From Antrihabitans stalagmiti (GTDB taxonomy: Bacteria > Actinomycetota > Actinomycetes > Mycobacteriales > Mycobacteriaceae): DNA of 64,000 nt. The stretch is taken from NCBI RefSeq assembly GCF_016482825.1, contig NZ_JAEMNV010000012.1, positions 1 through 64,000 on the forward strand, written 5' to 3'. Position 1 is the first letter of the stretch. Every line of letters starts with the position of its first letter. Positions 1 to 64,000 of this stretch are shown here, piece by piece. The position numbers were made by a program, and so were the translations under genes. Under the pieces are notes generated by a model. It searched no databases. It had not been told where the DNA came from and saw only the letters and a program-made list of their open reading frames with translations.

Positions 1-63
1 CTCGGTCATCTGACGCTCGACCTCACCAAGCGATACCAAGGCAAACTGCACGACGCAGCCTAA
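1..63 (+). CDS. 3' end of an unidentified protein
   Basis: The reading frame is open from base 1 to a TAA at 61-63 and encodes the last 20 residues of a protein cut by the window edge, ending KLHDAA. Too little is visible to assign a family. It reads toward the histidine phosphatase gene, with about 100 bases between them that hold two direct repeats and a half copy of a dispersed palindrome. Confidence 0.5.
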   Translation, partial: LGHLTLDLTKRYQGKLHDAA

Positions 64-74
64 AATGTGTCTCG

Positions 75-113
75 CATGTATCTAGACACATCTGTGCCAC
101 ATGTATCTAGACA
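75..113. repeat. two direct copies of an imperfect operator-like palindrome
   Basis: CATGTATCTAGACA occurs at 75-88 and again at 100-113, a centre spacing of 25 bp. Each copy holds TCTAGA flanked by TGTA/ACA and is nearly self-complementary, as expected for a dimeric repressor site. The sites lie between the partial upstream gene and the histidine phosphatase gene. No regulator is visible nearby, so the binding protein is unknown. Confidence 0.5.
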
Positions 114-125
114 GCACAGAGGTGC

Positions 126-160
126 GGCCCTCCGAAAGGACTCACGAGCCGCTTGCGGCC
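126..160 (+). repeat. half copy (site A) of dispersed modular palindrome
   Basis: Bases 132-148 read CCGAAAGGACTCACGAG, identical to the right arm of the complete elements at 35.5 and 50.6 kb. The arm is preceded by GGCCCT, matching the loop, and followed by a small hairpin GCCGC-tt-GCGGC (148-159). The matching left arm is absent; that position is occupied by the direct repeats. It lies 5 bases before the probable GTG start of the histidine phosphatase. Confidence 0.7.
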
Positions 161-164
161 TACT

Positions 165-770
165 GTGACCCCCGTGCAACTGTTGATGATTCGCCACGGA
201 CTCCCGCTGCGGTCGGTCGAGAACGCGGACCCACCCCTCGCCGACCTCGGCGTCGAGCAAGCCCTGCGAGTTCCGGCTGCCATTGCCCGGCACAAGATCG
301 TCCGTGTCGTCAGCAGCCCGCAGCAGCGGGCGCGACTCACGGCAGCGCCGACGGCCGAAAGGCTCGGCCTCGCGGTCGACATCGTCGACGAACTCGCCGA
401 ATACGACCACACAATCGGCGCCTACATCCCGATCGAGGACGCCAAGGTCGAGTTTCGTGAGGCCTACGAACGCATCAAAGCCGGCGAGCTGCCCGAGTTC
501 GTCGACCCCGTAGCGTTCAAGAAGCGGGTGATCGATGCGGTGAACGGGATCGTCGCTGCAGCCGAGCACACCGATACCGTCGTCGCGTTCGCGCACGGCG
601 GCGTCATCAATTCCTACCTGCAGAACGTGCTCGGCAACGCGAAGACGTTGGCCTTTCCGATCGAATACTGTTCGGTCACCCGCATCCTCTTCTCGCGCGA
701 CGGGAAGCGCACGGTCTCGGCCGTCAACGAGACCGAACATGTCTGGGATCTATTGCCGCGCAACCAGTAG
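165..770 (+). CDS. histidine phosphatase (phosphoglycerate mutase-like) family protein
   Basis: A 201-residue protein of the histidine phosphatase superfamily, which removes phosphate from small molecules or proteins through a phospho-histidine intermediate. The family's N-terminal signature is present as IRHG at residues 9-12 (nucleophile His11), and the second conserved His lies in FAHGG near residue 145. The insert is short, as in mutase-like phosphatases rather than true cofactor-dependent phosphoglycerate mutases. GTG at 165 was chosen because it puts the RHG motif at the usual distance from the N-terminus and lies after the repeat hairpin; TTG at 153 would start inside that hairpin. The substrate cannot be told from sequence. 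No secretion signal. Confidence 0.85.
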   Translation: MTPVQLLMIRHGLPLRSVENADPPLADLGVEQALRVPAAIARHKIVRVVSSPQQRARLTAAPTAERLGLAVDIVDELAEYDHTIGAYIPIEDAKVEFREAYERIKAGELPEFVDPVAFKKRVIDAVNGIVAAAEHTDTVVAFAHGGVINSYLQNVLGNAKTLAFPIEYCSVTRILFSRDGKRTVSAVNETEHVWDLLPRNQ

Positions 771-790
771 CGCTGCGCGACGAGCACCTG

Positions 791-2218
791 CTACAAGCCG
801 GGGATCCGCCCGTTCCTGAACAGGTCGACGAAGATCTGGTGATCCTCACGCGCGCGAGCACCGTAGGCATGGGCGAAATCGACGAGCATGTCGGGGAACG
901 CATCCTCGTCGACCGCGATCACGTCGTCTATCGCCACCTCGGTGGAGAACGGCACCAGCGAATGCCCGCTCGACGACTCGTCGGCCGCGGCGTGCATGGT
1001 CGCCGTCGCGCGGCCGAGGCATTCGACGACCGCATGGAGGTCGGCGGACTCGTTGAGGTCGGTCCAGTCGAGATCGCTTGCGTAGGGGGACACTTCGGCG
1101 ACGAGCTGACCATGCCCCCGCAACATGGCGTAGCCGAGCCAGGGATCGCTGTGTGCCTGCAGTGCACGTTGCGAGATGACCGTGCGCTGACCTTCGTGTT
1201 CGAAGTAGCCGCGGATGTCCGCGTCGGTGACATGCGCCGATACAGCGGGCGTCTGCCCCTGCTTCATGTAGATGACGACGTCGTTTTCGAGTGCGTCGGT
1301 CGGACCTTCCAGCAGCAGGTTGTACGACGGCAGTCCGGCGCTGCCGATCCCGATACCGCGCCGACCGACGACGTCCTTGACGCGCAGTGCGCCCGGCCGC
1401 GCGCTGTTCGACTCCGGGAGGGTCGGCAGGTACTCCTCGAAGGCTGTGAGCACGTCGCGTCGGGTGTCGTCGTCGAGGAGAAACGCACCGCCGCCGTCAC
1501 GAAAACGCCGATCGAAATCGGCGATCACGGTTTGGCTGTCCAGCAACGCAACTCGGGTCTGCAGGCGTGCGCTGTGCAAGGTGTCCAAGATCGGGCCCGA
1601 TGCCGTGTCGAGGGTGAACTCGGCTGCAGCGCCGTCGTGTGCGATTGCCGCGATCTGCTTGCGGTAGGCCTCACCGAGGGTCCGGACGAGCCCGGTGATG
1701 GTGCTGTCGGACAACGCTTTCGCGTATCCGATCAGCGCGACGCTCGCCGCCAGCCGCTGTACGTCCCAGGCGAACGCGCCGACATAGGCTTCGTCGAAGT
1801 CGTTGACGTTGAAGACGAGTCGGCCTTCGGCGTTGAGATAGGTGCCGAAATTCTCGGCGTGTAGGTCGCCGTGAATCCAGACCCGACTCGTTCGGTCGTT
1901 CAGGAACGGAGTGCCGTAGGAGTCGTAGGGCGCGGCTGTCAGGTCGGCATAGAACAGTCCTGCGGTCCCGCGATAGAACGCAAACGGCGTCGCCGCCATC
2001 TTTCGGAACTTGACGCGAAATGCTGCGGCATCCGCGGCTAGCAACTCGGCGAACGCGGCATCGAATACCCGCAGGATCTGCTCTGCCCGTTCGGGTTCGC
2101 GATCGGCGGCGACAAGCTTCTCGGCCATCTTTCGGACGTTACGCATTTCTGGACAAGAGCGAGGTCGTATGGCATTGTTCACAGTGTCCACAAGTTGATC
2201 GGGGAGCAGAGGCGACAT
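791..2218 (-). CDS. DUF2252 family protein
   Basis: About 475 residues. The kinase-like signatures of DUF2252 are clear: HGDLHAENFG (residues 116-125 from the 2218 start) and NDFDE (139-143), which resemble the catalytic and metal-binding loops of aminoglycoside phosphotransferase-fold proteins. The biochemical role of the family is unknown to me; it is cytoplasmic, with no signal or membrane segment. The start is uncertain: the ATG at 2218 overlaps by two bases the divergent ATG at 2217, while another ATG at 2146 would leave a normal promoter gap. Neither has a strong ribosome-binding site. It converges with the histidine phosphatase gene, 20 bases apart. Confidence 0.85.
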   Translation of the reverse strand: MSPLLPDQLVDTVNNAIRPRSCPEMRNVRKMAEKLVAADREPERAEQILRVFDAAFAELLAADAAAFRVKFRKMAATPFAFYRGTAGLFYADLTAAPYDSYGTPFLNDRTSRVWIHGDLHAENFGTYLNAEGRLVFNVNDFDEAYVGAFAWDVQRLAASVALIGYAKALSDSTITGLVRTLGEAYRKQIAAIAHDGAAAEFTLDTASGPILDTLHSARLQTRVALLDSQTVIADFDRRFRDGGGAFLLDDDTRRDVLTAFEEYLPTLPESNSARPGALRVKDVVGRRGIGIGSAGLPSYNLLLEGPTDALENDVVIYMKQGQTPAVSAHVTDADIRGYFEHEGQRTVISQRALQAHSDPWLGYAMLRGHGQLVAEVSPYASDLDWTDLNESADLHAVVECLGRATATMHAAADESSSGHSLVPFSTEVAIDDVIAVDEDAFPDMLVDFAHAYGARAREDHQIFVDLFRNGRIPGL

Positions 2219-3092
2219 GGCATCGAACGAGCAGATCATTCACATCAACGGCGTCGACCTCTGTGTCGAAACCTTCGGTCTTTCCACCGATCCCGCGATC
2301 GTTCTGCTCGGCGGCGCGGGTAGCTGCATGCTCTCCTGGCACGAAGATTTCTGCGCAATGCTGGCCGCAGGCGGACGTTTCGTCGTTCGCTACGACAATC
2401 GCGATCACGGACGCTCGACCCACTACGAGGTCGGCAACCCGACCTACGACATCGGCGACGTCGTCGACGACGTCATCGGCCTGCTCGATGCCCTGCACAT
2501 CGAACGCGCGCATGTGGTCGGCGTCTCCGGCGGCGGTGCCGTCGCCCAATTGCTCGCCATCGAGCACGCTGACCGCCTCGCCACAGTCACGCTGTCCTCG
2601 ACCACCCCTGGCGGCCCAGGTCACGAAACACCCGACCTGCCGCCGATGTCCGAGGCGCTGCGCGCATCCTTCGAAACCGAACAACCCGAACAGGACTGGT
2701 CGAACCGCGACGAGACCGTCGCGAGCCTCGTCGACTTCGAACGAATCTTCGGCGCTCAGTCCGTGCCGTTCGACAAGGCTGCGGCCCAACAGTTCTGGGA
2801 GCGTGTCTACGACCGATCCGACAGCATCGGCGCCCAGCTGACCAACCCGTTCATGGTCGGTGCAGGCGATCCGTGGCGTGACCGGCTCGCCGACATCACG
2901 ACCCCGACCCTCGTGCTGCACGGCACGGAAGATCCGATGTTCCCACACGAACACGGGGAGGCTTTGGCGAAGGAAATCCCAGGGGCGCAGTTACTCTCGA
3001 TGGAGACCGTTGGTCACGAAAACCCGCCGCGGCGGGTATGGGGCGTGGTCGTGCCTGCGATCCTCGAGCACACCGCACATACTCGGAGTTGA
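2217..3092 (+). CDS. alpha/beta hydrolase
   Basis: A 291-residue alpha/beta-fold hydrolase. The nucleophile elbow is GVSGG with Ser104, the acid is probably Asp239 in HGTEDP, and the catalytic base is His267 in VGHENP. LGGAGSC near residue 31 forms the oxyanion-hole strand. A cap region lies between residues 130 and 215. This arrangement fits esterases or lactonases of the family often annotated near polyketide or aromatic metabolism, but nothing nearby names a substrate. A good ribosome-binding site (GGGGAG) precedes the ATG at 2217, which supports this start. It is divergent from the DUF2252 gene. Confidence 0.88.
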   Translation: MASNEQIIHINGVDLCVETFGLSTDPAIVLLGGAGSCMLSWHEDFCAMLAAGGRFVVRYDNRDHGRSTHYEVGNPTYDIGDVVDDVIGLLDALHIERAHVVGVSGGGAVAQLLAIEHADRLATVTLSSTTPGGPGHETPDLPPMSEALRASFETEQPEQDWSNRDETVASLVDFERIFGAQSVPFDKAAAQQFWERVYDRSDSIGAQLTNPFMVGAGDPWRDRLADITTPTLVLHGTEDPMFPHEHGEALAKEIPGAQLLSMETVGHENPPRRVWGVVVPAILEHTAHTRS

Positions 3093-3306
3093 TCCCGCAC
3101 GCATACGACGTTCCCGACGCGCGTAGTCGCCGACGAGGGAGTCCTGTTCGGATCCACGATCCTGGCCAGCGGCACCGGCCGAGCAGGTCGAGATCTCGAC
3201 GACCGGCGACGTTGCGCTGTTCACAGCTCGGATTCCCAGTCGGCAGCTACGATCACAGCATGGTCACACCAGCCTCCTTTAGATCCGCGCGGCCGAAAGG
3301 TCCACT

Positions 3307-4362
3307 GTGACAGTGCAATACCGAGCCCAGCTGCTCGACGAAGCGGTCGCCGAGGACATGGCCGAGTTGACGCGCCTACGCGCGAAGCCCGACATCACCT
3401 TCCTCGACACTTTGGATACGCAGCGTGCCGGTCTGGGAAAGCTGATCCCAGCAGCCAGCGCCGAGATTCTCGAGGAGAACCCCCGCTGGGCGTACTACCC
3501 CTGGCGCGCAACGGCTGTCGCGATTCTTGGGCCCAAAGGCTTCGAACGTTTGCGACTGGACCGCAACCGCAACAAGATCACGGTGGAAGAGCAGCAGCAC
3601 TTCCGGACGCTGACGATCGGGGTGATCGGACTCAGCGTCGGTCACGCGATTGCACACACGTTGGCACTCGAGGGACTGTGCGGTGAATTGCGACTGACGG
3701 ATTTCGACGAGATCGAACTGTCGAACCTCAACCGCATACCCGCGACGTTGCTCGACCTCGACCTCAACAAAGCCGTCGTCGTCGCCCGGCGGATCGCTGA
3801 ACTCGATCCCTACCTTTCCCTCGTGGTCCACACGGCCGGCGCGACACCAGACAACATCGACGAGTTCAGCGACGGCCTCGACATCATGGTCGAGGAATGC
3901 GACTCGCTCGACATCAAAGTGCTTGCGCGACGTGCGGCGTCGAAACGCGGCATACCAATCCTGATGGAGACGTCCGACCGCGGAATACTCGACGTCGAAC
4001 GCTACGATCTCGATCCCGATCTGCCCTTTTTCAACGGGCTGCTCGGCGACGATTTCGATTTCGGCGCGTTCGCTGACATGCCGACCGCTGAAAAAGTGCC
4101 GCACGTCTTACGGATCCTGCCACCATCGCAGTTGTCCTCACGCATGGTTGCGTCGATGCACGAGGTGGGTAAGACGATTTCGACCTGGCCTCAGCTCGGC
4201 AGTGACGTCCAACTCGGCGGTGCCACTGTCGCTGCCGCGGTGCGACGGATCGGCCGCGGTGAACCCCTGGAATCAGGGCGGACCAGCGTCGACCTGCACA
4301 CCGCCCTCGATCGAATTGCCGACCCCCGTCTCGGCGAAGAACATACGCTCGAAGGTGCCTAA
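3307..4362 (+). CDS. ThiF/E1-like adenylyltransferase (Rv1355c-like)
   Basis: A 351-residue protein with an E1-superfamily nucleotide-binding fold. The Rossmann loop IGVIGLSVG lies at residues 104-112 and is followed by DFDEIELSNLNR (132-143), the ATP and magnesium contacts shared by ThiF, MoeB and ubiquitin E1 enzymes. The paired CxxC zinc motifs of MoeB are not seen. It sits tail to tail with the cyclic-di-GMP enzyme, the same neighbour that Rv1355c (called MoeY) has in M. tuberculosis, but I recall Rv1355c as roughly twice this length with a nitroreductase-like half that is missing here. A ribosome-binding site (GAAAGG) precedes the GTG start. The modified substrate is unknown. Confidence 0.75.
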   Translation: MTVQYRAQLLDEAVAEDMAELTRLRAKPDITFLDTLDTQRAGLGKLIPAASAEILEENPRWAYYPWRATAVAILGPKGFERLRLDRNRNKITVEEQQHFRTLTIGVIGLSVGHAIAHTLALEGLCGELRLTDFDEIELSNLNRIPATLLDLDLNKAVVVARRIAELDPYLSLVVHTAGATPDNIDEFSDGLDIMVEECDSLDIKVLARRAASKRGIPILMETSDRGILDVERYDLDPDLPFFNGLLGDDFDFGAFADMPTAEKVPHVLRILPPSQLSSRMVASMHEVGKTISTWPQLGSDVQLGGATVAAAVRRIGRGEPLESGRTSVDLHTALDRIADPRLGEEHTLEGA

Positions 4363-6251
4363 CTCGGGCTCGGGCCGATCACGCGCTTTTCCAACACCCG
4401 CGTCACTTCCTCCGCGGGTGTCGGCGGCGCCAACAGGCGTCCTTGTGCGCGAGTGCAACCCACACTCAGCAGCGTTTCCAACCCGATCTGGGTCTCGACG
4501 CCCTCCGCGACAACCGACATGTCGAACGATTCGGCGAGGTCGACGATGGACGTCACGATCGCTAGATCGTCGGGACTGCGACCGAGCTTCTGAATGAAGC
4601 TCTTGTCGATTTTCAGCTGGTCGACTTCGAGTTGCTTCAGATGGGTGAACGAGCTGTAACCGGTGCCGAAGTCGTCGATCGCGGTCTGCAGGCCGAGGTG
4701 TTTGAGGGCTTCCAAAGTGACTCGAGCCCGGTCGAGGTCCTGCACCAACACATGTTCGGTGATCTCGATACAGAGCGCCTTCGGATCGATCCCGACGTCG
4801 TGCACGATCGTCGCCACATCGTCGACAAAATTTACGCTGACGAGCTGGACCGGGGAGACGTTGACCCGCATCCCGAAGTCGTCGTCGATGATGCCGGCGT
4901 CGCGCCAGAGCACCCACTGCTCCGCCGCACGGCGCACGACCCACCGGTTGAGGGCGCCCGCGAGATTCGCTGATTCGGCTGTTCCGACGAACGACTCGGG
5001 TAACAGCAATCCTCGCGATGGGTGCTGCCATCGAACGAGAGCTTCGACACCGAGAATCCGGCCGGACCTGAGGTCTACTTCCGGCTGGTAGTGCAGTGTG
5101 AGGGCGTCGTTCTGTATCGCGGACCCAAGATGGAACTCGACGTCGTCGCGCAATGCGTGCAGCTTGCGCATCTCGTCGGTGAACATGGCAACTTCGTTGC
5201 CGCCTGCCGCCTTTGCGGCGAGCATGGCCTGATCAGCGCGCCGCAAGATGTCGCTTGCGGTGTCTCCCGGTTCGGCCACGGTCACACCGATGCTGACGGT
5301 CCGGCTCACGGGTTCTGCTCCGATGGAAACGCGTGCACTGACGAGCCTACGCAAGCGTTCGGCTTGCTTAGACGCAATTTCGAATGACATCGCCTGTGCG
5401 GGAACAACAATGAACTCGTCGCCGCCGAGTCGCGCGATCATGTCTCGCGGCTCGCTGTGATCCTTGAGGCGTTTCGCGATGACGCGGATGAACCGATCTC
5501 CCGCGTCGTGACCGAGAAAGTCGTTGATTGTCTTGAGCCGGTCGACGTCGAGAAAAAATGCGACAGTGCCGGGCCCCGCCTGCAAACGCTCCTCTAGATG
5601 ACCGATCAGGGCTCTCCGATTGGAGAGATTGGTCAGGTCGTCGTGCAACGTTGAATAGATCAACGATTCTTCGGCTTCTATGCGACTTTTCAGCTGGGTC
5701 AGCATCGAGGCAATTGCGTTCATGGCCTCCAGCTCGTCGGCCGTGAAGACCATATCTCCGAACTTGGTGAGCGAAACGAATCCCACAGGCCGGGGTCCAA
5801 CAACCAACGGCGTGGCCAGGACGGAGGCTCCGGTAAGGGCCGCGACGGCTTCCTCACCCCAGGCAAGGCGCGCGACCTCACGGACCTGTTCCTGGTAGCG
5901 CTTCGCGGAGCCGTCGCCGGGGCGCACCGCGAACGGTACGACGGAGTGCTCGGTTTGCGCGAAGACTTCGTCCGCACCCTCGAAATAGACGCAAGCCATA
6001 GGGTCCGGGTCCGGGACGATATCGCGAACCGGGCTCTCGGCGACCATCAGCGACGCACGGATCGTGTGGTCGGTGTAGCGCAGACAGGTGTGGTCGACGC
6101 CGAAGAATTCACGCAGGTCGTGCAGGATTTCCAAGATTACCGAGATGGCCGTATTGGCCTGAGCGGCCAGCAGACGCTGGCCAATCGAAATTACCAGCTC
6201 GCTGAGCTCGGCCGCCGAGGATCGGTCGGCCTCCTGCGCGTGCATCTGCAT
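4359..6251 (-). CDS. GAF-GGDEF-EAL cyclic-di-GMP synthase/phosphodiesterase
   Basis: A 630-residue cytoplasmic enzyme with three domains in order: a GAF sensor (about 20-185), a diguanylate cyclase (about 195-360) with intact GGDEF at 276-280, and a phosphodiesterase (about 370-620) with EAL at 403-405, the DDFGTGYSS loop and VAEGVET all present. Both catalytic centres therefore look complete, as in the mycobacterial bifunctional enzyme (Rv1354c / M. smegmatis DcpA), which also neighbours a ThiF-like gene. The position of the inhibitory I-site (RxxD) reads EPRD, so product inhibition of the cyclase may be lost. GGAAGAG lies upstream of the ATG. Its 3' end overlaps the ThiF gene by four bases. 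Confidence 0.93.
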   Translation of the reverse strand: MQMHAQEADRSSAAELSELVISIGQRLLAAQANTAISVILEILHDLREFFGVDHTCLRYTDHTIRASLMVAESPVRDIVPDPDPMACVYFEGADEVFAQTEHSVVPFAVRPGDGSAKRYQEQVREVARLAWGEEAVAALTGASVLATPLVVGPRPVGFVSLTKFGDMVFTADELEAMNAIASMLTQLKSRIEAEESLIYSTLHDDLTNLSNRRALIGHLEERLQAGPGTVAFFLDVDRLKTINDFLGHDAGDRFIRVIAKRLKDHSEPRDMIARLGGDEFIVVPAQAMSFEIASKQAERLRRLVSARVSIGAEPVSRTVSIGVTVAEPGDTASDILRRADQAMLAAKAAGGNEVAMFTDEMRKLHALRDDVEFHLGSAIQNDALTLHYQPEVDLRSGRILGVEALVRWQHPSRGLLLPESFVGTAESANLAGALNRWVVRRAAEQWVLWRDAGIIDDDFGMRVNVSPVQLVSVNFVDDVATIVHDVGIDPKALCIEITEHVLVQDLDRARVTLEALKHLGLQTAIDDFGTGYSSFTHLKQLEVDQLKIDKSFIQKLGRSPDDLAIVTSIVDLAESFDMSVVAEGVETQIGLETLLSVGCTRAQGRLLAPPTPAEEVTRVLEKRVIGPSPS

Positions 6252-6313
6252 GGTCGAACTCTTCCATCCGCCAGTGGCTGGGTCAGGCTGTACCTGGCCC
6301 TTACTATCATGCC

Positions 6314-7006
6314 GTGCCCGAAAGCCTAGCGTCGTACGACCTCACGCCACAGACTCGGTTTATCACCACAACTCCGACGGCGTCACCAGCACTCTGGAGT
6401 GAATACCTCGCTGGCGCGCTCGAGGGGTACAGACGATTCAACGTCGAATCTGCGCTGAATCTCGAGGAGATCCGTGACGGGACCACGACCGTCCGCTTCT
6501 GTGCCGTCGTCGACTTGTCCGGCGCAGTCGTCGGCGGCGCTCGCTACGTGTTGTACGAGACTGCCGAATCGGCTCCAGCGGTACAGATGTGGGAAGGATA
6601 CGAGGGCTTCGACGATCTCAGAGGGCTTGTCGAGTCGCGGCTCAGCGAAGGAATCGTCGAGTCCAAAGGGGCCTTCGTGCATCCGGATGCGCCCGACAAA
6701 CGGGATATCGCGAAGGCGATCTCGCGCGCAGTGGTTTTGGTACCGATGGTGACCACGCAGGCCCGTTGGGCTCTCGGTGTTGCCGGCGAGGATCATGCCA
6801 TCGCCCATTGGCAGAGCACCGGCAGCATCAAGGAACCAACCGACCTTCCCGGCGCTCCTTATCCGGACGCCCGGTATCACGCGACCCCGCTCTGGTGGGA
6901 CCGGCGAACCTATCTGTCCGTCGCCGATCCGACCCAACGACCACTACTCGAAAGCGAAGCGGCCAGGCTCGCCGCTGCCATCGCTGAGGCCGACTCGAAC
7001 CGATAA
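6314..7006 (+). CDS. uncharacterised protein, possibly GNAT/autoinducer-synthase fold
   Basis: A 230-residue soluble protein that I do not recognise with certainty. A central beta-rich core (TVRFCAVVD, ARYVLYE) followed by a long helical half recalls the FeeM/LuxI-type GNAT fold of acyl-amino-acid synthases, but no motif proves it. There is no Shine-Dalgarno site before the GTG at 6314. A TACTAT hexamer at 6302-6307 is placed as a -10 box for a leaderless transcript starting at the GTG. It is divergent from the GGDEF-EAL gene with 62 bases between, so it could share control with cyclic-di-GMP turnover. Confidence 0.6.
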   Translation: MPESLASYDLTPQTRFITTTPTASPALWSEYLAGALEGYRRFNVESALNLEEIRDGTTTVRFCAVVDLSGAVVGGARYVLYETAESAPAVQMWEGYEGFDDLRGLVESRLSEGIVESKGAFVHPDAPDKRDIAKAISRAVVLVPMVTTQARWALGVAGEDHAIAHWQSTGSIKEPTDLPGAPYPDARYHATPLWWDRRTYLSVADPTQRPLLESEAARLAAAIAEADSNR

Positions 7007-7055
7007 TTTGCGGGCATCTTGTTAGGCTGCCGAAAGTGGCCGACCACGAAGGAGG

Positions 7056-7487
7056 ATGGGGACTATCGACGCTCGAAGCACGACCGCGGTGATCAAGGAC
7101 CCTGCCGACTTCGCGTGGGCGCATTCCACCTTCACAAACAAGCCTGTGGGAGTGGTGCGGCTCGAAACGCGGGAACTAGCCGAGTGGGCTGTTCCGCTGA
7201 GCGCGGCAGAAGAACACTCGTCGGTCGACCTTCACCCAGCGGATAGCCACCTTTTCGAGGCGGCCTGCGACGAGGTTCGAGAGACTCGCTCGATCACGTC
7301 CGTGAAACTACGGATGCGGCCCTCGGGAATCGGCGCGACGTTTTGGTACGAGTGCGAGACTCGATTGATTCCCCTGAACGACGGTCGTCGGTGGGGCTTA
7401 CTCGAGATAACGACACCCTGCACGTCGACAGCGGAACCGATCGCGAAGGCAGGGACAGAAGGCCCCCTGGCAAGCAACACACGATAG
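7056..7487 (+). CDS. hypothetical protein, paralogue 1 of a tandem pair
   Basis: A 143-residue soluble protein of unknown function. It shares with the next gene the blocks DPADFAWAH, KPVGVV, EHSSVDLHPAD, LRMRPSGIG and TFWYECETRLIP, so the two arose by tandem duplication. The ATG at 7056 touches the ribosome-binding site GAAGGAGG (7048-7055) with no spacer; an ATC nine bases beyond the site, at 7065, is at the normal distance and aligns with ATT in the second copy. The start is therefore open between these. No membrane segment or signal is seen. Confidence 0.7.
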   Translation: MGTIDARSTTAVIKDPADFAWAHSTFTNKPVGVVRLETRELAEWAVPLSAAEEHSSVDLHPADSHLFEAACDEVRETRSITSVKLRMRPSGIGATFWYECETRLIPLNDGRRWGLLEITTPCTSTAEPIAKAGTEGPLASNTR

Positions 7488-7541
7488 TCACGGTTGGCCG
7501 GTTCATAGGTAGGTAGCCGGGCAAGAAGGGGGACGAGGGGT

Positions 7542-7982
7542 ATTTCCAGCGAACACGGCACGAACGTAACGATCGAGGACCCGGCGGATTTCGCGTGGGC
7601 CCACGCCGCCTTGACGAGTAAGCCCGTCGGAGTCGTCGATCTCGTATCGCGGACCATTACCAACTGGGCGATCGTCTTGGTCTCGGTCGAGCAACACTCG
7701 TCTGTAGACCTCCACCCGGCAGATCGACACATACTCGAATATGCGTGCAACGAAGTTCGTAGTACGGGCGCAATCGCGGCGTCTGCATTGCGTATGCGGC
7801 CCAGCGGGATCGGGGTGACATTTTGGTATGAGTGCGAGACTCGATTGATTCCCGTCAACGACGGCCTCCGTTGGGGGTTGCTCGAGCTGACGACCCCATG
7901 CACATCCTCGATCGAACCGGTCGCAAACCCGATGACGCCCTGGCGGTCGGGGATATCCGACGTCACTTCTCCCGTGTCTTGA
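7542..7982 (+). CDS. hypothetical protein, paralogue 2 with non-canonical start
   Basis: The second member of the duplicated pair, ending with the same FWYECETRLIP-to-TPCTS block. Homology to copy 1 begins upstream of the first conventional start (TTG at 7611), since IEDPADFAWAHA precedes it in frame, and the frame has no ATG, GTG or TTG between the stop at 7506 and 7611. The codon aligned to the ATG of copy 1 is ACG (7533). GAAGGGGG (7525-7532), nine bases, then ATT (7542) reproduces the spacing found in copy 1, so I place the start at ATT. It may instead be a decaying copy. Its end overlaps the convergent regulator gene by 20 bases. Confidence 0.6.
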   Translation: MSSEHGTNVTIEDPADFAWAHAALTSKPVGVVDLVSRTITNWAIVLVSVEQHSSVDLHPADRHILEYACNEVRSTGAIAASALRMRPSGIGVTFWYECETRLIPVNDGLRWGLLELTTPCTSSIEPVANPMTPWRSGISDVTSPVS

Positions 7983-8661
7983 GCGACTCCGCCTGACGGC
8001 TGGCGAATCGCGACGCCGTGTCATCGTCGACGGTGATACGGCCAGCTAGCCACAGGAGATAGGTCCGGTTGTCAGCCGTCCCGGCGTCACCCGTTGATGC
8101 CTGCTCGGCGACCTCGGTAAGGAACGATCCGAAGGCGATCTCACCCAGTTCGTGCGGCGTGCGTCCGGGGCCGCCGTTCAGCTCGAAGAATCCGGTTGCG
8201 TAGTCGGCAATCAACTTGTCTGCGAACCGAACGAACGCGGCGTACGACTGCTGCAGTTCTGGAAGCAACTCGCCGTGCACGCGAGCCTGCTCGGCGAGAC
8301 TCTGGCCAAGGCGCCGCTTGAGCTCCCGAACTTCCGCGACATCTCGACCCGGCGTACTCCGGCTGTCCGAGGCGAACGGCGATTGGCCTGCCAACGGTCG
8401 GCCGGCCCCTTCCAGGGGGACCGGGTCACCACCCGACCAAGCATGCTCTGCGCTGCCCGGTGTCCACCGAAGTCCCTTGTCGAGCTTTTGGAATACGTGC
8501 GTGGATGGCGGCTCCAGGCAAGTGCCCGATTCGTATTTTCGAAGGGTCGGGCCGCTCGGCCCTCCGGCCTCGTGCACGTCGATCTGTCGACGTAATCCTC
8601 TGCGTGCCTTCAATATTCGGGCGAATCGCTGCGCCAGCGCGACGGCAGGATCCGTATCCAT
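7963..8661 (-). CDS. helix-turn-helix (XRE-like) regulator
   Basis: A protein of about 232 residues with an N-terminal helix-turn-helix of the XRE/Cro type (ALAQRFARILKARRGL then GPTLRKYESG), a linker, and a C-terminal helical region with RELKRRLGQSLAEQ that may form a coiled coil. It is probably a DNA-binding regulator. I chose ATG 8661 because the longer frame from 8742 begins inside a run of 10-bp repeats that look like regulatory DNA, and the extra residues are unlike the domain. No effector domain is recognised. It converges with the duplicated hypothetical genes and is divergent from the small gene at 8991. Confidence 0.72.
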   Translation of the reverse strand: MDTDPAVALAQRFARILKARRGLRRQIDVHEAGGPSGPTLRKYESGTCLEPPSTHVFQKLDKGLRWTPGSAEHAWSGGDPVPLEGAGRPLAGQSPFASDSRSTPGRDVAEVRELKRRLGQSLAEQARVHGELLPELQQSYAAFVRFADKLIADYATGFFELNGGPGRTPHELGEIAFGSFLTEVAEQASTGDAGTADNRTYLLWLAGRITVDDDTASRFASRQAESLKTREK

Positions 8662-8730
8662 GCAGGCCAGCATACGCATCGGCGACCGTTCGACTGTCCA
8701 CTCGACCTGCACGACTGCCATCTCCACCGA

Positions 8731-8771
8731 ATTTTCGTTCATTTTCGTTCAGTTGCGTTGTATTTTCGTTT
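8731..8771. repeat. four tandem 10-bp iterons
   Basis: The units ATTTTCGTTC (8731-8740), ATTTTCGTTC (8741-8750), AGTTGCGTTG (8751-8760) and ATTTTCGTTT (8762-8771) follow each other at helical spacing (10, 10 and 11 bp). They lie in front of the HTH regulator and overlap the -35 position of a possible rightward promoter, so they may be operator half-sites for that regulator. Confidence 0.6.
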
Positions 8772-8799
8772 GAGATACCTTAGCTCGGCAGGCGCACCA

Positions 8800-8859
8800 G
8801 ACGGTTTGCTCGCGACGGCGAACCGTCCACCCGGTGAAGGAGGGGGTCACCGGGCGGAC
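8800..8859 (+). promoter_or_regulatory. two overlapping, mutually exclusive hairpins in a leader
   Basis: Stem 1 pairs GACGGTT (8800-8806) with AACCGTC (8821-8827). Stem 2 pairs GTCCACCCGGTGA (8825-8837) with TCACCGGGCGGAC (8847-8859), 12 of 13 bases, around the loop AGGAGGGGG. The stems share 8825-8827 and cannot both be complete. The loop carries a Shine-Dalgarno-like sequence. Whether this is a switch or a chance structure is not known. Confidence 0.35.
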
Positions 8860-8990
8860 TGTTCGCGATCCGGGCAGGCGTCGCAACGGAGTGCCCCAAT
8901 TCGGGGCGGTGAGCATCCCACCTCGCGCATACCGACCCGAATGGATGCACCCAGATCGCTGCAGCAGGCAAGGGGAGGCCGGTTCGCCGA

Positions 8991-9218
8991 ATGGAGAACA
9001 TCGACCGTGCGGAATTCGCGCGGCTACGCGAAGAAAATGCGGCGCTCAAACACAAACTCGCCCGCAGCGAAGCCGTTCAGGCAATCCTGGCAGAAGCACT
9101 AGAACTCTTCGACGGACTCGCCGTTGGCTCGCCGCCCGAGGAGGAATCCGAGGTCCCGGTCATCCGGTTCGACGCGACCGACTACGCGACCTGGTTGAAA
9201 CGCACCAAGCTGAACTGA
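8991..9218 (+). CDS. small coiled-coil protein
   Basis: A 75-residue protein with a strongly predicted N-terminal coiled coil (REENAALKHKLARSEAVQAI, about residues 12-32) and an acidic C-terminal half with RFDATDYATWLKR. The heptad region resembles the C-terminal zipper of IS3-family OrfA proteins, but no transposase, terminal repeats or second frame is present, so an independent small protein is as likely. GGGGAGG lies before the ATG. It converges on the hydrolase gene, six bases away. Confidence 0.55.
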   Translation: MENIDRAEFARLREENAALKHKLARSEAVQAILAEALELFDGLAVGSPPEEESEVPVIRFDATDYATWLKRTKLN

Positions 9219-9224
9219 CCACGA

Positions 9225-10061
9225 TCACTCCACCTTGCTGCGAGCGCGAATGAAGGACGCGATCTCGCGGGCGGTCACCTCCGGCTGATCCTCCGAAACG
9301 CAGGTGTAGGTGTCTTCGATTTCGACGAGGGTTGCGTCGGCGAAGATCTCGGTCCACCGCTGGGCGTGAGCGAACGGGAAGTACGGCGCCTTCCGTGGCC
9401 AGAGCAACAGCACCGGTTTCGGAAAGCCCTGCAACGTCTCCGCTGCGGCGATGGTGTCGCGATAGTCGATGGCGCGCAGGAACTTTCCGAGGTCACGACG
9501 CACACCCCGGTCGGATACCAGCGGACGGACCCACTCCCGCGTGATCTCGGCGGGTATCGGGTACTTCACCAGCCATCTGAGCGCGAGTCGCTGCACCGCA
9601 CACAGACGCATCGGCTGCGACCCGACCGTCAGCAACCCGGGAACACGAGCAGCGTATTGCAGAACGCGAATCGACCGCGGCAGAAAGTTGTCGAACGAAT
9701 CCGACGGGGTCAGCACAACTCGACTGACCCGGTCGCTGCCTCTGGCGATGGCCAACTGCACGACGGCGCCGCCGGTGTCGTTGCCGACCAGGGTCACGTC
9801 CCGCAGGTCGAGTGCATCGATGAATTCGAGGACGAGTCGCGCGACGCCGTGCGGACTGATGTCCGCGTCGGGATTCATGGCGACCGTGTGCCCGCCGAGG
9901 GGCCAGTCGGGAGTGATGCAGCGATAGTCGGCGCTCAGCGGTCCGACGACCTTTCGCCATAGGCTGCCCGCGACGAAAACTCCGTGAACAAAAACGATCG
10001 GCGGACCCTCCCCGGCGTCGCTGTAGCGGATCCGCCCGGCTGACAGTTCGATCTCCGGCAT
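9225..10061 (-). CDS. alpha/beta hydrolase with Asp nucleophile, catalytic His not seen
   Basis: A 278-residue alpha/beta hydrolase. The nucleophile elbow reads LVGNDTGG with Asp95, as in haloalkane dehalogenases and epoxide hydrolases, and HGVFVAG supplies the oxyanion strand. In those enzymes the base sits in a GHFxxEDxP-type loop; here the aligned stretch reads DTYTCVSEDQPE, keeping EDQPE but with no histidine. The protein may be inactive as a hydrolase, may use another base, or may belong to a distinct subfamily. It is divergent from a TetR gene with a 77-bp gap holding a 15-bp palindrome. Confidence 0.82.
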   Translation of the reverse strand: MPEIELSAGRIRYSDAGEGPPIVFVHGVFVAGSLWRKVVGPLSADYRCITPDWPLGGHTVAMNPDADISPHGVARLVLEFIDALDLRDVTLVGNDTGGAVVQLAIARGSDRVSRVVLTPSDSFDNFLPRSIRVLQYAARVPGLLTVGSQPMRLCAVQRLALRWLVKYPIPAEITREWVRPLVSDRGVRRDLGKFLRAIDYRDTIAAAETLQGFPKPVLLLWPRKAPYFPFAHAQRWTEIFADATLVEIEDTYTCVSEDQPEVTAREIASFIRARSKVE

Positions 10062-10087
10062 GTGACGCCTCCCTGTCGATGGCTTCG

Positions 10088-10102
10088 CCGACTCTGAGTC
10101 GG
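10088..10102. promoter_or_regulatory. candidate TetR operator between divergent genes
   Basis: CCGACTCTGAGTCGG is a perfect 6-3-6 inverted repeat in the 77-bp gap between the hydrolase gene and the divergent TetR gene. Its place suggests autoregulation plus control of the hydrolase. Assignment is by position and symmetry only. Confidence 0.5.
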
Positions 10103-10138
10103 TGAACGCTCACTGGTCTCCGAGTATGGTGTCGACCT

Positions 10139-10753
10139 ATGAGCGACGTCAAGCCCAATCGGCGCGAAATGTACGCAGCGCTGACGAAAGCTGCCGTCCT
10201 CGACGCGGCGAAGTCGCTCTTCGTCGACAAGGGTTTCACCGCGACCTCGGTGGAAGACATCGCCAGACTTGCTCACGCCAGCAAAGGCGCGGTCTATCAC
10301 CACTTCAGCGACAAGCAGGCAATCTTCGCCGAGGTATTCCGAACCGCACAGAACGCCGTCCTGCTGCAGGCCCTTCGCTCGATGACCGCCGCCTCGACGC
10401 CATGGGAACAGATCGAGACCGGGACACGCGGATTTCTGCGCGAGTGCCTCGCCGACCACGAGGCAATGGCCCTGTTACGTCAGGTGATGGAAGTGCTCGG
10501 CTGGGATCGGGTCCGCGCGATCGACGAAGAAGCCGCGATGCCGTTCCTGCGCGCAACGCTTGCCGAACTCGTCAAGACCGGGGAGATTCGAGACGTCCCA
10601 CTCGAAGCGGCCGCCGAGCTGATCTACAGCGTTTACTGCAACGCCATTCTCTATGTGGCCGCCGCTGCCGATCCGGAGCGTGCGACAGCCGAGATGGAGA
10701 AAGTCATCTTCGTGATGCTGGACGGTTTCAGGAACGCACCCTCGCGCGATTGA
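10139..10753 (+). CDS. TetR family regulator
   Basis: A 204-residue TetR-type repressor. The N-terminal helix-turn-helix (about 18-62) is typical: FTATSVEDIARLAHASKGAVYHHF in two halves, with the recognition helix KGAVYHHFSDKQ. The C-terminal ligand-binding half is helical and of ordinary length. The gene is divergent from the alpha/beta hydrolase at 9225-10061, and a symmetric site lies between the two, so a ligand of the hydrolase may be the inducer. The start at ATG 10139 gives the usual N-terminal arm. Confidence 0.88.
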   Translation: MSDVKPNRREMYAALTKAAVLDAAKSLFVDKGFTATSVEDIARLAHASKGAVYHHFSDKQAIFAEVFRTAQNAVLLQALRSMTAASTPWEQIETGTRGFLRECLADHEAMALLRQVMEVLGWDRVRAIDEEAAMPFLRATLAELVKTGEIRDVPLEAAAELIYSVYCNAILYVAAAADPERATAEMEKVIFVMLDGFRNAPSRD

Positions 10754-10794
10754 TCCACACAATCCGGACCGGGTAGCGCTGATGACGCACGAGA

Positions 10795-11922
10795 GTGAGT
10801 TATTCGCGCAAGGATTGTCGGGTGATCATCGACTGCGCGTTGTACCGCGACGGCCGACGCCAGCATCGGGACAAAATGGCTCTCAGCGACGCCGCTCGTC
10901 GATGTACCGAGGGCGGCTTCGTCTGGCTCGGTCTGTTCGAGCCCGACCAGAGCGAACTAGCCGAAGTGGCAGCGGCGTTCGGACTCCACGAGCTCGCTGT
11001 CGAGGATGCCCAGACCTTCCACCTGCGACCCAAGGTCGAAGAGTACGAGGAAGGCTTTCATCTCGTCATCCTCCGGACGGCACGCTACGACCCCGCGAAA
11101 TCTGAAGTCGAGTTCGGTGAGATCAGCGTGTTCATCGGCCACAACTTCGTCATCACAGTTCGTCAAGGTGCGGCGAGCGAATTGCACGGTGCCCGCGAGC
11201 GTCTCGAATCGCGGCCGAAACTGCTCGGCCTCGGCACGCAATCGGTGTTGTGGGCGATCCTCGATCAGGTCATCGACAGCTACACCCCCGTGGTCGCCGA
11301 ACTGGAGAAGGACATCGACGAGGTCGAAGCACTCGTCTTCTCCGGTGCCGTCGCACCGACCGAGCGGATCTACTTTCTTCGCCGCGAAGTCAGCGATTTC
11401 TGGCGGGCAGTGCACCCGTTGCTCTCCGCGACGACGATCCTCGAACGCGGCCGATGGGCCGAAGAACTGACACCGTACTTTCGCGACGTGCGGGATCACC
11501 TGCACCTCGTCAACGAGGAGGTCACAGCGCAACGTGAACTCCTCGCGACGATCCTCGAGGCGAACATGGCTGTGATCTCCGTCGAGCAGACCAAGGTCAG
11601 CGTGCGGCAAAGCGCGTTTATGGAGCAGTTGACGATCATGTCGACCGTCTTTCTGCCGCTGACGTTCGTGACCGGCTTCTTCGGCCAAAATTTCGAATGG
11701 CTCGTCGGAAACGTAGCCAGCGCAACAGCATTCGTCGTCTTCGGCCTCGGTGGTCTCGCGATCCCGTGCGTCGGGCTCTACACGTGGTTCCGAATGCGAA
11801 TGGCCAGACGACGTGCGACGCTACCGGTGGCTCAGCACGTTCACGACCCTGCCGTCCGGATCGCGAACGAAGAACCTGCGGACGCCCCACGGTTCGTCGG
11901 TCAACGGGTGCACGATCGGTAG
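10795..11922 (+). CDS. corA: CorA-type divalent metal transporter
   Basis: About 375 residues: a long cytoplasmic alpha/beta and helical domain followed by two membrane segments near the C-terminus (FLPLTFVTGFFG and TAFVVFGLGGLAIPCVGLY). The CorA signature loop after the first segment reads GFFGQNFEW, so the usual GMN is GQN. The family forms pentamers that carry magnesium, cobalt or related ions. After the second segment the protein has an extra tail of about 40 residues, and the last 102 bases overlap the convergent VOC gene, which suggests loss of an earlier stop. The GTG at 10795 or at 10822 could be the start. Confidence 0.85.
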   Translation: MSYSRKDCRVIIDCALYRDGRRQHRDKMALSDAARRCTEGGFVWLGLFEPDQSELAEVAAAFGLHELAVEDAQTFHLRPKVEEYEEGFHLVILRTARYDPAKSEVEFGEISVFIGHNFVITVRQGAASELHGARERLESRPKLLGLGTQSVLWAILDQVIDSYTPVVAELEKDIDEVEALVFSGAVAPTERIYFLRREVSDFWRAVHPLLSATTILERGRWAEELTPYFRDVRDHLHLVNEEVTAQRELLATILEANMAVISVEQTKVSVRQSAFMEQLTIMSTVFLPLTFVTGFFGQNFEWLVGNVASATAFVVFGLGGLAIPCVGLYTWFRMRMARRRATLPVAQHVHDPAVRIANEEPADAPRFVGQRVHDR

Positions 11923-12186
11923 ACCGGACGCGACGGCAGCATCGTAGGCGAGGTCCACATCGTCGACCTCGACGGAGATCTCCGGCGATACCGCTGCGGA
12001 GGCATCCTCGGTGATCAGGTTCAGCTGGGCGGTCGGGTGGGTCGGACTTGCCAGCGTCGCAACCCATTCGAGGTCCATGACTACCTCGAGTCCGAGGACC
12101 GAGACGTAGAACTCCTTGGCTGCGCCGGCGTCCCGGGTCGGCAGGTTCGGAAGTATTCGACGGACGTTGCACTGTGCTGAAGTCAT
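11821..12186 (-). CDS. VOC (glyoxalase/bleomycin resistance) family protein
   Basis: A 121-residue single-unit VOC protein. The fold is shown by the N-terminal ILPNLPTRDAGAAKEFYVS, the central SVEVDDVDLAYDAA and the C-terminal RRFFVRDPDGRVVNV, which hold the two beta-alpha-beta-beta-beta modules. Small VOC proteins bind metals and catalyse varied reactions or sequester drugs; the substrate here is unknown. It overlaps the 3' end of corA by 102 bases on the opposite strand, an unusually long convergent overlap. Confidence 0.85.
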   Translation of the reverse strand: MTSAQCNVRRILPNLPTRDAGAAKEFYVSVLGLEVVMDLEWVATLASPTHPTAQLNLITEDASAAVSPEISVEVDDVDLAYDAAVASGLPIVHPLTDEPWGVRRFFVRDPDGRVVNVLSHR

Positions 12187-12240
12187 GCCCCGAGTCTGCC
12201 GGTCCGCGCGGCCGCCTGGCTTGGACGAATGAGCGTTCGC

Positions 12241-12456
12241 CTATTCCGGCGCCTGATGCCTGCCGCCGCTGCCGGAAGCCGGGACCGGCGGACCGCCGAA
12301 CTGGTCGACCGTGAACGGCGTCGAATCGGGTGCCGACGAAGGTGCCGCCGGAGCGGCACCCCGACCGAGCACTCGCACGATCAGAGCGCCGAGCACCAGA
12401 CCGAGAACGAACGCGACGACGATCCAGACCCACATCTGCCCGAACAGATACATCAT
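12241..12456 (-). CDS. arfB: ArfB-like small membrane protein
   Basis: A 71-residue protein with one membrane helix at the N-terminus (MWVWIVVAFVLGLVLGALIV) and a Pro/Ser/Ala-rich tail. It begins 12 bases after the OmpA-family gene on the same strand, as arfB follows arfA (OmpATb, Rv0899) in mycobacteria. In M. tuberculosis the arf operon is linked to ammonia release and growth at low pH. The assignment rests on position, size and topology, not on sequence identity I could test. Confidence 0.6.
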   Translation of the reverse strand: MMYLFGQMWVWIVVAFVLGLVLGALIVRVLGRGAAPAAPSSAPDSTPFTVDQFGGPPVPASGSGGRHQAPE

Positions 12457-12468
12457 GACGCTGCCCTC

Positions 12469-13275
12469 CTAGAGAACTATGACTTCGACGCGACGGTTTG
12501 CCGACTGGCCCGCGGACGTATCGTTCGGCGCAACAGGCCTACTCGTTCCGTAGCCGACCGCATCGATCCGCTCGGGTGCAATCCCGAGTCGGATCAGCTC
12601 GTTTCGCACCGCTCCGGCCCGCTGATCACTGAGTGCCTGAGCATTCGGATCCGGACCCGGGGTATCTGCAATATGGCCTGCGACCTGCACACGAACCTCC
12701 GACACCGATCGCAACACGTCGGCCACCTGCGCAATCGTCGCTGTGCCTACCGCGGTCAATCGATTGGAGTCGGGCGCGAACGTGATCGGCGCCGCGGCAA
12801 GCGCACCGTTGATCTGCTGCTGCACTGCAACCTTGTCGGGCCCCGGCGGTGCGGGCGGCGGCGCCAACGGCGTGGCCGGTTCGGTGGTGGAAGTACTCGG
12901 GACATCGGTGGTCGAACCGCTGGTTGTGGGTGTGGCGGTCGCAGCTGCGTCATCGGCGTTCACCGCAACCGTTCTGACGCCGTCGACACCTCCCACGACC
13001 GTTTCCGCGGTCTGCACCTGGTCGGCTGCCACTCCCCTGACCGTCGCGTCGCGGCCGTCGAACGACACGACGGCATCGGCGAGACCGGCCTCCGCGAGTG
13101 CCGCTTCGCTTCGCGATCCGAGGTCGTCCTGCACCGACTCGCGGCCGACGAAAACCGCAAGGGCGGCAAGTAGCAACGGCACGACGACCGCTGTGGCAAG
13201 CAGCGCCAGCCACGGGAATCGGTGTCGAACCGTCCTTGCACCGGGTTCGGTCCTATCGAACGAGGTGCCGGACAT
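12469..13275 (-). CDS. arfA: ArfA/OmpATb-like BON-OmpA membrane protein
   Basis: About 268 residues. Order: a short cytoplasmic tail, one membrane segment (LLATAVVVPLLLAALAVFVG), a BON domain (about 50-110), a Thr/Ser/Pro linker (TTSGSTTDVPSTSTTEPA), and a C-terminal OmpA domain with ITFAPDSNRL and the peptidoglycan-binding region ending NRRVEVIVL. This is the layout of mycobacterial ArfA (OmpATb). The ATG at 13275 was preferred to the upstream ATG at 13344 because TTGGAGCGAT precedes it and the extra residues are not typical. It heads a two-gene unit with the small protein downstream. Confidence 0.85.
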   Translation of the reverse strand: MSGTSFDRTEPGARTVRHRFPWLALLATAVVVPLLLAALAVFVGRESVQDDLGSRSEAALAEAGLADAVVSFDGRDATVRGVAADQVQTAETVVGGVDGVRTVAVNADDAAATATPTTSGSTTDVPSTSTTEPATPLAPPPAPPGPDKVAVQQQINGALAAAPITFAPDSNRLTAVGTATIAQVADVLRSVSEVRVQVAGHIADTPGPDPNAQALSDQRAGAVRNELIRLGIAPERIDAVGYGTSRPVAPNDTSAGQSANRRVEVIVL

Positions 13276-13414
13276 ATCGCTCCAAAGCTCTATCGGGACA
13301 GCCGTCCTATAGGGCGACTCGGTGTCGATGCTTGCACTCCGCAACGCCGGACGGCCATTCGAACCGCAATACCTACTACAACCGTTATCTGCCCGATTCC
13401 GGACGGTGTCACAC

Positions 13415-14308
13415 CTATTCCTTCTCCGACAGCGGTCGCAGGCCCATCGGATTGCCGGTCATGAACCCGCCGCCTGCCGCGATGGCCTGCACAAACGGTG
13501 CTATGAGGTCGACGAGCCGTTCCGTGTCGACCGGACCGAGCTCGTCCCACGGCGCCAGCGATCCGCGATCGGTGCGCTCCTCCACCCAGCGACGAAGCTC
13601 ACTACCCGACGGGGTCAGGGTGGCGTCGTCGGCAAGCAAGCCGCGCCCGTGCAGACGCGCCGCCGCAGCCGCCCATTCCTCCTCGGACCAGGCACGCGAG
13701 GTACGCAACCGATCGGGTTCGACGTTGCCTTCCGCAGCAAACATGACGAGTGTTTCGCACGGATCCAGCTCCGCGGTGACGAGCGCGGCGATATGCGCGT
13801 CGCCGCGGGATTCGCGCAGCAGCGTCTGGGCCTGCCACAGCGCAAGGTGTGGTTCCGCGGGGGTGGGAAGCGCGGCGTTGGCAGCAGCCAACGGTCGGCC
13901 TGCGGTCTGAGCCCCAGCGCTGGCCCGGCCCGCCAGTTCGGCAGCCTCGGCAAGCTCCGCCGATTCGATCACCTCGTCACCGAGAAACCGACGCAATGCG
14001 CCGTCCACACCGCGCAGACGCGCCTCGACGAACTGCTCCGGCGTCGCGATCTGCCACACGTCGGGAACCGCCCGCGCGGCGCGCGACGGGTGGAAGTTGT
14101 AGAAGGTTGCCGTGACGACCTCGGACGTCACGGGTCCGAGCGGCGCAGCCCGAAAGCCGAAGTAGCCCATCCACCAGCCCTTGCAGCCGAGCGCATCGGA
14201 GGCGGCTTTCGATTCGGGCGCAAAGTAGGTCACGGCATGAAACGGCTCCAGCGCCCGCCACATCTTTCTGGCGAGCGCTGGACCTGGCAAATCGTTGCGC
14301 GGAGACAT
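13415..14308 (-). CDS. SCO6745-like helix-turn-helix protein
   Basis: About 297 residues, resembling the actinobacterial SCO6745 family. The N-terminal ALARKMWRALEPFHAVTYF and the later LLADDATLTPSGSELRRWVE, which has the look of a MarR-like winged helix, are its typical parts; the tryptophan- and aromatic-rich GCKGWWMGYFGFRAAP is also characteristic. Function is unknown. The start at ATG 14308 gives the conserved N-terminus. It lies 26 bases downstream of the cutinase gene on the same strand and may be co-transcribed with it. Confidence 0.72.
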   Translation of the reverse strand: MSPRNDLPGPALARKMWRALEPFHAVTYFAPESKAASDALGCKGWWMGYFGFRAAPLGPVTSEVVTATFYNFHPSRAARAVPDVWQIATPEQFVEARLRGVDGALRRFLGDEVIESAELAEAAELAGRASAGAQTAGRPLAAANAALPTPAEPHLALWQAQTLLRESRGDAHIAALVTAELDPCETLVMFAAEGNVEPDRLRTSRAWSEEEWAAAAARLHGRGLLADDATLTPSGSELRRWVEERTDRGSLAPWDELGPVDTERLVDLIAPFVQAIAAGGGFMTGNPMGLRPLSEKE

Positions 14309-14334
14309 GGTCCCCACGGTATAACTCGCGGAAA

Positions 14335-15246
14335 CTACGCCGCGTCGCGCAACCAGTTGCGCATCCACCTCGTCGCCGACGTACCCGAACCGTCGACGCT
14401 GTAATTGCGGTAGTCGGTGTGGACCTGCGAGCGGTAGAACTGCTCGAGCTGCTCGGCGCGCTTCTCGTTGGCCGGATCGCTCAGCTGGCTCTGCAGCAGC
14501 GGAATGCCGCCCGACAACATCAGATCGTTGAAGATCGCGAGCGCTTCCTGCGTGTAGCGCGAGAACTGCGCTGGGCTCGGGTCCGACGACTGCGCGAGGA
14601 AACCGGCGAAGCGGGTGACGAAATCGTCCTTGGGGGTCGAGCAGTACAGATCGCCGATCGCGCAGATCGTGCGAGTCTGCGAGCTTGACAGACCGAAGCC
14701 GCCGATGCGGGGTCCGCCTGCGCCGTTACCCGGAACGAACGGACCGACCAGTGCGTCGGACTCGGACCGACGAGGGTCGGAGATCAAGCCGACGGCAGCG
14801 AGTTTCGTCGGCGGAATCACGCCTAGACCGGTACCGATCTCGGCTGCGAGGTCACCCGCGGCGTCGGCACCCTGGCTGTAGCCGAGGAGGGCAATTCGGG
14901 TGTTGCCACACCGCTGAGCCATCGCTTGAATGAGGCCACGGCCGTTGTCGGTCGCCTGCTTCTTGGAGCGTCCGTACACCTCGGACTCCCACGGGAAGGC
15001 CGTCGCCGCGTAGCTGACGTAGTCGACCTGGACGTTCGACGGCAATCCGTCGGTTGCGTCGGAGAGCATTCCCGGACCGGGCGCCCTACCGGTCGTGGTC
15101 TCCCACGTTCCCGGAATGGCGACGACGTACAGGCTCGGGCAGGCCGGATCGGCTTGTGCGACAGCACCTCCCACAACACCACCTGCGACGACGCCGGAGG
15201 CGGCGACAACCGCACCCAACAGTGCTGCAATGATTTTCGAACGCAT
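14335..15246 (-). CDS. secreted cutinase-family esterase
   Basis: A 303-residue exported protein. The signal peptide (KIIAALLGAVVAASGVVAGG) probably ends after AVAQA. The mature part has the cutinase triad: Ser124 in GYSQG, Asp199 in CAIGDLYC with its disulfide cysteines, and His276 in VHTDY. In mycolic-acid bacteria such Culp proteins act on lipid esters, and one (Rv3802c) is a phospholipase/thioesterase tied to envelope building. The substrate here is not decided by sequence. The gene precedes the SCO6745-like gene. Confidence 0.9.
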   Translation of the reverse strand: MRSKIIAALLGAVVAASGVVAGGVVGGAVAQADPACPSLYVVAIPGTWETTTGRAPGPGMLSDATDGLPSNVQVDYVSYAATAFPWESEVYGRSKKQATDNGRGLIQAMAQRCGNTRIALLGYSQGADAAGDLAAEIGTGLGVIPPTKLAAVGLISDPRRSESDALVGPFVPGNGAGGPRIGGFGLSSSQTRTICAIGDLYCSTPKDDFVTRFAGFLAQSSDPSPAQFSRYTQEALAIFNDLMLSGGIPLLQSQLSDPANEKRAEQLEQFYRSQVHTDYRNYSVDGSGTSATRWMRNWLRDAA

Positions 15247-15383
15247 CTTTCCTAGCTCCCCGGAGTCCAGTACCTATTTCGTGATGACGGCGCCGATGCT
15301 GTCATGTTCGGATGTCGAATCGATGCACGATCGGTAAACGAAAGTTACCCGGTCTCACGAGATCGCGCCAAGCCCACCAGGTT

Positions 15384-15872
15384 CTAGGTGATCGAGGCCA
15401 CCAAAGTCTGCAGGTGAACGGCGATCTGCTCGGCGGTCCAGCCGTGTGCCTCCGCGATGCCACGAGCAATCGTGTCGAGGTAGGCGGGCGCTGGCTCGGT
15501 GCAGACAACCGCCGACCTGCCGACCGAACTCGTGAACGTAAGCAGTGGGACTCCGTCGTGGGTGCCGAGGTCGAGCAGCTTGTCGTACACGGGAGGTTCC
15601 TGGGCGTGGACATCGTCGAACTGTTGGCTCGTCAGTAAGTACGCGCGCGCAGGCGTCCGACCGTCGAGCGTCGGGTCGTAGTACGCCCGACCCCCACCCC
15701 AGGTCTGGGATTCCCCAGCGAAGAAGACGGTGCCTGGCAACGTCAGCGGCATGCTCGCTTGCGGCGCACTGCGGTCGCGAGCTCCGGGGTGCGACAGCAA
15801 ACCGCCTGGCGGGCAACCTCCTTCGAGGTAACACGCCAGGCGATCGGCACACATATTCGAACCGTAGGACAC
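15384..15872 (-). CDS. gamma-glutamylcyclotransferase-fold protein
   Basis: About 162 residues. The N-terminal YGSNM motif (SYGSNMCADRLACYL) binds substrate in gamma-glutamylcyclotransferase-fold proteins; GTVFFAGESQTWGGG and RAYLLTSQQFDDV continue the fold. Relatives are often mislabelled histone deacetylase. GTG at 15872 was chosen because it directly precedes the motif; the frame stays open upstream but only through a dispersed palindromic repeat, with no other start codon near. It follows gltD on the same strand after the repeat, so transcription may or may not continue from gltBD. Confidence 0.75.
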   Translation of the reverse strand: MSYGSNMCADRLACYLEGGCPPGGLLSHPGARDRSAPQASMPLTLPGTVFFAGESQTWGGGRAYYDPTLDGRTPARAYLLTSQQFDDVHAQEPPVYDKLLDLGTHDGVPLLTFTSSVGRSAVVCTEPAPAYLDTIARGIAEAHGWTAEQIAVHLQTLVASIT

Positions 15873-15886
15873 GTACCAGACGCAGT

Positions 15887-15957
15887 GCCGCGCCGCGGCT
15901 CGTGCGTCCTTTACGAGGGCCCTACCTCCGAAAAGACTCACGAGCGGCGGAGCCGCC
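15887..15957 (-). repeat. complete dispersed modular palindrome (site B)
   Basis: Small hairpin GCCGC-gcc-GCGGC (15887-15899), left arm beginning CTCGTGCGTCCTTT, a loop, right arm CCGAAAAGACTCACGAG (15928-15944), then small hairpin GCGGC-gga-GCCGC (15944-15956). The loop holds AGGGC as in the other copies, but this copy is more diverged, with a substituted left arm. It fills the gap between the gltD stop and the start of the next gene on the same strand. Confidence 0.75.
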
Positions 15958-15958
15958 T

Positions 15959-17425
15959 CTACCGCTGTGGAGCTGCGGTCGGGAGGATCGGCGACGGCAG
16001 AGCCGTCTCGCCGCACAGGAACTTGTCGACCGCTGCCGCGCACGCGCGACCTTCGGCGATAGCCCAGACGATCAACGACTGGCCACGTCCCATGTCGCCG
16101 GCAACGAAGACGCCGTCGACGGTGGTCGCCCACTCCTTGGTTCGCGCCACGTTGCCACGGTCGGTGTACTCGACACCGAGGCCGTCGAGCAGCCCCGGCT
16201 TCTCGGGACCGACGAAGCCCATCGCAAGCAGGACCAGATCGGCTTCGAGTGTGAAATCGGAGCCTTCGACCTTCTCGAAACGACCCGAGACCATCTTGAC
16301 CTCGTGCGCCTGCAGGCCCGTGACCTTGCCGTTCTCGCCGACGAACTGCTCGGTGTTGACGGAGAACACCCGCTCGCCGCCCTCTTCGTGTGCCGAGGAC
16401 ACCCGGTACATGAGGGGGTAGGTCGGCCACGGCGTCTGGTCGGCACGCTCTTCCGGCGGGCGCGGCATGATCTCGAACTGATGCACGCTCGCAGCACCCT
16501 GACGGTGCGACGTTCCGAGGCAGTCGGCACCGGTGTCGCCGCCGCCGATGATGACGACCTTCTTGCCGCGCGCATGCAGTGGCGGCAGACCGTCTTCGTC
16601 GGTGACGTCGTCGCCGAGCTGAACACGATTGGCCCACGGCAGGAATTCCATCGCCTGATGGATGCCGTCGAGATCACGGCCGGGGATCGGCAGATCACGT
16701 GCGGCGGTCGCGCCACCAGCGAGGACAACCGCGTCGAACTGCGTCTGCAGGTCGGCTGCGGTGATGTCGACACCAACGTCGACGCCTGCCTTGAAGATGG
16801 TGCCCTCGGCTTCCATCTGGGCTAGGCGGCGATCGATGTGGCGCTTCTCCATCTTGAACTCGGGGATGCCGTAGCGCAGCAGACCACCGATGCGGTCGGC
16901 CCGCTCGAACACCGTCACCGTGTGTCCGGCACGCGTAAGCTGCTGTGCCGCAGCAAGTCCCGCAGGACCGGACCCGACGACCGCGATCTTCTTACCGGTC
17001 AGTCGTGTCGGGTAGACGGGCTGGACCCAACCCTCGTCGAAGGCGCGATCGATGATCTCGACCTCGACCTGCTTGATGGTGACCGGATCCTGGTTGATAC
17101 CGAGAACGCAGGACGACTCGCACGGCGCCGGACACAACCGACCCGTGAACTCCGGGAAGTTGTTGGTTGCGTGCAAGCGGTCGATCGATTCGCGCCACCG
17201 GTCCTTGAAGACAAGGTCGTTCCACTCGGGAATGAGGTTTCCGAGCGGGCAACCGTTGTGGCAGAACGGAATACCGCAGTCCATGCAGCGGCTCGCCTGC
17301 GTGCGCAGGGTGTCGGTGGAGAAGTCTTCGTAGACTTCCTTCCAGTCCAAGAGCCGCAGTTCGACAGGCCGACGAACGGGTGTCTCACGGACGGTGTGCT
17401 TCAAAAATCCGCTGGGATCACCCAC
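15959..17425 (-). CDS. gltD: glutamate synthase small subunit
   Basis: A 488-residue subunit of NADPH-dependent glutamate synthase, which passes electrons from NADPH through FAD and iron-sulfur clusters to the large subunit. The N-terminal cysteine clusters are [17 protein letters not shown] and CPAPCESSC. The FAD-binding loop is [13 protein letters not shown] and the NADPH loop [11 protein letters not shown]; the C-terminal [20 protein letters not shown] completes the fold. Its start overlaps the end of gltB by eight bases, so the two are translationally coupled. Length is normal for the family. Confidence 0.97.
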
Positions 17426-20400
17426 GAGCTGCCTCCATTATCGCTTCGTCTACGTCCTTGCCGTTCTTCTTGGCTTCGGAGATAGCGAGCAGTACCTTCT
17501 TGTAGTCGCGCGGCATCACCTTGACGAAGTGGTTCACCTGCTGCGACCAATCGGCCAGAATGCGTTCCGCCACAGCCGAACCCGTCTCGTCACGATGACG
17601 GACGACGATGTCGTGCAGCCAGGTGAAGTCGTCACCTGACAGTTCGTCGAGGTCGACCAGCTCCGAGTTCAGGTTCGCCTCGAAAGTCGACTTCGGGTCG
17701 TAGATGTAGGCGACGCCACCGGACATGCCGGCACCGAAGTTACGTCCGGTCTCGCCGAGGATGACGACCTTGCCGCCGGTCATGTACTCGCACGCGTGGT
17801 CACCGACACCTTCGACGACCGCAGTCGCTCCCGAGTTGCGAACGGCGAACCGCTCGCCTGCGACACCGCGGATGAGGGCTTCACCGTTGGTTGCGCCGAA
17901 CAGGATGACGTTGCCCGCGATGATGTTGTCCTCGGCGACGAACTCCGGCGGCGCGAACTTCGATGGCCGCACCACCAGGTGGCCGCCCGAAAGTCCCTTG
18001 CCGACATAGTCGTTCGCATCGCCGTACACCCGCAGGGTCATGCCGTTCGGCACGAATGCGCCGAAGCTGTTGCCTGCGGACCCGGTGAACGTGATGTCGA
18101 TCGTGTCGTCGGGGAGTCCGGCGCCACCGTATGCCTTGGTCACCTCGTGGCCGAGCATGGTGCCGACGGTCCGGTTGACGTTGGTGATCTTCGACTCGAA
18201 GACCACCTTCTCACCACGATCGAGGGCAACCCTGCTCTGGACGATGAGCTGCTGATCGAGTGCCTTGTCGAGACCGTGATCCTGCGTACCCGTGTTGTAC
18301 AGGTTCTGGTTCATAAACGCGGTTTCGACGTTTTCGAGGATCGGCGACAAATCGAGCTTCGACGCCTTCCAGTGCTCCTTGGCCTTGGTGAGGTCGAGCA
18401 ACTCGACCTGACCGACGGCTTCGTTGAGCGTCCGGAAGCCGAACTCCGCGAGGAATTCGCGCACCTCTTCGGCGATGAACATGAAGAAGTTCTCGACGAA
18501 TTCGGGCTTGCCCGCGAAACGCTTGCGCAACACCGGGTTCTGCGTCGCAACACCGACCGGGCACGTGTCGAGATGACACACACGCATCATGATGCAGCCA
18601 CTGACGACGAGCGGAGCGGTCGCGAAACCGAACTCCTCGCCACCGAGCAGTGCGGCGACCATGACGTCGCGACCGGTCTTGAGCTGACCGTCGACCTGCA
18701 CGACGATCCGGTCACGAAGACCGTTGAGCAGCAGCGTCTGCTGGGTCTCGGCGAGGCCGAGCTCCCACGGTGCGCCGGCGTGCTTCATCGAGGTCAACGG
18801 CGTTGCACCGGTACCGCCGTCGTGGCCGGAGATCAGGACGACGTCCGCGTGTGCCTTGGAGACACCCGCGGCGACAGTGCCGACCCCGACCTCGGACACG
18901 AGTTTCACGTGAATCCGTGCACCGGGGTTGGCGTTCTTCAGATCGTGGATCAGCTGAGCGAGATCCTCGATGGAGTAGATGTCGTGGTGCGGCGGCGGCG
19001 AGATCAGACCGACGCCGGGTGTGGAGTGCCTGACCTCGGCGACCCACGGGTACACCTTGTGCGCTGGCAGCTGGCCACCCTCGCCGGGCTTGGCACCCTG
19101 GGCCATCTTGATCTGGATGTCCGTGCAGTTGGTCAGGTAGTGCGACGTGACACCGAAGCGTCCCGACGCGACCTGCTTGATCGCACTGCGTCGCCAATCG
19201 CCGTTCTCGTCGGGTTCGAAGCGCGACACACTTTCGCCGCCCTCACCGGAGTTCGAACGACCGCCGAGGCGGTTCATCGCGATGGCGAGCGTCTCGTGCG
19301 CTTCGGCCGAGATCGAGCCGTAGCTCATCGCACCCGTCGAGAAGCGTTTGACGATATCCGACGCAGGCTCGACTTCCTCGATCGGAATCGACTCGCGGGT
19401 CTCGGTCTTGAACCGGAACAACCCACGCAGAGACGCCAACTGCTCCGACTGATCGTCGACGAGCTGGGTGTACTCCTTGAAGATCTGGTACTGCCCGGTG
19501 CGGGTCGCGTGCTGCAGCTTGAACACCGTGTCCGGGTTGAACAGGTGGTATTCGCCCTCACGACGCCACTGGTAGTCGCCACCGGTCTCGAGCTCGCGAT
19601 GCGCGCGTTCCTGCCGGTTCTCCAGGAACGCCGTCGCATGCCTTGCCGCAATATCGGTGGCGATCTCGTCGAGACCGATGCCGCCGAGATGGCTGCGGAG
19701 TCCGACGAAGTACTCGTCCACAAGTTCCTGCGACAGGCCGATGACCTGGAACAGCTGTGCACCCGTGTACGACGCGACGGTGGAGATGCCCATCTTGGAC
19801 ATCACCTTCAGCACACCCTTGCCTGCGGCCTTGATGTAGTTGTTCACAGCGGTCTGGAAGTCGATGCCGGTGAGAGCACCACGCTCCACCATGTCTTCGA
19901 CCGATTCGAACGCCATGTACGGGTTGATCGCCGCAGCACCGAAACCGACCAGCGTCGCCATATGGTGCACCTCGCGGGCGTCACCGGCCTCGATGATCAG
20001 ACCGACCTTGGTGCGGGTCCGCTCACGAACGAGATGGTGATGGACAGCAGAGGTAAGCAGCAGCGACGGGATCGGCGCCAACTTCTCGTTCGACTCACGG
20101 TCCGAGAGCACGATGATGCGCGCGCCACCGTCGATCGCTGCAGAAACCTGAGCACGAATCGCCTCGAGGGAAGCGCGGAGCCCGTCGCCACCTTCGGCGA
20201 CCGGGTACAGCCCGCGGACGACAACCGAGCGCAGACCTTCCTGAGTTCCGTCGTCGTTGATGTGGACCAGCTTCGACAGGTCGTCGTTGTGCAGGATCGG
20301 CTGCGGAAGCACGATCTGCTGACACGCCTCGGGTCCCGGGTTGAGCAGGTCGCCCTCGGGTCCGATCGTGCCGCCGAGGCTGGTGACGACCTCTTCGCGG

Positions 20401-22013
20401 ATCGCATCGAGCGGCGGGTTGGTGACCTGGGCGAACAACTGCTGGAAGTAGTCGAACAGCAGCCTCGGCCGCGTCGACAGAACTGCAACGGGAGTGTCGG
20501 TGCCCATCGAGCCGATTGCTTCGGCACCGGTCTTGGCCATCGGCGAGACCAGCAGGTTCAGTTCTTCGTTGGTGTAGCCGAAGATCTGCTGGCGGATCAG
20601 CACGCGGTCGTGCGACATGTGCACGTGCGGACGATCGGGCAGGTCGGCGAGTTCGGTCAGACCCTCGTCGAGCCACTGCTGATACGGCTGCTCCGATGCA
20701 AGCTGGGCTTTGATCTCGTCGTCGCTGACGATCCGGCCCTGCTCGGTGTCCACGAGGAACATACGACCGGGCTGCAGCCGGACCTTCTTGATCACCTTCG
20801 CGGGATCGATGTCGAGAACGCCGACCTCGGACGCCATGACGACGAGTCCGTCGTCGGTGACCCAGATGCGGCTCGGGCGCAGACCGTTGCGGTCGAGCAC
20901 AGCGCCGACGAGGGTGCCGTCGGTGAAGCAGACCGATGCTGGTCCGTCCCACGGCTCCATCAGCGAGGAGTGGTACTTGTAGAACGCGCGACGAGCCGGG
21001 TCCATGCTTTCGTGACGTTCCCACGCTTCGGGGATCATCATCAGGACCGCGTGCGGCAAGCTGCGCCCGCCGAGGTGCAGCAGTTCGAGCACCTCGTCGA
21101 AGCGGGCGGTATCACTGGCGCCCGGAGTGCAGACGGGAAAGATCTTCTCGAGCGAGTCCTCGCCGAACACACTGGTCTCGATGAGCGCCTCGCGGGCACG
21201 CATCCAGTTCTCGTTGCCGGTGACGGTGTTGATTTCGCCGTTGTGGGCGACACGGCGGAACGGGTGCGCCAGCGGCCACGACGGGAACGTGTTGGTGGAG
21301 AAGCGCGAGTGGACCAGGCCCAATGCACTTTCGAGCCGGTCGTCCTGCAGATCCAGGTAGAACGCCTTCAGCTGCGGCGTGGTCAACATGCCCTTGTAGA
21401 CGAAGGTGCGTCCGGACAGGCTCGGGAAGTAGACGGTCTCGCTGCCGGTGGCACCACGGCCTGCACCGTCGGTACCGAGTTCGTGTTCGGCACGCTTACG
21501 GATGACGTAGGCACGACGTTCGAGTTCCATGCCGGTGACAGGGGTGCGCGAACCTGGCTTGGGGCCGATGAAGACCTGCCGGAACGTCGGCATCGCATCG
21601 CGGGCAAGGGCGCCGAGTGAGGATTCGTCGGTCGGCACTTCGCGCCAGCCGAGGACAGCCAGGCCTTCTTCGACGACGATCTGCTCGACACCGATAGCGG
21701 CCTTGGCCGCTTCTGCACGGGCCTGCGGCAAGAACGCGATACCCGTTGCGTAGGAACCTTCCGGCGGCAGCTCGAAGTCGAGGATCGCTCGGAAGAACGT
21801 ATCGGGGACCTGCAGCAGAATTCCTGCACCGTCACCGGTATTGGGCTCTGCGCCAGCTGCGCCACGGTGCTCGAGGTTGACCAGGGCCGTGATGGCCTTG
21901 TCGACGATGTCTCGGCTGCGCCGTCCGTGCATATCGACGACAAACGCGACACCACACGAATCGTGCTCGTTCGCCGGGTCGTAGAGGCCTTGACGGCCTG
22001 GAGGTTGCTTCAT
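17418..22013 (-). CDS. gltB: glutamate synthase large subunit
   Basis: A 1531-residue enzyme that makes two glutamates from glutamine and 2-oxoglutarate. The nucleophile Cys20 in HDSCGVAF follows a 19-residue propeptide that is removed to free the catalytic cysteine. Domains in order: class II amidotransferase (20-420), central linker, FMN-binding synthase barrel with [12 protein letters not shown], the 3Fe-4S cysteines in [15 protein letters not shown], and the C-terminal GXGXG helix domain. The ribosome-binding site is GAAGG. gltD follows at once, giving the whole ammonia-assimilation enzyme in one operon. Confidence 0.98.
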
Positions 22014-22324
22014 ACCTAGCCTTCGTATGGCATCGACGACCAGCGGCTCTGATGGTCATCCCAGTGCAGTTATGGCCCTGAGTTCTTCACGCAGGGGCAA
22101 TGCGGGGTGTCGACACGCGTCACGCGTTCGACACCTCCGATCAGCTTTCGGCCGCTCGGATGCCGGACTACCTGATTCCGGCGTAAGAGGAAACGATAAG
22201 TCAGAACAGGGGCCCAGTACCAACTTAGGGCCGCCTTATTACCCGCGCGAGCTGGGGCTACTCGACGCGAGATCGCATTTTGTGCGACCCACGGGCAAGT
22301 GTAATGCGCTGTTGTCCCCGCTTC
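22014..22324. other. 311-bp non-coding leader/promoter region of gltBD
   Basis: No supported gene lies between the gltB start and the end of the tetR gene. It should hold the gltBD promoter. It contains an inverted repeat at 22106-22135 and GC-rich stretches. I see no clear match to a GlnR box or known riboswitch by eye. Confidence 0.5.
22106..22135. promoter_or_regulatory. inverted repeat in the gltB leader
   Basis: GGTGTCGA (22106-22113) pairs with TCGACACC (22128-22135), enclosing two direct copies of CACGCGT. The site lies 93 bases before the gltB ATG. It could be an operator or a leader hairpin; there is no run of U on either strand to make it a standard terminator. Confidence 0.4.
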
Positions 22325-22885
22325 TTACCGTGACTTCGTTAACAAGGACGTCGCGAGGTCGGAGATCAACGGTCGTGGGTCGAAATCCGGCGCAGGCATC
22401 GTCAATTGATGGAGGATCGCACCTTCCAGGTAATCCATCAAGATCAGAGCGTGCGCCGCCGGGTCGTCGGACAACTCGACGAGCAGTCCTTCCACCCACT
22501 CGACCAGGGTTCGGCGGGCCGTGCGGAACGGCGCTTGCATCGATTCGGTCGTCGCGGATTCGAGCATCAGGGTGTACCGCGCTGTCGTCCGGATTCTGTC
22601 CGCACCGACGGAATGCAGTGCCCACGCCGTCGTGGCGTCGATCAACTCGTCGATCGATTGTGGCGTCGGTAACCGACTCAGGCGTTCCCAATCGAGTTTG
22701 TCCCGCACGACGAGGCGATCGACCACCCCGACGAGGAGCGCCTCGCGCGTGCGGAAGTAATTGGAAGAGGTTCCAGTCGGGACGCCGGCAACGTCGTCGA
22801 CACCACGATGGGTCAGTCCTTTACTTCCTCGTGTGCCGAGGACTTCGATCGCTGCGTCGAGGACGATCTCGCGCTTTGTTGCCAT
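22325..22885 (-). CDS. TetR family regulator
   Basis: A 186-residue TetR repressor. The N-terminal DNA-binding part reads KREIVLDAAIEVLGTRGSKG then GVDDVAGVPTGTSSNYF, with the recognition helix GTSSNYFRTREALL. A palindrome TACTACATAAGTAGTA lies eight bases before its own ATG, pointing to autoregulation. Close variants of the same site occur twice in front of the FAD monooxygenase at 24661, so that gene is the probable target. The GGDEF gene between them is divergent from tetR and may be under the same control. Confidence 0.9.
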   Translation of the reverse strand: MATKREIVLDAAIEVLGTRGSKGLTHRGVDDVAGVPTGTSSNYFRTREALLVGVVDRLVVRDKLDWERLSRLPTPQSIDELIDATTAWALHSVGADRIRTTARYTLMLESATTESMQAPFRTARRTLVEWVEGLLVELSDDPAAHALILMDYLEGAILHQLTMPAPDFDPRPLISDLATSLLTKSR

Positions 22886-22892
22886 ATCCGAA

Positions 22893-22908
22893 TACTACAT
22901 AAGTAGTA
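22893..22908. promoter_or_regulatory. TetR operator copy 1
   Basis: TACTACATAAGTAGTA is a near-perfect inverted repeat in the 62-bp gap between tetR and the divergent CHASE-GGDEF gene. It shares the pattern YACTACA-N3-GTAGTR with the two sites at 24614 and 24634. Confidence 0.7.
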
Positions 22909-22947
22909 GGAACGTAACGACGACGGTGACCACCGACGACGCCTAAG

Positions 22948-24594
22948 GTGAGCACGGTGAACGATCGCCCCCACACGGCCGGTCGGCCCGCGACCTGGCG
23001 CGGAGTCGCGTTGGCGATCGTGATTTTGTTGATTGCCGCGACTGTCGCGGCGACCTGGCAGGCACGGCAGCAGATCCGTGCAGCCCAGGATTCCCGTCTC
23101 GCCTACGAGGCGACCCGAATCGACGACGCCCTGGAACAGCGGATGCGTGCGTACTCGCAGATCCTGTTGGGTGGACGCGCACTGTTCCTCGGTTCGCAAT
23201 CGGTCGAACTCGGCGAGTGGGTGTCCAACGTCGCAGCGCTCAACCTGTCCGAGCGCTATCCGGGCGTCAAATCGCTGTCGTTCGCCCCTGCTGTGCCAGC
23301 AGACCGACTCGACGCTTTCGTCGCCGACGTTCGACGCAAGCCTGTGCCGCCCGAGTTTCCCGAGCCGAAGGTGTTCACCGAGTTCACGCCGCGCTCGCCG
23401 ACCGGCATTCCGTCGTCGCCGCCGGTGCACTCGCCAATTCTGTATGTGGCACCGATGACACCGGAAAACGTTCGGGTTGTCGGCGTCGACATGATGCAAG
23501 ACCCGACGCGCCGCGCTGCGATGGAAAAGGCCGCCTCCACCAACAGGACGACGCTCACCCCCAAGTTGCGGCTGGCCGGAGAGGTGGACGAGTCCGCCGG
23601 TTTCATCGTCTATCTCGCGGTCAAGCGGAAGGGCGAGCTGCTCGGCTGGCTCACCGCCGCCTTCCGGGCCGAGGAATTTATGGGCGGACTTCTCGGCGAC
23701 GCGCGGCCGCCCATCGATTTCGACATCAGGGACGACTCGGGCGAATTGCTCTATTCCACCGCAGGTATCTACGCCGACGGCGCACCCCGCCCGTTGCCCG
23801 ACTCCGACGGTCGGCCGTCCCTCACAAGGGCGCCGAACCTGTCCGGGTATCCATGGACGGTTCGGTACGTAGCCTCTCCCACGTTTGCGACGACCGCGGA
23901 CAAAGTGACGCCATGGGCGACGGCAATCGCGGGTGGCCTCGTCACTCTGCTTGTCCTCGCGGTCACACTCACCGGCGCTGGTTGGCGCCGCGAAGCTCTT
24001 CGTCTCGCGTCGCAGACCGAGGCTCTGCAGAAGTCGGAAGCTGCCGTTCGGCACCTTGCCACACACGATCCGCTGACCGGGCTGCCGAACAGAATGCTGT
24101 TTCTCGAACGCCTCGAGTCCGCGCTGCAATCGATAGAGCCCACTGCCGGATTCACGCTTGCATACGTTGATATCGACGGGTTCAAGGCTGTCAACGACAC
24201 GTACGGCCACCGCGCGGGCGACGAGTTGCTGCAGGCGATCGCCGGACGTCTGCTTTCGCGGGTCCGTGACACCGATACCGTCGCGCGGATCGGCGGCGAC
24301 GAGTTCGCGATTCTCATCGTCGACGACAAGTCTGGCGGCGATGCTGCGGACATTGCCGGCGATATAGGCAACGACGTCGTGGCTCGGCTCGGCGAGCCGT
24401 ACGCCCTGGAAGCGATCGAGGATGGCACGACCGTGTCGATAGGTGCGAGCGTCGGTATGGCGTTGTATCCGTGCGACGGAAGCGTCGGCGACGACCTCGT
24501 CCATGCGGCCGATTCTGCGATGCTGCGAGCCAAACGGTCCGGCCGAGGACGCGCAGCCCTGGCAGGTTCGGAGCAGTTGCCGAGCTCACTCTGA
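22948..24594 (+). CDS. membrane CHASE-GGDEF diguanylate cyclase
   Basis: A 548-residue sensor enzyme making cyclic-di-GMP. Membrane helix 1 is about 18-37, an extracytoplasmic CHASE sensor domain spans about 70-270, helix 2 is about 324-343, and the cyclase domain follows with intact GGDEF at 449-453. The I-site is kept (RDTD, 440-443), so product inhibition is expected, unlike the GAF-GGDEF-EAL enzyme at 4.4-6.3 kb. A GTG start at 22948 fits the topology. It lies between the tetR gene and the FAD monooxygenase, both linked to the same operator. Confidence 0.92.
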   Translation: MSTVNDRPHTAGRPATWRGVALAIVILLIAATVAATWQARQQIRAAQDSRLAYEATRIDDALEQRMRAYSQILLGGRALFLGSQSVELGEWVSNVAALNLSERYPGVKSLSFAPAVPADRLDAFVADVRRKPVPPEFPEPKVFTEFTPRSPTGIPSSPPVHSPILYVAPMTPENVRVVGVDMMQDPTRRAAMEKAASTNRTTLTPKLRLAGEVDESAGFIVYLAVKRKGELLGWLTAAFRAEEFMGGLLGDARPPIDFDIRDDSGELLYSTAGIYADGAPRPLPDSDGRPSLTRAPNLSGYPWTVRYVASPTFATTADKVTPWATAIAGGLVTLLVLAVTLTGAGWRREALRLASQTEALQKSEAAVRHLATHDPLTGLPNRMLFLERLESALQSIEPTAGFTLAYVDIDGFKAVNDTYGHRAGDELLQAIAGRLLSRVRDTDTVARIGGDEFAILIVDDKSGGDAADIAGDIGNDVVARLGEPYALEAIEDGTTVSIGASVGMALYPCDGSVGDDLVHAADSAMLRAKRSGRGRAALAGSEQLPSSL

Positions 24595-24613
24595 CACCGC
24601 ACTACAGACGATG

Positions 24614-24629
24614 CACTACATCGGTAGTG
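24614..24629. promoter_or_regulatory. TetR operator copy 2
   Basis: CACTACATCGGTAGTG is an inverted repeat matching the tetR operator at 22893. It lies 32 bases before the ATG of the FAD monooxygenase. Confidence 0.65.
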
Positions 24630-24633
24630 TTTT

Positions 24634-24649
24634 CACTACAAAAGTAGTA
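24634..24649. promoter_or_regulatory. TetR operator copy 3
   Basis: CACTACAAAAGTAGTA lies 20 bp (two helical turns) beyond copy 2 and 11 bases before the ATG of the FAD monooxygenase. The two-turn spacing would suit two dimers on one face of the DNA. Confidence 0.65.
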
Positions 24650-24660
24650 GCTTGGTCTGC

Positions 24661-25689
24661 ATGACCAGATCAGCAGCAATCATCGGCGGCGGCATCGGCG
24701 GACTCGCCACCGCCAACTACCTCCACCAGCACGGCTGGACCGTCGACGTCTTCGAACGCGCCGACGCACTACCGACGACGGGAACCGCTCTCGGCATGTG
24801 GCCGGGCGCACTGACCGCACTCGATGCCATCGGGCACGGAGACGCCGTCCGCTCGATCGGAAGCCGGCAACAGCACGGCGAGTTCCAGCGCCCGGACGGT
24901 TCCGTCATCGCCAACATCACCACCAGCGAAGGCACGTCGGTACTGATATCCCGACCACCGCTGCTCGCCACCCTGGCGAGCGGCCTCCCTGATGGGGTCG
25001 TGAAGTTCTCCACCACGATCGAGTCCGTCGCCGACCTCGGTGGGTACGACGTGATCGTCGGAGCGGACGGAGTGAACAGCCGCGTCCGGACCGCGGTCGT
25101 CGGGAGCCGCGTAGATCCGATCTACGTCGGCGTCAGCGCACTGGTCGGTCGGGCCCCGGGCACGACGGATACGGTCGCCGAAACCTGGGGTGAAGGCAAG
25201 ATCTTCGGCGTCACGCCACGCGACGGCGACCTGACGAACTGGTTCGCCGCATACAGAGAGGATCCCGACGTTGAACCGCCGGCGGAACCTCTCGAATTTC
25301 TCCGGGAGTATTTCGGCCATTGGCACGCCGAGGTCACGGACACCCTCGACCGTATCGACGCGACGTCGATCATTCACTACCGGATCAAGCGGATGCCGAA
25401 ACTGCGGTCCTACTTCAGCGGGAACACAGTGCTCGTCGGCGATGCAGCCCACGCGATGCCGCCCAACCTCGGCCGCGGTGCCTGCGAAACGCTGATCGAC
25501 TCCATCGCACTCGGGCGCGCACTCGACGAGCATGGCGTCGAGAAGGGTCTGCGGCGGTACGACTCGGAGCGACGTAAAGCGACCCAGAAACTGGTGACGG
25601 GCGCGACGTTGATGAATCACGTCGCCATGAGCACCCGCTTCACCGGGGCACGCGACGTAGCGCTGCGGATAGCGACGCGGTTTGCATGA
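24661..25689 (+). CDS. FAD-dependent monooxygenase
   Basis: A 342-residue flavoprotein of the aromatic hydroxylase (UbiH/PHBH-like) type. The FAD loop GGGIGGLATANYL lies at residues 8-20 and the second FAD motif is LVGDAAHAMPPNLGRGACE. The central DVIVGADGVNSRVR is the usual dinucleotide-contact motif. No membrane segment. Such enzymes hydroxylate small aromatics or inactivate drugs, and the TetR operators in front suggest induction by the substrate. The substrate is not identified. The ATG at 24661 was chosen because it sits just ahead of the Rossmann motif. Confidence 0.88.
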   Translation: MTRSAAIIGGGIGGLATANYLHQHGWTVDVFERADALPTTGTALGMWPGALTALDAIGHGDAVRSIGSRQQHGEFQRPDGSVIANITTSEGTSVLISRPPLLATLASGLPDGVVKFSTTIESVADLGGYDVIVGADGVNSRVRTAVVGSRVDPIYVGVSALVGRAPGTTDTVAETWGEGKIFGVTPRDGDLTNWFAAYREDPDVEPPAEPLEFLREYFGHWHAEVTDTLDRIDATSIIHYRIKRMPKLRSYFSGNTVLVGDAAHAMPPNLGRGACETLIDSIALGRALDEHGVEKGLRRYDSERRKATQKLVTGATLMNHVAMSTRFTGARDVALRIATRFA

Positions 25690-25853
25690 GGCGCCGAAAT
25701 TCAGCACGCAGACAACCTCCAGCATGCGCCAAGTAGGTGTTTACGCGCACTAACAGGCACTGTGAAGCTGCCCACAAGACAGTTCGATGACTTCTGCCTC
25801 GGGATTGCACCTGTCACCCTGATGAGACAGCAGACGATGATTCGGAGTCACGA

Positions 25854-27707
25854 ATGAGCAGACACAAGGCAACGCCCGAGCCTGGCTCGACAGTGCTCGG
25901 CAACTCGCTGACCTGGCTCGGAGGCGGACACGTCGACAGCTCTAGCAGCGCACACGAGCGGTCGTCGTACGAGGTCGCAGGCTTGGTCGTCGTACTCAAC
26001 GCGCTTCTCGCCTGGCTCGTGTCCACAGTCGCGGTCGCCGCATCGACAACCGTTTCCGTCTTCGCGATCATCCCTTTCACCCTCGTTGTCGGACTGCTGG
26101 TCGGCGCACTGGCACGATCGCTCGCCAGCGGTCGCCAGACTCGGATGGTCGGCCTGATCGGCCGCGGCGTCGTCGCGCTTTTTATCGGCGTGATCCTCGG
26201 CGAACTCGCAGCTATCGCGATTTTCGGCGGTGCGGTCGACCGTGAACTCGACCAGCAAGCCGTCGAACGAACCGCAACTGCTCCTGCGGTCGTGCAGTCC
26301 GCTGCCGCGCTCGACCAACTTCGCGACGAACGTCGCAACTTGGACAGCAACGTCGATGCCGCCCGCAGCTACATGAACGAGGCGTACGTCCGAGCGCAGT
26401 GTGAATTCAATCCCGCGCCGACCTGCCCACCCGGCATCACCGGAGTCCCCGGCGTAGGCCCTGAGACGCGCACCGCCAACGAAATCTTCGTCGATGCCCG
26501 CGATGCGCTCGCGCTGGCCGAATCCAATCGCGATCGTCAGGCCTCGTCGCTCGACACCGAAATCGCACAGAACGAGACAGCACTCTCTGCCGCCAAGGCT
26601 GCTGCGCCGTCCGACGTCGATCGCGGACTCAGCGGCCGGTGGACGGCGATGCACGACTACACCGCCGCCAACGTGGGCGCATTGCTTCTTCGCCTGCTGA
26701 CCATCGCGTTCTTCGCGATCATGACGCTGCTCCCCCTGATCCTGAAGCTGTGGCGCGGTGAGACGACGCTCGACCGTCATTCCGCGGCCGACGAGGTTCG
26801 CCATCGCGCTGAACTCGAAGCCGACACCGAGATCGCCCTCAAACGTGCGGCGGTCCGCGCCGAGGCCGAAAAGCTCTGGGCAGAACAGAAATTGACGTCG
26901 GCACGGTTCGCGGCCGAGGCCGAGACCGCCATCGAGCGCGAACAACAGCGCCGCCGCGTCGCCGCCGTGTACGACGATCAGCTCGACGCGCCGTACTCAC
27001 GCAACGCACCACTGCCCTCGGCGTTCGATCGTCCGCTCGCGGCACTGCCCGTCGGCACGCCGATCGCGGACAGCATCGAGGCCGAGCTTGCCGAAGAGTC
27101 CGCGGCCGCCGCGCCTCTCGACTACGTACCCGGACGCGAACCTGTCCGAAATCTGCCTGCGGTGCTACCCCCAGCAAAGCTGGAGCCGAAGCGCGCCGAA
27201 CCCGCGAAGCCGCCGTCGGTCGGCCTGCCGAGCTTCAACCCGATTCCCGACATCACGCGTGCCGTCACCGGCATCGTCAAACCGTTCGTTCCGCCGGTGC
27301 TCTCACGGACGTTGTCGACCGCGAACCGCATCCGCACGTCGCGATCGGTATTCGAGGAGTTCGAAGAGATCAAGTTCTCGTTCTCCCGCAAGCGCACTGT
27401 CACGATGGACGAGCAACAGCCCGAGCCGGAGCCCCAGCAGCTCTACTCGGAGGCGTCCGAACAGGTCGCCGCCCAGACGAGCACGGCGCTTCCTCGCATC
27501 GTGACCCATCGAGTCGAGCAGCCTCGTCAGGACGCGCGCTACGGGATCGGACAGCGTTCCTGGGATGCCGACCCGCTCGACGCCGGCTACCCGGAGGACT
27601 TCTCCCGATCCCTGAGCGGGCGGGACGGCGGTCGCCACCGCGAGCTCGTCGAGCGTGAAGGTCCGGCGGCACTCGACGAACGTGAGGGTCCGCGCGAGTT
27701 GCATTGA
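25854..27707 (+). CDS. DUF4407 membrane protein
   Basis: A 617-residue protein with three to four membrane segments in its first half (VVVLNALLAWLVSTVAV, FAIIPFTLVVGLLVGALA, GVVALFIGVILGELAAIAIF and LLRLLTIAFFAIMTLLPLIL), a periplasmic coiled-coil loop between segments 3 and 4, and a long charged cytoplasmic tail rich in Glu/Arg helices (RHRAELEADTEIALKRAAVR). This is the DUF4407 layout; the function is unknown. A strong hairpin terminator follows the stop. It appears to be a single-gene unit. Confidence 0.82.
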   Translation: MSRHKATPEPGSTVLGNSLTWLGGGHVDSSSSAHERSSYEVAGLVVVLNALLAWLVSTVAVAASTTVSVFAIIPFTLVVGLLVGALARSLASGRQTRMVGLIGRGVVALFIGVILGELAAIAIFGGAVDRELDQQAVERTATAPAVVQSAAALDQLRDERRNLDSNVDAARSYMNEAYVRAQCEFNPAPTCPPGITGVPGVGPETRTANEIFVDARDALALAESNRDRQASSLDTEIAQNETALSAAKAAAPSDVDRGLSGRWTAMHDYTAANVGALLLRLLTIAFFAIMTLLPLILKLWRGETTLDRHSAADEVRHRAELEADTEIALKRAAVRAEAEKLWAEQKLTSARFAAEAETAIEREQQRRRVAAVYDDQLDAPYSRNAPLPSAFDRPLAALPVGTPIADSIEAELAEESAAAAPLDYVPGREPVRNLPAVLPPAKLEPKRAEPAKPPSVGLPSFNPIPDITRAVTGIVKPFVPPVLSRTLSTANRIRTSRSVFEEFEEIKFSFSRKRTVTMDEQQPEPEPQQLYSEASEQVAAQTSTALPRIVTHRVEQPRQDARYGIGQRSWDADPLDAGYPEDFSRSLSGRDGGRHRELVEREGPAALDEREGPRELH

Positions 27708-27720
27708 TCGACAGACATTT

Positions 27721-27752
27721 CGAGCCCGGTGGAGAAGTTTCCACCGGGCTCG
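27721..27752 (+). terminator. hairpin terminator after the DUF4407 gene
   Basis: CGAGCCCGGTGGA (27721-27733) pairs perfectly with TCCACCGGGCTCG (27740-27752) around a 6-base loop, and ATTTGTTT follows. Confidence 0.85.
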
Positions 27753-27824
27753 ATTTGTTTGGCCAGTCGGATTTACACGTGATGAACCGCAACTATCGCA
27801 GTTCAAGTGACCGAGTAGGCAAGT

Positions 27825-27960
27825 TTGGTGCGCCGGCGAGGTCTGGACCGAGGAGAGTAACGGCGAAGCCGGAGCGACGAGGGAAGACGTCGCCGAGAGG
27901 CGCACCAAGCCCCGACCGAGCGAAGGCGAGGTCCAATGTCTTTGCCGCGAAGGCGAGGTC
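27825..27960. repeat. long hairpin and repeats downstream of xthA
   Basis: TTGGTGCGCC (27825-27834) pairs with GGCGCACCAA (27899-27908), and the inner GGCGA pairs with TCGCC after a short bulge, giving a long stem around a purine-rich loop. CGAAGGCGAGGTC then occurs twice (27921-27933 and 27948-27960). The region is non-coding and lies just beyond the stop of xthA. It may be a terminator or a remnant of a mobile palindrome. Confidence 0.45.
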
Positions 27961-27963
27961 AAT

Positions 27964-28824
27964 TCAACTCTGCGGCAGCTTCGCACTCCCCTTCTTGGCG
28001 GGCTTGGCCGAAGGCGGCGGAACCATCGGGCCGATGTCGCCGTCGGGTGCGTCGTCGAGATCGACCATGACGGGTGCGTGGTCGCTCGGGCCGGTTCCCT
28101 TGCGTGCCAGCCGGTCCACCCAGGCAGCTTTGACCCGGTCTGCCACGGCGCCGGAGGCCAACTGCAGGTCGATCCGCATACCCAGGTCTTTGTGGAACAT
28201 GCCTGCGCGGTAGTCCCAGTAGGTGAAGACGCGTTCGTTCGGCCAGCGTTCCCTGACGACGTCGCGTAGGCCGAGGGCGTGCAGGTCGGCGAGAGCTTGC
28301 CGCTCGGGTGCGGTGACATGGGTTTGGCCGACGTAGGCCTCGGGATCGAAGAGGTCGGCGTCGGCAGGCGCGATGTTGATGTCACCACACACCATGACGT
28401 CCGTCGGTCCCTTTTCGACGACGTCACGCAGGGTCGCGAGCCAGGCGAGTTTGTATTTGTAGTGGTCCGAATCGGGGGTCCGGCCGTTGGGAACGTAGAG
28501 AGAGTGCACTCGGACGCCGCCGCACGTTGCGGAGACGGCGCGCGCCTCGGGGTGCGGAAAGCCGGGCGCTCCCGGCAGCCCGACCACTACGTCGTCGAGT
28601 CCGACCTTCGACAGGATCGCAACACCGTTCCACTGCAGTTCGCCGTTGAGCGCGAATTCGTAGCCTCGACCTGCGAGTTCGTCGCCGAGCAGCGCCGTGA
28701 ACGCGTCGTCGGCAAGTTTCGTTTCCTGCAGACACACGACGTCGGGTTTGCGTTGATCGAGCCACGGGAGCAGGCGGGGGACGCGCTGTTTGACCGAGTT
28801 CACATTCCAGGTAGCAATTCGCAC
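27964..28824 (-). CDS. xthA: exodeoxyribonuclease III / AP endonuclease
   Basis: A 286-residue enzyme of base-excision repair that cuts DNA at abasic sites and trims 3' ends. The family residues are visible: IATWNVNSV at the N-terminus, CLQETKL (metal-binding Glu), LYVPNG, VCGDINIAP (Asp/Asn) and GPSDHAPV (Asp-His catalytic pair). Length is slightly above the usual because of a Lys/Pro-rich C-terminal tail. It is divergent from the SGNH hydrolase gene. Confidence 0.96.
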   Translation of the reverse strand: MRIATWNVNSVKQRVPRLLPWLDQRKPDVVCLQETKLADDAFTALLGDELAGRGYEFALNGELQWNGVAILSKVGLDDVVVGLPGAPGFPHPEARAVSATCGGVRVHSLYVPNGRTPDSDHYKYKLAWLATLRDVVEKGPTDVMVCGDINIAPADADLFDPEAYVGQTHVTAPERQALADLHALGLRDVVRERWPNERVFTYWDYRAGMFHKDLGMRIDLQLASGAVADRVKAAWVDRLARKGTGPSDHAPVMVDLDDAPDGDIGPMVPPPSAKPAKKGSAKLPQS

Positions 28825-28934
28825 AGCCTCAACGGTAGTGGGAAGTTTTCGGCCGGCAAGATCGTTAGCACTGCATACAACAGGCGGACCCGCTTGGTTT
28901 CTGGGATCATCACGTCGGAAGAAAGGGGGTCGGG

Positions 28935-29762
28935 ATGTCGAACACGATGTTCACGAAGTTTGTCGCGCTCGGCGATTCGTTCACCGAGGGCGTCGGCGAT
29001 CTGTCGCCGGACAGTCCGAACGGGGTGCTCGGCTGGGCCGACCGGACTGCCTACGAACTAGCGCGCACGATGCCGGACCTCGGCTACGCGAACCTCGCTA
29101 TTCGTGGGCACGTCTTGGCCCAGGTCATCGACGCGCAGTTGGAACCGGCGTTGGCCATGCAGCCCGACCTGGTCGCCATTTCTGCCGGCGGCAACGACAT
29201 CCTGCGCCCTAGCGTCGACCTCGATTCGTTGATGGAGCGTTACGACTCGACGATCGCGCAGCTTGCCGGCACGGGCGCTCGGGTCATCGTCTTCACGACC
29301 TTCGACGGTTCTTTCGATGCGCTGTACAAGCGGCTGCGGGGTCGCGCGGCGACGTACAACGAATACCTGCGTGGAATCGCGGACGACCACGGTGCCGAGA
29401 TCGTCGATTTCTGGCGGATGAAGGATTTTTCGGATCGTCGAATGTGGTCCGCGGATCGGTTGCACCTCAACGAGATCGGTCATACCCGGATGGCGGCCGA
29501 GGTGCTCGACGTGATCGGTGTTCCGCACGCGCTGCGTCCGCCACCTTTTCCACCTCCCTCCGAACGGACTCGCGGCGAGATCCGCCGCGAGGATCTGGAG
29601 TGGACTCGCGACACGCTCATTCCTTGGATCGGGCGTCGGATCCGGGGGATCTCGACGGGCGACGGCTTGCCTGCGAAGTACGCGGACCTGTTCCCGGCGG
29701 CGCAGTTGCCGGTCGGACAACGCGAACTCCGAACCGAGCAGGCCACTGCGGCAGCTGGCTGA
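28935..29762 (+). CDS. SGNH/GDSL family hydrolase
   Basis: A 275-residue esterase-type protein. The GDSL block reads VALGDSFTEG with nucleophile Ser15; block III has GGNDIL, and the catalytic Asp and His lie in DRLHLNEIGH. No signal peptide is seen, so it is probably cytoplasmic. A C-terminal extension of about 65 residues (from PPPFPPPSE) exceeds the core fold. The ribosome-binding site GAAAGGGGG precedes ATG 28935. It runs toward the TetR gene with 45 bases between. Confidence 0.88.
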   Translation: MSNTMFTKFVALGDSFTEGVGDLSPDSPNGVLGWADRTAYELARTMPDLGYANLAIRGHVLAQVIDAQLEPALAMQPDLVAISAGGNDILRPSVDLDSLMERYDSTIAQLAGTGARVIVFTTFDGSFDALYKRLRGRAATYNEYLRGIADDHGAEIVDFWRMKDFSDRRMWSADRLHLNEIGHTRMAAEVLDVIGVPHALRPPPFPPPSERTRGEIRREDLEWTRDTLIPWIGRRIRGISTGDGLPAKYADLFPAAQLPVGQRELRTEQATAAAG

Positions 29763-29807
29763 ATCACGGTGTTGACGTAAGATCGGAATCGGTGTTCACT
29801 TCTTGGT

Positions 29808-30488
29808 GTGGCGTATAGACGTACCCCGGAAGTCCAGCGAAACCTGGATGCCAAACGTGATCGGCTGATCGAGTCCGCGATTGCGCTCGTTGCCGAACAC
29901 GGCTACGGCGAATGCTCGATTGCGGCCGTCGCGCAACGGTCCGAGGTCGGCACGGGAACCGTCTACCGCCATTTCGCGAACAAGGGCGAACTTTTCGCCG
30001 AGGTGTTCCGCATCGTATGTAGCCGGGAAGTCGCGGCAGCAATCGCGGCCGGCACCGCGGCGCACGAAGTGCACGGAACCTACGTCTCGTCCGTCACCGC
30101 GTCGGTCGCCACCTTCGCCGAACGCGCGCTGCGGGCGCCGACCCTCGCCTATGCATTGCTGGCCGAACCGGTCGATCCACAGGTGGACGCAGAGCGGTTG
30201 CTGTTTCGCGAGTCGTACCGGAACGCGTTGGCAGTCGCCATCGACGCGGCCGTCGGCGCAGGCGAAATACCGCCGCAACCAGCGCAGATCACAGCAGCGT
30301 GCATCGTCGGCGCGATCGGTGAAGCGTTGATCCTTCCGCTCGCGATCGGCAATGCCGAACCAACGACTGTCGAGTCCTTTCTTACCTTCACCCTTCGTTC
30401 ACTTGGGAGCCCACATGAAAGCAGCATCGAAAGCAACCCACGAGGTCTTCAATCAGGTTCCGCAGCTGATCGACTTCGACGCGGCTGA
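29808..30488 (+). CDS. TetR family regulator
   Basis: A 226-residue TetR protein. The DNA-binding helices are IESAIALVAEHGYGECSIAA and VAQRSEVGTGTVYRHFANKG. The C-terminal part is a normal ligand domain until LTFTLRSLGSP, after which about 30 residues of low-complexity tail overlap the first 74 bases of the AidB-like gene in another frame. The tail may reflect a lost stop. The overlap implies that regulator and acyl-CoA dehydrogenase are co-transcribed. Confidence 0.85.
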   Translation: MAYRRTPEVQRNLDAKRDRLIESAIALVAEHGYGECSIAAVAQRSEVGTGTVYRHFANKGELFAEVFRIVCSREVAAAIAAGTAAHEVHGTYVSSVTASVATFAERALRAPTLAYALLAEPVDPQVDAERLLFRESYRNALAVAIDAAVGAGEIPPQPAQITAACIVGAIGEALILPLAIGNAEPTTVESFLTFTLRSLGSPHESSIESNPRGLQSGSAADRLRRG

Positions 30489-32064
30489 CTACCCACCGCT
30501 CCTCGAGGCGTTCGCGCGGGAAGGCGCGCAGAACGCAGTCGAGGAGTTGCACAAGGTCGGCCGCCTGGCGGGTAGTGCTGAGGCGATCGAGTGGGGCGAT
30601 CTCGCAGAGGCGCACCCGCCGATTCTGCGGACGCACGATCGCTACGGTCACCGCATCGACGAGGTCGCCTACGACCCGGCGTATCACCGCCTGATGACGA
30701 CCGCGGTCGAACTCGGCTTGCACGGCGCCCCGTGGGCGGACCCGGATCCGAACGCGCACCTCATCCGCGCAGGCAAGATGGCCGTCTGGGGGCAGACCGA
30801 TGCGGGGCACGGCTGTCCGATCTCGATGACCTACGCCGTCGTCCCAGCGCTACGGCACAACGCCGACCTCGCGTCGCAGTACGAGCCGCTGCTCACCAGT
30901 CGCGCCTATGATCCGAAACTTCGCGCGCCGCTGAGCAAGTCCGGCCTCATCGCCGGCATGTCGATGACGGAGAAGCAGGGCGGCTCGGACGTTCGCGCCG
31001 GGACGACTCGAGCGGTCCCGCAGTCCGACGGTAGTTACCTGATCACCGGACACAAGTGGTTCACATCCGCTCCGATGTCCGACGTCTTCCTCGTGCTCGC
31101 CCAAGCGCCCGGCGGCCTGTCGTGCTTCTTCCTCCCCCGGATCCTGCCCGACGGCACCCGCAACGCGATGTACCTGCAACGGCTCAAGGACAAGCTCGGC
31201 AATCACTCGAACGCGAGCAGCGAAGTCGAATACGACGAGGCTGTCGCATGGCTCGTCGGCGAGGAAGGCCGCGGAGTTCCGACGATCGTCGAGATGGTCA
31301 ACATGACGCGGCTCGACTGCACGATCGCGTCCGCGACGTCGATGCGCGTCGGCACCGCGCAGGCCGCGCATCACGCGACGCATCGCAGCGCGTTCGGTGC
31401 AAACCTCGTCGACCAGCCACTTATGCGCAACGTGCTGGCCGATCTGGCGGTCGAAGCGGAGGCGTCGACGACGGTCGCGATGTGGCTCGCCGCGTTGACC
31501 GACCGCGCCGAATCGGGCGACAAGGACGCCGCGGCACTGCGCCGGATCTCGCTCGCCGTGAGCAAGTACTACGTCTGCAAACGCGGACCGATTCACGCGG
31601 CCGAGGCGCTCGAATGCCTCGGCGGCAACGGCTACGTCGAAGAATCGCGGATGCCGCGGCTCTACCGCGAGGCACCGCTGATGTCGGTCTGGGAGGGTTC
31701 GGGCAACGTCGCAGCGCTCGACACCCTGCGTGCGATGGCGAAGCAGCCGGAATCGTTGCAGGTTTTCCTCGACGAACTCGACAGCACGGCAGGTGTCGAT
31801 GCCCGACTCGATGCCGCGGTCGCCGGCCTGAAGCAGTCGTTCTCCGACTTCGACACGATTCAATACCGTGCGCGACGCGTTGTCGGTGAGATGGCTCTTG
31901 CGCTGCAAGGGTCTCTGCTCGTTCGCTTCGGACATCCCGCTGTCGCGGATGCCTTCTGCGCGACGCGGCTCGGTGCCGATTGGGGCAGTGTGTTCGGCAC
32001 CTTGCCGACCGGCATCGATGTCGCATCCATCATCGAGCGGGCGACCCCGAAGGTCGGGTCCTAG
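30415..32064 (+). CDS. AidB-like acyl-CoA dehydrogenase
   Basis: A 549-residue flavoprotein of the AidB branch of acyl-CoA dehydrogenases. THEVFNQVPQLIDFD at the N-terminus, GMSMTEKQGGSDVR, KLGNHSNASSEVEY and LMSVWEGSGNVAALD are the AidB-type motifs. In E. coli AidB belongs to the adaptive response to alkylating agents; its reaction is not settled. The ATG at 30415, inside the tetR gene, was chosen because the conserved THEV block follows at once. A TetR gene directly upstream is the likely regulator. Confidence 0.88.
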   Translation: MKAASKATHEVFNQVPQLIDFDAADYPPLLEAFAREGAQNAVEELHKVGRLAGSAEAIEWGDLAEAHPPILRTHDRYGHRIDEVAYDPAYHRLMTTAVELGLHGAPWADPDPNAHLIRAGKMAVWGQTDAGHGCPISMTYAVVPALRHNADLASQYEPLLTSRAYDPKLRAPLSKSGLIAGMSMTEKQGGSDVRAGTTRAVPQSDGSYLITGHKWFTSAPMSDVFLVLAQAPGGLSCFFLPRILPDGTRNAMYLQRLKDKLGNHSNASSEVEYDEAVAWLVGEEGRGVPTIVEMVNMTRLDCTIASATSMRVGTAQAAHHATHRSAFGANLVDQPLMRNVLADLAVEAEASTTVAMWLAALTDRAESGDKDAAALRRISLAVSKYYVCKRGPIHAAEALECLGGNGYVEESRMPRLYREAPLMSVWEGSGNVAALDTLRAMAKQPESLQVFLDELDSTAGVDARLDAAVAGLKQSFSDFDTIQYRARRVVGEMALALQGSLLVRFGHPAVADAFCATRLGADWGSVFGTLPTGIDVASIIERATPKVGS

Positions 32065-32074
32065 CCGGGACGTG

Positions 32075-32090
32075 CTTAGGCAAGCCTAAG
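32075..32090. promoter_or_regulatory. IdeR/DtxR iron box before the SagB-like gene
   Basis: CTTAGGCAAGCCTAAG is a perfect inverted repeat with the TTAGG-N-CCTAA form of actinobacterial iron boxes. It lies just upstream of a probable -10 TAAACT (32092-32097) and 15 bases before the GTG, where bound IdeR would block RNA polymerase. Expected result: expression when iron is low. Confidence 0.75.
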
Positions 32091-32105
32091 GTAAACTTCA
32101 CTCTC

Positions 32106-33476
32106 GTGAACCGATCAGTTGCGACGCGCCATCAGGACGTCTATTCGTTTCGACCAGGCGCGACGTGCGTGACGACTCCGCGAGCGGCAATCCTGCTCGC
32201 GCCGCCGCACAAGGAGAAGTTGCCGGGAGTGACGCCGGCCCAGCTGCAAGCCCTCAAGACGCTCAACCTCGGCCCAGCCACACTCGACGACCTCTCCCCG
32301 ACCGGTGCCGATGCAGATGTCGACACCCTCGTCGGATCGCTCGCCGAGCGTGGTTGGCTCGCGATCACGGTCCGCTTCGACGGCACCGACCTCTATACGA
32401 TCCGCCCTTTCGCAACACCGCCCGCTCGACCGGAGTTCGTCGAGGAAGAACGCACGCTGTCCAAATTCACGATCATGCGACGTGACAAGAACAACATCGT
32501 GGCCGAGAATCCACTGTCGTGGTGTGACATCGATATTCACGATCCGCGTGTGCTCGAAGTGGTATCGGGTCTCGCGTCGCCTGCGGAACCTGCTCTGCCC
32601 GACGATGTTTCGGCGCGCCTCGCGGCGGATCTGAAATGGGCACGGCATACCGTCGTCGACGCCGAGTCCGAGGACGACGAATTCGCCACCCGCAGTTGGA
32701 ATGCCCACGAACTGTGGTTTCACCGTCGCAGCAATCTCAGCGAACGCATCCTTACGTGGGAGACATTCGGCCCGACCCGCTGGGCCGACGGTGAATTCCC
32801 ACCACTGCCCGCTCGTAAGGACAACTACCCGGGTGACGCGATCGCGCTCGCTACTCCCGACATCGAGGACCTCCGCGCCGTCGACCCGAGCCTCACCGAC
32901 GTCCTCGAGGACCGAGTTTCGTGCCGAGACTTCGACGATGCCGCACCGATCACGCTCGACCGACTCGGCGAACTACTGTTCAGGACGGTCCGCACCAAGA
33001 GCCTACGGACGGCTAAGGGAGTCGAATACCTTTCTCGCCCTTACCCTTCCGGCGGTGCCGTGCACGAACTCGAGTTCTACCCCGTTGTACGAAACGTCGC
33101 CGGTCTGGCGTCGGGGATGTATCACTACGATTCGTTCGATCACGTCCTTCGGCCCGTCGCCGACGACCAGGTGGTAGAACGGTTGCTCCGGACGTCGTCG
33201 CTGACGCTCTCGCAGGGTCAGTTGCCGCAGGTACTGATCGTTATCGCCGCCCGGTCGGGTCGCTTGATGTGGACCTACGAACAGGTTCCCTACGCGATCA
33301 TCCTCAAGCACGTCGGCGTCGTGTTGCAGACGATCTACCTGGTCGCGACTGCGATGGGTCTCGGCGCGGTTGCACAGGGCTACGGCGACACAACAGCTTT
33401 CAACGATGCTGCCGGCGTTGACGAATTGGAAGAATGCAACGTCGGCAGCATCGTGATCGGCGCGCCGAAGCGCTAG
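32106..33476 (+). CDS. SagB-type nitroreductase-fold oxidoreductase, iron-regulated
   Basis: A 456-residue protein. The C-terminal half (about 265-450) has the FMN-binding nitroreductase fold of SagB-type dehydrogenases: DRVSCRDFDD, the PYPSGGAVHELEFYP block and GLGAVAQGYGD. The N-terminal 200 residues are a separate domain without a family I can name. SagB enzymes oxidise azoline rings in thiazole/oxazole-modified peptides, but no precursor peptide or cyclodehydratase lies beside it. GTG 32106 fits a leaderless start behind the iron box. The protein may therefore act in siderophore maturation or ferric reduction; this is inference. It overlaps the lipase gene by four bases, tail to tail. Confidence 0.72.
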   Translation: MNRSVATRHQDVYSFRPGATCVTTPRAAILLAPPHKEKLPGVTPAQLQALKTLNLGPATLDDLSPTGADADVDTLVGSLAERGWLAITVRFDGTDLYTIRPFATPPARPEFVEEERTLSKFTIMRRDKNNIVAENPLSWCDIDIHDPRVLEVVSGLASPAEPALPDDVSARLAADLKWARHTVVDAESEDDEFATRSWNAHELWFHRRSNLSERILTWETFGPTRWADGEFPPLPARKDNYPGDAIALATPDIEDLRAVDPSLTDVLEDRVSCRDFDDAAPITLDRLGELLFRTVRTKSLRTAKGVEYLSRPYPSGGAVHELEFYPVVRNVAGLASGMYHYDSFDHVLRPVADDQVVERLLRTSSLTLSQGQLPQVLIVIAARSGRLMWTYEQVPYAIILKHVGVVLQTIYLVATAMGLGAVAQGYGDTTAFNDAAGVDELEECNVGSIVIGAPKR

Positions 33477-34237
33477 ATTCCGCGGCCCCCGTTGGCTGGA
33501 AAGACCGTCTTGTCCCACGTGATCGAGCCGTCCGCATCGGTGACGAACTGCCCGTCGCACGATCCGTCGAGCGCGGCGACGACTGCGTTCTGCACACGCT
33601 CGTCCGACGGTTCGACGATGTGCGCCAAGTTGGGGATCGGGGTGACGCGGCACTGTCCGCCGTCGAGCCGACCGTCCGCCATCTCCTCCGCACTGCGAAT
33701 GGAGTAGTACTTCGCCGCGCCGGAAGTGTCGTCACCCTTGTTGAGGTCGGCCATGAACTGCGTGAACGGGCAACCGTCGAATCCGAAGCCGGGCAACTGC
33801 AGGCATCCGCCCGGCGTGCCGTATTGCGGTGACCCGATGGCGATGTAGTTGTCGACGATATCGGCGCCACCCAGGTTCTTGAGGTAGTTCCGCGAGTTGA
33901 GGCCGCCATAGCTGTGCGCGACGATCGACAGCGATTCGACCTCGACGCCTGCGGTCGCGCGGTCGGCCGCGGCCTTGATCTGCTGGCTTTCCTTCACGAG
34001 ATCGAGCCCGCCCGTCGGCACCGGATACACGGTGTAGCCGAGCGCGGTGAGTTTGACGTCGAGGCCTTTGTACTGGTCGAGCGATGTCGTGCCGGGCACT
34101 GGCTCCTGGCCGGGGACGAGCAGCACAATTCGTTGACCCTCGGGCGCGGCGGTAGCGACGGGCGCAGCAAGTGCCGTTGCGCAACCGACGAAGGCGACCG
34201 TCAGGCAAGAAGTTAGTGCAGCCTTAGTAAACGTCAT
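33473..34237 (-). CDS. secreted lipase-like alpha/beta hydrolase
   Basis: About 254 residues with a signal peptide (MTFTKAALTSCLTVAFVGC onward, cleaved near ATAAP). The nucleophile motif is AHSYGG, typical of triacylglycerol lipases, and cysteines in GGCLQLPGFGFDGCPF suggest a disulfide, as expected outside the cytoplasm. The upstream part GQRIVLLVPGQEP holds the oxyanion strand. ATG 34237 was chosen because the signal sequence begins there; the frame stays open for 57 more codons but these do not look like protein. Convergent with the SagB-like gene. Confidence 0.8.
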   Translation of the reverse strand: MTFTKAALTSCLTVAFVGCATALAAPVATAAPEGQRIVLLVPGQEPVPGTTSLDQYKGLDVKLTALGYTVYPVPTGGLDLVKESQQIKAAADRATAGVEVESLSIVAHSYGGLNSRNYLKNLGGADIVDNYIAIGSPQYGTPGGCLQLPGFGFDGCPFTQFMADLNKGDDTSGAAKYYSIRSAEEMADGRLDGGQCRVTPIPNLAHIVEPSDERVQNAVVAALDGSCDGQFVTDADGSITWDKTVFPANGGRGI

Positions 34238-34398
34238 GGCGCGAACGATAGCGACTGCGGGCGCGACTTTCAATATGGACGAAACCGGCACCTGAACTGG
34301 TGTTTCAGCGGACGATAAGACGTCGGACAGGACGGAAACGGAAGCTTGATCGCACAACCCCCGACCTGACCGAAGCCTTCGACCCAAGAGGAACTCCC

Positions 34399-34797
34399 AT
34401 GTCCACAATCCGAATCAGACTGCGTCCCGTCATCTTCGCTCTCGTCGCGCTCGCCGCCGCGCTGGCGTTGATCGGAACTGGAACCGCCGCCGCGCAGCCG
34501 ACGCTCGACCGTATTCAGTTCGCTCCGGGCGCGAGCGGCGCGTCCGTCGCCGGCTCCATCGTGCGCGGCGACACCAACGCGTTCCTCGTCGAGGCATCCG
34601 TAGGTCAGACGATGACGATCGATATCGCCTCCGTCGAAGCCAACGCCGTGTTCGCGGTCTACAGCCCGAACGGCGACGAGTTGCGCTTCGAGCAGGTCAG
34701 CGCCACGATCGTGTTGCCTGCGTCCGGCGACTACCTGATCGATGTCGGATCGGTGCGCGGGAATACGACATACGAGCTGTACGTGACGATCACCTGA
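34399..34797 (+). CDS. small secreted beta-rich protein
   Basis: A 132-residue exported protein. The signal peptide (PVIFALVALAAALALIGTG) ends near AAAQP. The mature part of about 100 residues is beta-rich and resembles a bacterial pre-peptidase C-terminal (PPC) domain, with FLVEASVGQTMTIDIAS and SGDYLIDVGSVRGNTTYEL. Such domains aid secretion or binding and have no catalysis of their own. AGAGGAA precedes the ATG. The partner, if any, is unknown. Confidence 0.72.
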   Translation: MSTIRIRLRPVIFALVALAAALALIGTGTAAAQPTLDRIQFAPGASGASVAGSIVRGDTNAFLVEASVGQTMTIDIASVEANAVFAVYSPNGDELRFEQVSATIVLPASGDYLIDVGSVRGNTTYELYVTIT

Positions 34798-34833
34798 TTT
34801 GCCCACGCGGTTCATCGCGGGCGCACCGATCGA

Positions 34834-34852
34834 TTAAGATAGGCTGTCCTTA
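34834..34852 (+). promoter_or_regulatory. IdeR/DtxR iron box before the GNAT gene
   Basis: TTAAGATAGGCTGTCCTTA closely follows the 19-bp iron box pattern TTAGGTTAGGCTAACCTAA. It contains a -10-like TAAGAT (34835-34840), so binding would block the promoter. The ATG of the acyltransferase lies 28 bases beyond the box. Confidence 0.72.
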
Positions 34853-34880
34853 GTCCAGATCGAATCGGAGCTTCCCCGCG

Positions 34881-35498
34881 ATGAACTTGGGTACAACACA
34901 CGTCCTCAAACGTGAACTGGTCGATGTGCCCGCCGCTGTACGTGCTGCACCGGCACCGTGCGTGCCCACCTTCGCGGACCCATTCGCCCTTCGACTCGTC
35001 GACCCCGATACCGACGATCCCGAGCTGATCGCGTCCTGGATGTCGCGCCCGCATCTGGCGGAAACTTGGGAACAGCCCTGGTCGGCAGCGCAGTATCGCG
35101 TCGACAGCCAGGCGCGGTTGGCCGGAACCTACTCTCGCCCATGCATTCTCAGCTACGACGGCAACGAGATCGCGTACGTGGAGTTGTACCGCGCGGCAAA
35201 GGACGAATGCGGTGCCATCTACGACTCCGACCCGTGGGACATGGGTTTCCACATCGCGACCGCAGACACGACGTTACTCGGCAAAGGCATCGTGAGCGAG
35301 TGGATGGCCGTTCTCGCAGAACGGATCTGGGAGCTGGAACCCCTGTGCACCCGCATCGTCGTCGACCCCGACTACCGCAATACGCCCATGCGCAAGGCAC
35401 TGGCCAAGCGTGGCTACGAGGATCTGGGCGAGTTCGATGTCCGCCCCGACCGCCGAATTGCGCTCTTCGCAAAATCGAGGCCGCTCCGCGGCTCGTGA
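34881..35498 (+). CDS. siderophore-type GNAT acyltransferase (MbtK/IucB-like)
   Basis: A 205-residue GNAT protein of the branch used to acylate hydroxylysine or lysine in hydroxamate siderophores (MbtK, IucB, RhbD). The family traits are ETWEQPWSA, IAYVELYRAAKDE, MGFHIATAD and VVDPDYRNTPMRKALAKRGY, where acetyl- or acyl-CoA binds. The iron box in front fits this job. No siderophore synthetase is in the window, so it acts with enzymes encoded elsewhere or is an orphan. Its TGA stop lies inside the palindromic repeat that separates it from the convergent molybdoprotein gene. Confidence 0.8.
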   Translation: MNLGTTHVLKRELVDVPAAVRAAPAPCVPTFADPFALRLVDPDTDDPELIASWMSRPHLAETWEQPWSAAQYRVDSQARLAGTYSRPCILSYDGNEIAYVELYRAAKDECGAIYDSDPWDMGFHIATADTTLLGKGIVSEWMAVLAERIWELEPLCTRIVVDPDYRNTPMRKALAKRGYEDLGEFDVRPDRRIALFAKSRPLRGS

Positions 35499-35549
35499 GT
35501 CTTTTCGGTGGTTCCGCCCTCCGAAAGGACTCACGAGCGGCGTAGCCGC
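35480..35549. repeat. complete dispersed modular palindrome (site C)
   Basis: Small hairpin GCCGC-tcc-GCGGC (35480-35492), left arm CTCGTGAGTCTTTTCGG (35492-35508), loop TGGTTCCGCCCT, right arm CCGAAAGGACTCACGAG (35521-35537), small hairpin GCGGC-gta-GCCGC (35537-35549). The arms pair at 16 of 17 positions. It fills the whole gap between two convergent genes: the GNAT stop is inside it and the molybdoprotein stop follows at once. A bidirectional terminator is the simplest role. Confidence 0.85.
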
Positions 35550-37133
35550 CTAGGCCCTGACGATGATCGTCCGGTTGTGCCAGCCGGTCGACCCACCGGG
35601 AATCGGCGGCGTCCGCTCTTCGGTCTGCGTATTGCCGTCGAGGTCGGTCGCACGAACCTCGATCACGTGGTTGCCGGCGGTCGCATCCCATTCATAGGTC
35701 CATTGGCGCCACGTGTCGATCGAGTACTCCGGCGCGAGAACTGCCTGCTGCCACTCCTGCTTGTCCACCCGGATCTCGACCTTCTCGATACCGCGGCGCT
35801 GGGCCCATGCCGTTCCCGCGACAACCACCCGACCGGCAGGGACGGGCGCGAGCGCGGCAGGGACGTCGATCCGAGACGCCGTCTTGATCGGCGCCTGCGC
35901 ACCCCAACCTCGTTTCGTCCAGTACGCCTCGGCCTTGTCGAAGCGAGTCAACTCCCAGTCGACAACCCATTTCGTCGCCGACACGAAGCCGTACAGCCCG
36001 GGAACGACCTGGCGGACGGGGTAACCGTGCTCGAGGGGCAGCGGTTCTCCGTTCATCGAGACGGCAAGAATCGCGTCGCGGCCGTCGCGCAGTGCTGCAA
36101 CGGGAGTTCCACTGGTCCACCCGTCGACACTGGTGGAGAGCAGCATGTCGGCCTCGGGGTCGACACCTGCCTCGTCCAGCAGATCCTTGATCGCATAACC
36201 GATCCAGGTCGCGTTGCCCGCGAGCGGACCGCCGACCTCGTTGGACACGCAGGTCAACGTGATCGTGCGCTCCATCGCGGTGCGAGCGACAAGATCGTCC
36301 CAGTTCAACGTGATCTCGCGGTCGACCATGCCGTGAATGCGCAGCTGCCAGTCGTCGCGGACCAGCTTGGGGACCTGCAATGCCGTGTCGATTCGATAAA
36401 ACGTCTCGTTCGGGGTGAGGAAGGTCGTCGACCCGGGAACGTTGATATCGGTGCCCGCAGCGATCGGCTTTGCCTTGTCTTTCACCGACGGCAGCCGGAA
36501 ATTGGCGCGGTCCGCGACGACGTCGGTCAGTCGTGCGCCGATGTAGCGCCCAGCGACACCGATTGCGACAGCAGCCGCCGCGATGCCGGTGCCGAGGACC
36601 AGGAACTTCCGGCGCGGCAGGCGGGACTCCGAAACCGGTTTCGAATCCGGGTCTTTCGGCGCAACCTGGGCAAGGGCGCCGATGAGGAGTCGGAGCACGA
36701 GTATTCCGAATACGACGCCGACGATGCTCGGGATCGCGAACGTCCAGTCCGACGTGATGCGTTGTTGCGACGCGTAGACGGCGACGAGTCCGAGCACGAT
36801 CAACGCGACGCTGCCCAGCGGACGACGAGGTCGTTCGATCAGTCCGATCAACGCACCGATCAGCACCATCGCAATCGACATCCCGATGAACAGCGCGGGC
36901 TTGTCGTTGGTTCCGAAGGTCTCGATCGCGAATTCGCGCGCGAACTCCGGCGCCCGATCGACCGTCACGTTGCCGACTGCGAAGAACGGTGAACTGTTCG
37001 GATCGATGGGGACCGCCGCTAGTTCGCCGACCCCGAGCACGACGCCGGCTGCGATGATTCCCGAGAGCCCCCGGGCAACGATTCGTCGCCGTGGGCGGGT
37101 CTCTTCGACCTCTGGTGGCGCTTGCGTCGTCAT
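35550..37133 (-). CDS. membrane-anchored molybdopterin oxidoreductase (Rv0218-like)
   Basis: A 527-residue protein with four to five membrane helices in the first 190 residues (GLSGIIAAGVVLGVGELAA, LFIGMSIAMVLIGALIGLI, SVALIVLGLVAVYAS, AIPSIVGVVFGILVLRLLIG and one near 180-200) and then a sulfite-oxidase-fold molybdopterin domain. The molybdenum-binding cysteine lies in TLTCVSNEVGG and the C-terminal part is the immunoglobulin-like dimerisation domain. It matches the layout of M. tuberculosis Rv0218. The enzyme domain would face the cell exterior. It is divergent from a fasciclin lipoprotein gene, a pairing that suggests a shared envelope role. Confidence 0.88.
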   Translation of the reverse strand: MTTQAPPEVEETRPRRRIVARGLSGIIAAGVVLGVGELAAVPIDPNSSPFFAVGNVTVDRAPEFAREFAIETFGTNDKPALFIGMSIAMVLIGALIGLIERPRRPLGSVALIVLGLVAVYASQQRITSDWTFAIPSIVGVVFGILVLRLLIGALAQVAPKDPDSKPVSESRLPRRKFLVLGTGIAAAAVAIGVAGRYIGARLTDVVADRANFRLPSVKDKAKPIAAGTDINVPGSTTFLTPNETFYRIDTALQVPKLVRDDWQLRIHGMVDREITLNWDDLVARTAMERTITLTCVSNEVGGPLAGNATWIGYAIKDLLDEAGVDPEADMLLSTSVDGWTSGTPVAALRDGRDAILAVSMNGEPLPLEHGYPVRQVVPGLYGFVSATKWVVDWELTRFDKAEAYWTKRGWGAQAPIKTASRIDVPAALAPVPAGRVVVAGTAWAQRRGIEKVEIRVDKQEWQQAVLAPEYSIDTWRQWTYEWDATAGNHVIEVRATDLDGNTQTEERTPPIPGGSTGWHNRTIIVRA

Positions 37134-37282
37134 CGGTCCCTCGGCGGTAGTTGTGGTGAAACTGGTGTCTGTCCTTCGTTACACATAGACCGTCGGGATT
37201 GCTTTCAGGCGCAAAGCATTTGGATACGCCTGCTTTCTCAGCAGATCCTCAGGGAGTTTTTCGAAATCGGACATACCGATAC

Positions 37283-37310
37283 CCATCCCTTTTGCCGACT
37301 GAGACGAATG
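37283..37310 (+). promoter_or_regulatory. candidate ECF (SigK-like) promoter of the fasciclin gene
   Basis: CCATCC (37283-37288), 16 bases, then CGAATG (37305-37310) lies 60 bases before the ATG. From memory it resembles the promoters of mpt70 and mpt83, which SigK reads in mycobacteria. The match is by eye and I am not sure of the exact consensus. Confidence 0.4.
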
Positions 37311-37370
37311 CTTCACGAACAGCGGCGGCGATCAAGCGCCCGCCGTAGCCAATGAAAGAGGACATACAAG

Positions 37371-38030
37371 ATGCGAATCCAACGCAAGATCGCTATTGCA
37401 AGCATCGCGGCGCTCGGGGTTGTCGGACTTTCGGCATGCTCGGACGACAGCAGCAGCGACAGCGCCGATGCGACCACCACGGCCGCTGCGGCAACCAGCG
37501 AATCCATGTCGACGTCTTCGGCAGCAGATCCGGCCGCAGGACTCGTCGGCCCCGGCTGTGCCGGTTACGCCGCACAGGTTCCGAGCGGTGCAGGCTCCGT
37601 TTCGGGCATGGCAGCTGACCCGGTCGCCACTGCGGCCTCCAACAACCCGCTCCTGACGACCCTCGTTGCAGCGGTCTCCGGCCAGCTCAACCCGGGCGTC
37701 AACCTCGTCGACACGCTCAACGGCGGCGAGTTCACCGTCTTCGCACCCGTCGACGACGCATTCAAGGCTGTCGACCCGGCCACGATCGAGACGCTGAAGA
37801 CCGATTCCGCGCTGCTCACCAAGATCCTGACCTACCACGTCGTCCCCGGCCAGATCGCGCCTGACGCAATCGCCGGATCGCAGACCACCGTCGAAGGCCA
37901 GCCCGTCGAGGTCTCCGGCTCGGGCGACGCACTGAAGGTCAACGGAGCTTCGGTCATCTGTGGTGGCGTCAAGACCGCCAATGCGACCGTTTACCTGATC
38001 GACCAGGTCCTCACTCCGCCGGCTGCCTGA
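37371..38030 (+). CDS. fasciclin-domain lipoprotein (MPT70/MPT83-like)
   Basis: A 219-residue exported protein. The lipobox LSAC places the lipidated Cys at residue 23 and is followed by a Ser/Thr/Asp/Ala-rich spacer. The fasciclin (FAS1) domain covers about 85-217, with [16 protein letters not shown] and [10 protein letters not shown] as the two conserved blocks. MPT83 in M. tuberculosis is the lipid-linked relative and takes part in surface adhesion or antigenicity. It is divergent from the molybdoprotein gene, has a possible SigK-like promoter, and is followed by a strong terminator. Confidence 0.93.
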
Positions 38031-38052
38031 TCAGCTGACGTTTCGACCTAGC

Positions 38053-38088
38053 AAAGGCCGCGAACTCCGAAAGGGGTTCGCGGCCTTT
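38053..38088 (+). terminator. hairpin terminator after the fasciclin gene
   Basis: AAAGGCCGCGAACTCC (38053-38068) pairs with GGGGTTCGCGGCCTTT (38073-38088) around GAAA; only the C/G-rich top is imperfect. It may serve both strands, since the next gene converges on it. Confidence 0.85.
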
Positions 38089-38148
38089 GTCGTTGGTATT
38101 TGGCGGCGGGCGGCAACGGGCCGTCCTCCAGACGACATCGGCCCAGCC

Positions 38149-38712
38149 TCATTTGCGCGATGGACCTAGCGCCGACCTCCACAATCCGGGCGCTTCGGTT
38201 GGATATCCGTGTAGTTGGCGTGCGCGAAGATCGTGCGCTGCCTGGACGAGTTGCGTAACAGTGTCAGGCTGATTTCCTGCATCGACCGCCCTGTTCCACA
38301 GTGCGCGCGCACTCATCCCGTCGTCTCCTGGCGCAGCGAAGACAGACTCTGCGAGCTGCAAAAACGACGTATGCAACGCTTTGACAGTCGGGTCGACTAC
38401 GAGTGTCCCAAGAAACTGGAGTCTGCTTATCGACGTGCGGAGAGGGACTACGTAGTCCTTCGCCCCATGCCACGCCTCCTCAGTAACGGTCCTTTTGCTT
38501 ATAATTTCGTCACTCGCGTACCAAACGTAGGCCTCGATCGCGCCCGCTGTCGTAATGACAAGATCCGCATATTCTTTGGACGCCAACAACTCAGCGTCCC
38601 GCCTCTTCTGAGCCGCGTTCAGCTCTGCAATCGACTGAGCGGTCAGGCGGGCAATCGTCGCAGCAATGGTCACGCCGCCCAAGCCGATCAGTGCCGCGAT
38701 TATTGTCGACAT
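38149..38712 (-). CDS. hypothetical membrane-anchored protein
   Basis: A 187-residue protein that I do not recognise. The N-terminus has one membrane helix (TIIAALIGLGGVTIAATIA) and the rest is mostly helical and charged (ARLTAQSIAELNAAQKRRDA), suggesting a cytoplasmic or coiled domain on a membrane anchor. Base composition is lower in GC than the neighbours (for example the stretch near 38380-38520), which can mark a recently acquired gene. No conserved partner is seen. Confidence 0.6.
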   Translation of the reverse strand: MSTIIAALIGLGGVTIAATIARLTAQSIAELNAAQKRRDAELLASKEYADLVITTAGAIEAYVWYASDEIISKRTVTEEAWHGAKDYVVPLRTSISRLQFLGTLVVDPTVKALHTSFLQLAESVFAAPGDDGMSARALWNRAVDAGNQPDTVTQLVQAAHDLRARQLHGYPTEAPGLWRSALGPSRK

Positions 38713-38839
38713 GTGCGGATCGTAGACGAGTTACCCGACCTGCCGTTGGACTCCACGTAGCGTCGAGAAGTGTGAGTTACAGCGAGGGATTGCTGACGAC
38801 CAATGCGCGATCGCGGGCCGAAAGCGTTGTCATCGCTCG

Positions 38840-39124
38840 CTATTCGCGCCGTGCGGTCAGTTGCTGGAAGCTGGTCACGAAGTCCCGCAACGCCCGCTCG
38901 TCTTCGTCCACCGGTGGACATCGACCCGCCTCGGCGGTAACCGCAATCAAGCTACCGGCTTGCACCCGCAACACGTCCCAGCAGACCGGCAGGACCGGCG
39001 CATGCACACTTCTGCCGTCGCTCGTAATCGTGAGGCGTGAGCTGTAGCGCCCCGCGACGACGGCGAGTTCTTCAGCCGTCTCGGTTGTCAGGCTGCCCGC
39101 CGACACGAACTCTTCGAAATACAC
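38840..39124 (-). CDS. HPr-like protein lacking the phospho-histidine
   Basis: A 94-residue protein with the size and strand-helix order of the phosphotransferase carrier HPr: SSRLTITSDGRSVHAPVL, then SLIAVTAEAGRCPPVDEDER and a final helix. In HPr the active site is GLHARPA with the phosphorylated His15; here the aligned piece reads SLTTETA with no histidine. A regulatory or degenerate role is therefore more likely than phosphotransfer. GTG 39124 was chosen, 13 bases after the cutinase stop, with AGAGG before it. The family call is from pattern only. Confidence 0.5.
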   Translation of the reverse strand: MYFEEFVSAGSLTTETAEELAVVAGRYSSRLTITSDGRSVHAPVLPVCWDVLRVQAGSLIAVTAEAGRCPPVDEDERALRDFVTSFQQLTARRE

Positions 39125-39137
39125 GCGATGTCGGCCT

Positions 39138-39866
39138 CTAGATGCGCCCCATCGCGAAGTCCGCTCCCGCGATTGCCATCCCGTTGAACCCGTAGAGGAC
39201 GTGCAGCGGGTTGGGCTGGCCGACGCCCGAGCCGTCACAGATCGTGTCGCCGGGGATGCAGTAGTCGATGGTCTTCGCGGCGTACGCCGGGCCGACGACT
39301 ACTGGCGGTGCACCGATGTCGCGCATCCATCGATCAGACGGCTTGGCATACAGCACAACTGCGGCGACATTGTCGGCTACATCCGCCGAGATGGGCGGTG
39401 GGACAGCGGCTGCGTACTCGGGCTTGACGCCGGCAGGCAGACCGTCCATGACGGCGAATCCGGCAACGACCGCGCCCTGGGAGTATCCGCCGAGCACAAT
39501 TCGTGTTCCGGGGCAGCTGGCTGCCATGAACTCGAGGTGCCCCTGCGCGTCCCTGATTCCGTCAAGGACGGTGCGAGCGAAGGGAAGCGGGTTGTTGAAG
39601 TCGGCGCTCGCCTGGTAGTTCACGGCATAGGTGCCGACCGACTTACCTGGCGATCGCAGCCGCACCGACTCGGCGAAGGCAGTGCCGGTGATACCGAGGC
39701 CCGCAGGCTCGGCGGTACCTCGCGCAAACACCACCTCGACGTCTGGGCACGGTGCTGCCATCGCCGACTGGGCGGGCAGACTGAGCGGCATCGCCAAGGC
39801 CGCGAAGGCGGCACACACGATCGGCGCAAAAGAGCGGGCGGTCATCTTGCGTAGGTTACCGGTCAT
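39138..39866 (-). CDS. secreted cutinase-family esterase
   Basis: A 242-residue exported cutinase-like enzyme. Signal peptide about 1-38 (SFAPIVCAAFAALAMPLSLP, cleaved near AMAAP). The catalytic triad is Ser129 in GGYSQGA, Asp207 in CIPGDTIC and His222 in NPLHVLYG; cysteines at 40 and 118 and at 203 and 210 form the usual two disulfides. It is shorter than the cutinase at 14.3 kb, which has a different tail. The substrate is probably a lipid or polyester. The HPr-like gene follows in the same direction. Confidence 0.92.
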   Translation of the reverse strand: MTGNLRKMTARSFAPIVCAAFAALAMPLSLPAQSAMAAPCPDVEVVFARGTAEPAGLGITGTAFAESVRLRSPGKSVGTYAVNYQASADFNNPLPFARTVLDGIRDAQGHLEFMAASCPGTRIVLGGYSQGAVVAGFAVMDGLPAGVKPEYAAAVPPPISADVADNVAAVVLYAKPSDRWMRDIGAPPVVVGPAYAAKTIDYCIPGDTICDGSGVGQPNPLHVLYGFNGMAIAGADFAMGRI

Positions 39867-39988
39867 ACCCGGCTTACTACCCCCACTTGCCGTAACTCAA
39901 TCACTCGACGGCCCAAGAAACACAACAAAACTCGCGAGACTTCTGCGGTCAGCCATGTTGGGATCGGCACAGACGAAGGGAGGTCGCG

Positions 39989-40531
39989 ATGGATCCGCCG
40001 GAAGAGGCCTACGGGCGAGTGACGAATCCGCAGCGATTCGCTCCGCTGGTTCCGGCTGCGACGACATTGGCCGCCGACCTGGAACGTCGCTACGACGTGA
40101 CGGTCAGTCGCGGACCCGCGAAGCAGTGGAGCTCGTCGACCGTCATACCGCTGGAGACGATCCGGATACGTCCGGTCCGCCCCGATCAAGCGCCGCTAAC
40201 CATTACCGTGACGTCATTTCCGGGGCTCTATCTCACCGTCGGCGCGTGGCAACACATTGCGCTGCCGAGTTGCGGCTGTGATGCCTGCGACGAAGATGCC
40301 GACGATGGTCTGCGGGAGCTGGAGCGCTACGTCGAGGCGCTGACCTCAGGGCAACTGTCCGAGCGCATCACCGGCACAGTCCAACTGAGGCTGGAGCACT
40401 CCTGGAAAGCGGAAGCTTGGAGCCGCAGCGGACGCGGGGTCCTATCCCGCTCCCGCGCCATGGAACTGCGCGCCAAGCCGGTCCAACCGCCGCCCGACGG
40501 ACAGTGGCGACCGTGGACTCCCCGAATATGA
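39989..40531 (+). CDS. DUF6226-like hypothetical protein
   Basis: A 180-residue cytoplasmic protein. It starts MDPPEEAYGRVTNPQRFAPL, a pattern seen in actinobacterial DUF6226 proteins, and contains a cysteine cluster CGCDACDEDADDGLRELE that could bind a metal. The C-terminus is Arg/Pro-rich. Function is unknown. GGGAGG precedes the ATG. A perfect 16-bp hairpin terminator follows. It is the last gene before the tRNA-Leu and the conserved growth block. Confidence 0.65.
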   Translation: MDPPEEAYGRVTNPQRFAPLVPAATTLAADLERRYDVTVSRGPAKQWSSSTVIPLETIRIRPVRPDQAPLTITVTSFPGLYLTVGAWQHIALPSCGCDACDEDADDGLRELERYVEALTSGQLSERITGTVQLRLEHSWKAEAWSRSGRGVLSRSRAMELRAKPVQPPPDGQWRPWTPRI

Positions 40532-40558
40532 CAAGTGACGACATCGGCGGAGAAAAAC

Positions 40559-40594
40559 AAAAGGTCACGAACTCATCGGAGTTCGTGACCTTTT
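40559..40594. terminator. bidirectional terminator between the DUF6226 gene and tRNA-Leu
   Basis: AAAAGGTCACGAACTC (40559-40574) pairs without mismatch with GAGTTCGTGACCTTTT (40579-40594) around ATCG. U runs occur on both strands, so it can end the gene to the left and the tRNA to the right. Confidence 0.92.
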
Positions 40595-40603
40595 GTGTTG
40601 TTG

Positions 40604-40686
40604 TGGGCGAAGGGGGACTTGAACCCCCACGTCCCGAAGGACACTGGCACCTGAAGCCAGCGCGTCTGCCATTCCGCCACTCGCCC
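40604..40686 (-). tRNA. tRNA-Leu (CAG)
   Basis: The 83-base RNA folds as a class II tRNA: acceptor GGGCGAG with TTCGCCC, D-arm region GGCGGAATGGCAGACGC, anticodon stem CTGGC/GCCAG with loop TTCAGGT (anticodon CAG), a long variable arm TGTCCTTCGGGACG, and T-arm GGGGGTTCAAGTCCCCC. CCA is not encoded. Its place next to fhaA matches leuT in M. tuberculosis. Confidence 0.96.
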
Positions 40687-40777
40687 GAGCGACCGCCGAA
40701 CATTATCACGACTGCGGGGCAGCTACCGAAACGCCTGTTGGAGGGACTTCGGCGTCGAGGTGTTACGGGTGTGGACA

Positions 40778-40791
40778 ATGATAGATATCAT
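40778..40791. promoter_or_regulatory. palindrome upstream of fhaA
   Basis: ATGATAGATATCAT is a 6-2-6 inverted repeat 71 bases before the fhaA start, inside a wider GTTACGG...CCGTAAC pair (40762-40768 and 40794-40800). The AT-rich centre may overlap the -10 region of the fhaA operon promoter. The binding protein is unknown. Confidence 0.4.
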
Positions 40792-40862
40792 GGCCGTAAC
40801 TGCTCGTACCCCGCGACACGCTCGCGGGGAACTCCGATGAACCCGCGCGAAGGGAGGCCGCC

Positions 40863-42155
40863 GTGAAAATCGTTCAGCGTTTCGAGCGAAAACTACAGGG
40901 CGCCGTTGGCGATGCTTTCGCCCGAGTGTTCGGTGGCAGTGTCGTACCTGCAGAAGTCGAGGTCGCACTGCAACACGAGGCGACCGATCACGTGCAGGAA
41001 CTGGAGGGCGGCCACCTACTGGCTCCCAACAGCTACGTCATCACCATCAATACGTCGGACCACGAGAAGTTGGCAGCCGATCACGACCTCAGTGTGCGAG
41101 CCTTCTCGCGCCACCTCGAGGATTTCATCCGGGAACAGGGCTGGCAGACCTACGGCGACATCCACGTCGCATTCGAGGCGTCGCCGTCGCTGCACACCGG
41201 GCAGTTTCGTACGTCCGGCCGTGTGGACCCTGATGCCGGACAATCCCCCGCGACCAACCGACCACCCGCGACACCCCAACCAGGAGCTGGCCCAATGACG
41301 CAGAACTCAGGCTACGACGGAAGCCGTGAGCCCGCGGACCCCTCCGACGCGGACCGGCAGCGCGGGCGAGCCGATTACCCACAGCAGCAGGGTGGGTACG
41401 CCCAGCCGGGATATCAGAACGGCGCATACCAGCAGCCGTACCAGAACGGCTACGACCAGCAGCAGCAATACGGTGCGGGTTACCAGAACGGTTACGACCA
41501 GCAGGGCGGCTACGCCGACCAGGGTCAGCAGTACAGCGATCAGGCTTACGGCCAGCAGGGTTACGCCGACCAGGGTTACGGTCAGCCGGGTCAGCCCGGT
41601 TACGCAGACCAGGCCTACGGCCAGCAGGGCTACGCGGATCAGGGCCACGGCCAGCAGGGCTACGCAGACCCCGGCTACGGCCAGCAGGCGTACAGCCAGC
41701 AGGGGTATGCCGATCCCGGCTACGGCCAGGCGCAGCCAGGCCAGCAGGGTTACGCCGATCAGGGGTACCAGGATCCCGGGTACGGGCAGCAGGGTGGCTA
41801 CCAGGATCAGAACTATGGCCAGCAACCGGGCTACGCCGAACCCGCGTACGGTCACGCGGGTGCCTCCTACACCGCGACCCTCGCGCTCGATGACGGCAGC
41901 GGCCGGACCTACCAGCTTCGCGATGGCAACAACGTTGTCGGTCGTGGTCAGGACGCACAGTTCCGGCTGCCCGACACCGGTGTCTCGCGTCGCCATTTCG
42001 AGATCCGCTGGGACGGCCAGATCGCGATGCTGTTCGACCTGGGTTCGACCAACGGCACGATGGTCAACGGCTCTCAGGTCGGGCAGGAATGGCAGCTTGC
42101 CGACGGCGATCAGATCCGAGCGGGCCACTCCGAAATCCTCATTCGGATCGTCTGA
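40863..42155 (+). CDS. fhaA: FHA domain protein FhaA
   Basis: A 430-residue adaptor. The N-terminal DUF3662 domain ([21 protein letters not shown], about 1-115) is followed by a long disordered linker of repeated GYADQ/YGQQ units (about 150-335), then a C-terminal FHA domain (about 345-428) with [10 protein letters not shown] and [10 protein letters not shown], which binds phosphothreonine. In mycobacteria FhaA binds the pseudokinase MviN and PknB and moderates peptidoglycan synthesis at poles and septa. GTG 40863 with GGGAGG is the start. It opens the fhaA-to-pknB gene run. Confidence 0.96.
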
Positions 42156-42369
42156 ACTTCGACTCCGCCCACTGCGGCGATCCGCAATCGAATATGCCCG
42201 AAATCGCCCTCCGATTCCGTATCGTGACTCCGCATACCTATCGTGATGGCGTAGCTTGCGCCGCACCATATGATGCTGCCAACGAATCAGCACACTGCGA
42301 GCGTGTGCCGGGGGATGGCATAGCAGTCGTCCGAGCAATCGTCCGAGCCGAACGAGGAGGTGGACCGCC

Positions 42370-42834
42370 GTGCAAGGCCTGATCCTGCAACTGACTCGAG
42401 CGGGTTTCCTTCTCGTCCTATGGCTGTTCGTGTGGGCGATACTGCGGACGCTGCGCAGCGACATCTACGCGGCTTCGGGAATCCGGATTCAACCGCGCGC
42501 CTCGCGCAGTTCGAACGTGCTGCCCTCGTTCAATCGGCACAAAGGTGCTAAACATCTTGTCGTGACGCAGGGTTCGCTTGCGGGAACGCGCATTTCGCTT
42601 GGCACGCAGCCGGTTCTGATCGGGCGTGCGGACGACTCGACGCTCGTTCTCACCGATGACTACGCATCGACTCGCCATGCCCGGATCTCGCCGCGCGGCA
42701 CTGATTGGTATGTCGAAGACCTCGGCTCGACGAACGGCACTTATTTGGACCGCGCAAAAGTCACCACCGCCGTCCGCGTTCCTCTCGGAACGCCGGTTCG
42801 GGTCGGCAAGACTGTGATCGAGCTGCGATCGTGA
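42370..42834 (+). CDS. fhaB: FHA domain protein FhaB
   Basis: A 154-residue protein with an N-terminal membrane helix (AGFLLVLWLFVWAIL) and a C-terminal FHA domain (about 80-150) with LIGRADDST, STRHARIS and GSTNGTYL, which reads phosphothreonine. The mycobacterial homologue FhaB/FipA interacts with FtsZ and FtsQ and is a PknB substrate. GTG 42370 follows GAGGAGGTGG. Its stop overlaps the start of pstP by four bases (GTGA), so the two are coupled. The 214-bp gap before it holds a short direct repeat of TCGTCCGAGC but no gene. Confidence 0.95.
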   Translation: MQGLILQLTRAGFLLVLWLFVWAILRTLRSDIYAASGIRIQPRASRSSNVLPSFNRHKGAKHLVVTQGSLAGTRISLGTQPVLIGRADDSTLVLTDDYASTRHARISPRGTDWYVEDLGSTNGTYLDRAKVTTAVRVPLGTPVRVGKTVIELRS

Positions 42835-44276
42835 CCCTTGTTCTGCGGTACGCCGCCCGCAGTGACCGCGGCCTCGTGCGCTCGAACAACGAAGACTCCG
42901 TCTACGCCGGAGCTCGTCTGCTTGCCCTTGCCGACGGTATGGGTGGGCATGCGGCCGGCGAGGTCGCCTCGCAGTTGATGATCGCGGCTCTCGCGCATCT
43001 CGACGACGACGAGCCTGGCAACGACCTGCTCGGCAAGCTCGACTCGGCGACCCGTGAGGGCAATGCCTCCATCGCCGATCAGGTCGACGCCGAACCCGAA
43101 CTCGACGGAATGGGCACGACCCTCACGGCGATCCTCTTTGCGGGGAAGAAGCTCGGGCTCGTACACATCGGCGACTCGCGCGCCTACCTGCTGCGCGACG
43201 ACGAACTGTCTCAGATCACGCGCGACGACACCTTCGTTCAGTCATTGGTCGACGAAGGTCGGATCACCGCCGAACAAGCCCACACGCATCCGCAGCGGTC
43301 GCTGATCATGCGCGCGCTGACCGGCAACGAGATCGACCCGACGCTGACCGTCCGCGAGGCGCGTGCGGGCGATCGTTATCTGCTGTGCTCGGACGGACTC
43401 TCCGACGTCGTCAGCGACGAGACCATCCAGGACACGATGCGCGTCGGCTCCCAGGACGAGTGCGCGGACCGCTTGATCGAACTGGCATTGCGCAGCGGCG
43501 GACCCGACAACGTGACGGTCGTCGTCGCCGACGTCATCGATCTCGACTACGGCCAGAGTCATCCGATCGTCGGTGGCGCGGCGTCGAGTGAAGAAGAAGA
43601 ACACACGCCGAACCCGAATACCGCGGCCGGCCGCGCAGCAGCACTTCGACCGCCGCGCGCGACGCCGAAGCGGTTGCCACTCGCGCCGGAACCGCCGCCG
43701 AAGAAGAGCCACAAGCTGCGCTGGACGTTGGTCGCACTTGGCGTTTTGATCGCGCTCGTCATCGCAGTCGTGATCGCAGGCAACATCATCCGCGGCAACT
43801 ACTACGTCGGGGAGAAGGACGGCGAGGTCGTCATTCTCAACGGCATTCCGTTGTCGGTGCCTGGCTACTCGTTCGAGAAGGTTGCTCGCGTCGGCTGCCT
43901 CGACCGGAACGACAACGTGTCCGACGTCGATCCCGACGAGTCGCACGCGTCCTGCGACGTCCTCGAAATGTCGGATCTCACCGATTCCGCGCAGAGCTCG
44001 GTGCGGATGGGTCTGCAGTCTGGCTCCTTGGACGAGGCGCGGACTCAGCTGCAGTCGTTGATCAAGTCCGGCCTCAAGCCGAAGTGCCGCGCGGAGACAC
44101 GCGAACCCGAGCGCGAGCCTGCGACGACGCCACCGCCGACCGAAGTGCTGCCGCCGCCGACGGCTGAGGTTCCGCCGCCCGGTGATCCCGCGGCCCCGCC
44201 GACCACGACGGCCGCACCGACAACTACGACCACACCGTCGGCTCTGCCAGGGCAGACGGACTGCAGGCCCGGCTAA
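42831..44276 (+). CDS. pstP: PP2C-type Ser/Thr phosphatase
   Basis: A 481-residue membrane phosphatase that removes phosphate from PknA, PknB and their targets. The PP2C domain (about 1-235) shows RSNNEDSV, ADGMGGHAAGE, HIGDSRAYL and CSDGLSDVV, which hold the metal-binding aspartates. One membrane helix is about 298-318 (WTLVALGVLIALVIAVVIAG) and an external Pro/Thr-rich domain ends the protein. GTG 42831 was chosen because it makes the GTGA overlap with fhaB. It sits in the phosphatase-kinase operon with rodA, pbpA, pknA and pknB. Confidence 0.96.
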   Translation: MTLVLRYAARSDRGLVRSNNEDSVYAGARLLALADGMGGHAAGEVASQLMIAALAHLDDDEPGNDLLGKLDSATREGNASIADQVDAEPELDGMGTTLTAILFAGKKLGLVHIGDSRAYLLRDDELSQITRDDTFVQSLVDEGRITAEQAHTHPQRSLIMRALTGNEIDPTLTVREARAGDRYLLCSDGLSDVVSDETIQDTMRVGSQDECADRLIELALRSGGPDNVTVVVADVIDLDYGQSHPIVGGAASSEEEEHTPNPNTAAGRAAALRPPRATPKRLPLAPEPPPKKSHKLRWTLVALGVLIALVIAVVIAGNIIRGNYYVGEKDGEVVILNGIPLSVPGYSFEKVARVGCLDRNDNVSDVDPDESHASCDVLEMSDLTDSAQSSVRMGLQSGSLDEARTQLQSLIKSGLKPKCRAETREPEREPATTPPPTEVLPPPTAEVPPPGDPAAPPTTTAAPTTTTTPSALPGQTDCRPG

Positions 44277-44279
44277 CCG

Positions 44280-45746
44280 ATGTCGTCTCCTGAGCCTTCG
44301 GCAAGATCATCTCCGGCGCCGTCTTTTCCGAGCCCGCCCGGTGGCTTCGCCCCGGCGCCGCTGGTGTCGAATCGTCGCAACGTCGAGTTGCTGCTGCTCG
44401 GCTTCGGCGTCGTCATCACAACGCTGTCCCTCGTGCTCGTCGAGGCGAGCCAGGAACAGTCGATCACCTGGGACCTCGCCAAGTACGCGTTCGCATACAT
44501 GGGCTTGTTCGCGATCGCGCACCTCGGTGTGCGGCGGTTCGCGCCCTACGCCGACCCGCTGCTTCTGCCTATCGTCGCGCTGCTCAACGGGCTCGGCTTG
44601 GTTCTGATCCATCGCCTGGACCTCGCGGACGCGCAGGAAGCGCAGTACAACGGCGATCCGATCCCGTCGCCCGACGCCAATCAGCAGGTGCTGTGGGTCG
44701 GTCTGGCCCTGATCGGCTTTCTCGCGGTGCTCATCGTGCTGCGTGACTACCGCACCCTCGCCCGCTACGGCTACACCCTCGGCCTCGGCGGACTCGTCCT
44801 GCTGTCCATCCCCGCGGTGTTGCCGTCCAAGTTCTCCGAGATCAACGGTTCCAAGATCTGGATCCTGCTCCCCGGCTTCAGTTTCCAGCCGGGTGAATTC
44901 GCCAAGATCTTGCTGATCATCTTCTTCGCTGCTGTGCTGGTGGCGAAACGTGAGTTGTTCACCTCCGCCGGCAAGCATTTTCTCGGCATGGACTTCCCGC
45001 GTGCCCGCGATCTGGGACCCATTCTGGTCGCGTGGGGCGTCTCGCTTGCGGTGTTGGTGTTCGAGAAGGACCTGGGTACGTCACTGCTGCTGTTCGGCAC
45101 CGTGCTCACGATGTTGTACATCGCCACTGCGCGAGTCGGCTGGGTTCTCATCGGCGGTGCACTGCTGATAGTCGGATTCGTTTTCGCCTACAAGGCCTTC
45201 AGTCACGTCCGCGTGCGCACCGACACCTGGCTCGATCCGTTCGAGGACTACTACAACACCGGTTTGCAAATCTCCCAGTCGCTCTTCGGTCTGGCGACGG
45301 GCGGAATCGCGGGCACCGGTCTCGGCAGCGGTCGGCCATCCGAGGTGCCGCTCGCGAAGACCGACTTCATCATCGCCACCATCGGTGAAGAGCTCGGCCT
45401 CGTCGGGTTGACGGCCGTGCTGGTGCTGTACTTGGTCTTCATCATGCGCGGACTCCGGACGGCACTGGCCGTTCGTGACAGCTTCGGCAAACTGCTAGCA
45501 GCGGGTTTGTCGTTTACGGTCGCGATCCAGCTGTTCGTCGTAGTCGGCGGCGTGACCAAGCTCATTCCACTGACCGGCCTCACGACCCCGTACATCTCGT
45601 ACGGCGGCTCATCGGTGCTGGCAAACTATCTGCTACTGGCTCTGCTGATCAAGATTTCCGACGCAGCACGCGCCCCGGCACCCCCGAAGAAGAAGGAGCA
45701 GGCACCCATCGCGGACGCCCCGACCGAAATGCTGAAGAGGACATGA
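44280..45746 (+). CDS. rodA: SEDS peptidoglycan polymerase RodA
   Basis: A 488-residue membrane protein with about 12 helices. It belongs to the SEDS family, which polymerises lipid II into glycan strands with a class B PBP. Typical features are PLAKTDFIIATIGEELG and LTTPYISYGGSSVLANY near the C-terminus. A proline-rich N-terminal tail of about 35 residues and a charged C-terminus lie in the cytoplasm. Its ATG comes three bases after pstP, and its stop overlaps the start of pbpA (ATGA), matching the RodA-PBP pairing. Confidence 0.97.
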   Translation: MSSPEPSARSSPAPSFPSPPGGFAPAPLVSNRRNVELLLLGFGVVITTLSLVLVEASQEQSITWDLAKYAFAYMGLFAIAHLGVRRFAPYADPLLLPIVALLNGLGLVLIHRLDLADAQEAQYNGDPIPSPDANQQVLWVGLALIGFLAVLIVLRDYRTLARYGYTLGLGGLVLLSIPAVLPSKFSEINGSKIWILLPGFSFQPGEFAKILLIIFFAAVLVAKRELFTSAGKHFLGMDFPRARDLGPILVAWGVSLAVLVFEKDLGTSLLLFGTVLTMLYIATARVGWVLIGGALLIVGFVFAYKAFSHVRVRTDTWLDPFEDYYNTGLQISQSLFGLATGGIAGTGLGSGRPSEVPLAKTDFIIATIGEELGLVGLTAVLVLYLVFIMRGLRTALAVRDSFGKLLAAGLSFTVAIQLFVVVGGVTKLIPLTGLTTPYISYGGSSVLANYLLLALLIKISDAARAPAPPKKKEQAPIADAPTEMLKRT

Positions 45747-47209
45747 ACGTCGCACTGCGCAGAGTCGCCGTTGCCGTGATGGTGATGGTGGTCGCTCTGC
45801 TTGCCAACGCGACCTACGTTCAGGTCATCAAGGCCGACAGCCTGCGCGCCGACCCCCGCAACTCTCGGGTGCTACTCGACGAGTATTCGCGCCAGCGTGG
45901 CCAGATCTCGGCAGGCGGACAGGTTCTCGCTGTTTCCGAGGCGACGGACGACCGCTACAAGTACGTGCGTCGCTACCCGTCGACGCCGGAGGCCTACTCC
46001 CCCGTCACCGGCTTCTACTCGATGCAATACGGCAGCACCGGGCTCGAACGTGCGGAAGATCCCGTCCTCAACGGCTCCGACAACAGACTGTTCGGCCGCC
46101 GGTTCTTCGACATGGTCTCCGGTCGCGACCCGCGCGGCGGCAACGTCGTCACAACCCTCAATCCCGTGATGCAGCAGGTTGCCTTCGACGAGTTGACGTC
46201 GAAGGGCTTCACCGGTTCCGTCGTCGCGATCGAACCGAGCAGCGGCAAGATTCTGACGATGGTGTCGACGCCGAGCTACGACCCCAACCAACTCTCCGGC
46301 CACGACGGCAAGGAAGTGCGGGCCGAGTGGGAGCGACTCAGTTCCGACCCCAATCAGCCGATGCTCAACAGGGCGGTCAGCCAGACCTACCACCCGGGTT
46401 CCACATTCAAGGTTGTCGTCACCGCTGCCGCCCTCGGTCGTGGCGTGACGCCGGACAAGCAGGTGACGGCGGCGCCGAACATCACGCTTCCCGGCACCGA
46501 GACAACGCTGGAGAACTACGGCGGCGAAGCGTGTGCTTCGACCCCGACCGTGACGCTGCAGGAAGCCTTCGCGAAATCGTGCAATACGGCTTTCGCGGAA
46601 CTCGGCATCGAGACGACGGATACAGCCGTCAAGGACCAGTCCGAAGAGTTCGGCATCGGTTCCGATGCGCCGGCAATTCCCATCTCGGTTGCCGACAGCA
46701 CCGTCGGTCCCATCCCTGACGACGCCGCACTGGCTCAGACGAGTATCGGGCAGCGTGACGTTGCGTTGACACCACTGCAGAACGCCGTCATCGCGGCGAC
46801 CGTCGCCAACGGCGGCACCCGCATGCAGCCGCAGCTCGTCGCGCAGCTGGTCGGACCCGACCTCACCAACCTCGCTGGTTTCAACGCCGTGTCCGCAGGT
46901 CAGGCCATTTCGCCGGAGGTCGCGGCGACCCTGACGGACATGATGATCGACGCCGAGAAGAACGCGGGTGGGCAAGGCATCCCCGGCGTGCAGATCGCGT
47001 CGAAGACCGGAACGGCCGAACACGGCAACGACCCGCGCAACACTCCGCCGAACTGCTGGTACATCGCCTTTGCCCCCGCGACCAATCCGAAGATCGCGAT
47101 CGCGGTGATCGTCGAGGACGGCGGCGACAAGGGGCTGTCGGCTACAGGCGCAACCGTGGCAGCTCCCATCGCCCGCGCGGTTCTTGCCGCTGGATTGCAG
47201 GGGCGCTGA
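45743..47209 (+). CDS. pbpA: class B penicillin-binding protein PbpA
   Basis: A 488-residue transpeptidase that cross-links peptidoglycan made by RodA. It has one N-terminal membrane helix ([18 protein letters not shown]), a pedestal domain, and a transpeptidase domain with the active-site motifs STFK (Ser220), SCN (279-281) and KTG near residue 425. In mycobacteria PbpA is needed for septation and is phosphorylated by PknB. The start overlaps rodA by four bases and the stop overlaps pknA by one. Confidence 0.97.
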
Positions 47210-48690
47210 TGTTGAACAACGGTGCCCTCATCGCCAATCGTTATCGCCTGCAACGGCTGATCGCGACCGGCGGCATGGGCCAGGTATGGGAAGCGATCGA
47301 CACCCGCCTGGATCGTCGGGTCGCGGTGAAGGTCCTCAAGGCCGAATTCTCGGCTGATCCGACGTTCCGGGAGCGGTTCCGCACCGAGGCGCGCACGACC
47401 GCGATGCTCAACCATCACGGGATCGCCGGCGTGTACGACTACGGCGAGACGCACGATCCGTCAGGTGCGGCGACGTCGTATCTGGTGATGGAACTGGTCG
47501 CGGGCGAGCCGCTCAACGCCGTGCTTGGTCGCGTCGGCCGGTTGTCGATGCCACATGCGCTGGACATGCTCGAGCAGACCGGGCGAGCGCTCGAGGTCGC
47601 TCACGAAGCTGGTGTCGTGCACCGCGACGTCAAACCGGGCAACATCCTGGTGACGCCGACCGGCCAGATCAAGATCACCGACTTCGGCATCGCGAAGGCC
47701 GTCGACGCCTCGCCGGTCACCAAGACCGGAATGGTCATGGGCACCGCTCAGTACATCGCGCCGGAACAGGCACTCGGTCAGGACGCGACGTCGGCGAGTG
47801 ACGTCTACGCGCTCGGAGTCGTCGGCTACGAAGCTCTCGCGGGCAAACGACCGTTCATCGGCGAAGGTGCCATCACCGTCGCGATGAAGCACGTCCGCGA
47901 AGCACCCGAACCACTGCCGACCGATTTGCCGCCGAACGTCCGCGAGCTCATCGAGATCACGATGACCAAGGATCCGGCAGGCCGCTACTCGCGCGGTGGC
48001 GAGTTCGCGGACGCCGTCGCAGCAGTGCGCGCGGGCCGTCGTCCGCCGCCGCCTGGGACGGTGACGGGCGGTCCACCAGCGGCTGTCCACGGACCGCTCA
48101 ATACGCTCGGCACCGCTCCTTTCCCTGCGCCGACCGGTGCCGCGCGAGTGCTGCCACCGCCACCACCACCGGTGCCGAGCACAAGCGTGATGCCGTCGGC
48201 GCAGCGTGAATATGCCGCGCCCGCAGCGGGATACACTGCTGCAGGGAGGAATTCGGAGAGTTCTCGCTCGTCGAGTTCACGCAGCGGGATGTCGATGCCG
48301 CAGAAGTTGCTCGCCGGGGTCGGTGCCGGAGCCCTTCTCGTTGCACTTGTCCTCGCGGGTTGGTTGATCGCGAAGACATCGGACGACGGCACCTCACCCG
48401 TTGTAAGTACGTCGAACGTGACGACAACGACGGAGGTTGTCGTTCCGCCGGTGACACCGGAGCGCACGACGACGACGGAGTCCACGACAACAACCACAAC
48501 AACGACGACAACGACGACGACGCCTGAACCGACCACAACGACGACCACTCCCGAGCCGACCACGACGACAACACCTCCCCCGCCCGTGACTACGACCGCC
48601 GCAGAACCACCCCCGACGACGACCGGCCCGAAACCCTTGACGCTTCCATCTCCGTTCACATTGCCGCGGCCAACGCTAGGACAGCCATGA
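47209..48690 (+). CDS. pknA: Ser/Thr protein kinase PknA
   Basis: A 493-residue membrane kinase. The kinase domain (about 10-275) has Lys41 in [14 protein letters not shown] (Asp140) and DFG (Asp158). One membrane helix ([20 protein letters not shown]) lies near residue 360. The external tail is almost only Thr and Pro, with a run of 13 threonines, and no PASTA repeat. PknA phosphorylates division and wall proteins such as Wag31. The ATG overlaps the pbpA stop by one base (TGATG); its own stop overlaps pknB by four bases. Confidence 0.97.
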
Positions 48691-50618
48691 CCACGACACC
48701 GCGCAAGCTCTCGTCGCGCTACGAGCTTGGCGAGATCCTCGGTTTCGGTGGCATGTCCGAAGTCCACATGGCGCGTGATCTGCGGCTGAGTCGGGACGTT
48801 GCGATCAAGGTGCTGCGCGCCGATCTGGCCCGCGACCCGACGTTCTACCTCCGCTTCCGGCGCGAGGCCCAGAATGCGGCGGCACTGAACCACCCCGCGA
48901 TCGTCGCGGTCTACGACACCGGCGAAGCGGAGACCGACGCCGGACCGCTGCCGTTCATCGTGATGGAGTACGTCGAGGGCGACACGCTGCGCGACATCGT
49001 CCGCAACGAAGGGCCCATGGCGCCGCGCCGCGCGATGGAAATCATCGCCGACGTCTGCGCTGCGCTGGATTTCAGCCACCGCAACGGCATCGTGCACCGC
49101 GACATGAAGCCCGCCAACATCATGCTCAACCGCGCCGGAGCGGTGAAGGTGATGGACTTCGGCATCGCTCGTGCGATCGCCGACAGCTCCAGCCCGATGA
49201 CGCAGACCGCTGCAGTCATCGGAACAGCGCAGTATCTTTCGCCGGAACAAGCTCGCGGCGAACAGGTCGACGCCCGGTCCGACGTCTACTCTGTTGGTTG
49301 CGTGCTGTTCGAAATCCTGACTGCCGAACCACCTTTCAAAGGTGATTCACCGGTCGCCGTCGCGTATCAGCACGTGCGCGAGGAGCCTCCGCTGCCGTCG
49401 TCTGTGCACAAGGGCGTTCCGCGCGAGCTCGATTCGGTGATTCTGAAGGCGATGAGCAAGAACCCCGCGAATCGCTATCAGTCCGCGGCCGAGATGCGTA
49501 GCGACCTGATTCGTGTACTCGGGGGGCAACGCCCGAGTGCTCCGACCGTGATGACAGAGGAAGACCGCACGACGATCCTCGGTGCCGTCGATTCCACTGC
49601 CCGCCGGTATCGCACCGAGCCTCCGGTGAAGGCAACTGCCGCAGTCGAGCTCGACGACGACGAAGAGCCGCGGAAGCGTCCGCTGCTCAAGATCGGCGCT
49701 CTGATTGCGGCCGCGATGATCGTCGTCGCAATGTTCACGTGGGTCGGTTTCAAGGGCTTCGACGTTTTCGGGACCGGCAACGACCAGATCGAAGTACCCG
49801 ACGTCACGAACTTGGTGGCGCAGGAAGCCGAGAAGCAGTTGGACGACCTCGGCTTCGAAGTCGACCGGGTCGACGAGTTCAACGACGACGGCGTCGCTGC
49901 CGGCAAGGTGATTGCGACAAGTCCACTCGCTGGTTCGCCGAAGGAAACGGGCTCACTGATCACACTGAAAGTCTCGCGTGGACCCGAGTTGATCGCTGTG
50001 CCGCGGTTGTCGGGTCTCTCGCAGGACCAGGCGACACAGGCCCTCAACGCAGCGCGGCTCCGACTGGACCCAACGGTCGAGCGAGGTCCCTCCAGCGTGG
50101 CCGAAAAGGGCAAGGTCATCGAGCAGAAGCCGTCCGAGGGTTCCAGCATCAAGATCGATTCGCTGGTCAAGATCACCATCGGTGACGGTCCGGAGTCGGT
50201 CCGCATACCGACCGTCGTCGGCACGAACATCGACGCAGCGCGACCCAACCTCGAAGGCGCGGGGTTCGTCGTCGAGGTCGAGGAGGTCGCGTCCGCCGAG
50301 CCGAAGGGTGAGGTCATCTCGACGAACCCGACGGGCGGTGGCACTGCGGAGAAGGGTTCGACGGTCCGGGTCCAGGTGTCCCAAGGTGACGAGATTCCGA
50401 TGCCGAATCTCACCAACCAGACGGTGCCCGAGGCGATCAGCACGCTGCGCACGGCTGGCTGGATCGGTGCTGCCGAACAGCTCATCCAGACCGCTGAGCC
50501 GGTGCTCGATCAGCCGCGACTCGGTCGCGTCGTGACCCAATCGCCTGCACCGGGTGCGCCGATAGCCAAGAACGGCACCGTGACCATAGGCGTTGGGACA
50601 GTAGGAATTCCGAGGTAG
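48687..50618 (+). CDS. pknB: Ser/Thr protein kinase PknB with PASTA domains
   Basis: A 643-residue essential-type kinase that senses peptidoglycan fragments. The kinase domain (about 11-275) has Lys41, HRDMKPAN (Asp139), DFG (Asp157) and the activation-loop threonines in [15 protein letters not shown] membrane helix ([18 protein letters not shown]) lies near residue 340. Four PASTA domains follow: [40 protein letters not shown] and [12 protein letters not shown]. The gene ends one base before a palindromic element that separates it from the convergent trpG-like gene. Confidence 0.98.
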
Positions 50619-50686
50619 GGCCTCCGGCCTCGTGAGTCCTTTTGGAGGGCGGGACCACCGAAAGGACTCACGAGGCGCGAAGCGCC
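50619..50686. repeat. complete dispersed modular palindrome (site D)
   Basis: Small hairpin GGCC-tcc-GGCC (50619-50629), left arm CTCGTGAGTCCTTTTGG (50629-50645), loop AGGGCGGGACCA, right arm CCGAAAGGACTCACGAG (50658-50674), small hairpin GGCGC-gaa-GCGCC (50674-50686). Its loop is the reverse complement of the loop in site C with one change, so it is the same element inserted the other way round. It sits tail to tail between pknB and the trpG-like gene, whose TGA stop lies inside it. Confidence 0.85.
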
Positions 50687-51315
50687 CTCTCGACTTCGTC
50701 TTCGAGTTGGCTGACCAGTGACTCCGCTGGTCGGTCGCCGCACACCTCGAGCCAGTTCGCCAACATCCGGTGCCCACCCTGCGTCAGGACCGACTCGGGA
50801 TGGAACTGAACACCGTGGATCGGTAGCTCCCGATGCCGCATCGCCATGACCACGCCGCTGTCGGTTCGTGCTGTCACCTCGAGCACCTCGGGAATCGTCT
50901 CTTCGAGGACGGTCAGCGAGTGATAGCGAGTCGCGGTGAACGGATCCGGCAGACCGGCCAGGACGCCGACACCGGAGTGATGGACGACGCTTGTCTTACC
51001 GTGCAGCAACTCGGGTGCGCGGTCGACGGTTCCACCGAACGCCGCACCGATCGCCTGGTGTCCGAGACATACACCGAGCAACGGCGTCGCCGTCTTCGCA
51101 CTCGCCGTCACCAATCCCATCGTCGCACCCGCCCGCTGCGGTGTGCCCGGACCGGGGCTCAGCAGGATCCCGTCGAAAGCGGCCGCAACGGCGTCGAGGT
51201 CGGCGAGGTTCGGATCGTCGTTTCGCCACACAACAGCATCGGTGCCGAGCTGGCCCAGGTACTGCACCAGGTTGAACACGAAGCTGTCGTAGTTGTCGAC
51301 GACCAAGATGCGCAT
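50668..51315 (-). CDS. trpG: class I glutamine amidotransferase (anthranilate / aminodeoxychorismate synthase component II)
   Basis: A 215-residue amidotransferase that supplies ammonia from glutamine to chorismate-using synthases. The triad is Cys83 in GVCLGHQ, His172 and Glu174 in VQFHPES; LSPGPGTP is the family loop. It is the homologue of Rv0013, named trpG though it may serve folate (PabA) rather than tryptophan synthesis. No partner synthase is in the window. Its last codons fall in the palindromic element shared with the end of pknB. Confidence 0.93.
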   Translation of the reverse strand: MRILVVDNYDSFVFNLVQYLGQLGTDAVVWRNDDPNLADLDAVAAAFDGILLSPGPGTPQRAGATMGLVTASAKTATPLLGVCLGHQAIGAAFGGTVDRAPELLHGKTSVVHHSGVGVLAGLPDPFTATRYHSLTVLEETIPEVLEVTARTDSGVVMAMRHRELPIHGVQFHPESVLTQGGHRMLANWLEVCGDRPAESLVSQLEDEVERALRAS

Positions 51316-51383
51316 ACCGAGAGACTACGTGCCCAGGTCGGGGGCGGTTCAAGCGAATATGAGGTGCTCGCCGAGCAGCGACA

Positions 51384-52118
51384 TCAACCGATCGGACGGG
51401 CATAGCGAGTACTGGTGGCACCGTCGAAGCCGGGAACGGTCAGCTGCTCGTCGATCCTGACGCTGTACCCGAGTCCGTAGCGTTGCGCGTACTCGCGAAA
51501 CAGCCGGACCCCCGGCTCGGAGTCGAGGGTCGCCTCGAGTCGGGCGGGATCACCGATCGCCGTCAGGCGGTAGGGCGGACTGTAGGTCCGGCCGTGCAGC
51601 AGCAGCGTGCTTCCGATGCAGCGCGGCGCCGACGACGACACGATCCGCTGATCCTGCATCCCAACCGCCGACGCGCCCGCGGACCACAATGCATTGAGAA
51701 CGCTCTCGATGTCTTGCTGATGAACGACAAGATCGTCGGGTCGTGCGCCGAGGGGATAGTTCCCGTCTGGTCCACGCGGTGCGTCCGTCAACGTCACCGT
51801 GACCCCTGTGCCACTGACGGGCGTGAGCGCGGCCGCGGCCGCGAGTTGCTCGGCCTCGGCGAGGGCGTCGGCGACGGCCCCATCGGATCCGGCCGCTGTG
51901 CTCTGCAGCGCGGCCACCTGCGCTGCCAGCGCATCGCGTTCGCTTTCCGCGGCGTCTGCGCCGGTCTGCGCGGCTCTGACCAGGTCCGATATTCGGCCGG
52001 AGTCGGTACTTCTCAACTCGGTTCCGTCCGAGGCAAGTCGCGTCGTGGCGAGCAGCAGTCCGGCTGCCAGGCACACAACCAGGACCAGCGGCTTCCAGAT
52101 CGCATTTCCGCCGGTCAC
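51384..52118 (-). CDS. DUF881 membrane protein (Rv0012-like)
   Basis: About 244 residues with one N-terminal membrane helix (AIWKPLVLVVCLAAGLLLAT), a coiled-coil stretch (AAESERDALAAQVAALQST) and a DUF881 domain (GTGVTVTLTDAPRGP, then NALWSAGASAVGMQDQR). Proteins of this family stand next to crgA and may act at the division site, but the role is not established. GTG 52118 was chosen because it lies just before the membrane helix; the ATG at 52193 would overlap crgA. TAACCT upstream may serve as the -10 of a leaderless transcript. Confidence 0.88.
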   Translation of the reverse strand: MTGGNAIWKPLVLVVCLAAGLLLATTRLASDGTELRSTDSGRISDLVRAAQTGADAAESERDALAAQVAALQSTAAGSDGAVADALAEAEQLAAAAALTPVSGTGVTVTLTDAPRGPDGNYPLGARPDDLVVHQQDIESVLNALWSAGASAVGMQDQRIVSSSAPRCIGSTLLLHGRTYSPPYRLTAIGDPARLEATLDSEPGVRLFREYAQRYGLGYSVRIDEQLTVPGFDGATSTRYARPIG

Positions 52119-52191
52119 GACCGCTAGGTTAGCGTGTAGTTCACACCGCCTGGTGTCACCGCGCCTGTACTGAAGATCCAAAGAGGAAGTC

Positions 52192-52455
52192 ATGCCGAAG
52201 TCGAAGGTCCGGAAGAAGACCGATTACACGATCAACCCCGCGAGTCGGACTCCTGTGAAAGTCAAAGCAGGTCCGTCGCCGGTTTGGTACGTCGCCATCA
52301 TGCTCGGGTTCATGCTCGCAGGGCTGCTGTGGCTGATCGTCTACTACCTCGCAGCCGAGAAGATCTCGTGGATGAACAGCCTCAACGCCTGGAACTTCCT
52401 CATCGGGTTCGGCTTGATGGTCGTCGGTCTAGTTATGACGATGCGTTGGCGTTAG
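52192..52455 (+). CDS. crgA: cell division protein CrgA
   Basis: An 87-residue membrane protein with two helices ([22 protein letters not shown] and [18 protein letters not shown]) and the short basic N-terminus [12 protein letters not shown]. CrgA recruits and stabilises FtsZ, FtsQ, FtsI and PBPs at the septum of actinobacteria. GAGGAAG precedes the ATG. It is divergent from the DUF881 gene and sits just before the PH-domain gene. Confidence 0.96.
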
Positions 52456-52500
52456 CGCCTGACGCGCCGCCGAAACGGGCAGCAATTACACGCATGTTAT

Positions 52501-52532
52501 TTATCCCCATTGTGGATAACTCCTGTGGATAA
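52501..52532. promoter_or_regulatory. triplet of DnaA boxes
   Basis: TTATCCCCA (52501-52509, one mismatch), TGTGGATAA (52511-52519) and TGTGGATAA (52524-52532) lie in 32 bases. The last two are exact reverse complements of the TTATCCACA consensus. They overlap the start codon of the PH-domain gene. This is not oriC itself, since no dnaA/dnaN lies beside it. Confidence 0.6.
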
Positions 52533-52965
52533 CTCTGTTGTCGAGTGGTCGACGCCCACTTCTGCGATCGCCTTGCTTGGAATTTCCGGCGTTGCGCTCG
52601 CAGTGTGCGCCGTAGCGATACCGACGGATCCGCCTGGTCGAGCTCTCGTTGGACTCGCCGCGATCGGTCTGCTGGTGATGACTGTGATTCGCGCACGGCA
52701 ACGACCACGGCTGGCGTTGTTGCCTGGTCGGCGGTTGGCGGTCCGCGGTGTGTATCGAAACACGGTCTACACGCAGGACGACGTCAGGCAGGCACGCATC
52801 GTGCGTTATCCGCGACTGGGACGTCGAATACCGATGCTGGAGGTCGACGTCGCACATGGCGACTCCGACCGGTTGCTGATCTTCAGCAAATGGGACCTCG
52901 GAACGCATCCAGACGACGTACTCGACGCGTTGGTTGCGAACGGAATGGCCCGCCGCCCGACCTAG
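52525..52965 (+). CDS. PH domain membrane protein (Rv0010c-like)
   Basis: About 146 residues. Two membrane helices near the N-terminus (TSAIALLGISGVALAVCAVA and ALVGLAAIGLLVMTVIRA) are followed by a bacterial PH domain with LALLPGRRLAVRGVYRNTVY and LLIFSKWDLGTHPDDVLDAL. The layout and place match Rv0010c beside crgA. Function is unknown. GTG 52525 is favoured over TTG 52510; it falls inside the third DnaA box. Its stop overlaps the rhomboid gene by four bases. Confidence 0.85.
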   Translation: MDNSVVEWSTPTSAIALLGISGVALAVCAVAIPTDPPGRALVGLAAIGLLVMTVIRARQRPRLALLPGRRLAVRGVYRNTVYTQDDVRQARIVRYPRLGRRIPMLEVDVAHGDSDRLLIFSKWDLGTHPDDVLDALVANGMARRPT

Positions 52966-53915
52966 CTGTAACCGAACTCCGACCTCAGTTGGAGCGTGCG
53001 GAGAGCGATGACGGCGAGGGCGAGCACGGCAACCGCTGCGATCGAACCCCAGCCGATGAGTCGTGCCGACGAACTCGTGGGTCCACCTGTGTTGCCGAGC
53101 CAACCGGGCACGAAGAGCAATCCGGCGGTCGCGGCGGTGCCGGCAGCGAGCCCGCCCATGTGACCCCACAGCGAAATTCCGGGGATCGAGACGCTGATGA
53201 TCACGTTGATCGCGATCAATACGAATATCGGGCCTGGACTCTGCCGCAGTCGAATCAGAACGATCGCCTGCGCGCCGAACAGACCGTAGATCGCGCCGGA
53301 TGCGCCAGCAGTCACAGACAGCGAATCCTGTAGCGCAAGTGCACCCGCCGCACCGCCGAGCAGCGCAGTCACATACACCGCCACGTACCGGCTCCGACCA
53401 AGGATATGTTCGACATCGCGACCGATGATGTACAGCGCGAGCATGTTCACGGCAAGGTGAATGGGCCCGAAGTGCAAGAAGCCGCTGCCGATGATCCGGA
53501 AGAACTCGCCCTGGGCAATCCCGCGAGGCCACAACGCCCAATCGGCGAACAAACGTGACGGGCTCTGGTTGTTCATGACATCGCTCGACTGCGCTGCCGT
53601 GATCGCGAAGACGATGACGCTGGCGGCAATCAGCAGATAGGTCGCGTACGGAACGAAGGCGCCGCGAGTAGTGGCACCGGCGATGGTCCGGACCGGACGG
53701 ACATCTCGCTGTCCGGCTCGGACGCAGTCGACACAATGCTGGCCGACAGCGGCCGGACGAAGACATTCCGGGCACGCCGGACGATCGCAACGCGTGCAAG
53801 CAAGGGCGGTCGGGCGATTAGGGTGCCGCACGCAGACCTGTGACGGCAGGTGTGGTGGCACCCCGGGGCCGGGGCCGCCCGGTGGTGGTGGGCCCCAGCC
53901 TCCGGGGGTGTTCAT
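52962..53915 (-). CDS. rhomboid family intramembrane serine protease
   Basis: A 317-residue membrane protease. A cytosolic zinc-finger-like N-terminus (CVRHPNRPTALACTRCDRPACPECL, residues 28-52, shown here in summary: Cys28, His31, Cys40, Cys43, Cys48, Cys51, His60, Cys61) precedes seven helices. The catalytic pair is Ser206 in GASGAIYG and His252 in GHMGG, with His153 and Asn157 of the HLAVN motif. Rhomboids cut substrates in the membrane; the substrate here is unknown. It lies between the PH-domain gene and ppiA, a place where M. tuberculosis has none. Confidence 0.93.
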   Translation of the reverse strand: MNTPGGWGPPPPGGPGPGVPPHLPSQVCVRHPNRPTALACTRCDRPACPECLRPAAVGQHCVDCVRAGQRDVRPVRTIAGATTRGAFVPYATYLLIAASVIVFAITAAQSSDVMNNQSPSRLFADWALWPRGIAQGEFFRIIGSGFLHFGPIHLAVNMLALYIIGRDVEHILGRSRYVAVYVTALLGGAAGALALQDSLSVTAGASGAIYGLFGAQAIVLIRLRQSPGPIFVLIAINVIISVSIPGISLWGHMGGLAAGTAATAGLLFVPGWLGNTGGPTSSSARLIGWGSIAAVAVLALAVIALRTLQLRSEFGYS

Positions 53916-53928
53916 CGAAAGCGTCCGC

Positions 53929-54465
53929 TCAGGCGATGGTGATGCTGTTGATCACGACAGGCTCGACGGGACGGTCACGACGATCGACCTTCGTCGTCGC
54001 GATGTCGTCGATGACCTTCTTGGATTCGGCGTCGACTACCTCACCGAAGATCGTGTGCTTGCGGTTGAGGTGCGGCGTCGGACCGACGGTGACGAAGAAC
54101 TGCGAGCCGTTGGTGCCCGGTCCGGCGTTGGCCATGGCAAGCAGGTACGGCTTGTCGAACCGCAGTTCCGGGTGGAACTCATCCTTGAACTCGTAGCCGG
54201 GGCCGCCTGCGCCGGTGCCCGTCGGGTCGCCGCCCTGGATCATGAATCCGGAGATGACGCGGTGGAAGACGGCTCCGTCGTAGAACGGTCCGCTGTTTCC
54301 GCCGGACGCGTTCTGGGTTGTATAAGCCTTCGAACCGTCGGCGAGGCCGACGAAGTTCTTGACCGTCTCGGGTGCGTGGTTGCCGAAGAGTGCGATCGTG
54401 ATGTCGCCTCGATTCGTGTGCAGCGTTGCCGTGGACGTCTGATTCGGTGTGGTCACACCCAACAT
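53929..54465 (-). CDS. ppiA: cyclophilin-type peptidyl-prolyl isomerase
   Basis: A 178-residue cyclophilin that turns prolyl bonds. The active-site residues lie in [15 protein letters not shown] (catalytic Arg), and in [16 protein letters not shown] with the substrate-binding Gln/Phe. The N-terminus [16 protein letters not shown] is typical of bacterial cyclophilins. No signal peptide, so cytoplasmic. ATG 54465 or GTG 54456 may be the start; the frame is open far upstream but only through non-conserved residues. It is the homologue of Rv0009 and is divergent from cwsA. Confidence 0.95.
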
Positions 54466-54546
54466 CGTGCCATGCGCACCCCGCCACGCCGTGGCCCGAT
54501 GCGGAAGTTCCTGCACGCGGCCGAACTGTTGTGCCAAGGTGGAGTG

Positions 54547-55026
54547 ATGATTTTCTCCAAGTCGAGTGCCGTGTCCGCTGATTCGGCGCAAGCTGACGCC
54601 GACTCCGAACTGCTCGCCGATCCCGCACAGGGACGTTCGTACTCGAGCTCGCTGCGGTTGCTCGGGTCCGGTGCTACAACTCTGGCCCGCGGAACCGGTG
54701 GTCTGGGCTTTCTCCTCGCACAAACCGTCGGCCAGACGGGCTACACCCTCGCGAAGAAGGGCCTGGCGAAGGCCCGTGAGTCGAAGGCCGACCTGAGCAC
54801 CTTCGCCGAGGAGGTCCCGGCGCCGAAATCGTCGAAGTTGCGGTCACGACTGGTTGCCGGCGGACTCGTCGGTGCCGCCCTCGCCGCGGGTGCGGGCTTC
54901 TTCGCCTGGAGCAAGCGACGCAATTCACCACCGCCCGTCGCAGACGCACCGCCGACACTCGGACCTTCGTCGAACGGCTCGGCGCCGGCACACTCGACTC
55001 AGGCCGAGGTTTCGCACCCTTCGTAG
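54547..55026 (+). CDS. cwsA: cell wall synthesis protein CwsA
   Basis: A 159-residue membrane protein with one helix near the C-terminus ([20 protein letters not shown]) and a long N-terminal part with [20 protein letters not shown]. CwsA in mycobacteria binds Wag31 and CrgA and helps keep polar growth and shape. The assignment rests on the gene order (Rv0008c beside ppiA) together with topology. ATG 54547 was chosen because GGTGGAG precedes it. Confidence 0.8.
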
Positions 55027-55054
55027 CGTCCGCTGCGCCGTTCGCAGCGGACGC
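55026..55054. terminator. hairpin between cwsA and the MMPL gene
   Basis: GCGTCCGCTGCG (55026-55037) pairs perfectly with CGCAGCGGACGC (55043-55054) around CCGTT, between two convergent genes. No U run follows on either strand, so it may work as a factor-aided or intrinsic I-shaped terminator. Confidence 0.7.
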
Positions 55055-55061
55055 CCGCCGC

Positions 55062-57302
55062 TCAGTCCTTCGCCGACGCCAGCTTCGACGGCCACCAGAT
55101 GAACTTGCCGATGTCGTGCGCAAGAGCGGGCACGAGGATGCTGCGGACGATGATCGTGTCCAGCAGCACGCCGAATGCGACGGCGAAGCCGAGTTCGGCG
55201 AGGAACACCAGCGGCATGACTCCCAGAACCGCGAAGGTGGCGGCAAGGACGATGCCCGCAGAGGTGATGACACCGCCGGTGACCGACAGACCTCGCCTTA
55301 TCCCTTCGCGTGTGCCGTGTACCGCGGTTTCTTCGCGCACTCGCGTCATCAGGAAGATGTTGTAGTCGATACCGAGCGCGACGAGGAACACGAACGCGAA
55401 CAGTGGGAACGATTGATCCGCGCCAGCGAAGTCGAAGATGTGGCTGAATGCAAAACCGCTGACGCCGAGCGCCGCGGCGAACGAGATCACGACCGAGAGA
55501 ATCAACAGGATCGGCGCGACCAGTGCTCGCAACAACACTGCGAGGACGATGAAGATCACAACGAGCACGATCGGGATGATCAGATTCCGGTCATGGATCG
55601 CTGCGTCCTGAACGTCGAGAGATGCGGCCGACGAACCGCCGACCAGCGCATCCGCGTCCGGAACTTCATGCAGTGCCGATCGCAGTCTTTCGATCGTCTG
55701 CAGCGCTTCCGGTGAATCGTAGGAGTCGGTCAGCGTCGCGTTGATGACCGTACGGCCGTTTATCGGCTGTACCTGCAGGTTCGCGGGTGGGCACTGCGGT
55801 TCCCCTGAGGCGGCAGGCGGACCGCCTGCGGGCAGTTGCTTCGCCAGTTCTGCGAGTTTGACGACATCGACTTGGTAGCAGATAGCGCCCGGCTTGGTGG
55901 AGACGCCTTCGACGGTGCCTGCTGTACGGATCACCTGGTCGGCAGCCGCAGCGTTGGCAACGATCACCGCTGGTGCGCCGACCCCCTTGTCGAACTTGGC
56001 GTCGTAGATCTGTTGTCCGACAACCGCAGCGGGTTCGTTGGTGAAGGATTCCTCGACCGTGAGGCCGCTGGTATCGAGCATCCCGATGCCGAAGATTCCG
56101 ATGATCAGTACGACGGTCGCACCGATCCACGCTGGGCGACGGCGGGTGACAACGGCTTCCGAGACGCGGCCCCACATGCCGTGGGTCGAGATGTCGACCT
56201 GGTGGTCGGTCTTCGGCTTGCGGGGCCAGAACACCCACCGACCGGCAGCAGCCAACGAGACCGGCAGAAACGTCATCATTACGACGACCGTGCAAACGAT
56301 GCCGATCGCGGCGACGGGTCCGAGCCCCTTGTTCGAATTCAGCTCGGAGAACAGCAGGCACAGAAGTCCTGCGGTAACAGTCGCAGCCGAGGCAAAGATC
56401 GCCCCGGCGGACTCCTTCCAGGCGACGATCATCGCGTCGAACCGATTCTCGTATTCGTGCAACTCTTCGCGATATCGAGAGATCAGTAGCAGCGCGTAAT
56501 CGGTCCCTGCTCCGAGCACAAGGACCGACAGAATGCCCTGACTCTGCCCGTTGAGCGTGAGGACCTCGTGTTTGGCGAGGTAGTAGATGACAAGCGACGC
56601 CAGGCCGAGCGCGAGGATGGCCCCGAGGATCGGAAAGATCCACAGCACCGGCGATCTGTAGACGAACAACAGGATCAGAATCACCACGAGCAGGGCGGCA
56701 CCGAGCAACGCGCCGTCAAGCCCCTCGAACGAGTCGATGAACGCAACGAGCAGGCCGCCCGGACCAGCGGGGTGAACAGTCAATCCTTCGCGATCTGCTA
56801 CTGCCTGTTCGGCCGCAGCCACCACGGCCTTCTCGGCAACGGACAGCTCGGCACCGTTGATGACGACGCCGTTTTCTTTGGCGACCAGCGGAACAAAGAG
56901 ATTCGCCGTGGTCTGCGGACTATCGTCGGAGTACTGCGGCGCCGCCAAGGCGGGCTTGTCGACACCGGGGACCTCGGCAACGGCGCGCTGCGCGGCACCG
57001 ATCGCCGCTCGGTCTTCGTCTGTAAGTCCCGAAGTACGTTGAAAGACAACGAAACCCGGAATGCTCTCGACGTTCAGGAACGTCGCGGCCTCGTCACCGG
57101 CTTTAGTGGACTCGGCCGACCCAGGCAGGAAGGATGCGTTGTCGTTCTTCTGTACCTCGGCGAGCTTGCCCTGGTACGAGCCGCCGAAACCACCGGCTAG
57201 AAACGATGCGATAGCTACGGCGATGATCGCGAACACAGGCCATCGGCGCGGGATGCGGTGCTTGCCCGACGCGGCCTGGTCGGTCTCGATCTGCTCCGAC
57301 AT
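55062..57302 (-). CDS. MMPL family RND transporter
   Basis: A 746-residue membrane exporter with about 12 helices in two halves, each with a large external domain (about 50-195 and 415-560). The DYALLLISRYREEL motif in the first half and GIDYNIFLMTRVREE in the second hold the conserved Asp-Tyr pairs used for proton coupling. MmpL proteins move lipids, siderophores or drugs across the membrane of mycolic-acid bacteria; no substrate gene lies beside it. It is divergent from nat. A 13-bp palindrome at 57382 could be its operator. Confidence 0.93.
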   Translation of the reverse strand: MSEQIETDQAASGKHRIPRRWPVFAIIAVAIASFLAGGFGGSYQGKLAEVQKNDNASFLPGSAESTKAGDEAATFLNVESIPGFVVFQRTSGLTDEDRAAIGAAQRAVAEVPGVDKPALAAPQYSDDSPQTTANLFVPLVAKENGVVINGAELSVAEKAVVAAAEQAVADREGLTVHPAGPGGLLVAFIDSFEGLDGALLGAALLVVILILLFVYRSPVLWIFPILGAILALGLASLVIYYLAKHEVLTLNGQSQGILSVLVLGAGTDYALLLISRYREELHEYENRFDAMIVAWKESAGAIFASAATVTAGLLCLLFSELNSNKGLGPVAAIGIVCTVVVMMTFLPVSLAAAGRWVFWPRKPKTDHQVDISTHGMWGRVSEAVVTRRRPAWIGATVVLIIGIFGIGMLDTSGLTVEESFTNEPAAVVGQQIYDAKFDKGVGAPAVIVANAAAADQVIRTAGTVEGVSTKPGAICYQVDVVKLAELAKQLPAGGPPAASGEPQCPPANLQVQPINGRTVINATLTDSYDSPEALQTIERLRSALHEVPDADALVGGSSAASLDVQDAAIHDRNLIIPIVLVVIFIVLAVLLRALVAPILLILSVVISFAAALGVSGFAFSHIFDFAGADQSFPLFAFVFLVALGIDYNIFLMTRVREETAVHGTREGIRRGLSVTGGVITSAGIVLAATFAVLGVMPLVFLAELGFAVAFGVLLDTIIVRSILVPALAHDIGKFIWWPSKLASAKD

Positions 57303-57381
57303 CGGGGCTCCGTTCGCTCACATAACTGCCGGTTACCAATTGCTGCTGGACGCACTTTCGACGCAAACACTAACCGGACAT

Positions 57382-57394
57382 ACCGACAGTCGGT
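57382..57394. promoter_or_regulatory. palindrome between the MMPL and nat genes
   Basis: ACCGACAGTCGGT is a perfect 6-1-6 inverted repeat in the 113-bp gap between the divergent MMPL and nat genes. It looks like a repressor site, but no regulator lies next to it. Confidence 0.45.
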
Positions 57395-57415
57395 GCAGCG
57401 ACGACACTTGCCTAC

Positions 57416-58252
57416 ATGGACGCCACGGCTAACCCAGTTTTCGGAGCTGATCTCGATCTCGATGCCTATTTCGCACGGATCGGCTACTCGGGATCTCGAA
57501 CCCCGACCGTAGCGACACTCGGCGCCATCGCATACGCGCACGCAACGACGATCGCGTTCGAAAACCTCGATCCGTTTCTCGGCACACCCGCCCGCCTGGA
57601 TCTCGCCTCGCTGCAACGCAAAATTGTCGGCAACCGACGTGGCGGGTACTGCTTCGAGCAGAACGGGCTACTGCTGGAGGTCCTGGAGAAGCTGGGATTC
57701 GACGTCACACCACTTGCCGCGCGCGTGCTGTGGTCGGGCGAAATCGACGCTGTTCCCAAGCGGTCGCACATGTTGTTGCGTGTCGACATCGACGGTCGGC
57801 CGTGGGTTGTCGACGTCGGTTTCGGCGGAATGACGCTGACCGGTGTGCTGAGTCTGGAACGCGACGTCGAGCAGGCGACACCACACGAACCGTTCCGCGT
57901 GATCGATCTCGACGGCGACTATGCGATGCAGGCAAAGGTCCGCGACACCTGGAAGACGACGTACCGGTTCGACCTGCAGCGGCAGTATCGCGTCGACTAC
58001 GTTGCGACGAATTGGTACCTCTCGACCTCGCCCGAATCGGGCTTCGTGCAAGGTTTGATGCTTGCGCGCCCGGCCGCAGACCGCCGTTTTGCGCTCAACG
58101 GCCGCAGGTTGGCTGTCCACCATCTCGACGGTCCGACAGAGCGAACGGAGTTCACGACCGCTGCCGGACTCATCGAGTGTCTGGAGGAAACCTTCCTGGT
58201 CCACATGCCAGATTGGCGACCGCTCGAAACGGCCTTCGGCCGGCTGACGTAG
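57416..58252 (+). CDS. nat: arylamine N-acetyltransferase
   Basis: A 278-residue enzyme that moves acetyl from acetyl-CoA to arylamines, hydrazines or similar drugs. The triad is complete: Cys79 in RRGGYCFEQN, His118 in KRSHMLL and Asp133 in VVDVGFGG. Length is normal. In M. tuberculosis NAT acetylates isoniazid and sits in the cholesterol-breakdown operon; no such neighbours are seen here. It is divergent from the MMPL gene and convergent with the ABC permease gene, 22 bases away. Confidence 0.95.
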   Translation: MDATANPVFGADLDLDAYFARIGYSGSRTPTVATLGAIAYAHATTIAFENLDPFLGTPARLDLASLQRKIVGNRRGGYCFEQNGLLLEVLEKLGFDVTPLAARVLWSGEIDAVPKRSHMLLRVDIDGRPWVVDVGFGGMTLTGVLSLERDVEQATPHEPFRVIDLDGDYAMQAKVRDTWKTTYRFDLQRQYRVDYVATNWYLSTSPESGFVQGLMLARPAADRRFALNGRRLAVHHLDGPTERTEFTTAAGLIECLEETFLVHMPDWRPLETAFGRLT

Positions 58253-58274
58253 GCGAGCTGGACGACGGAAGCTG

Positions 58275-59078
58275 CTAGCGACTGACCGCCTTCTGATACC
58301 TGTAGATGGCCAACGGCACGAAGATGACCAGCAGCAGCACGATCCACAGCAGAGTCGCCGCGATCGGATTCTGCATCGGCCAAGCGTCCGACACTTGCAT
58401 CGCAGAGTTGGTGTTGCCGAACAGTTCTCGCGCCGCCTGCGTGAGCGCCGATACCGGATTCCAGTCGGCTATCGCCTTGAGCACCGTCGGGAACCGCGAG
58501 CTGTCCACAAAGGTATTCGCGACGAACGTGAGCGGAAAGATGATCATGAAGGTCGCGTTGTTGAACACCTCGGGGGTGCGGATCCACAACCCGACGACCG
58601 CCATCACCCAGGAAACGGCGTAGGCAAATAGCACAAGCAGGCCGAAGGCGGCAAGCGCTTCCAGCAGTGACGTTCTGACTCGCCATCCCACGAGCAAGCC
58701 GGTCAGCGACATCACGATCAGGCTGATCACGTTGATGATGATGTCGCTCGTGGTGCGTCCGACCAGCACGGCCGCGGGTGACATCGGCAGTGAGCGGAAT
58801 CGGTCGATGATGCCCTTCTGCAGATCCTCAGCGAGGCCCAGGCCGGTGAAGGTGCTGCCGAAAATCACTGTCTGCGTGAAGATTCCGGCGATCAGAAACT
58901 CTCGATACGAGATGCCCTCCATCGGGATGACGCTGCCGAAGACGTAGGCGAACAACAGGACGAACATGATCGGCGAGAGCACCGTGAACACAAGCAGGTC
59001 GGGCACTCGTTTGATCTTGATGACGTTGCGTTTGGCGATCGTGAGGCCGTCGACCGCCGCCATCTGTATCGCGTTCAT
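58275..59078 (-). CDS. ABC-2 type transporter permease (DrrB-like)
   Basis: A 267-residue membrane subunit with six helices and the C-terminal ABC-2 signature near GIWIRTPEVFNNATFMIIFP-type sequence (here VVGLWIRTPEVFNNATFMII). It resembles DrrB, the permease partner of drug or lipid exporters in actinobacteria. The start overlaps the ATPase gene by four bases, so the two form one complex and are coupled. The exported compound is unknown. Confidence 0.92.
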   Translation of the reverse strand: MNAIQMAAVDGLTIAKRNVIKIKRVPDLLVFTVLSPIMFVLLFAYVFGSVIPMEGISYREFLIAGIFTQTVIFGSTFTGLGLAEDLQKGIIDRFRSLPMSPAAVLVGRTTSDIIINVISLIVMSLTGLLVGWRVRTSLLEALAAFGLLVLFAYAVSWVMAVVGLWIRTPEVFNNATFMIIFPLTFVANTFVDSSRFPTVLKAIADWNPVSALTQAARELFGNTNSAMQVSDAWPMQNPIAATLLWIVLLLVIFVPLAIYRYQKAVSR

Positions 59079-60073
59079 CGGCTGTACTCCTTGCTTGTCG
59101 CGATCTGGTCTTCGTCGTCGCCGCCGGTCTTTGCTTCGGCCTCGTGGCCGGTCAGGGAAAGGAACACATCGTCGAGCGTCGGTCTGCGTAGCCCGACATC
59201 GCGCACCTTGATACCGCTGGCGTTCAGTCGAGCCAGCGCATCGGCCAACGCAACCGCACCGTCGGATACCGGCACCGTGAGTTGCCGAGCGTTGGTGTCG
59301 GTCTTGATCTCACCGACTGCGAAGCCGGTCAACGTTTCCCGCGCGGTGCCGAGGTCCGCGGGATCTACGACGGTGAGTTCGATACGCTCGCCGCCGATCT
59401 GGTCCTTCAGCTCATCGGCCGTTCCCAACGCGATGACCTTGCCGTGATCGACAACAGCGATCTTGTCCGCAAGGCGATCTGCTTCCTCCATGTACTGCGT
59501 CGTCAACAGCAGCGTTGTGCCACCGGCAACCAGTTCTTCGATCACATCCCACAACCCGATGCGGGCGCGAGGGTCGAGTCCGGTTGTCGGTTCGTCGAGA
59601 AACAACACAGGAGGATCGGCAACCAGGGCTCCCGCGAGGTCGAGCCTGCGGCGCATGCCACCGGAATAGCCCTTCACCGGACGATCGGCGGCGTGTGCCA
59701 GTTCGAAGCGGTCCAACAGTTCGCGGGCGCGGACCTTGGCACGCTTTGTGCCGAGGTGGTAGAGCCGCCCGACCATTTCGAGGTTCTCCGCACCCGTCAA
59801 ATACTCGTCGACGGCCGCGTACTGGCCTGACGCTCCGATGTGCGCACGCAATTGGCGTGCCTGCTTCACGACATCGAACCCGGCGACCTCGGCGTGGCCG
59901 GAATCGGGTTTCAACAAGGTCGTCAGCACTCGAACCGTCGTTGTCTTTCCTGCACCGTTCGGGCCGAGCAGGCCGAAGACCGTGCCTTCGGGAACGGTCA
60001 GTTCCATCCCGTCGAGAGCGACTACATTCCCGTATCGCTTGACCAGGCCTTCGGCCACAATCGCGTCGGTCAT
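59075..60073 (-). CDS. ABC transporter ATPase (DrrA-like)
   Basis: A 332-residue ATPase that drives the permease encoded next. Walker A is GPNGAGKTT, the signature is YSGGMRRRLDLAG, Walker B is VLFLDEPTTGLDP, and the switch His follows. The C-terminal 90 residues are the DrrA-type extension. ATG 60073 was chosen because GAAGGAAC lies just before it and the domain begins at once with IVAEGLVKRYGN; the frame stays open upstream through 29 codons without homology. Confidence 0.94.
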   Translation of the reverse strand: MTDAIVAEGLVKRYGNVVALDGMELTVPEGTVFGLLGPNGAGKTTTVRVLTTLLKPDSGHAEVAGFDVVKQARQLRAHIGASGQYAAVDEYLTGAENLEMVGRLYHLGTKRAKVRARELLDRFELAHAADRPVKGYSGGMRRRLDLAGALVADPPVLFLDEPTTGLDPRARIGLWDVIEELVAGGTTLLLTTQYMEEADRLADKIAVVDHGKVIALGTADELKDQIGGERIELTVVDPADLGTARETLTGFAVGEIKTDTNARQLTVPVSDGAVALADALARLNASGIKVRDVGLRRPTLDDVFLSLTGHEAEAKTGGDDEDQIATSKEYSR

Positions 60074-60201
60074 CTCGTTCCTTCGCTGGTTCTGTTTCGG
60101 ATATCGGTTGGTCGCTTGTCCACTCGCCGAGGGTAGGTCGGTAGTTCTCGAAGCGCACATGAATTAGGACTGGAGAAACTGTCACGGCTCATCGGTTCAC
60201 C

Positions 60202-61422
60202 TCAGTCCGGAAGCATCGGGACGGTCATACCTTGGTCGCGGCCGATCAGCACCGCTTTGGTCACCGCGGTCGACCCGAACCGATCCCGGAGCGAATCGAT
60301 GGTGCAGTCGAGCGACCCGTTCGAATCGGCGTCGAACGGCAGCGCAAGCTGAATTGCGTCGTCGTCGTCCAGATTGCTCAACGACAATCCGATCAGGGTG
60401 CACCCACGCTCGGCAATGAGTGGCAGTGCGTCGTCGAGCAGTCCCCGAGCCACCTGCAGGATCAGGTCGTTGCGTGCGGTCGGCTCGAACACCGTGCGAG
60501 ATCGCGTTGCTCTGGTGAAGTCGTCGAATCGCAACCGCAACACGATCGTTCGAGTAACCCGGTGCGCCGAACGTAACCGCTTGCCGAGCCGCTCGACGAT
60601 TCCGACGACGATCGCGTCGAGTTCCGCGGGTGGGCGTGGCCTGCGACCGATTGCCCGCTGCGAACCGATCGACCGTCGCCGTTTGCCGACCTGCACGTGT
60701 CGTGGATCCCGCGCCCACGACAGGGCGTACAGATGCCGCGACGACGCCCGGCCCAGAATCGACGACAACGTGGACTCGTTGCGTTCGGCGATCTGCCCGA
60801 CCGTTCGAATGCCGTGCTCGTGCAATTTCTTTGCCGTGACGGCGCCGACGCCCCACAGCCGCTCGACCGGTAGCGGGTGCAGAAACTCGAGCTCCGTTTC
60901 CGGCGGCACAAGCAACAGTCCGTCCGGCTTGCCGACCGCACTCGCAACCTTCGCCAAGAACTTGGTTCGGGCGATGCCCACCGTGATCGGCAGCCCGACC
61001 TCGTCGCGAACCCGCTGCCGCAGCTTCTGCGCGATCTCCGACGGCGAGCCGGCGATCTTGCGCAGACCACCGACGTCCAGAAAGGCTTCGTCGACCGATA
61101 TGCCTTCGACCAGCGGCGTCGTGTCGCGAAAGATGTCGAAGACCGCCTTGCTGGCGTCGGAGTAGGCCGACATCCGGGGCCCGACAACCACTGCCTGCGG
61201 ACACAATCGCAGTGCCTCCCGACCGTTCATCGGCGACCGCACCCCGAACGCTTTGGCCTCGTAACTCGCAGCGAGAACGACTCCCCCACCGACCAGCACC
61301 GGACGACCCCGCAACGTCGGATCGTCGCGCTGCTCGACAGACGCATAGAACGAATCGAGATCCGCGTGCAGGATCGTCGCCTCGGTGCGCGGAACAGCTG
61401 GATGGGAAATCGACACGAACAT
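60202..61422 (-). CDS. dinB: DNA polymerase IV
   Basis: A 406-residue Y-family polymerase that copies past DNA lesions. The catalytic acids are Asp21 in LHADLDSFYAS and Asp111-Glu112 in GISVDEAFLD; a helix-hairpin-helix region and a little-finger domain follow. No clear beta-clamp motif of the QLxLF type is seen at the tail, though IQLALPF near residue 370 is close to one. ATG 61422 was chosen because the LexA box overlaps it and the polymerase fold starts within 20 residues. It lies 25 bases after the small upstream gene. Confidence 0.95.
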   Translation of the reverse strand: MFVSISHPAVPRTEATILHADLDSFYASVEQRDDPTLRGRPVLVGGGVVLAASYEAKAFGVRSPMNGREALRLCPQAVVVGPRMSAYSDASKAVFDIFRDTTPLVEGISVDEAFLDVGGLRKIAGSPSEIAQKLRQRVRDEVGLPITVGIARTKFLAKVASAVGKPDGLLLVPPETELEFLHPLPVERLWGVGAVTAKKLHEHGIRTVGQIAERNESTLSSILGRASSRHLYALSWARDPRHVQVGKRRRSIGSQRAIGRRPRPPAELDAIVVGIVERLGKRLRSAHRVTRTIVLRLRFDDFTRATRSRTVFEPTARNDLILQVARGLLDDALPLIAERGCTLIGLSLSNLDDDDAIQLALPFDADSNGSLDCTIDSLRDRFGSTAVTKAVLIGRDQGMTVPMLPD

Positions 61423-61429
61423 ATGTTCG
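61416..61429. promoter_or_regulatory. LexA (SOS) box over the dinB start
   Basis: CGAACATATGTTCG is a perfect palindrome that fits the actinobacterial LexA site CGAAC-N4-GTTCG. It overlaps the dinB ATG, so LexA would block transcription start or passage there. Induction by DNA damage is expected. Confidence 0.8.
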
Positions 61430-61447
61430 CATCCGGTACCGACAGGT

Positions 61448-61666
61448 TTACGCGACCTGCAGAACCGGCCTGCGCAGCAACTGCAGCGCGTGCTCGTGAG
61501 CGGCAGCAGCGATGGCGCTCTCGCGGGCGCTGTCGGGACCACCCTGGGCCGCGATGTGCTCGTGCAACTTGGACTTGGCCTCGTACCAGGCAGCAATCGT
61601 CTCGACACTGGCGTCGGCGCTCGGACGACCGATCGACAGGGCGGTCATTTCGATCAACACGTTCAT
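61448..61666 (-). CDS. small hypothetical protein upstream of dinB
   Basis: A 72-residue soluble protein, mostly helical, starting MNVLIEMTALSIGRPSADAS with AWYEAKSKLHEHIAAQG in the middle. It is not recognised. A strong ribosome-binding site (GAGGAGG) precedes the ATG, which makes it a real gene. It ends 25 bases before the dinB start, and the LexA box lies between them. Confidence 0.62.
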   Translation of the reverse strand: MNVLIEMTALSIGRPSADASVETIAAWYEAKSKLHEHIAAQGGPDSARESAIAAAAHEHALQLLRRPVLQVA

Positions 61667-61787
61667 TTCGATCCTCCTCGTCTCGGGCGCCGGCTGCTTG
61701 ATTGTTCGGCTACTGGGAACTACATCGCCGGTTCTGCCTCTATTGATACGTCGAATCACCGACACGTTTTTCGACACCCCGCGCAGA

Positions 61788-61832
61788 CGAATGTGGCATC
61801 GGTCCCGCATAGCGGTGCCGATGCCACATTCG
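61788..61832. terminator. hairpin after the RibD-fold gene
   Basis: CGAATGTGGCATCGG (61788-61802) pairs perfectly with CCGATGCCACATTCG (61818-61832) around a 15-base loop. It begins 16 bases beyond the stop of the RibD-fold gene, so it probably ends that transcript before the dinB unit. Confidence 0.75.
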
Positions 61833-61847
61833 CTCCTCGATAGCTGC

Positions 61848-62393
61848 CTACGCGGGCGTGTAGGTCAGGATCACAACACCCGATCCGAGGACCTTCGTGT
61901 CTGCCAACTGCAACCGCGCCTCGGCTGACGGCCGGAACAGGATGTCCTCGGATGCACCCTTCCCCCAGAACAGTGGATGGATCCACAGGTGAATTTCGTC
62001 GAGCAGATTGTGCTCGAGCAGTAGCCGTGCGACCGGACCGTGGCCGTACATCACGATGTCGCCGTCGGTTTCTTCCTTCAGCGCGGCAACTTCACCGGCC
62101 ACATCGGACCCGAGCACCGTCGTGTTGTTCCAGGTCGGATCCTTCAACGTCGTCGAGGCGACGTACTTCTTCATGCTGTTGAACTTGTCCGAGAATTCGT
62201 CTCCGCTGCGCTGCGTCCACGCCTCGGCGAAGCCGTCGTAGGTCCGTCGGCCCATCAGCATGGCGTCGCTGCGCCGCAGCAACCCCGCTGCGAACTCCAT
62301 GGCGCTCGGATCGAAGTAGTCGAAGGACCACAGTTGCGGATCTTCCATAACTCCGTCGAGGGTCACGTACGTCGATTCGATGATCTTTCCCAT
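61848..62393 (-). CDS. RibD C-terminal-fold (dihydrofolate reductase-like) protein
   Basis: A 181-residue protein of the dihydrofolate reductase/RibD C-terminal superfamily. STYVTLDGVMEDPQ is the family N-terminus, MLMGRRTYDGFAEAW the nucleotide-binding part and DIVMYGHGPVARLLLEHNLL the dimer helix. It is not true folA or ribD, which have other extensions; members reduce unknown small substrates with NADPH. ATG 62393 starts at the conserved block, with AAGGGTAAGAC before it. Confidence 0.9.
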   Translation of the reverse strand: MGKIIESTYVTLDGVMEDPQLWSFDYFDPSAMEFAAGLLRRSDAMLMGRRTYDGFAEAWTQRSGDEFSDKFNSMKKYVASTTLKDPTWNNTTVLGSDVAGEVAALKEETDGDIVMYGHGPVARLLLEHNLLDEIHLWIHPLFWGKGASEDILFRPSAEARLQLADTKVLGSGVVILTYTPA

Positions 62394-62452
62394 TGTCTTA
62401 CCCTTCTGTTGTTGGATACTGCTGAATTCGGATGAGCCCGAGTGTCGAGATA

Positions 62453-63046
62453 TCAAGTCGGACAGGGTTGCTCGGCGCGGGCGTCACGGAGTGCGTGTGC
62501 CCACCAGATCAGTTGGTCGACGGTTGTGCGTACAACTTCGTCGAGATTGGATGGCGCGGTCCGCGCTTTCGGCCAACTTCCGTCGGCGGCGAACTGCTCC
62601 CAATAGCAAGGCAGGCTGACGCTGTTGCGGATGGTGACGGCGTTGAGTTCGCTGAACACTTCCCGCAATTGCGAGGCGGCATGCAAGCCTCCTGATTCCC
62701 TACCGTAGGAGACGAAGGTGACCGGCTTGCCTGCCCATTCGTCGTAGAACCAGTCGATTGCGACCTTGAGCGCTGCGGGAAAACTGCGGTTGTACTCCGG
62801 TGTGACGATCACAAACGCATCCGCTGCGGCGAGGCGCGGTGCCAGTGCCGCTACCTGCGGCGGGCGAACTTCGTCGTCACGCATCGTGGCCGGTAGGTCG
62901 GTCTCGGCAAGATCGATCGGGTCGAGGGACAGTTCGGTCCGGCGGCGTGCCTGCTTGGTGAACCACGCTGCTGCGGTGGGCCCGAACCGTCCGCTGCGGG
63001 TGCTTGCGATGATGACCGCGACCCGAAGCGGACCGTCGGTGCGCAT
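62453..63046 (-). CDS. NADPH-dependent FMN reductase
   Basis: A 197-residue flavodoxin-fold reductase. The FMN phosphate loop is IIASTRSGRFGPTAA and the isoalloxazine loops are TPEYNRSFPAALKVAIDW and VSYGRESGGLHAA. Such enzymes reduce FMN, quinones, azo dyes or chromate. The ATG overlaps the stop of the upstream hydrolase gene by one base (TGATG), so the two are co-transcribed. It ends 59 bases before the RibD-fold gene, which may belong to the same unit. Confidence 0.93.
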   Translation of the reverse strand: MRTDGPLRVAVIIASTRSGRFGPTAAAWFTKQARRRTELSLDPIDLAETDLPATMRDDEVRPPQVAALAPRLAAADAFVIVTPEYNRSFPAALKVAIDWFYDEWAGKPVTFVSYGRESGGLHAASQLREVFSELNAVTIRNSVSLPCYWEQFAADGSWPKARTAPSNLDEVVRTTVDQLIWWAHALRDARAEQPCPT

Positions 63047-63939
63047 CACTTGCCGCCGGCGTCGAGGAACGATCCGATGATGGGAAGCAGAACCGCGGGC
63101 TGCTGCACGAGGGTGATGTGCGACGTACCGGGGATGACGGCCAGTTGCGACTTCGGCAGACCCTGCGTGCCCTCGATACCACCGCCGAGCAGGCGGTACA
63201 TCTCGGTGGTGTGTTCCGGGGTCACGATGTCGTTGTCGGCGGCGATGATCAGTGTCGGCGCCTGGATGCCCTTGATCTGCTCCGGCGTGTAGTTGATGGT
63301 GCTTTCGTCGGTCTCCTTCATCCGCTGCAAGGTCTTGTCGAACTGGTCCGGATGCGGTGCGATGGCAACGAATTCGTCCTTGAACGGTGTCCCGTCCATC
63401 ATCTCCGACGTGATCTGGCCGACGCCTTCCGTCATTCCCGGCTGCATGCCCGACGTGTTGTACGAAACGGTCGCCAGGACAGCCTTGCGGACCTTCTCGG
63501 GATGGCTGACCTCGATTTCCAAAGCGATGCCGGCCCCGATGCTGTAGCCGAAGAAGTCGGCCTGCTCGACGCCGATCTGATCGAGGAGATCGAGGGTGTC
63601 GTCGGCCATCGTCGCGATGGTGACCGGTCGGTCGATGTCGGCGGTGTGGCCGTGAGCTTGCTGCTCGATGGAGATGACCTGACGACCCTCGGCGAGACCC
63701 GGAAGCAACTGGCCGAACGACGTTCCCGTTGCCGAAAGTCCACCGTGCAGCAGGACGAGCGGCGGCTGACCGTTGGCCTCGCCGTGCACCTCGTAGTACA
63801 TGTTCAGGCCGTTCACCGATGCGTAGCGGCCGGGCTCGGCGGCGGTGTCGGCGCTCGAGTCGGTGTCGCTTCCGCATCCGGTGAGTGCAAGAGCTGCCAC
63901 CGCGACTGTGGCTGCGACGGCGGTAAAGGTCTTCTTCAT
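63046..63939 (-). CDS. lipoprotein alpha/beta hydrolase
   Basis: A 297-residue exported hydrolase. The lipobox LTGC puts the lipidated cysteine at residue 22, followed by an Asp/Ser/Ala-rich spacer. The nucleophile elbow is GYSIGAG (Ser about 133), the acid lies in AADNDIVTPEHT, and the base is His in PGTSHITLV. The oxyanion strand is LVLLHGGLSATG. The AGGGAGA site upstream fits ATG 63939. It leads a unit with the FMN reductase and is anchored outside the cell, an odd pairing with a cytoplasmic flavoenzyme. Confidence 0.9.
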   Translation of the reverse strand: MKKTFTAVAATVAVAALALTGCGSDTDSSADTAAEPGRYASVNGLNMYYEVHGEANGQPPLVLLHGGLSATGTSFGQLLPGLAEGRQVISIEQQAHGHTADIDRPVTIATMADDTLDLLDQIGVEQADFFGYSIGAGIALEIEVSHPEKVRKAVLATVSYNTSGMQPGMTEGVGQITSEMMDGTPFKDEFVAIAPHPDQFDKTLQRMKETDESTINYTPEQIKGIQAPTLIIAADNDIVTPEHTTEMYRLLGGGIEGTQGLPKSQLAVIPGTSHITLVQQPAVLLPIIGSFLDAGGK

Positions 63940-64000
63940 CGTGTTCTCCCTGGTGAGTGGCTTGTTCCTGCGTTGTGGATCACTCTGCTCGGGGCGGCTT

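Follow-up and report, generated by a model that had tools for sequence, protein, structure and literature searches.

A dispersed, probably mobile palindrome at gene ends of Antrihabitans stalagmiti, with an apparently IS481-like insertion sequence entering at its centre

The window, that is, the whole 64,000-nucleotide stretch of DNA analysed here, is contig C4:1-64000 of the A. stalagmiti genome (G000; 6,393,340 bases in 44 contigs). It holds four sites of one palindrome, A to D, together with the 3' end of an insertion sequence (IS).

1..118, plus strand: 3' end of an apparently IS481-like IS, with the end of the transposase frame (stop 61-63) and the terminus ..CAGCACA at 118
119..132, unstranded: 14-bp IS target duplication at site A, made of the palindrome's loop and one base on each side; identical at the 5' junction of contig C34
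132..162, unstranded: site A, a full palindrome of which the window keeps the right half, with its arm at 132-148, small hairpin at 148-159 and edge CTA at 160-162
15887..15957, unstranded: site B, diverged full copy with hairpins GCCGC-GCC-GCGGC and GCGGC-GGA-GCCGC
35478..35552, unstranded: site C, full copy between convergent genes (edges AG 35478-35479 and CTA 35550-35552)
50616..50688, unstranded: site D, full copy between convergent genes for a kinase (PASTA) and a glutamine amidotransferase

A first-pass annotation of the window had proposed these four sites, and all of them are found where it placed them, although the unit edges, (T)AG and CT(A), fall just outside its coordinates. Sites C and D share an arm and, in opposite orientation, a 12-nt loop (matching at 11 of 12 positions), as it described, and site B, which it called a diverged copy, is a full, diverged palindrome. 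Site A was misread as a half copy; there the IS in window 1-118 has cut a full copy in two, leaving the right half in the window and the left half at the start of contig C34, each with the same 14 bp. The sites adjoin the ends of genes. Beside site B, the minus-strand gene 15959-17425 has its stop at 15959-15961. At site C, the minus-strand gene takes its stop from the edge CTA (35550-35552), and the plus-strand gene stops at a TGA in the left arm (35496-35498). At site D, the edge TAG (50616-50618) is the stop kept by the kinase gene, while the amidotransferase frame crosses the right hairpin and stops at a TGA in the right arm. At the corresponding place the site B unit is missing in three congeners and the site D unit in two. 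Rfam returned 12 matches at site C, all far below the gathering score; the only match in the window at gathering score is a tRNA gene at 40604-40686 on the minus strand.

The arm CCGAAAGGACTCACGAG has seven matches in the window at up to 3 mismatches, against a mean of 0.36 and a maximum of 3 in 100 shuffles, and the fold z-scores of the sites are -7.30 (C), -7.41 (D), -3.68 (B) and 0.00 (A). Across the whole A. stalagmiti genome the arm gives 196 + 201 matches at up to 2 mismatches (reversed control 0). The expectation that many copies would exist was borne out, with 197 full palindromes, or 199 when the inner part is allowed to be looser. A. stalactiti (strain YC2-7; G001) carries 177-200 copies, and a whole-genome scan of two other Antrihabitans congeners (G002 and G003) found none. 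A contig search using A. stalagmiti's own loop type gave no matches; a looser one gave at least 68 loci, among the matches listed all from A. stalactiti. Viral contigs contained no exact match to the palindrome.

For the anatomy of the unit we extracted 105 A. stalagmiti copies, 3 from the window and the others from 85 stretches of the genome; these stretches were chosen around known arm matches, and badly decayed copies are consequently under-represented. The unit, about 76 bp in this genome, reads (T)AG, small GC hairpin, arm of 16-17 bp, loop, arm, small hairpin, CT(A), with a 12-nt loop of the form NGG-N6-CCN. In its general form, derived by comparing the loci of the IS homologues described below, the palindrome is a 42-bp frame, CGTGAGTNNTT-N20-AANNACTCACG, in which NN and N20 vary between and within genera. 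Local stems of at least 4 bp are present at 178 of 210 A. stalagmiti ends, compared with 429 of 2,100 shuffled ends, so that the unit is built as a doublet of two REPs in inverted orientation, each ending in a hairpin. The A. stalactiti unit is shorter: conservation fades about 8-10 nt beyond the 42-mer and the hairpins are absent (94 copies), with a local stem of at least 4 bp at 1 of 66 ends.

The small hairpins change in sequence and stay paired, as had been claimed, and compensation is visible at two of their pairs. In fixed register, pair 2-12 is Watson-Crick in 165 of 210 ends (shuffled mean 94.2, largest 114) and pair 3-11 in 159 of 210 (shuffled mean 90.7, largest 114), figures that count copies; because each newly copied unit inherits its stems, they do not count independent events. 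Pairs 1-13, 4-10 and 5-9 lie within the shuffled ranges because their columns scarcely vary. The broader claim that the structure is kept by compensating changes therefore holds for the small hairpins and not for the central arms, where A. stalagmiti shows no clear compensation: arm pair 11/36 is C-G in 40, T-A in 25, C-A in 24 and T-G in 15 of 104 copies, which makes 65 of 104 Watson-Crick against a shuffled mean of 52.6 and a largest value of 67. In A. stalactiti, covariation is seen at one central pair, 15/32 (24 of 33 paired; shuffled mean 13.1, largest 21). The two ends of a unit are seldom alike. Exactly one GCGGC end is found in 71 of 105 units, none in 32 and two in 2, and equal hairpins at both ends occur in 2 of 42 units with 5-bp stems (15.6 expected) and in 2 of 73 with stems of at least 4 bp (16.7 expected). 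We read this pattern as polarity from the founder in preference to selection acting against perfect palindromes. Where contexts are mixed, the GCGGC end points toward the gene stop in 20 of 30 cases.

Genes were called with a purpose-written, simple codon-usage gene finder. By these calls the palindrome is extragenic as well as high in copy number: none of the 105 copies lies inside a predicted gene, and 52 occupy tandem, 46 convergent and 5 divergent junctions, with 2 at stretch edges. Within the same stretches, convergent junctions account for 45 of 101 with an element and 41 of 322 without (p = 7e-11), and divergent junctions, which are depleted, for 5 of 101 and 85 of 322 (p = 6e-7). The proposed location at gene ends is thereby confirmed, and neither of the outcomes that the annotation had named as refuting its reading, a lack of further copies or copies never found at gene ends, was encountered.

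In fact, the unit often contains the stop codon itself. The gene stop falls exactly on the edge TAG in 59 of 145 stop-facing ends and on the arm TGA in 30 of 145, and the edge TAG occurs in 63 of 145 stop-facing as against 11 of 63 start-facing ends. Relatives' genes stop at TAG in 28 of 59 cases at element-TAG ends, in 16 of 32 cases for genes without element that use TAG themselves (p = 0.83 against the element-TAG ends) and in 9 of 51 for genes without element that use TGA (p = 0.001 against the same ends). It seems that the stop before insertion was mostly TAG already. Several element-bearing genes stop a few residues before or after the stops of their relatives.

The edges of the unit are sharp. 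Among 70 copies orientated by their GCGGC end, 83 pairs are near-identical (at most 5 differences in 70 nt), and their identity drops to background directly beyond the unit edges: 0.93, 0.81, 0.51 and 0.22 at positions -1 to -4 of the left flank, and 0.96, 0.81, 0.52 and 0.23 at +1 to +4 of the right flank. This profile indicates that AG and CT travel with the unit and the outer T and A only partly. Flanking target duplication, as expected of a DDE MITE, was not found around the palindrome beyond the level of mispaired controls in 105 A. stalagmiti and 33 A. stalactiti copies, bar one exception in the latter. In the A. stalactiti copy L154 5738-5783, a 16-bp direct repeat, GCGTCGATGATGGTGC, stands at the flanks, the sole long one among 138 copies; it reflects either chance or a rare duplicating event.

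At the sites tested, positions are not shared with relatives. None of 72 corresponding gene ends in the three congeners (for 26 copies and 37 gene ends) carries the core or the general 42-mer at up to 3 mismatches between -60 and +120 of the stop, in a non-random sample of copies mostly chosen for an edge TAG, in which 6 of the 72 matches have less than 65% identity, some being probably paralogues (L122, window 35492), and in a comparison made between species, the relatives being other Antrihabitans species and not strains. The exact edges of near-identical pairs and these unshared positions back the mobility that the first-pass annotation had suggested.

The frame extends beyond the genus. 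Within the family sample, 31 of 401 genomes, from 6 of 31 genera, have it at up to 1 mismatch, while the class sample outside the family has it in 1 of 358 genomes, that one without inner symmetry. Nine large genomes of genus g39 carry 52-108 copies each, and six genomes of genus g21, scanned with a tuned pattern, carry 10, 13, 15, 47, 0 and 2. Five plasmid records match the g39 subtype, all from Rhodococcus and three with 85.7% identity along all 42 bases; by sequence, g39 is probably Rhodococcus. The primer HISalkU_R, at the 3' end of R. jostii RHA1 alkU, contains AAGTACTCACG in the primer table of PMC6921075, where it goes unremarked, so that alkU may end in the Rhodococcus subtype of the palindrome; that paper, with the arm inside a primer, is the only Rhodococcus paper among the matches listed for six 11-mers. 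TAG and hairpins of the GCGGC/GGCGC type recur at many, not all, copies seen in other genera. The design is therefore common to genera, and it was probably lost in A. stalactiti.

The IS that splits site A has its 3' end at 8 contig ends of A. stalagmiti and 7 of A. stalactiti, and at none in the other two congeners. All 21 IS junctions found border palindrome halves, and they do so at the centre (3' ends 8 + 7, 5' ends 5 + 1), in a count that leaves out four chance matches to a loose motif and one internal IS repeat. A 14-bp duplication, the 12-nt loop plus one base on each side, is present in 5 of 5 pairable A. stalagmiti copies, each 5' end pairing with one 3' end. Since the 14 bp of site A are identical to those at the C34 junction, site A and the start of contig C34 belong together. 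The A. stalagmiti assembly breaks at IS copies (window 1-120; both ends of C3; ends of C5, C12, C23, C42 and C44), and the duplications consequently show which contigs are neighbours, as with the starts of C4 and C34.

Elements of the IS481 family duplicate up to about 15 bp of target and have TGT..ACA ends; the 14 bp in 5 of 5 pairs and the TGT..ACA termini agree with this description. The visible last 96 aa of the IS itself, searched against Pfam, NCBIfam and plasmids, gave nothing useful. Five loci in 4 other genomes of 401 hold full-length homologues of this end. At three of these (L363, L364 and L366) the IS stands at the centre of the 42-bp palindrome with a 14-bp duplication, as read from the printed flanks, and a fourth (L362) is cut by a contig end, its centre alone resembling the palindrome. 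The fifth (L365), in a genome with no palindromes (G206), has the 14-bp duplication and no recognisable palindrome around it, which indicates that the lineage can land outside the palindrome too. Two distant homologues match rve; with the IS481 model (NF033577) the same two score 208 and 200.6 bits against a curated cut-off of 224, the best of four families. By these homologues the inserted IS looks IS481-like. A tyrosine recombinase using the dyad as core site had also been considered, from the C-terminus in window 1-63; it was rejected on the 14-bp duplication and the full-length homologues, which suggest an rve/IS481-like transposase.

Taken together, the feature is probably a non-autonomous mobile palindrome, REPIN- or MITE-like, whose centre serves as a landing place for the IS481-like element. 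We note several points on the other side: no mobiliser is seen, including the Y1 domain discussed below; a few gene-end features, such as some T-runs, fit a host function too; and the tested sites were mostly picked for an edge TAG and compared with other species.

An unlikely alternative is that the unit works as a bidirectional terminator or stabilises RNA 3' ends, and has spread chiefly because the host selects it for that use. As RNA the unit folds into a very stable 3' hairpin, and the enrichment at convergent and depletion at divergent junctions would suit such a role. TTTT is found within 14 nt past the hairpin at 10 of 128 ends and further out at 1 of 128, with T fractions of 0.239 and 0.191, respectively. 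These runs are enriched but rare, 118 of 128 ends having none within 14 nt, so that they argue weakly for a classical terminator, and for a few copies. The unit may also act in U-less or factor-dependent termination, or in mRNA protection. Moreover, the positions are unshared with relatives at the tested sites and the element is missing from two congeners. Of the bidirectional terminator suggested by the first-pass annotation, the position thus fits and the T-runs fit only rarely.

We think it distinctly improbable that the palindrome is the dispersed 42-bp binding dyad of a chromosomal protein of nucleoid or segregation type. The 11+20+11 geometry is fixed across genera with CGTGAGTNNTT conserved, and the central arms are conserved in sequence without compensation in A. 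stalagmiti, both of which would agree with a protein-binding site. However, the location at gene ends and the exact edges of near-identical units suggest copying, and the inner 20 bp vary from genus to genus.

Much the same low probability attaches to a REPIN of the classical kind, mobilised by a RAYT (Y1 HUH transposase) that has been lost, is masked in the assembly or is too diverged. The REP-like size, the inverted doublet, the AG/TAG edge, end hairpins preserved by compensating changes, the lack of target duplication and the location at gene ends all speak for it. PMC2817692 reports PF01797 (Y1_Tnp) in every RAYT homologue retrieved there. The domain is missing in 4 of 4 Antrihabitans genomes, the two richest carriers included, with 5 of 14 controls positive and with some short A. 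stalagmiti contigs masked, where a hidden copy is possible; the RAYT/Y1 transposase for which the first-pass annotation proposed to search was accordingly not recovered. Judged by eye, none of the 26 predicted genes that lie between the partners of 14 close pairs of copies resembles a transposase. The G of GTAG is not favoured: 82 NTAG ends have G before TAG in 30, C in 23, A in 21 and T in 8 cases. A terminal GTAG/GTGG tag was rejected as a candidate for this reason, and because the preceding base is at background in near-identical pairs; even the outer T of the edge reaches an identity of only 0.51-0.52 between them. Furthermore, what is conserved is the inner arm and not the hairpin beside the tag, and A. 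stalactiti units have no end hairpin. The REP-like design envisaged by the annotation therefore stands, while mobilisation by a RAYT is not supported, given the Y1 result and a tag of AG/TAG instead of GTAG.

It is highly improbable that the palindrome arose by deletion from the IS481-like element, as a MITE: the two share the same two of four congeners, but the IS ends, TGT..ACA, differ from the unit ends, no target duplication flanks the palindrome, and the variable loop that the IS duplicates is the palindrome's own, which means that the IS entered pre-existing copies.

On the mobile-palindrome reading, a trans-acting enzyme would copy or move the unit and might recognise its end hairpins in single-stranded DNA, by analogy with IS200/IS605-type transposition. 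In that type a tag lies beside the target and no duplication arises; since the palindrome has both features, a similar mode is perhaps at work. A. stalactiti copies are as numerous without hairpins, which shows that spread in that species does not need them, and this form suggests that the dyad itself is perhaps what the mobilising enzyme needs. Gene ends would be places that tolerate insertion, and an inserted unit would give the adjoining transcripts a stable hairpin in their 3' part, with its edge TAG or arm TGA serving as the stop of the host gene after insertion.

More tentatively, and as a possibility that we hold well below the reading for Antrihabitans, gene-end mobile palindromes with the 42-bp dyad may form a class throughout the Mycobacteriaceae (GTDB), moved by a non-Y1 enzyme, with or without hairpins, inserting at stop codons and entered at the centre by a dedicated IS481-like lineage. 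If so, host genes would owe both their stop and their 3' hairpin to the element, and the dyad centre would be a safe landing site for IS481-like elements in several genera. REP-like repeats of gammaproteobacteria are explained by RAYTs; here a comparably abundant and apparently mobile palindrome occurs in an actinobacterial family, with no detectable Y1 in the genus tested. It lodges at stop codons and so alters how genes end. What else moves REPs thereby becomes testable in culturable hosts (Antrihabitans, Rhodococcus). The IS offers a handle on target choice, because its entry point is constant although loops differ between species.

No earlier description of the palindrome was found in the open-licence literature, and its closest counterparts are as follows. 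The IS resembles the IS481 family (NF033577) in that this is the best family for its full-length homologues and in its TGT..ACA termini, and it differs from the family at large in scoring below the cut-off and in its specificity for one dispersed palindrome. Like the REP-targeting IS of PMC1525189, it has one fixed entry point in a dispersed palindrome, ISRm22 lying at the palindrome axis; its 14-bp duplication is longer than the duplications of 2-6 bp given in the available portion of that paper. This portion names the families IS3, IS110, IS4, IS256 and IS5 and does not mention IS481, so the present partner adds a family to those listed there.

The palindrome itself is REPIN-like by behaviour and, by its tag and the Y1 gene, is not a RAYT-type REPIN. 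REPINs and GTAG REPs with their RAYTs, as presented in the accessible text of PMC3116915, PMC2817692 and PMC3733652, are likewise short inverted palindromic pairs, high in copy number and extragenic, with a gene-end bias, complementary hairpin changes and no flanking duplication. In contrast to GTAG REPs, the edge here is TAG, no Y1 transposase is found in 4 of 4 congeners, and the inner arms are conserved while the end hairpins are variable or wholly absent. The main text of PMC3733652 contains no occurrence of 'actinobacteria' and does not name Actinomycetota, the phylum of the host family here. Its GTAG-23 REPs of T. roseum are similar, as far as that text describes them, in combining a REP with a small GC palindrome. 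In T. roseum it is the small palindromes that contain the inserted REP, whereas the Antrihabitans unit has a single large palindrome with an independent small hairpin on either side, and both hairpins move along with it.
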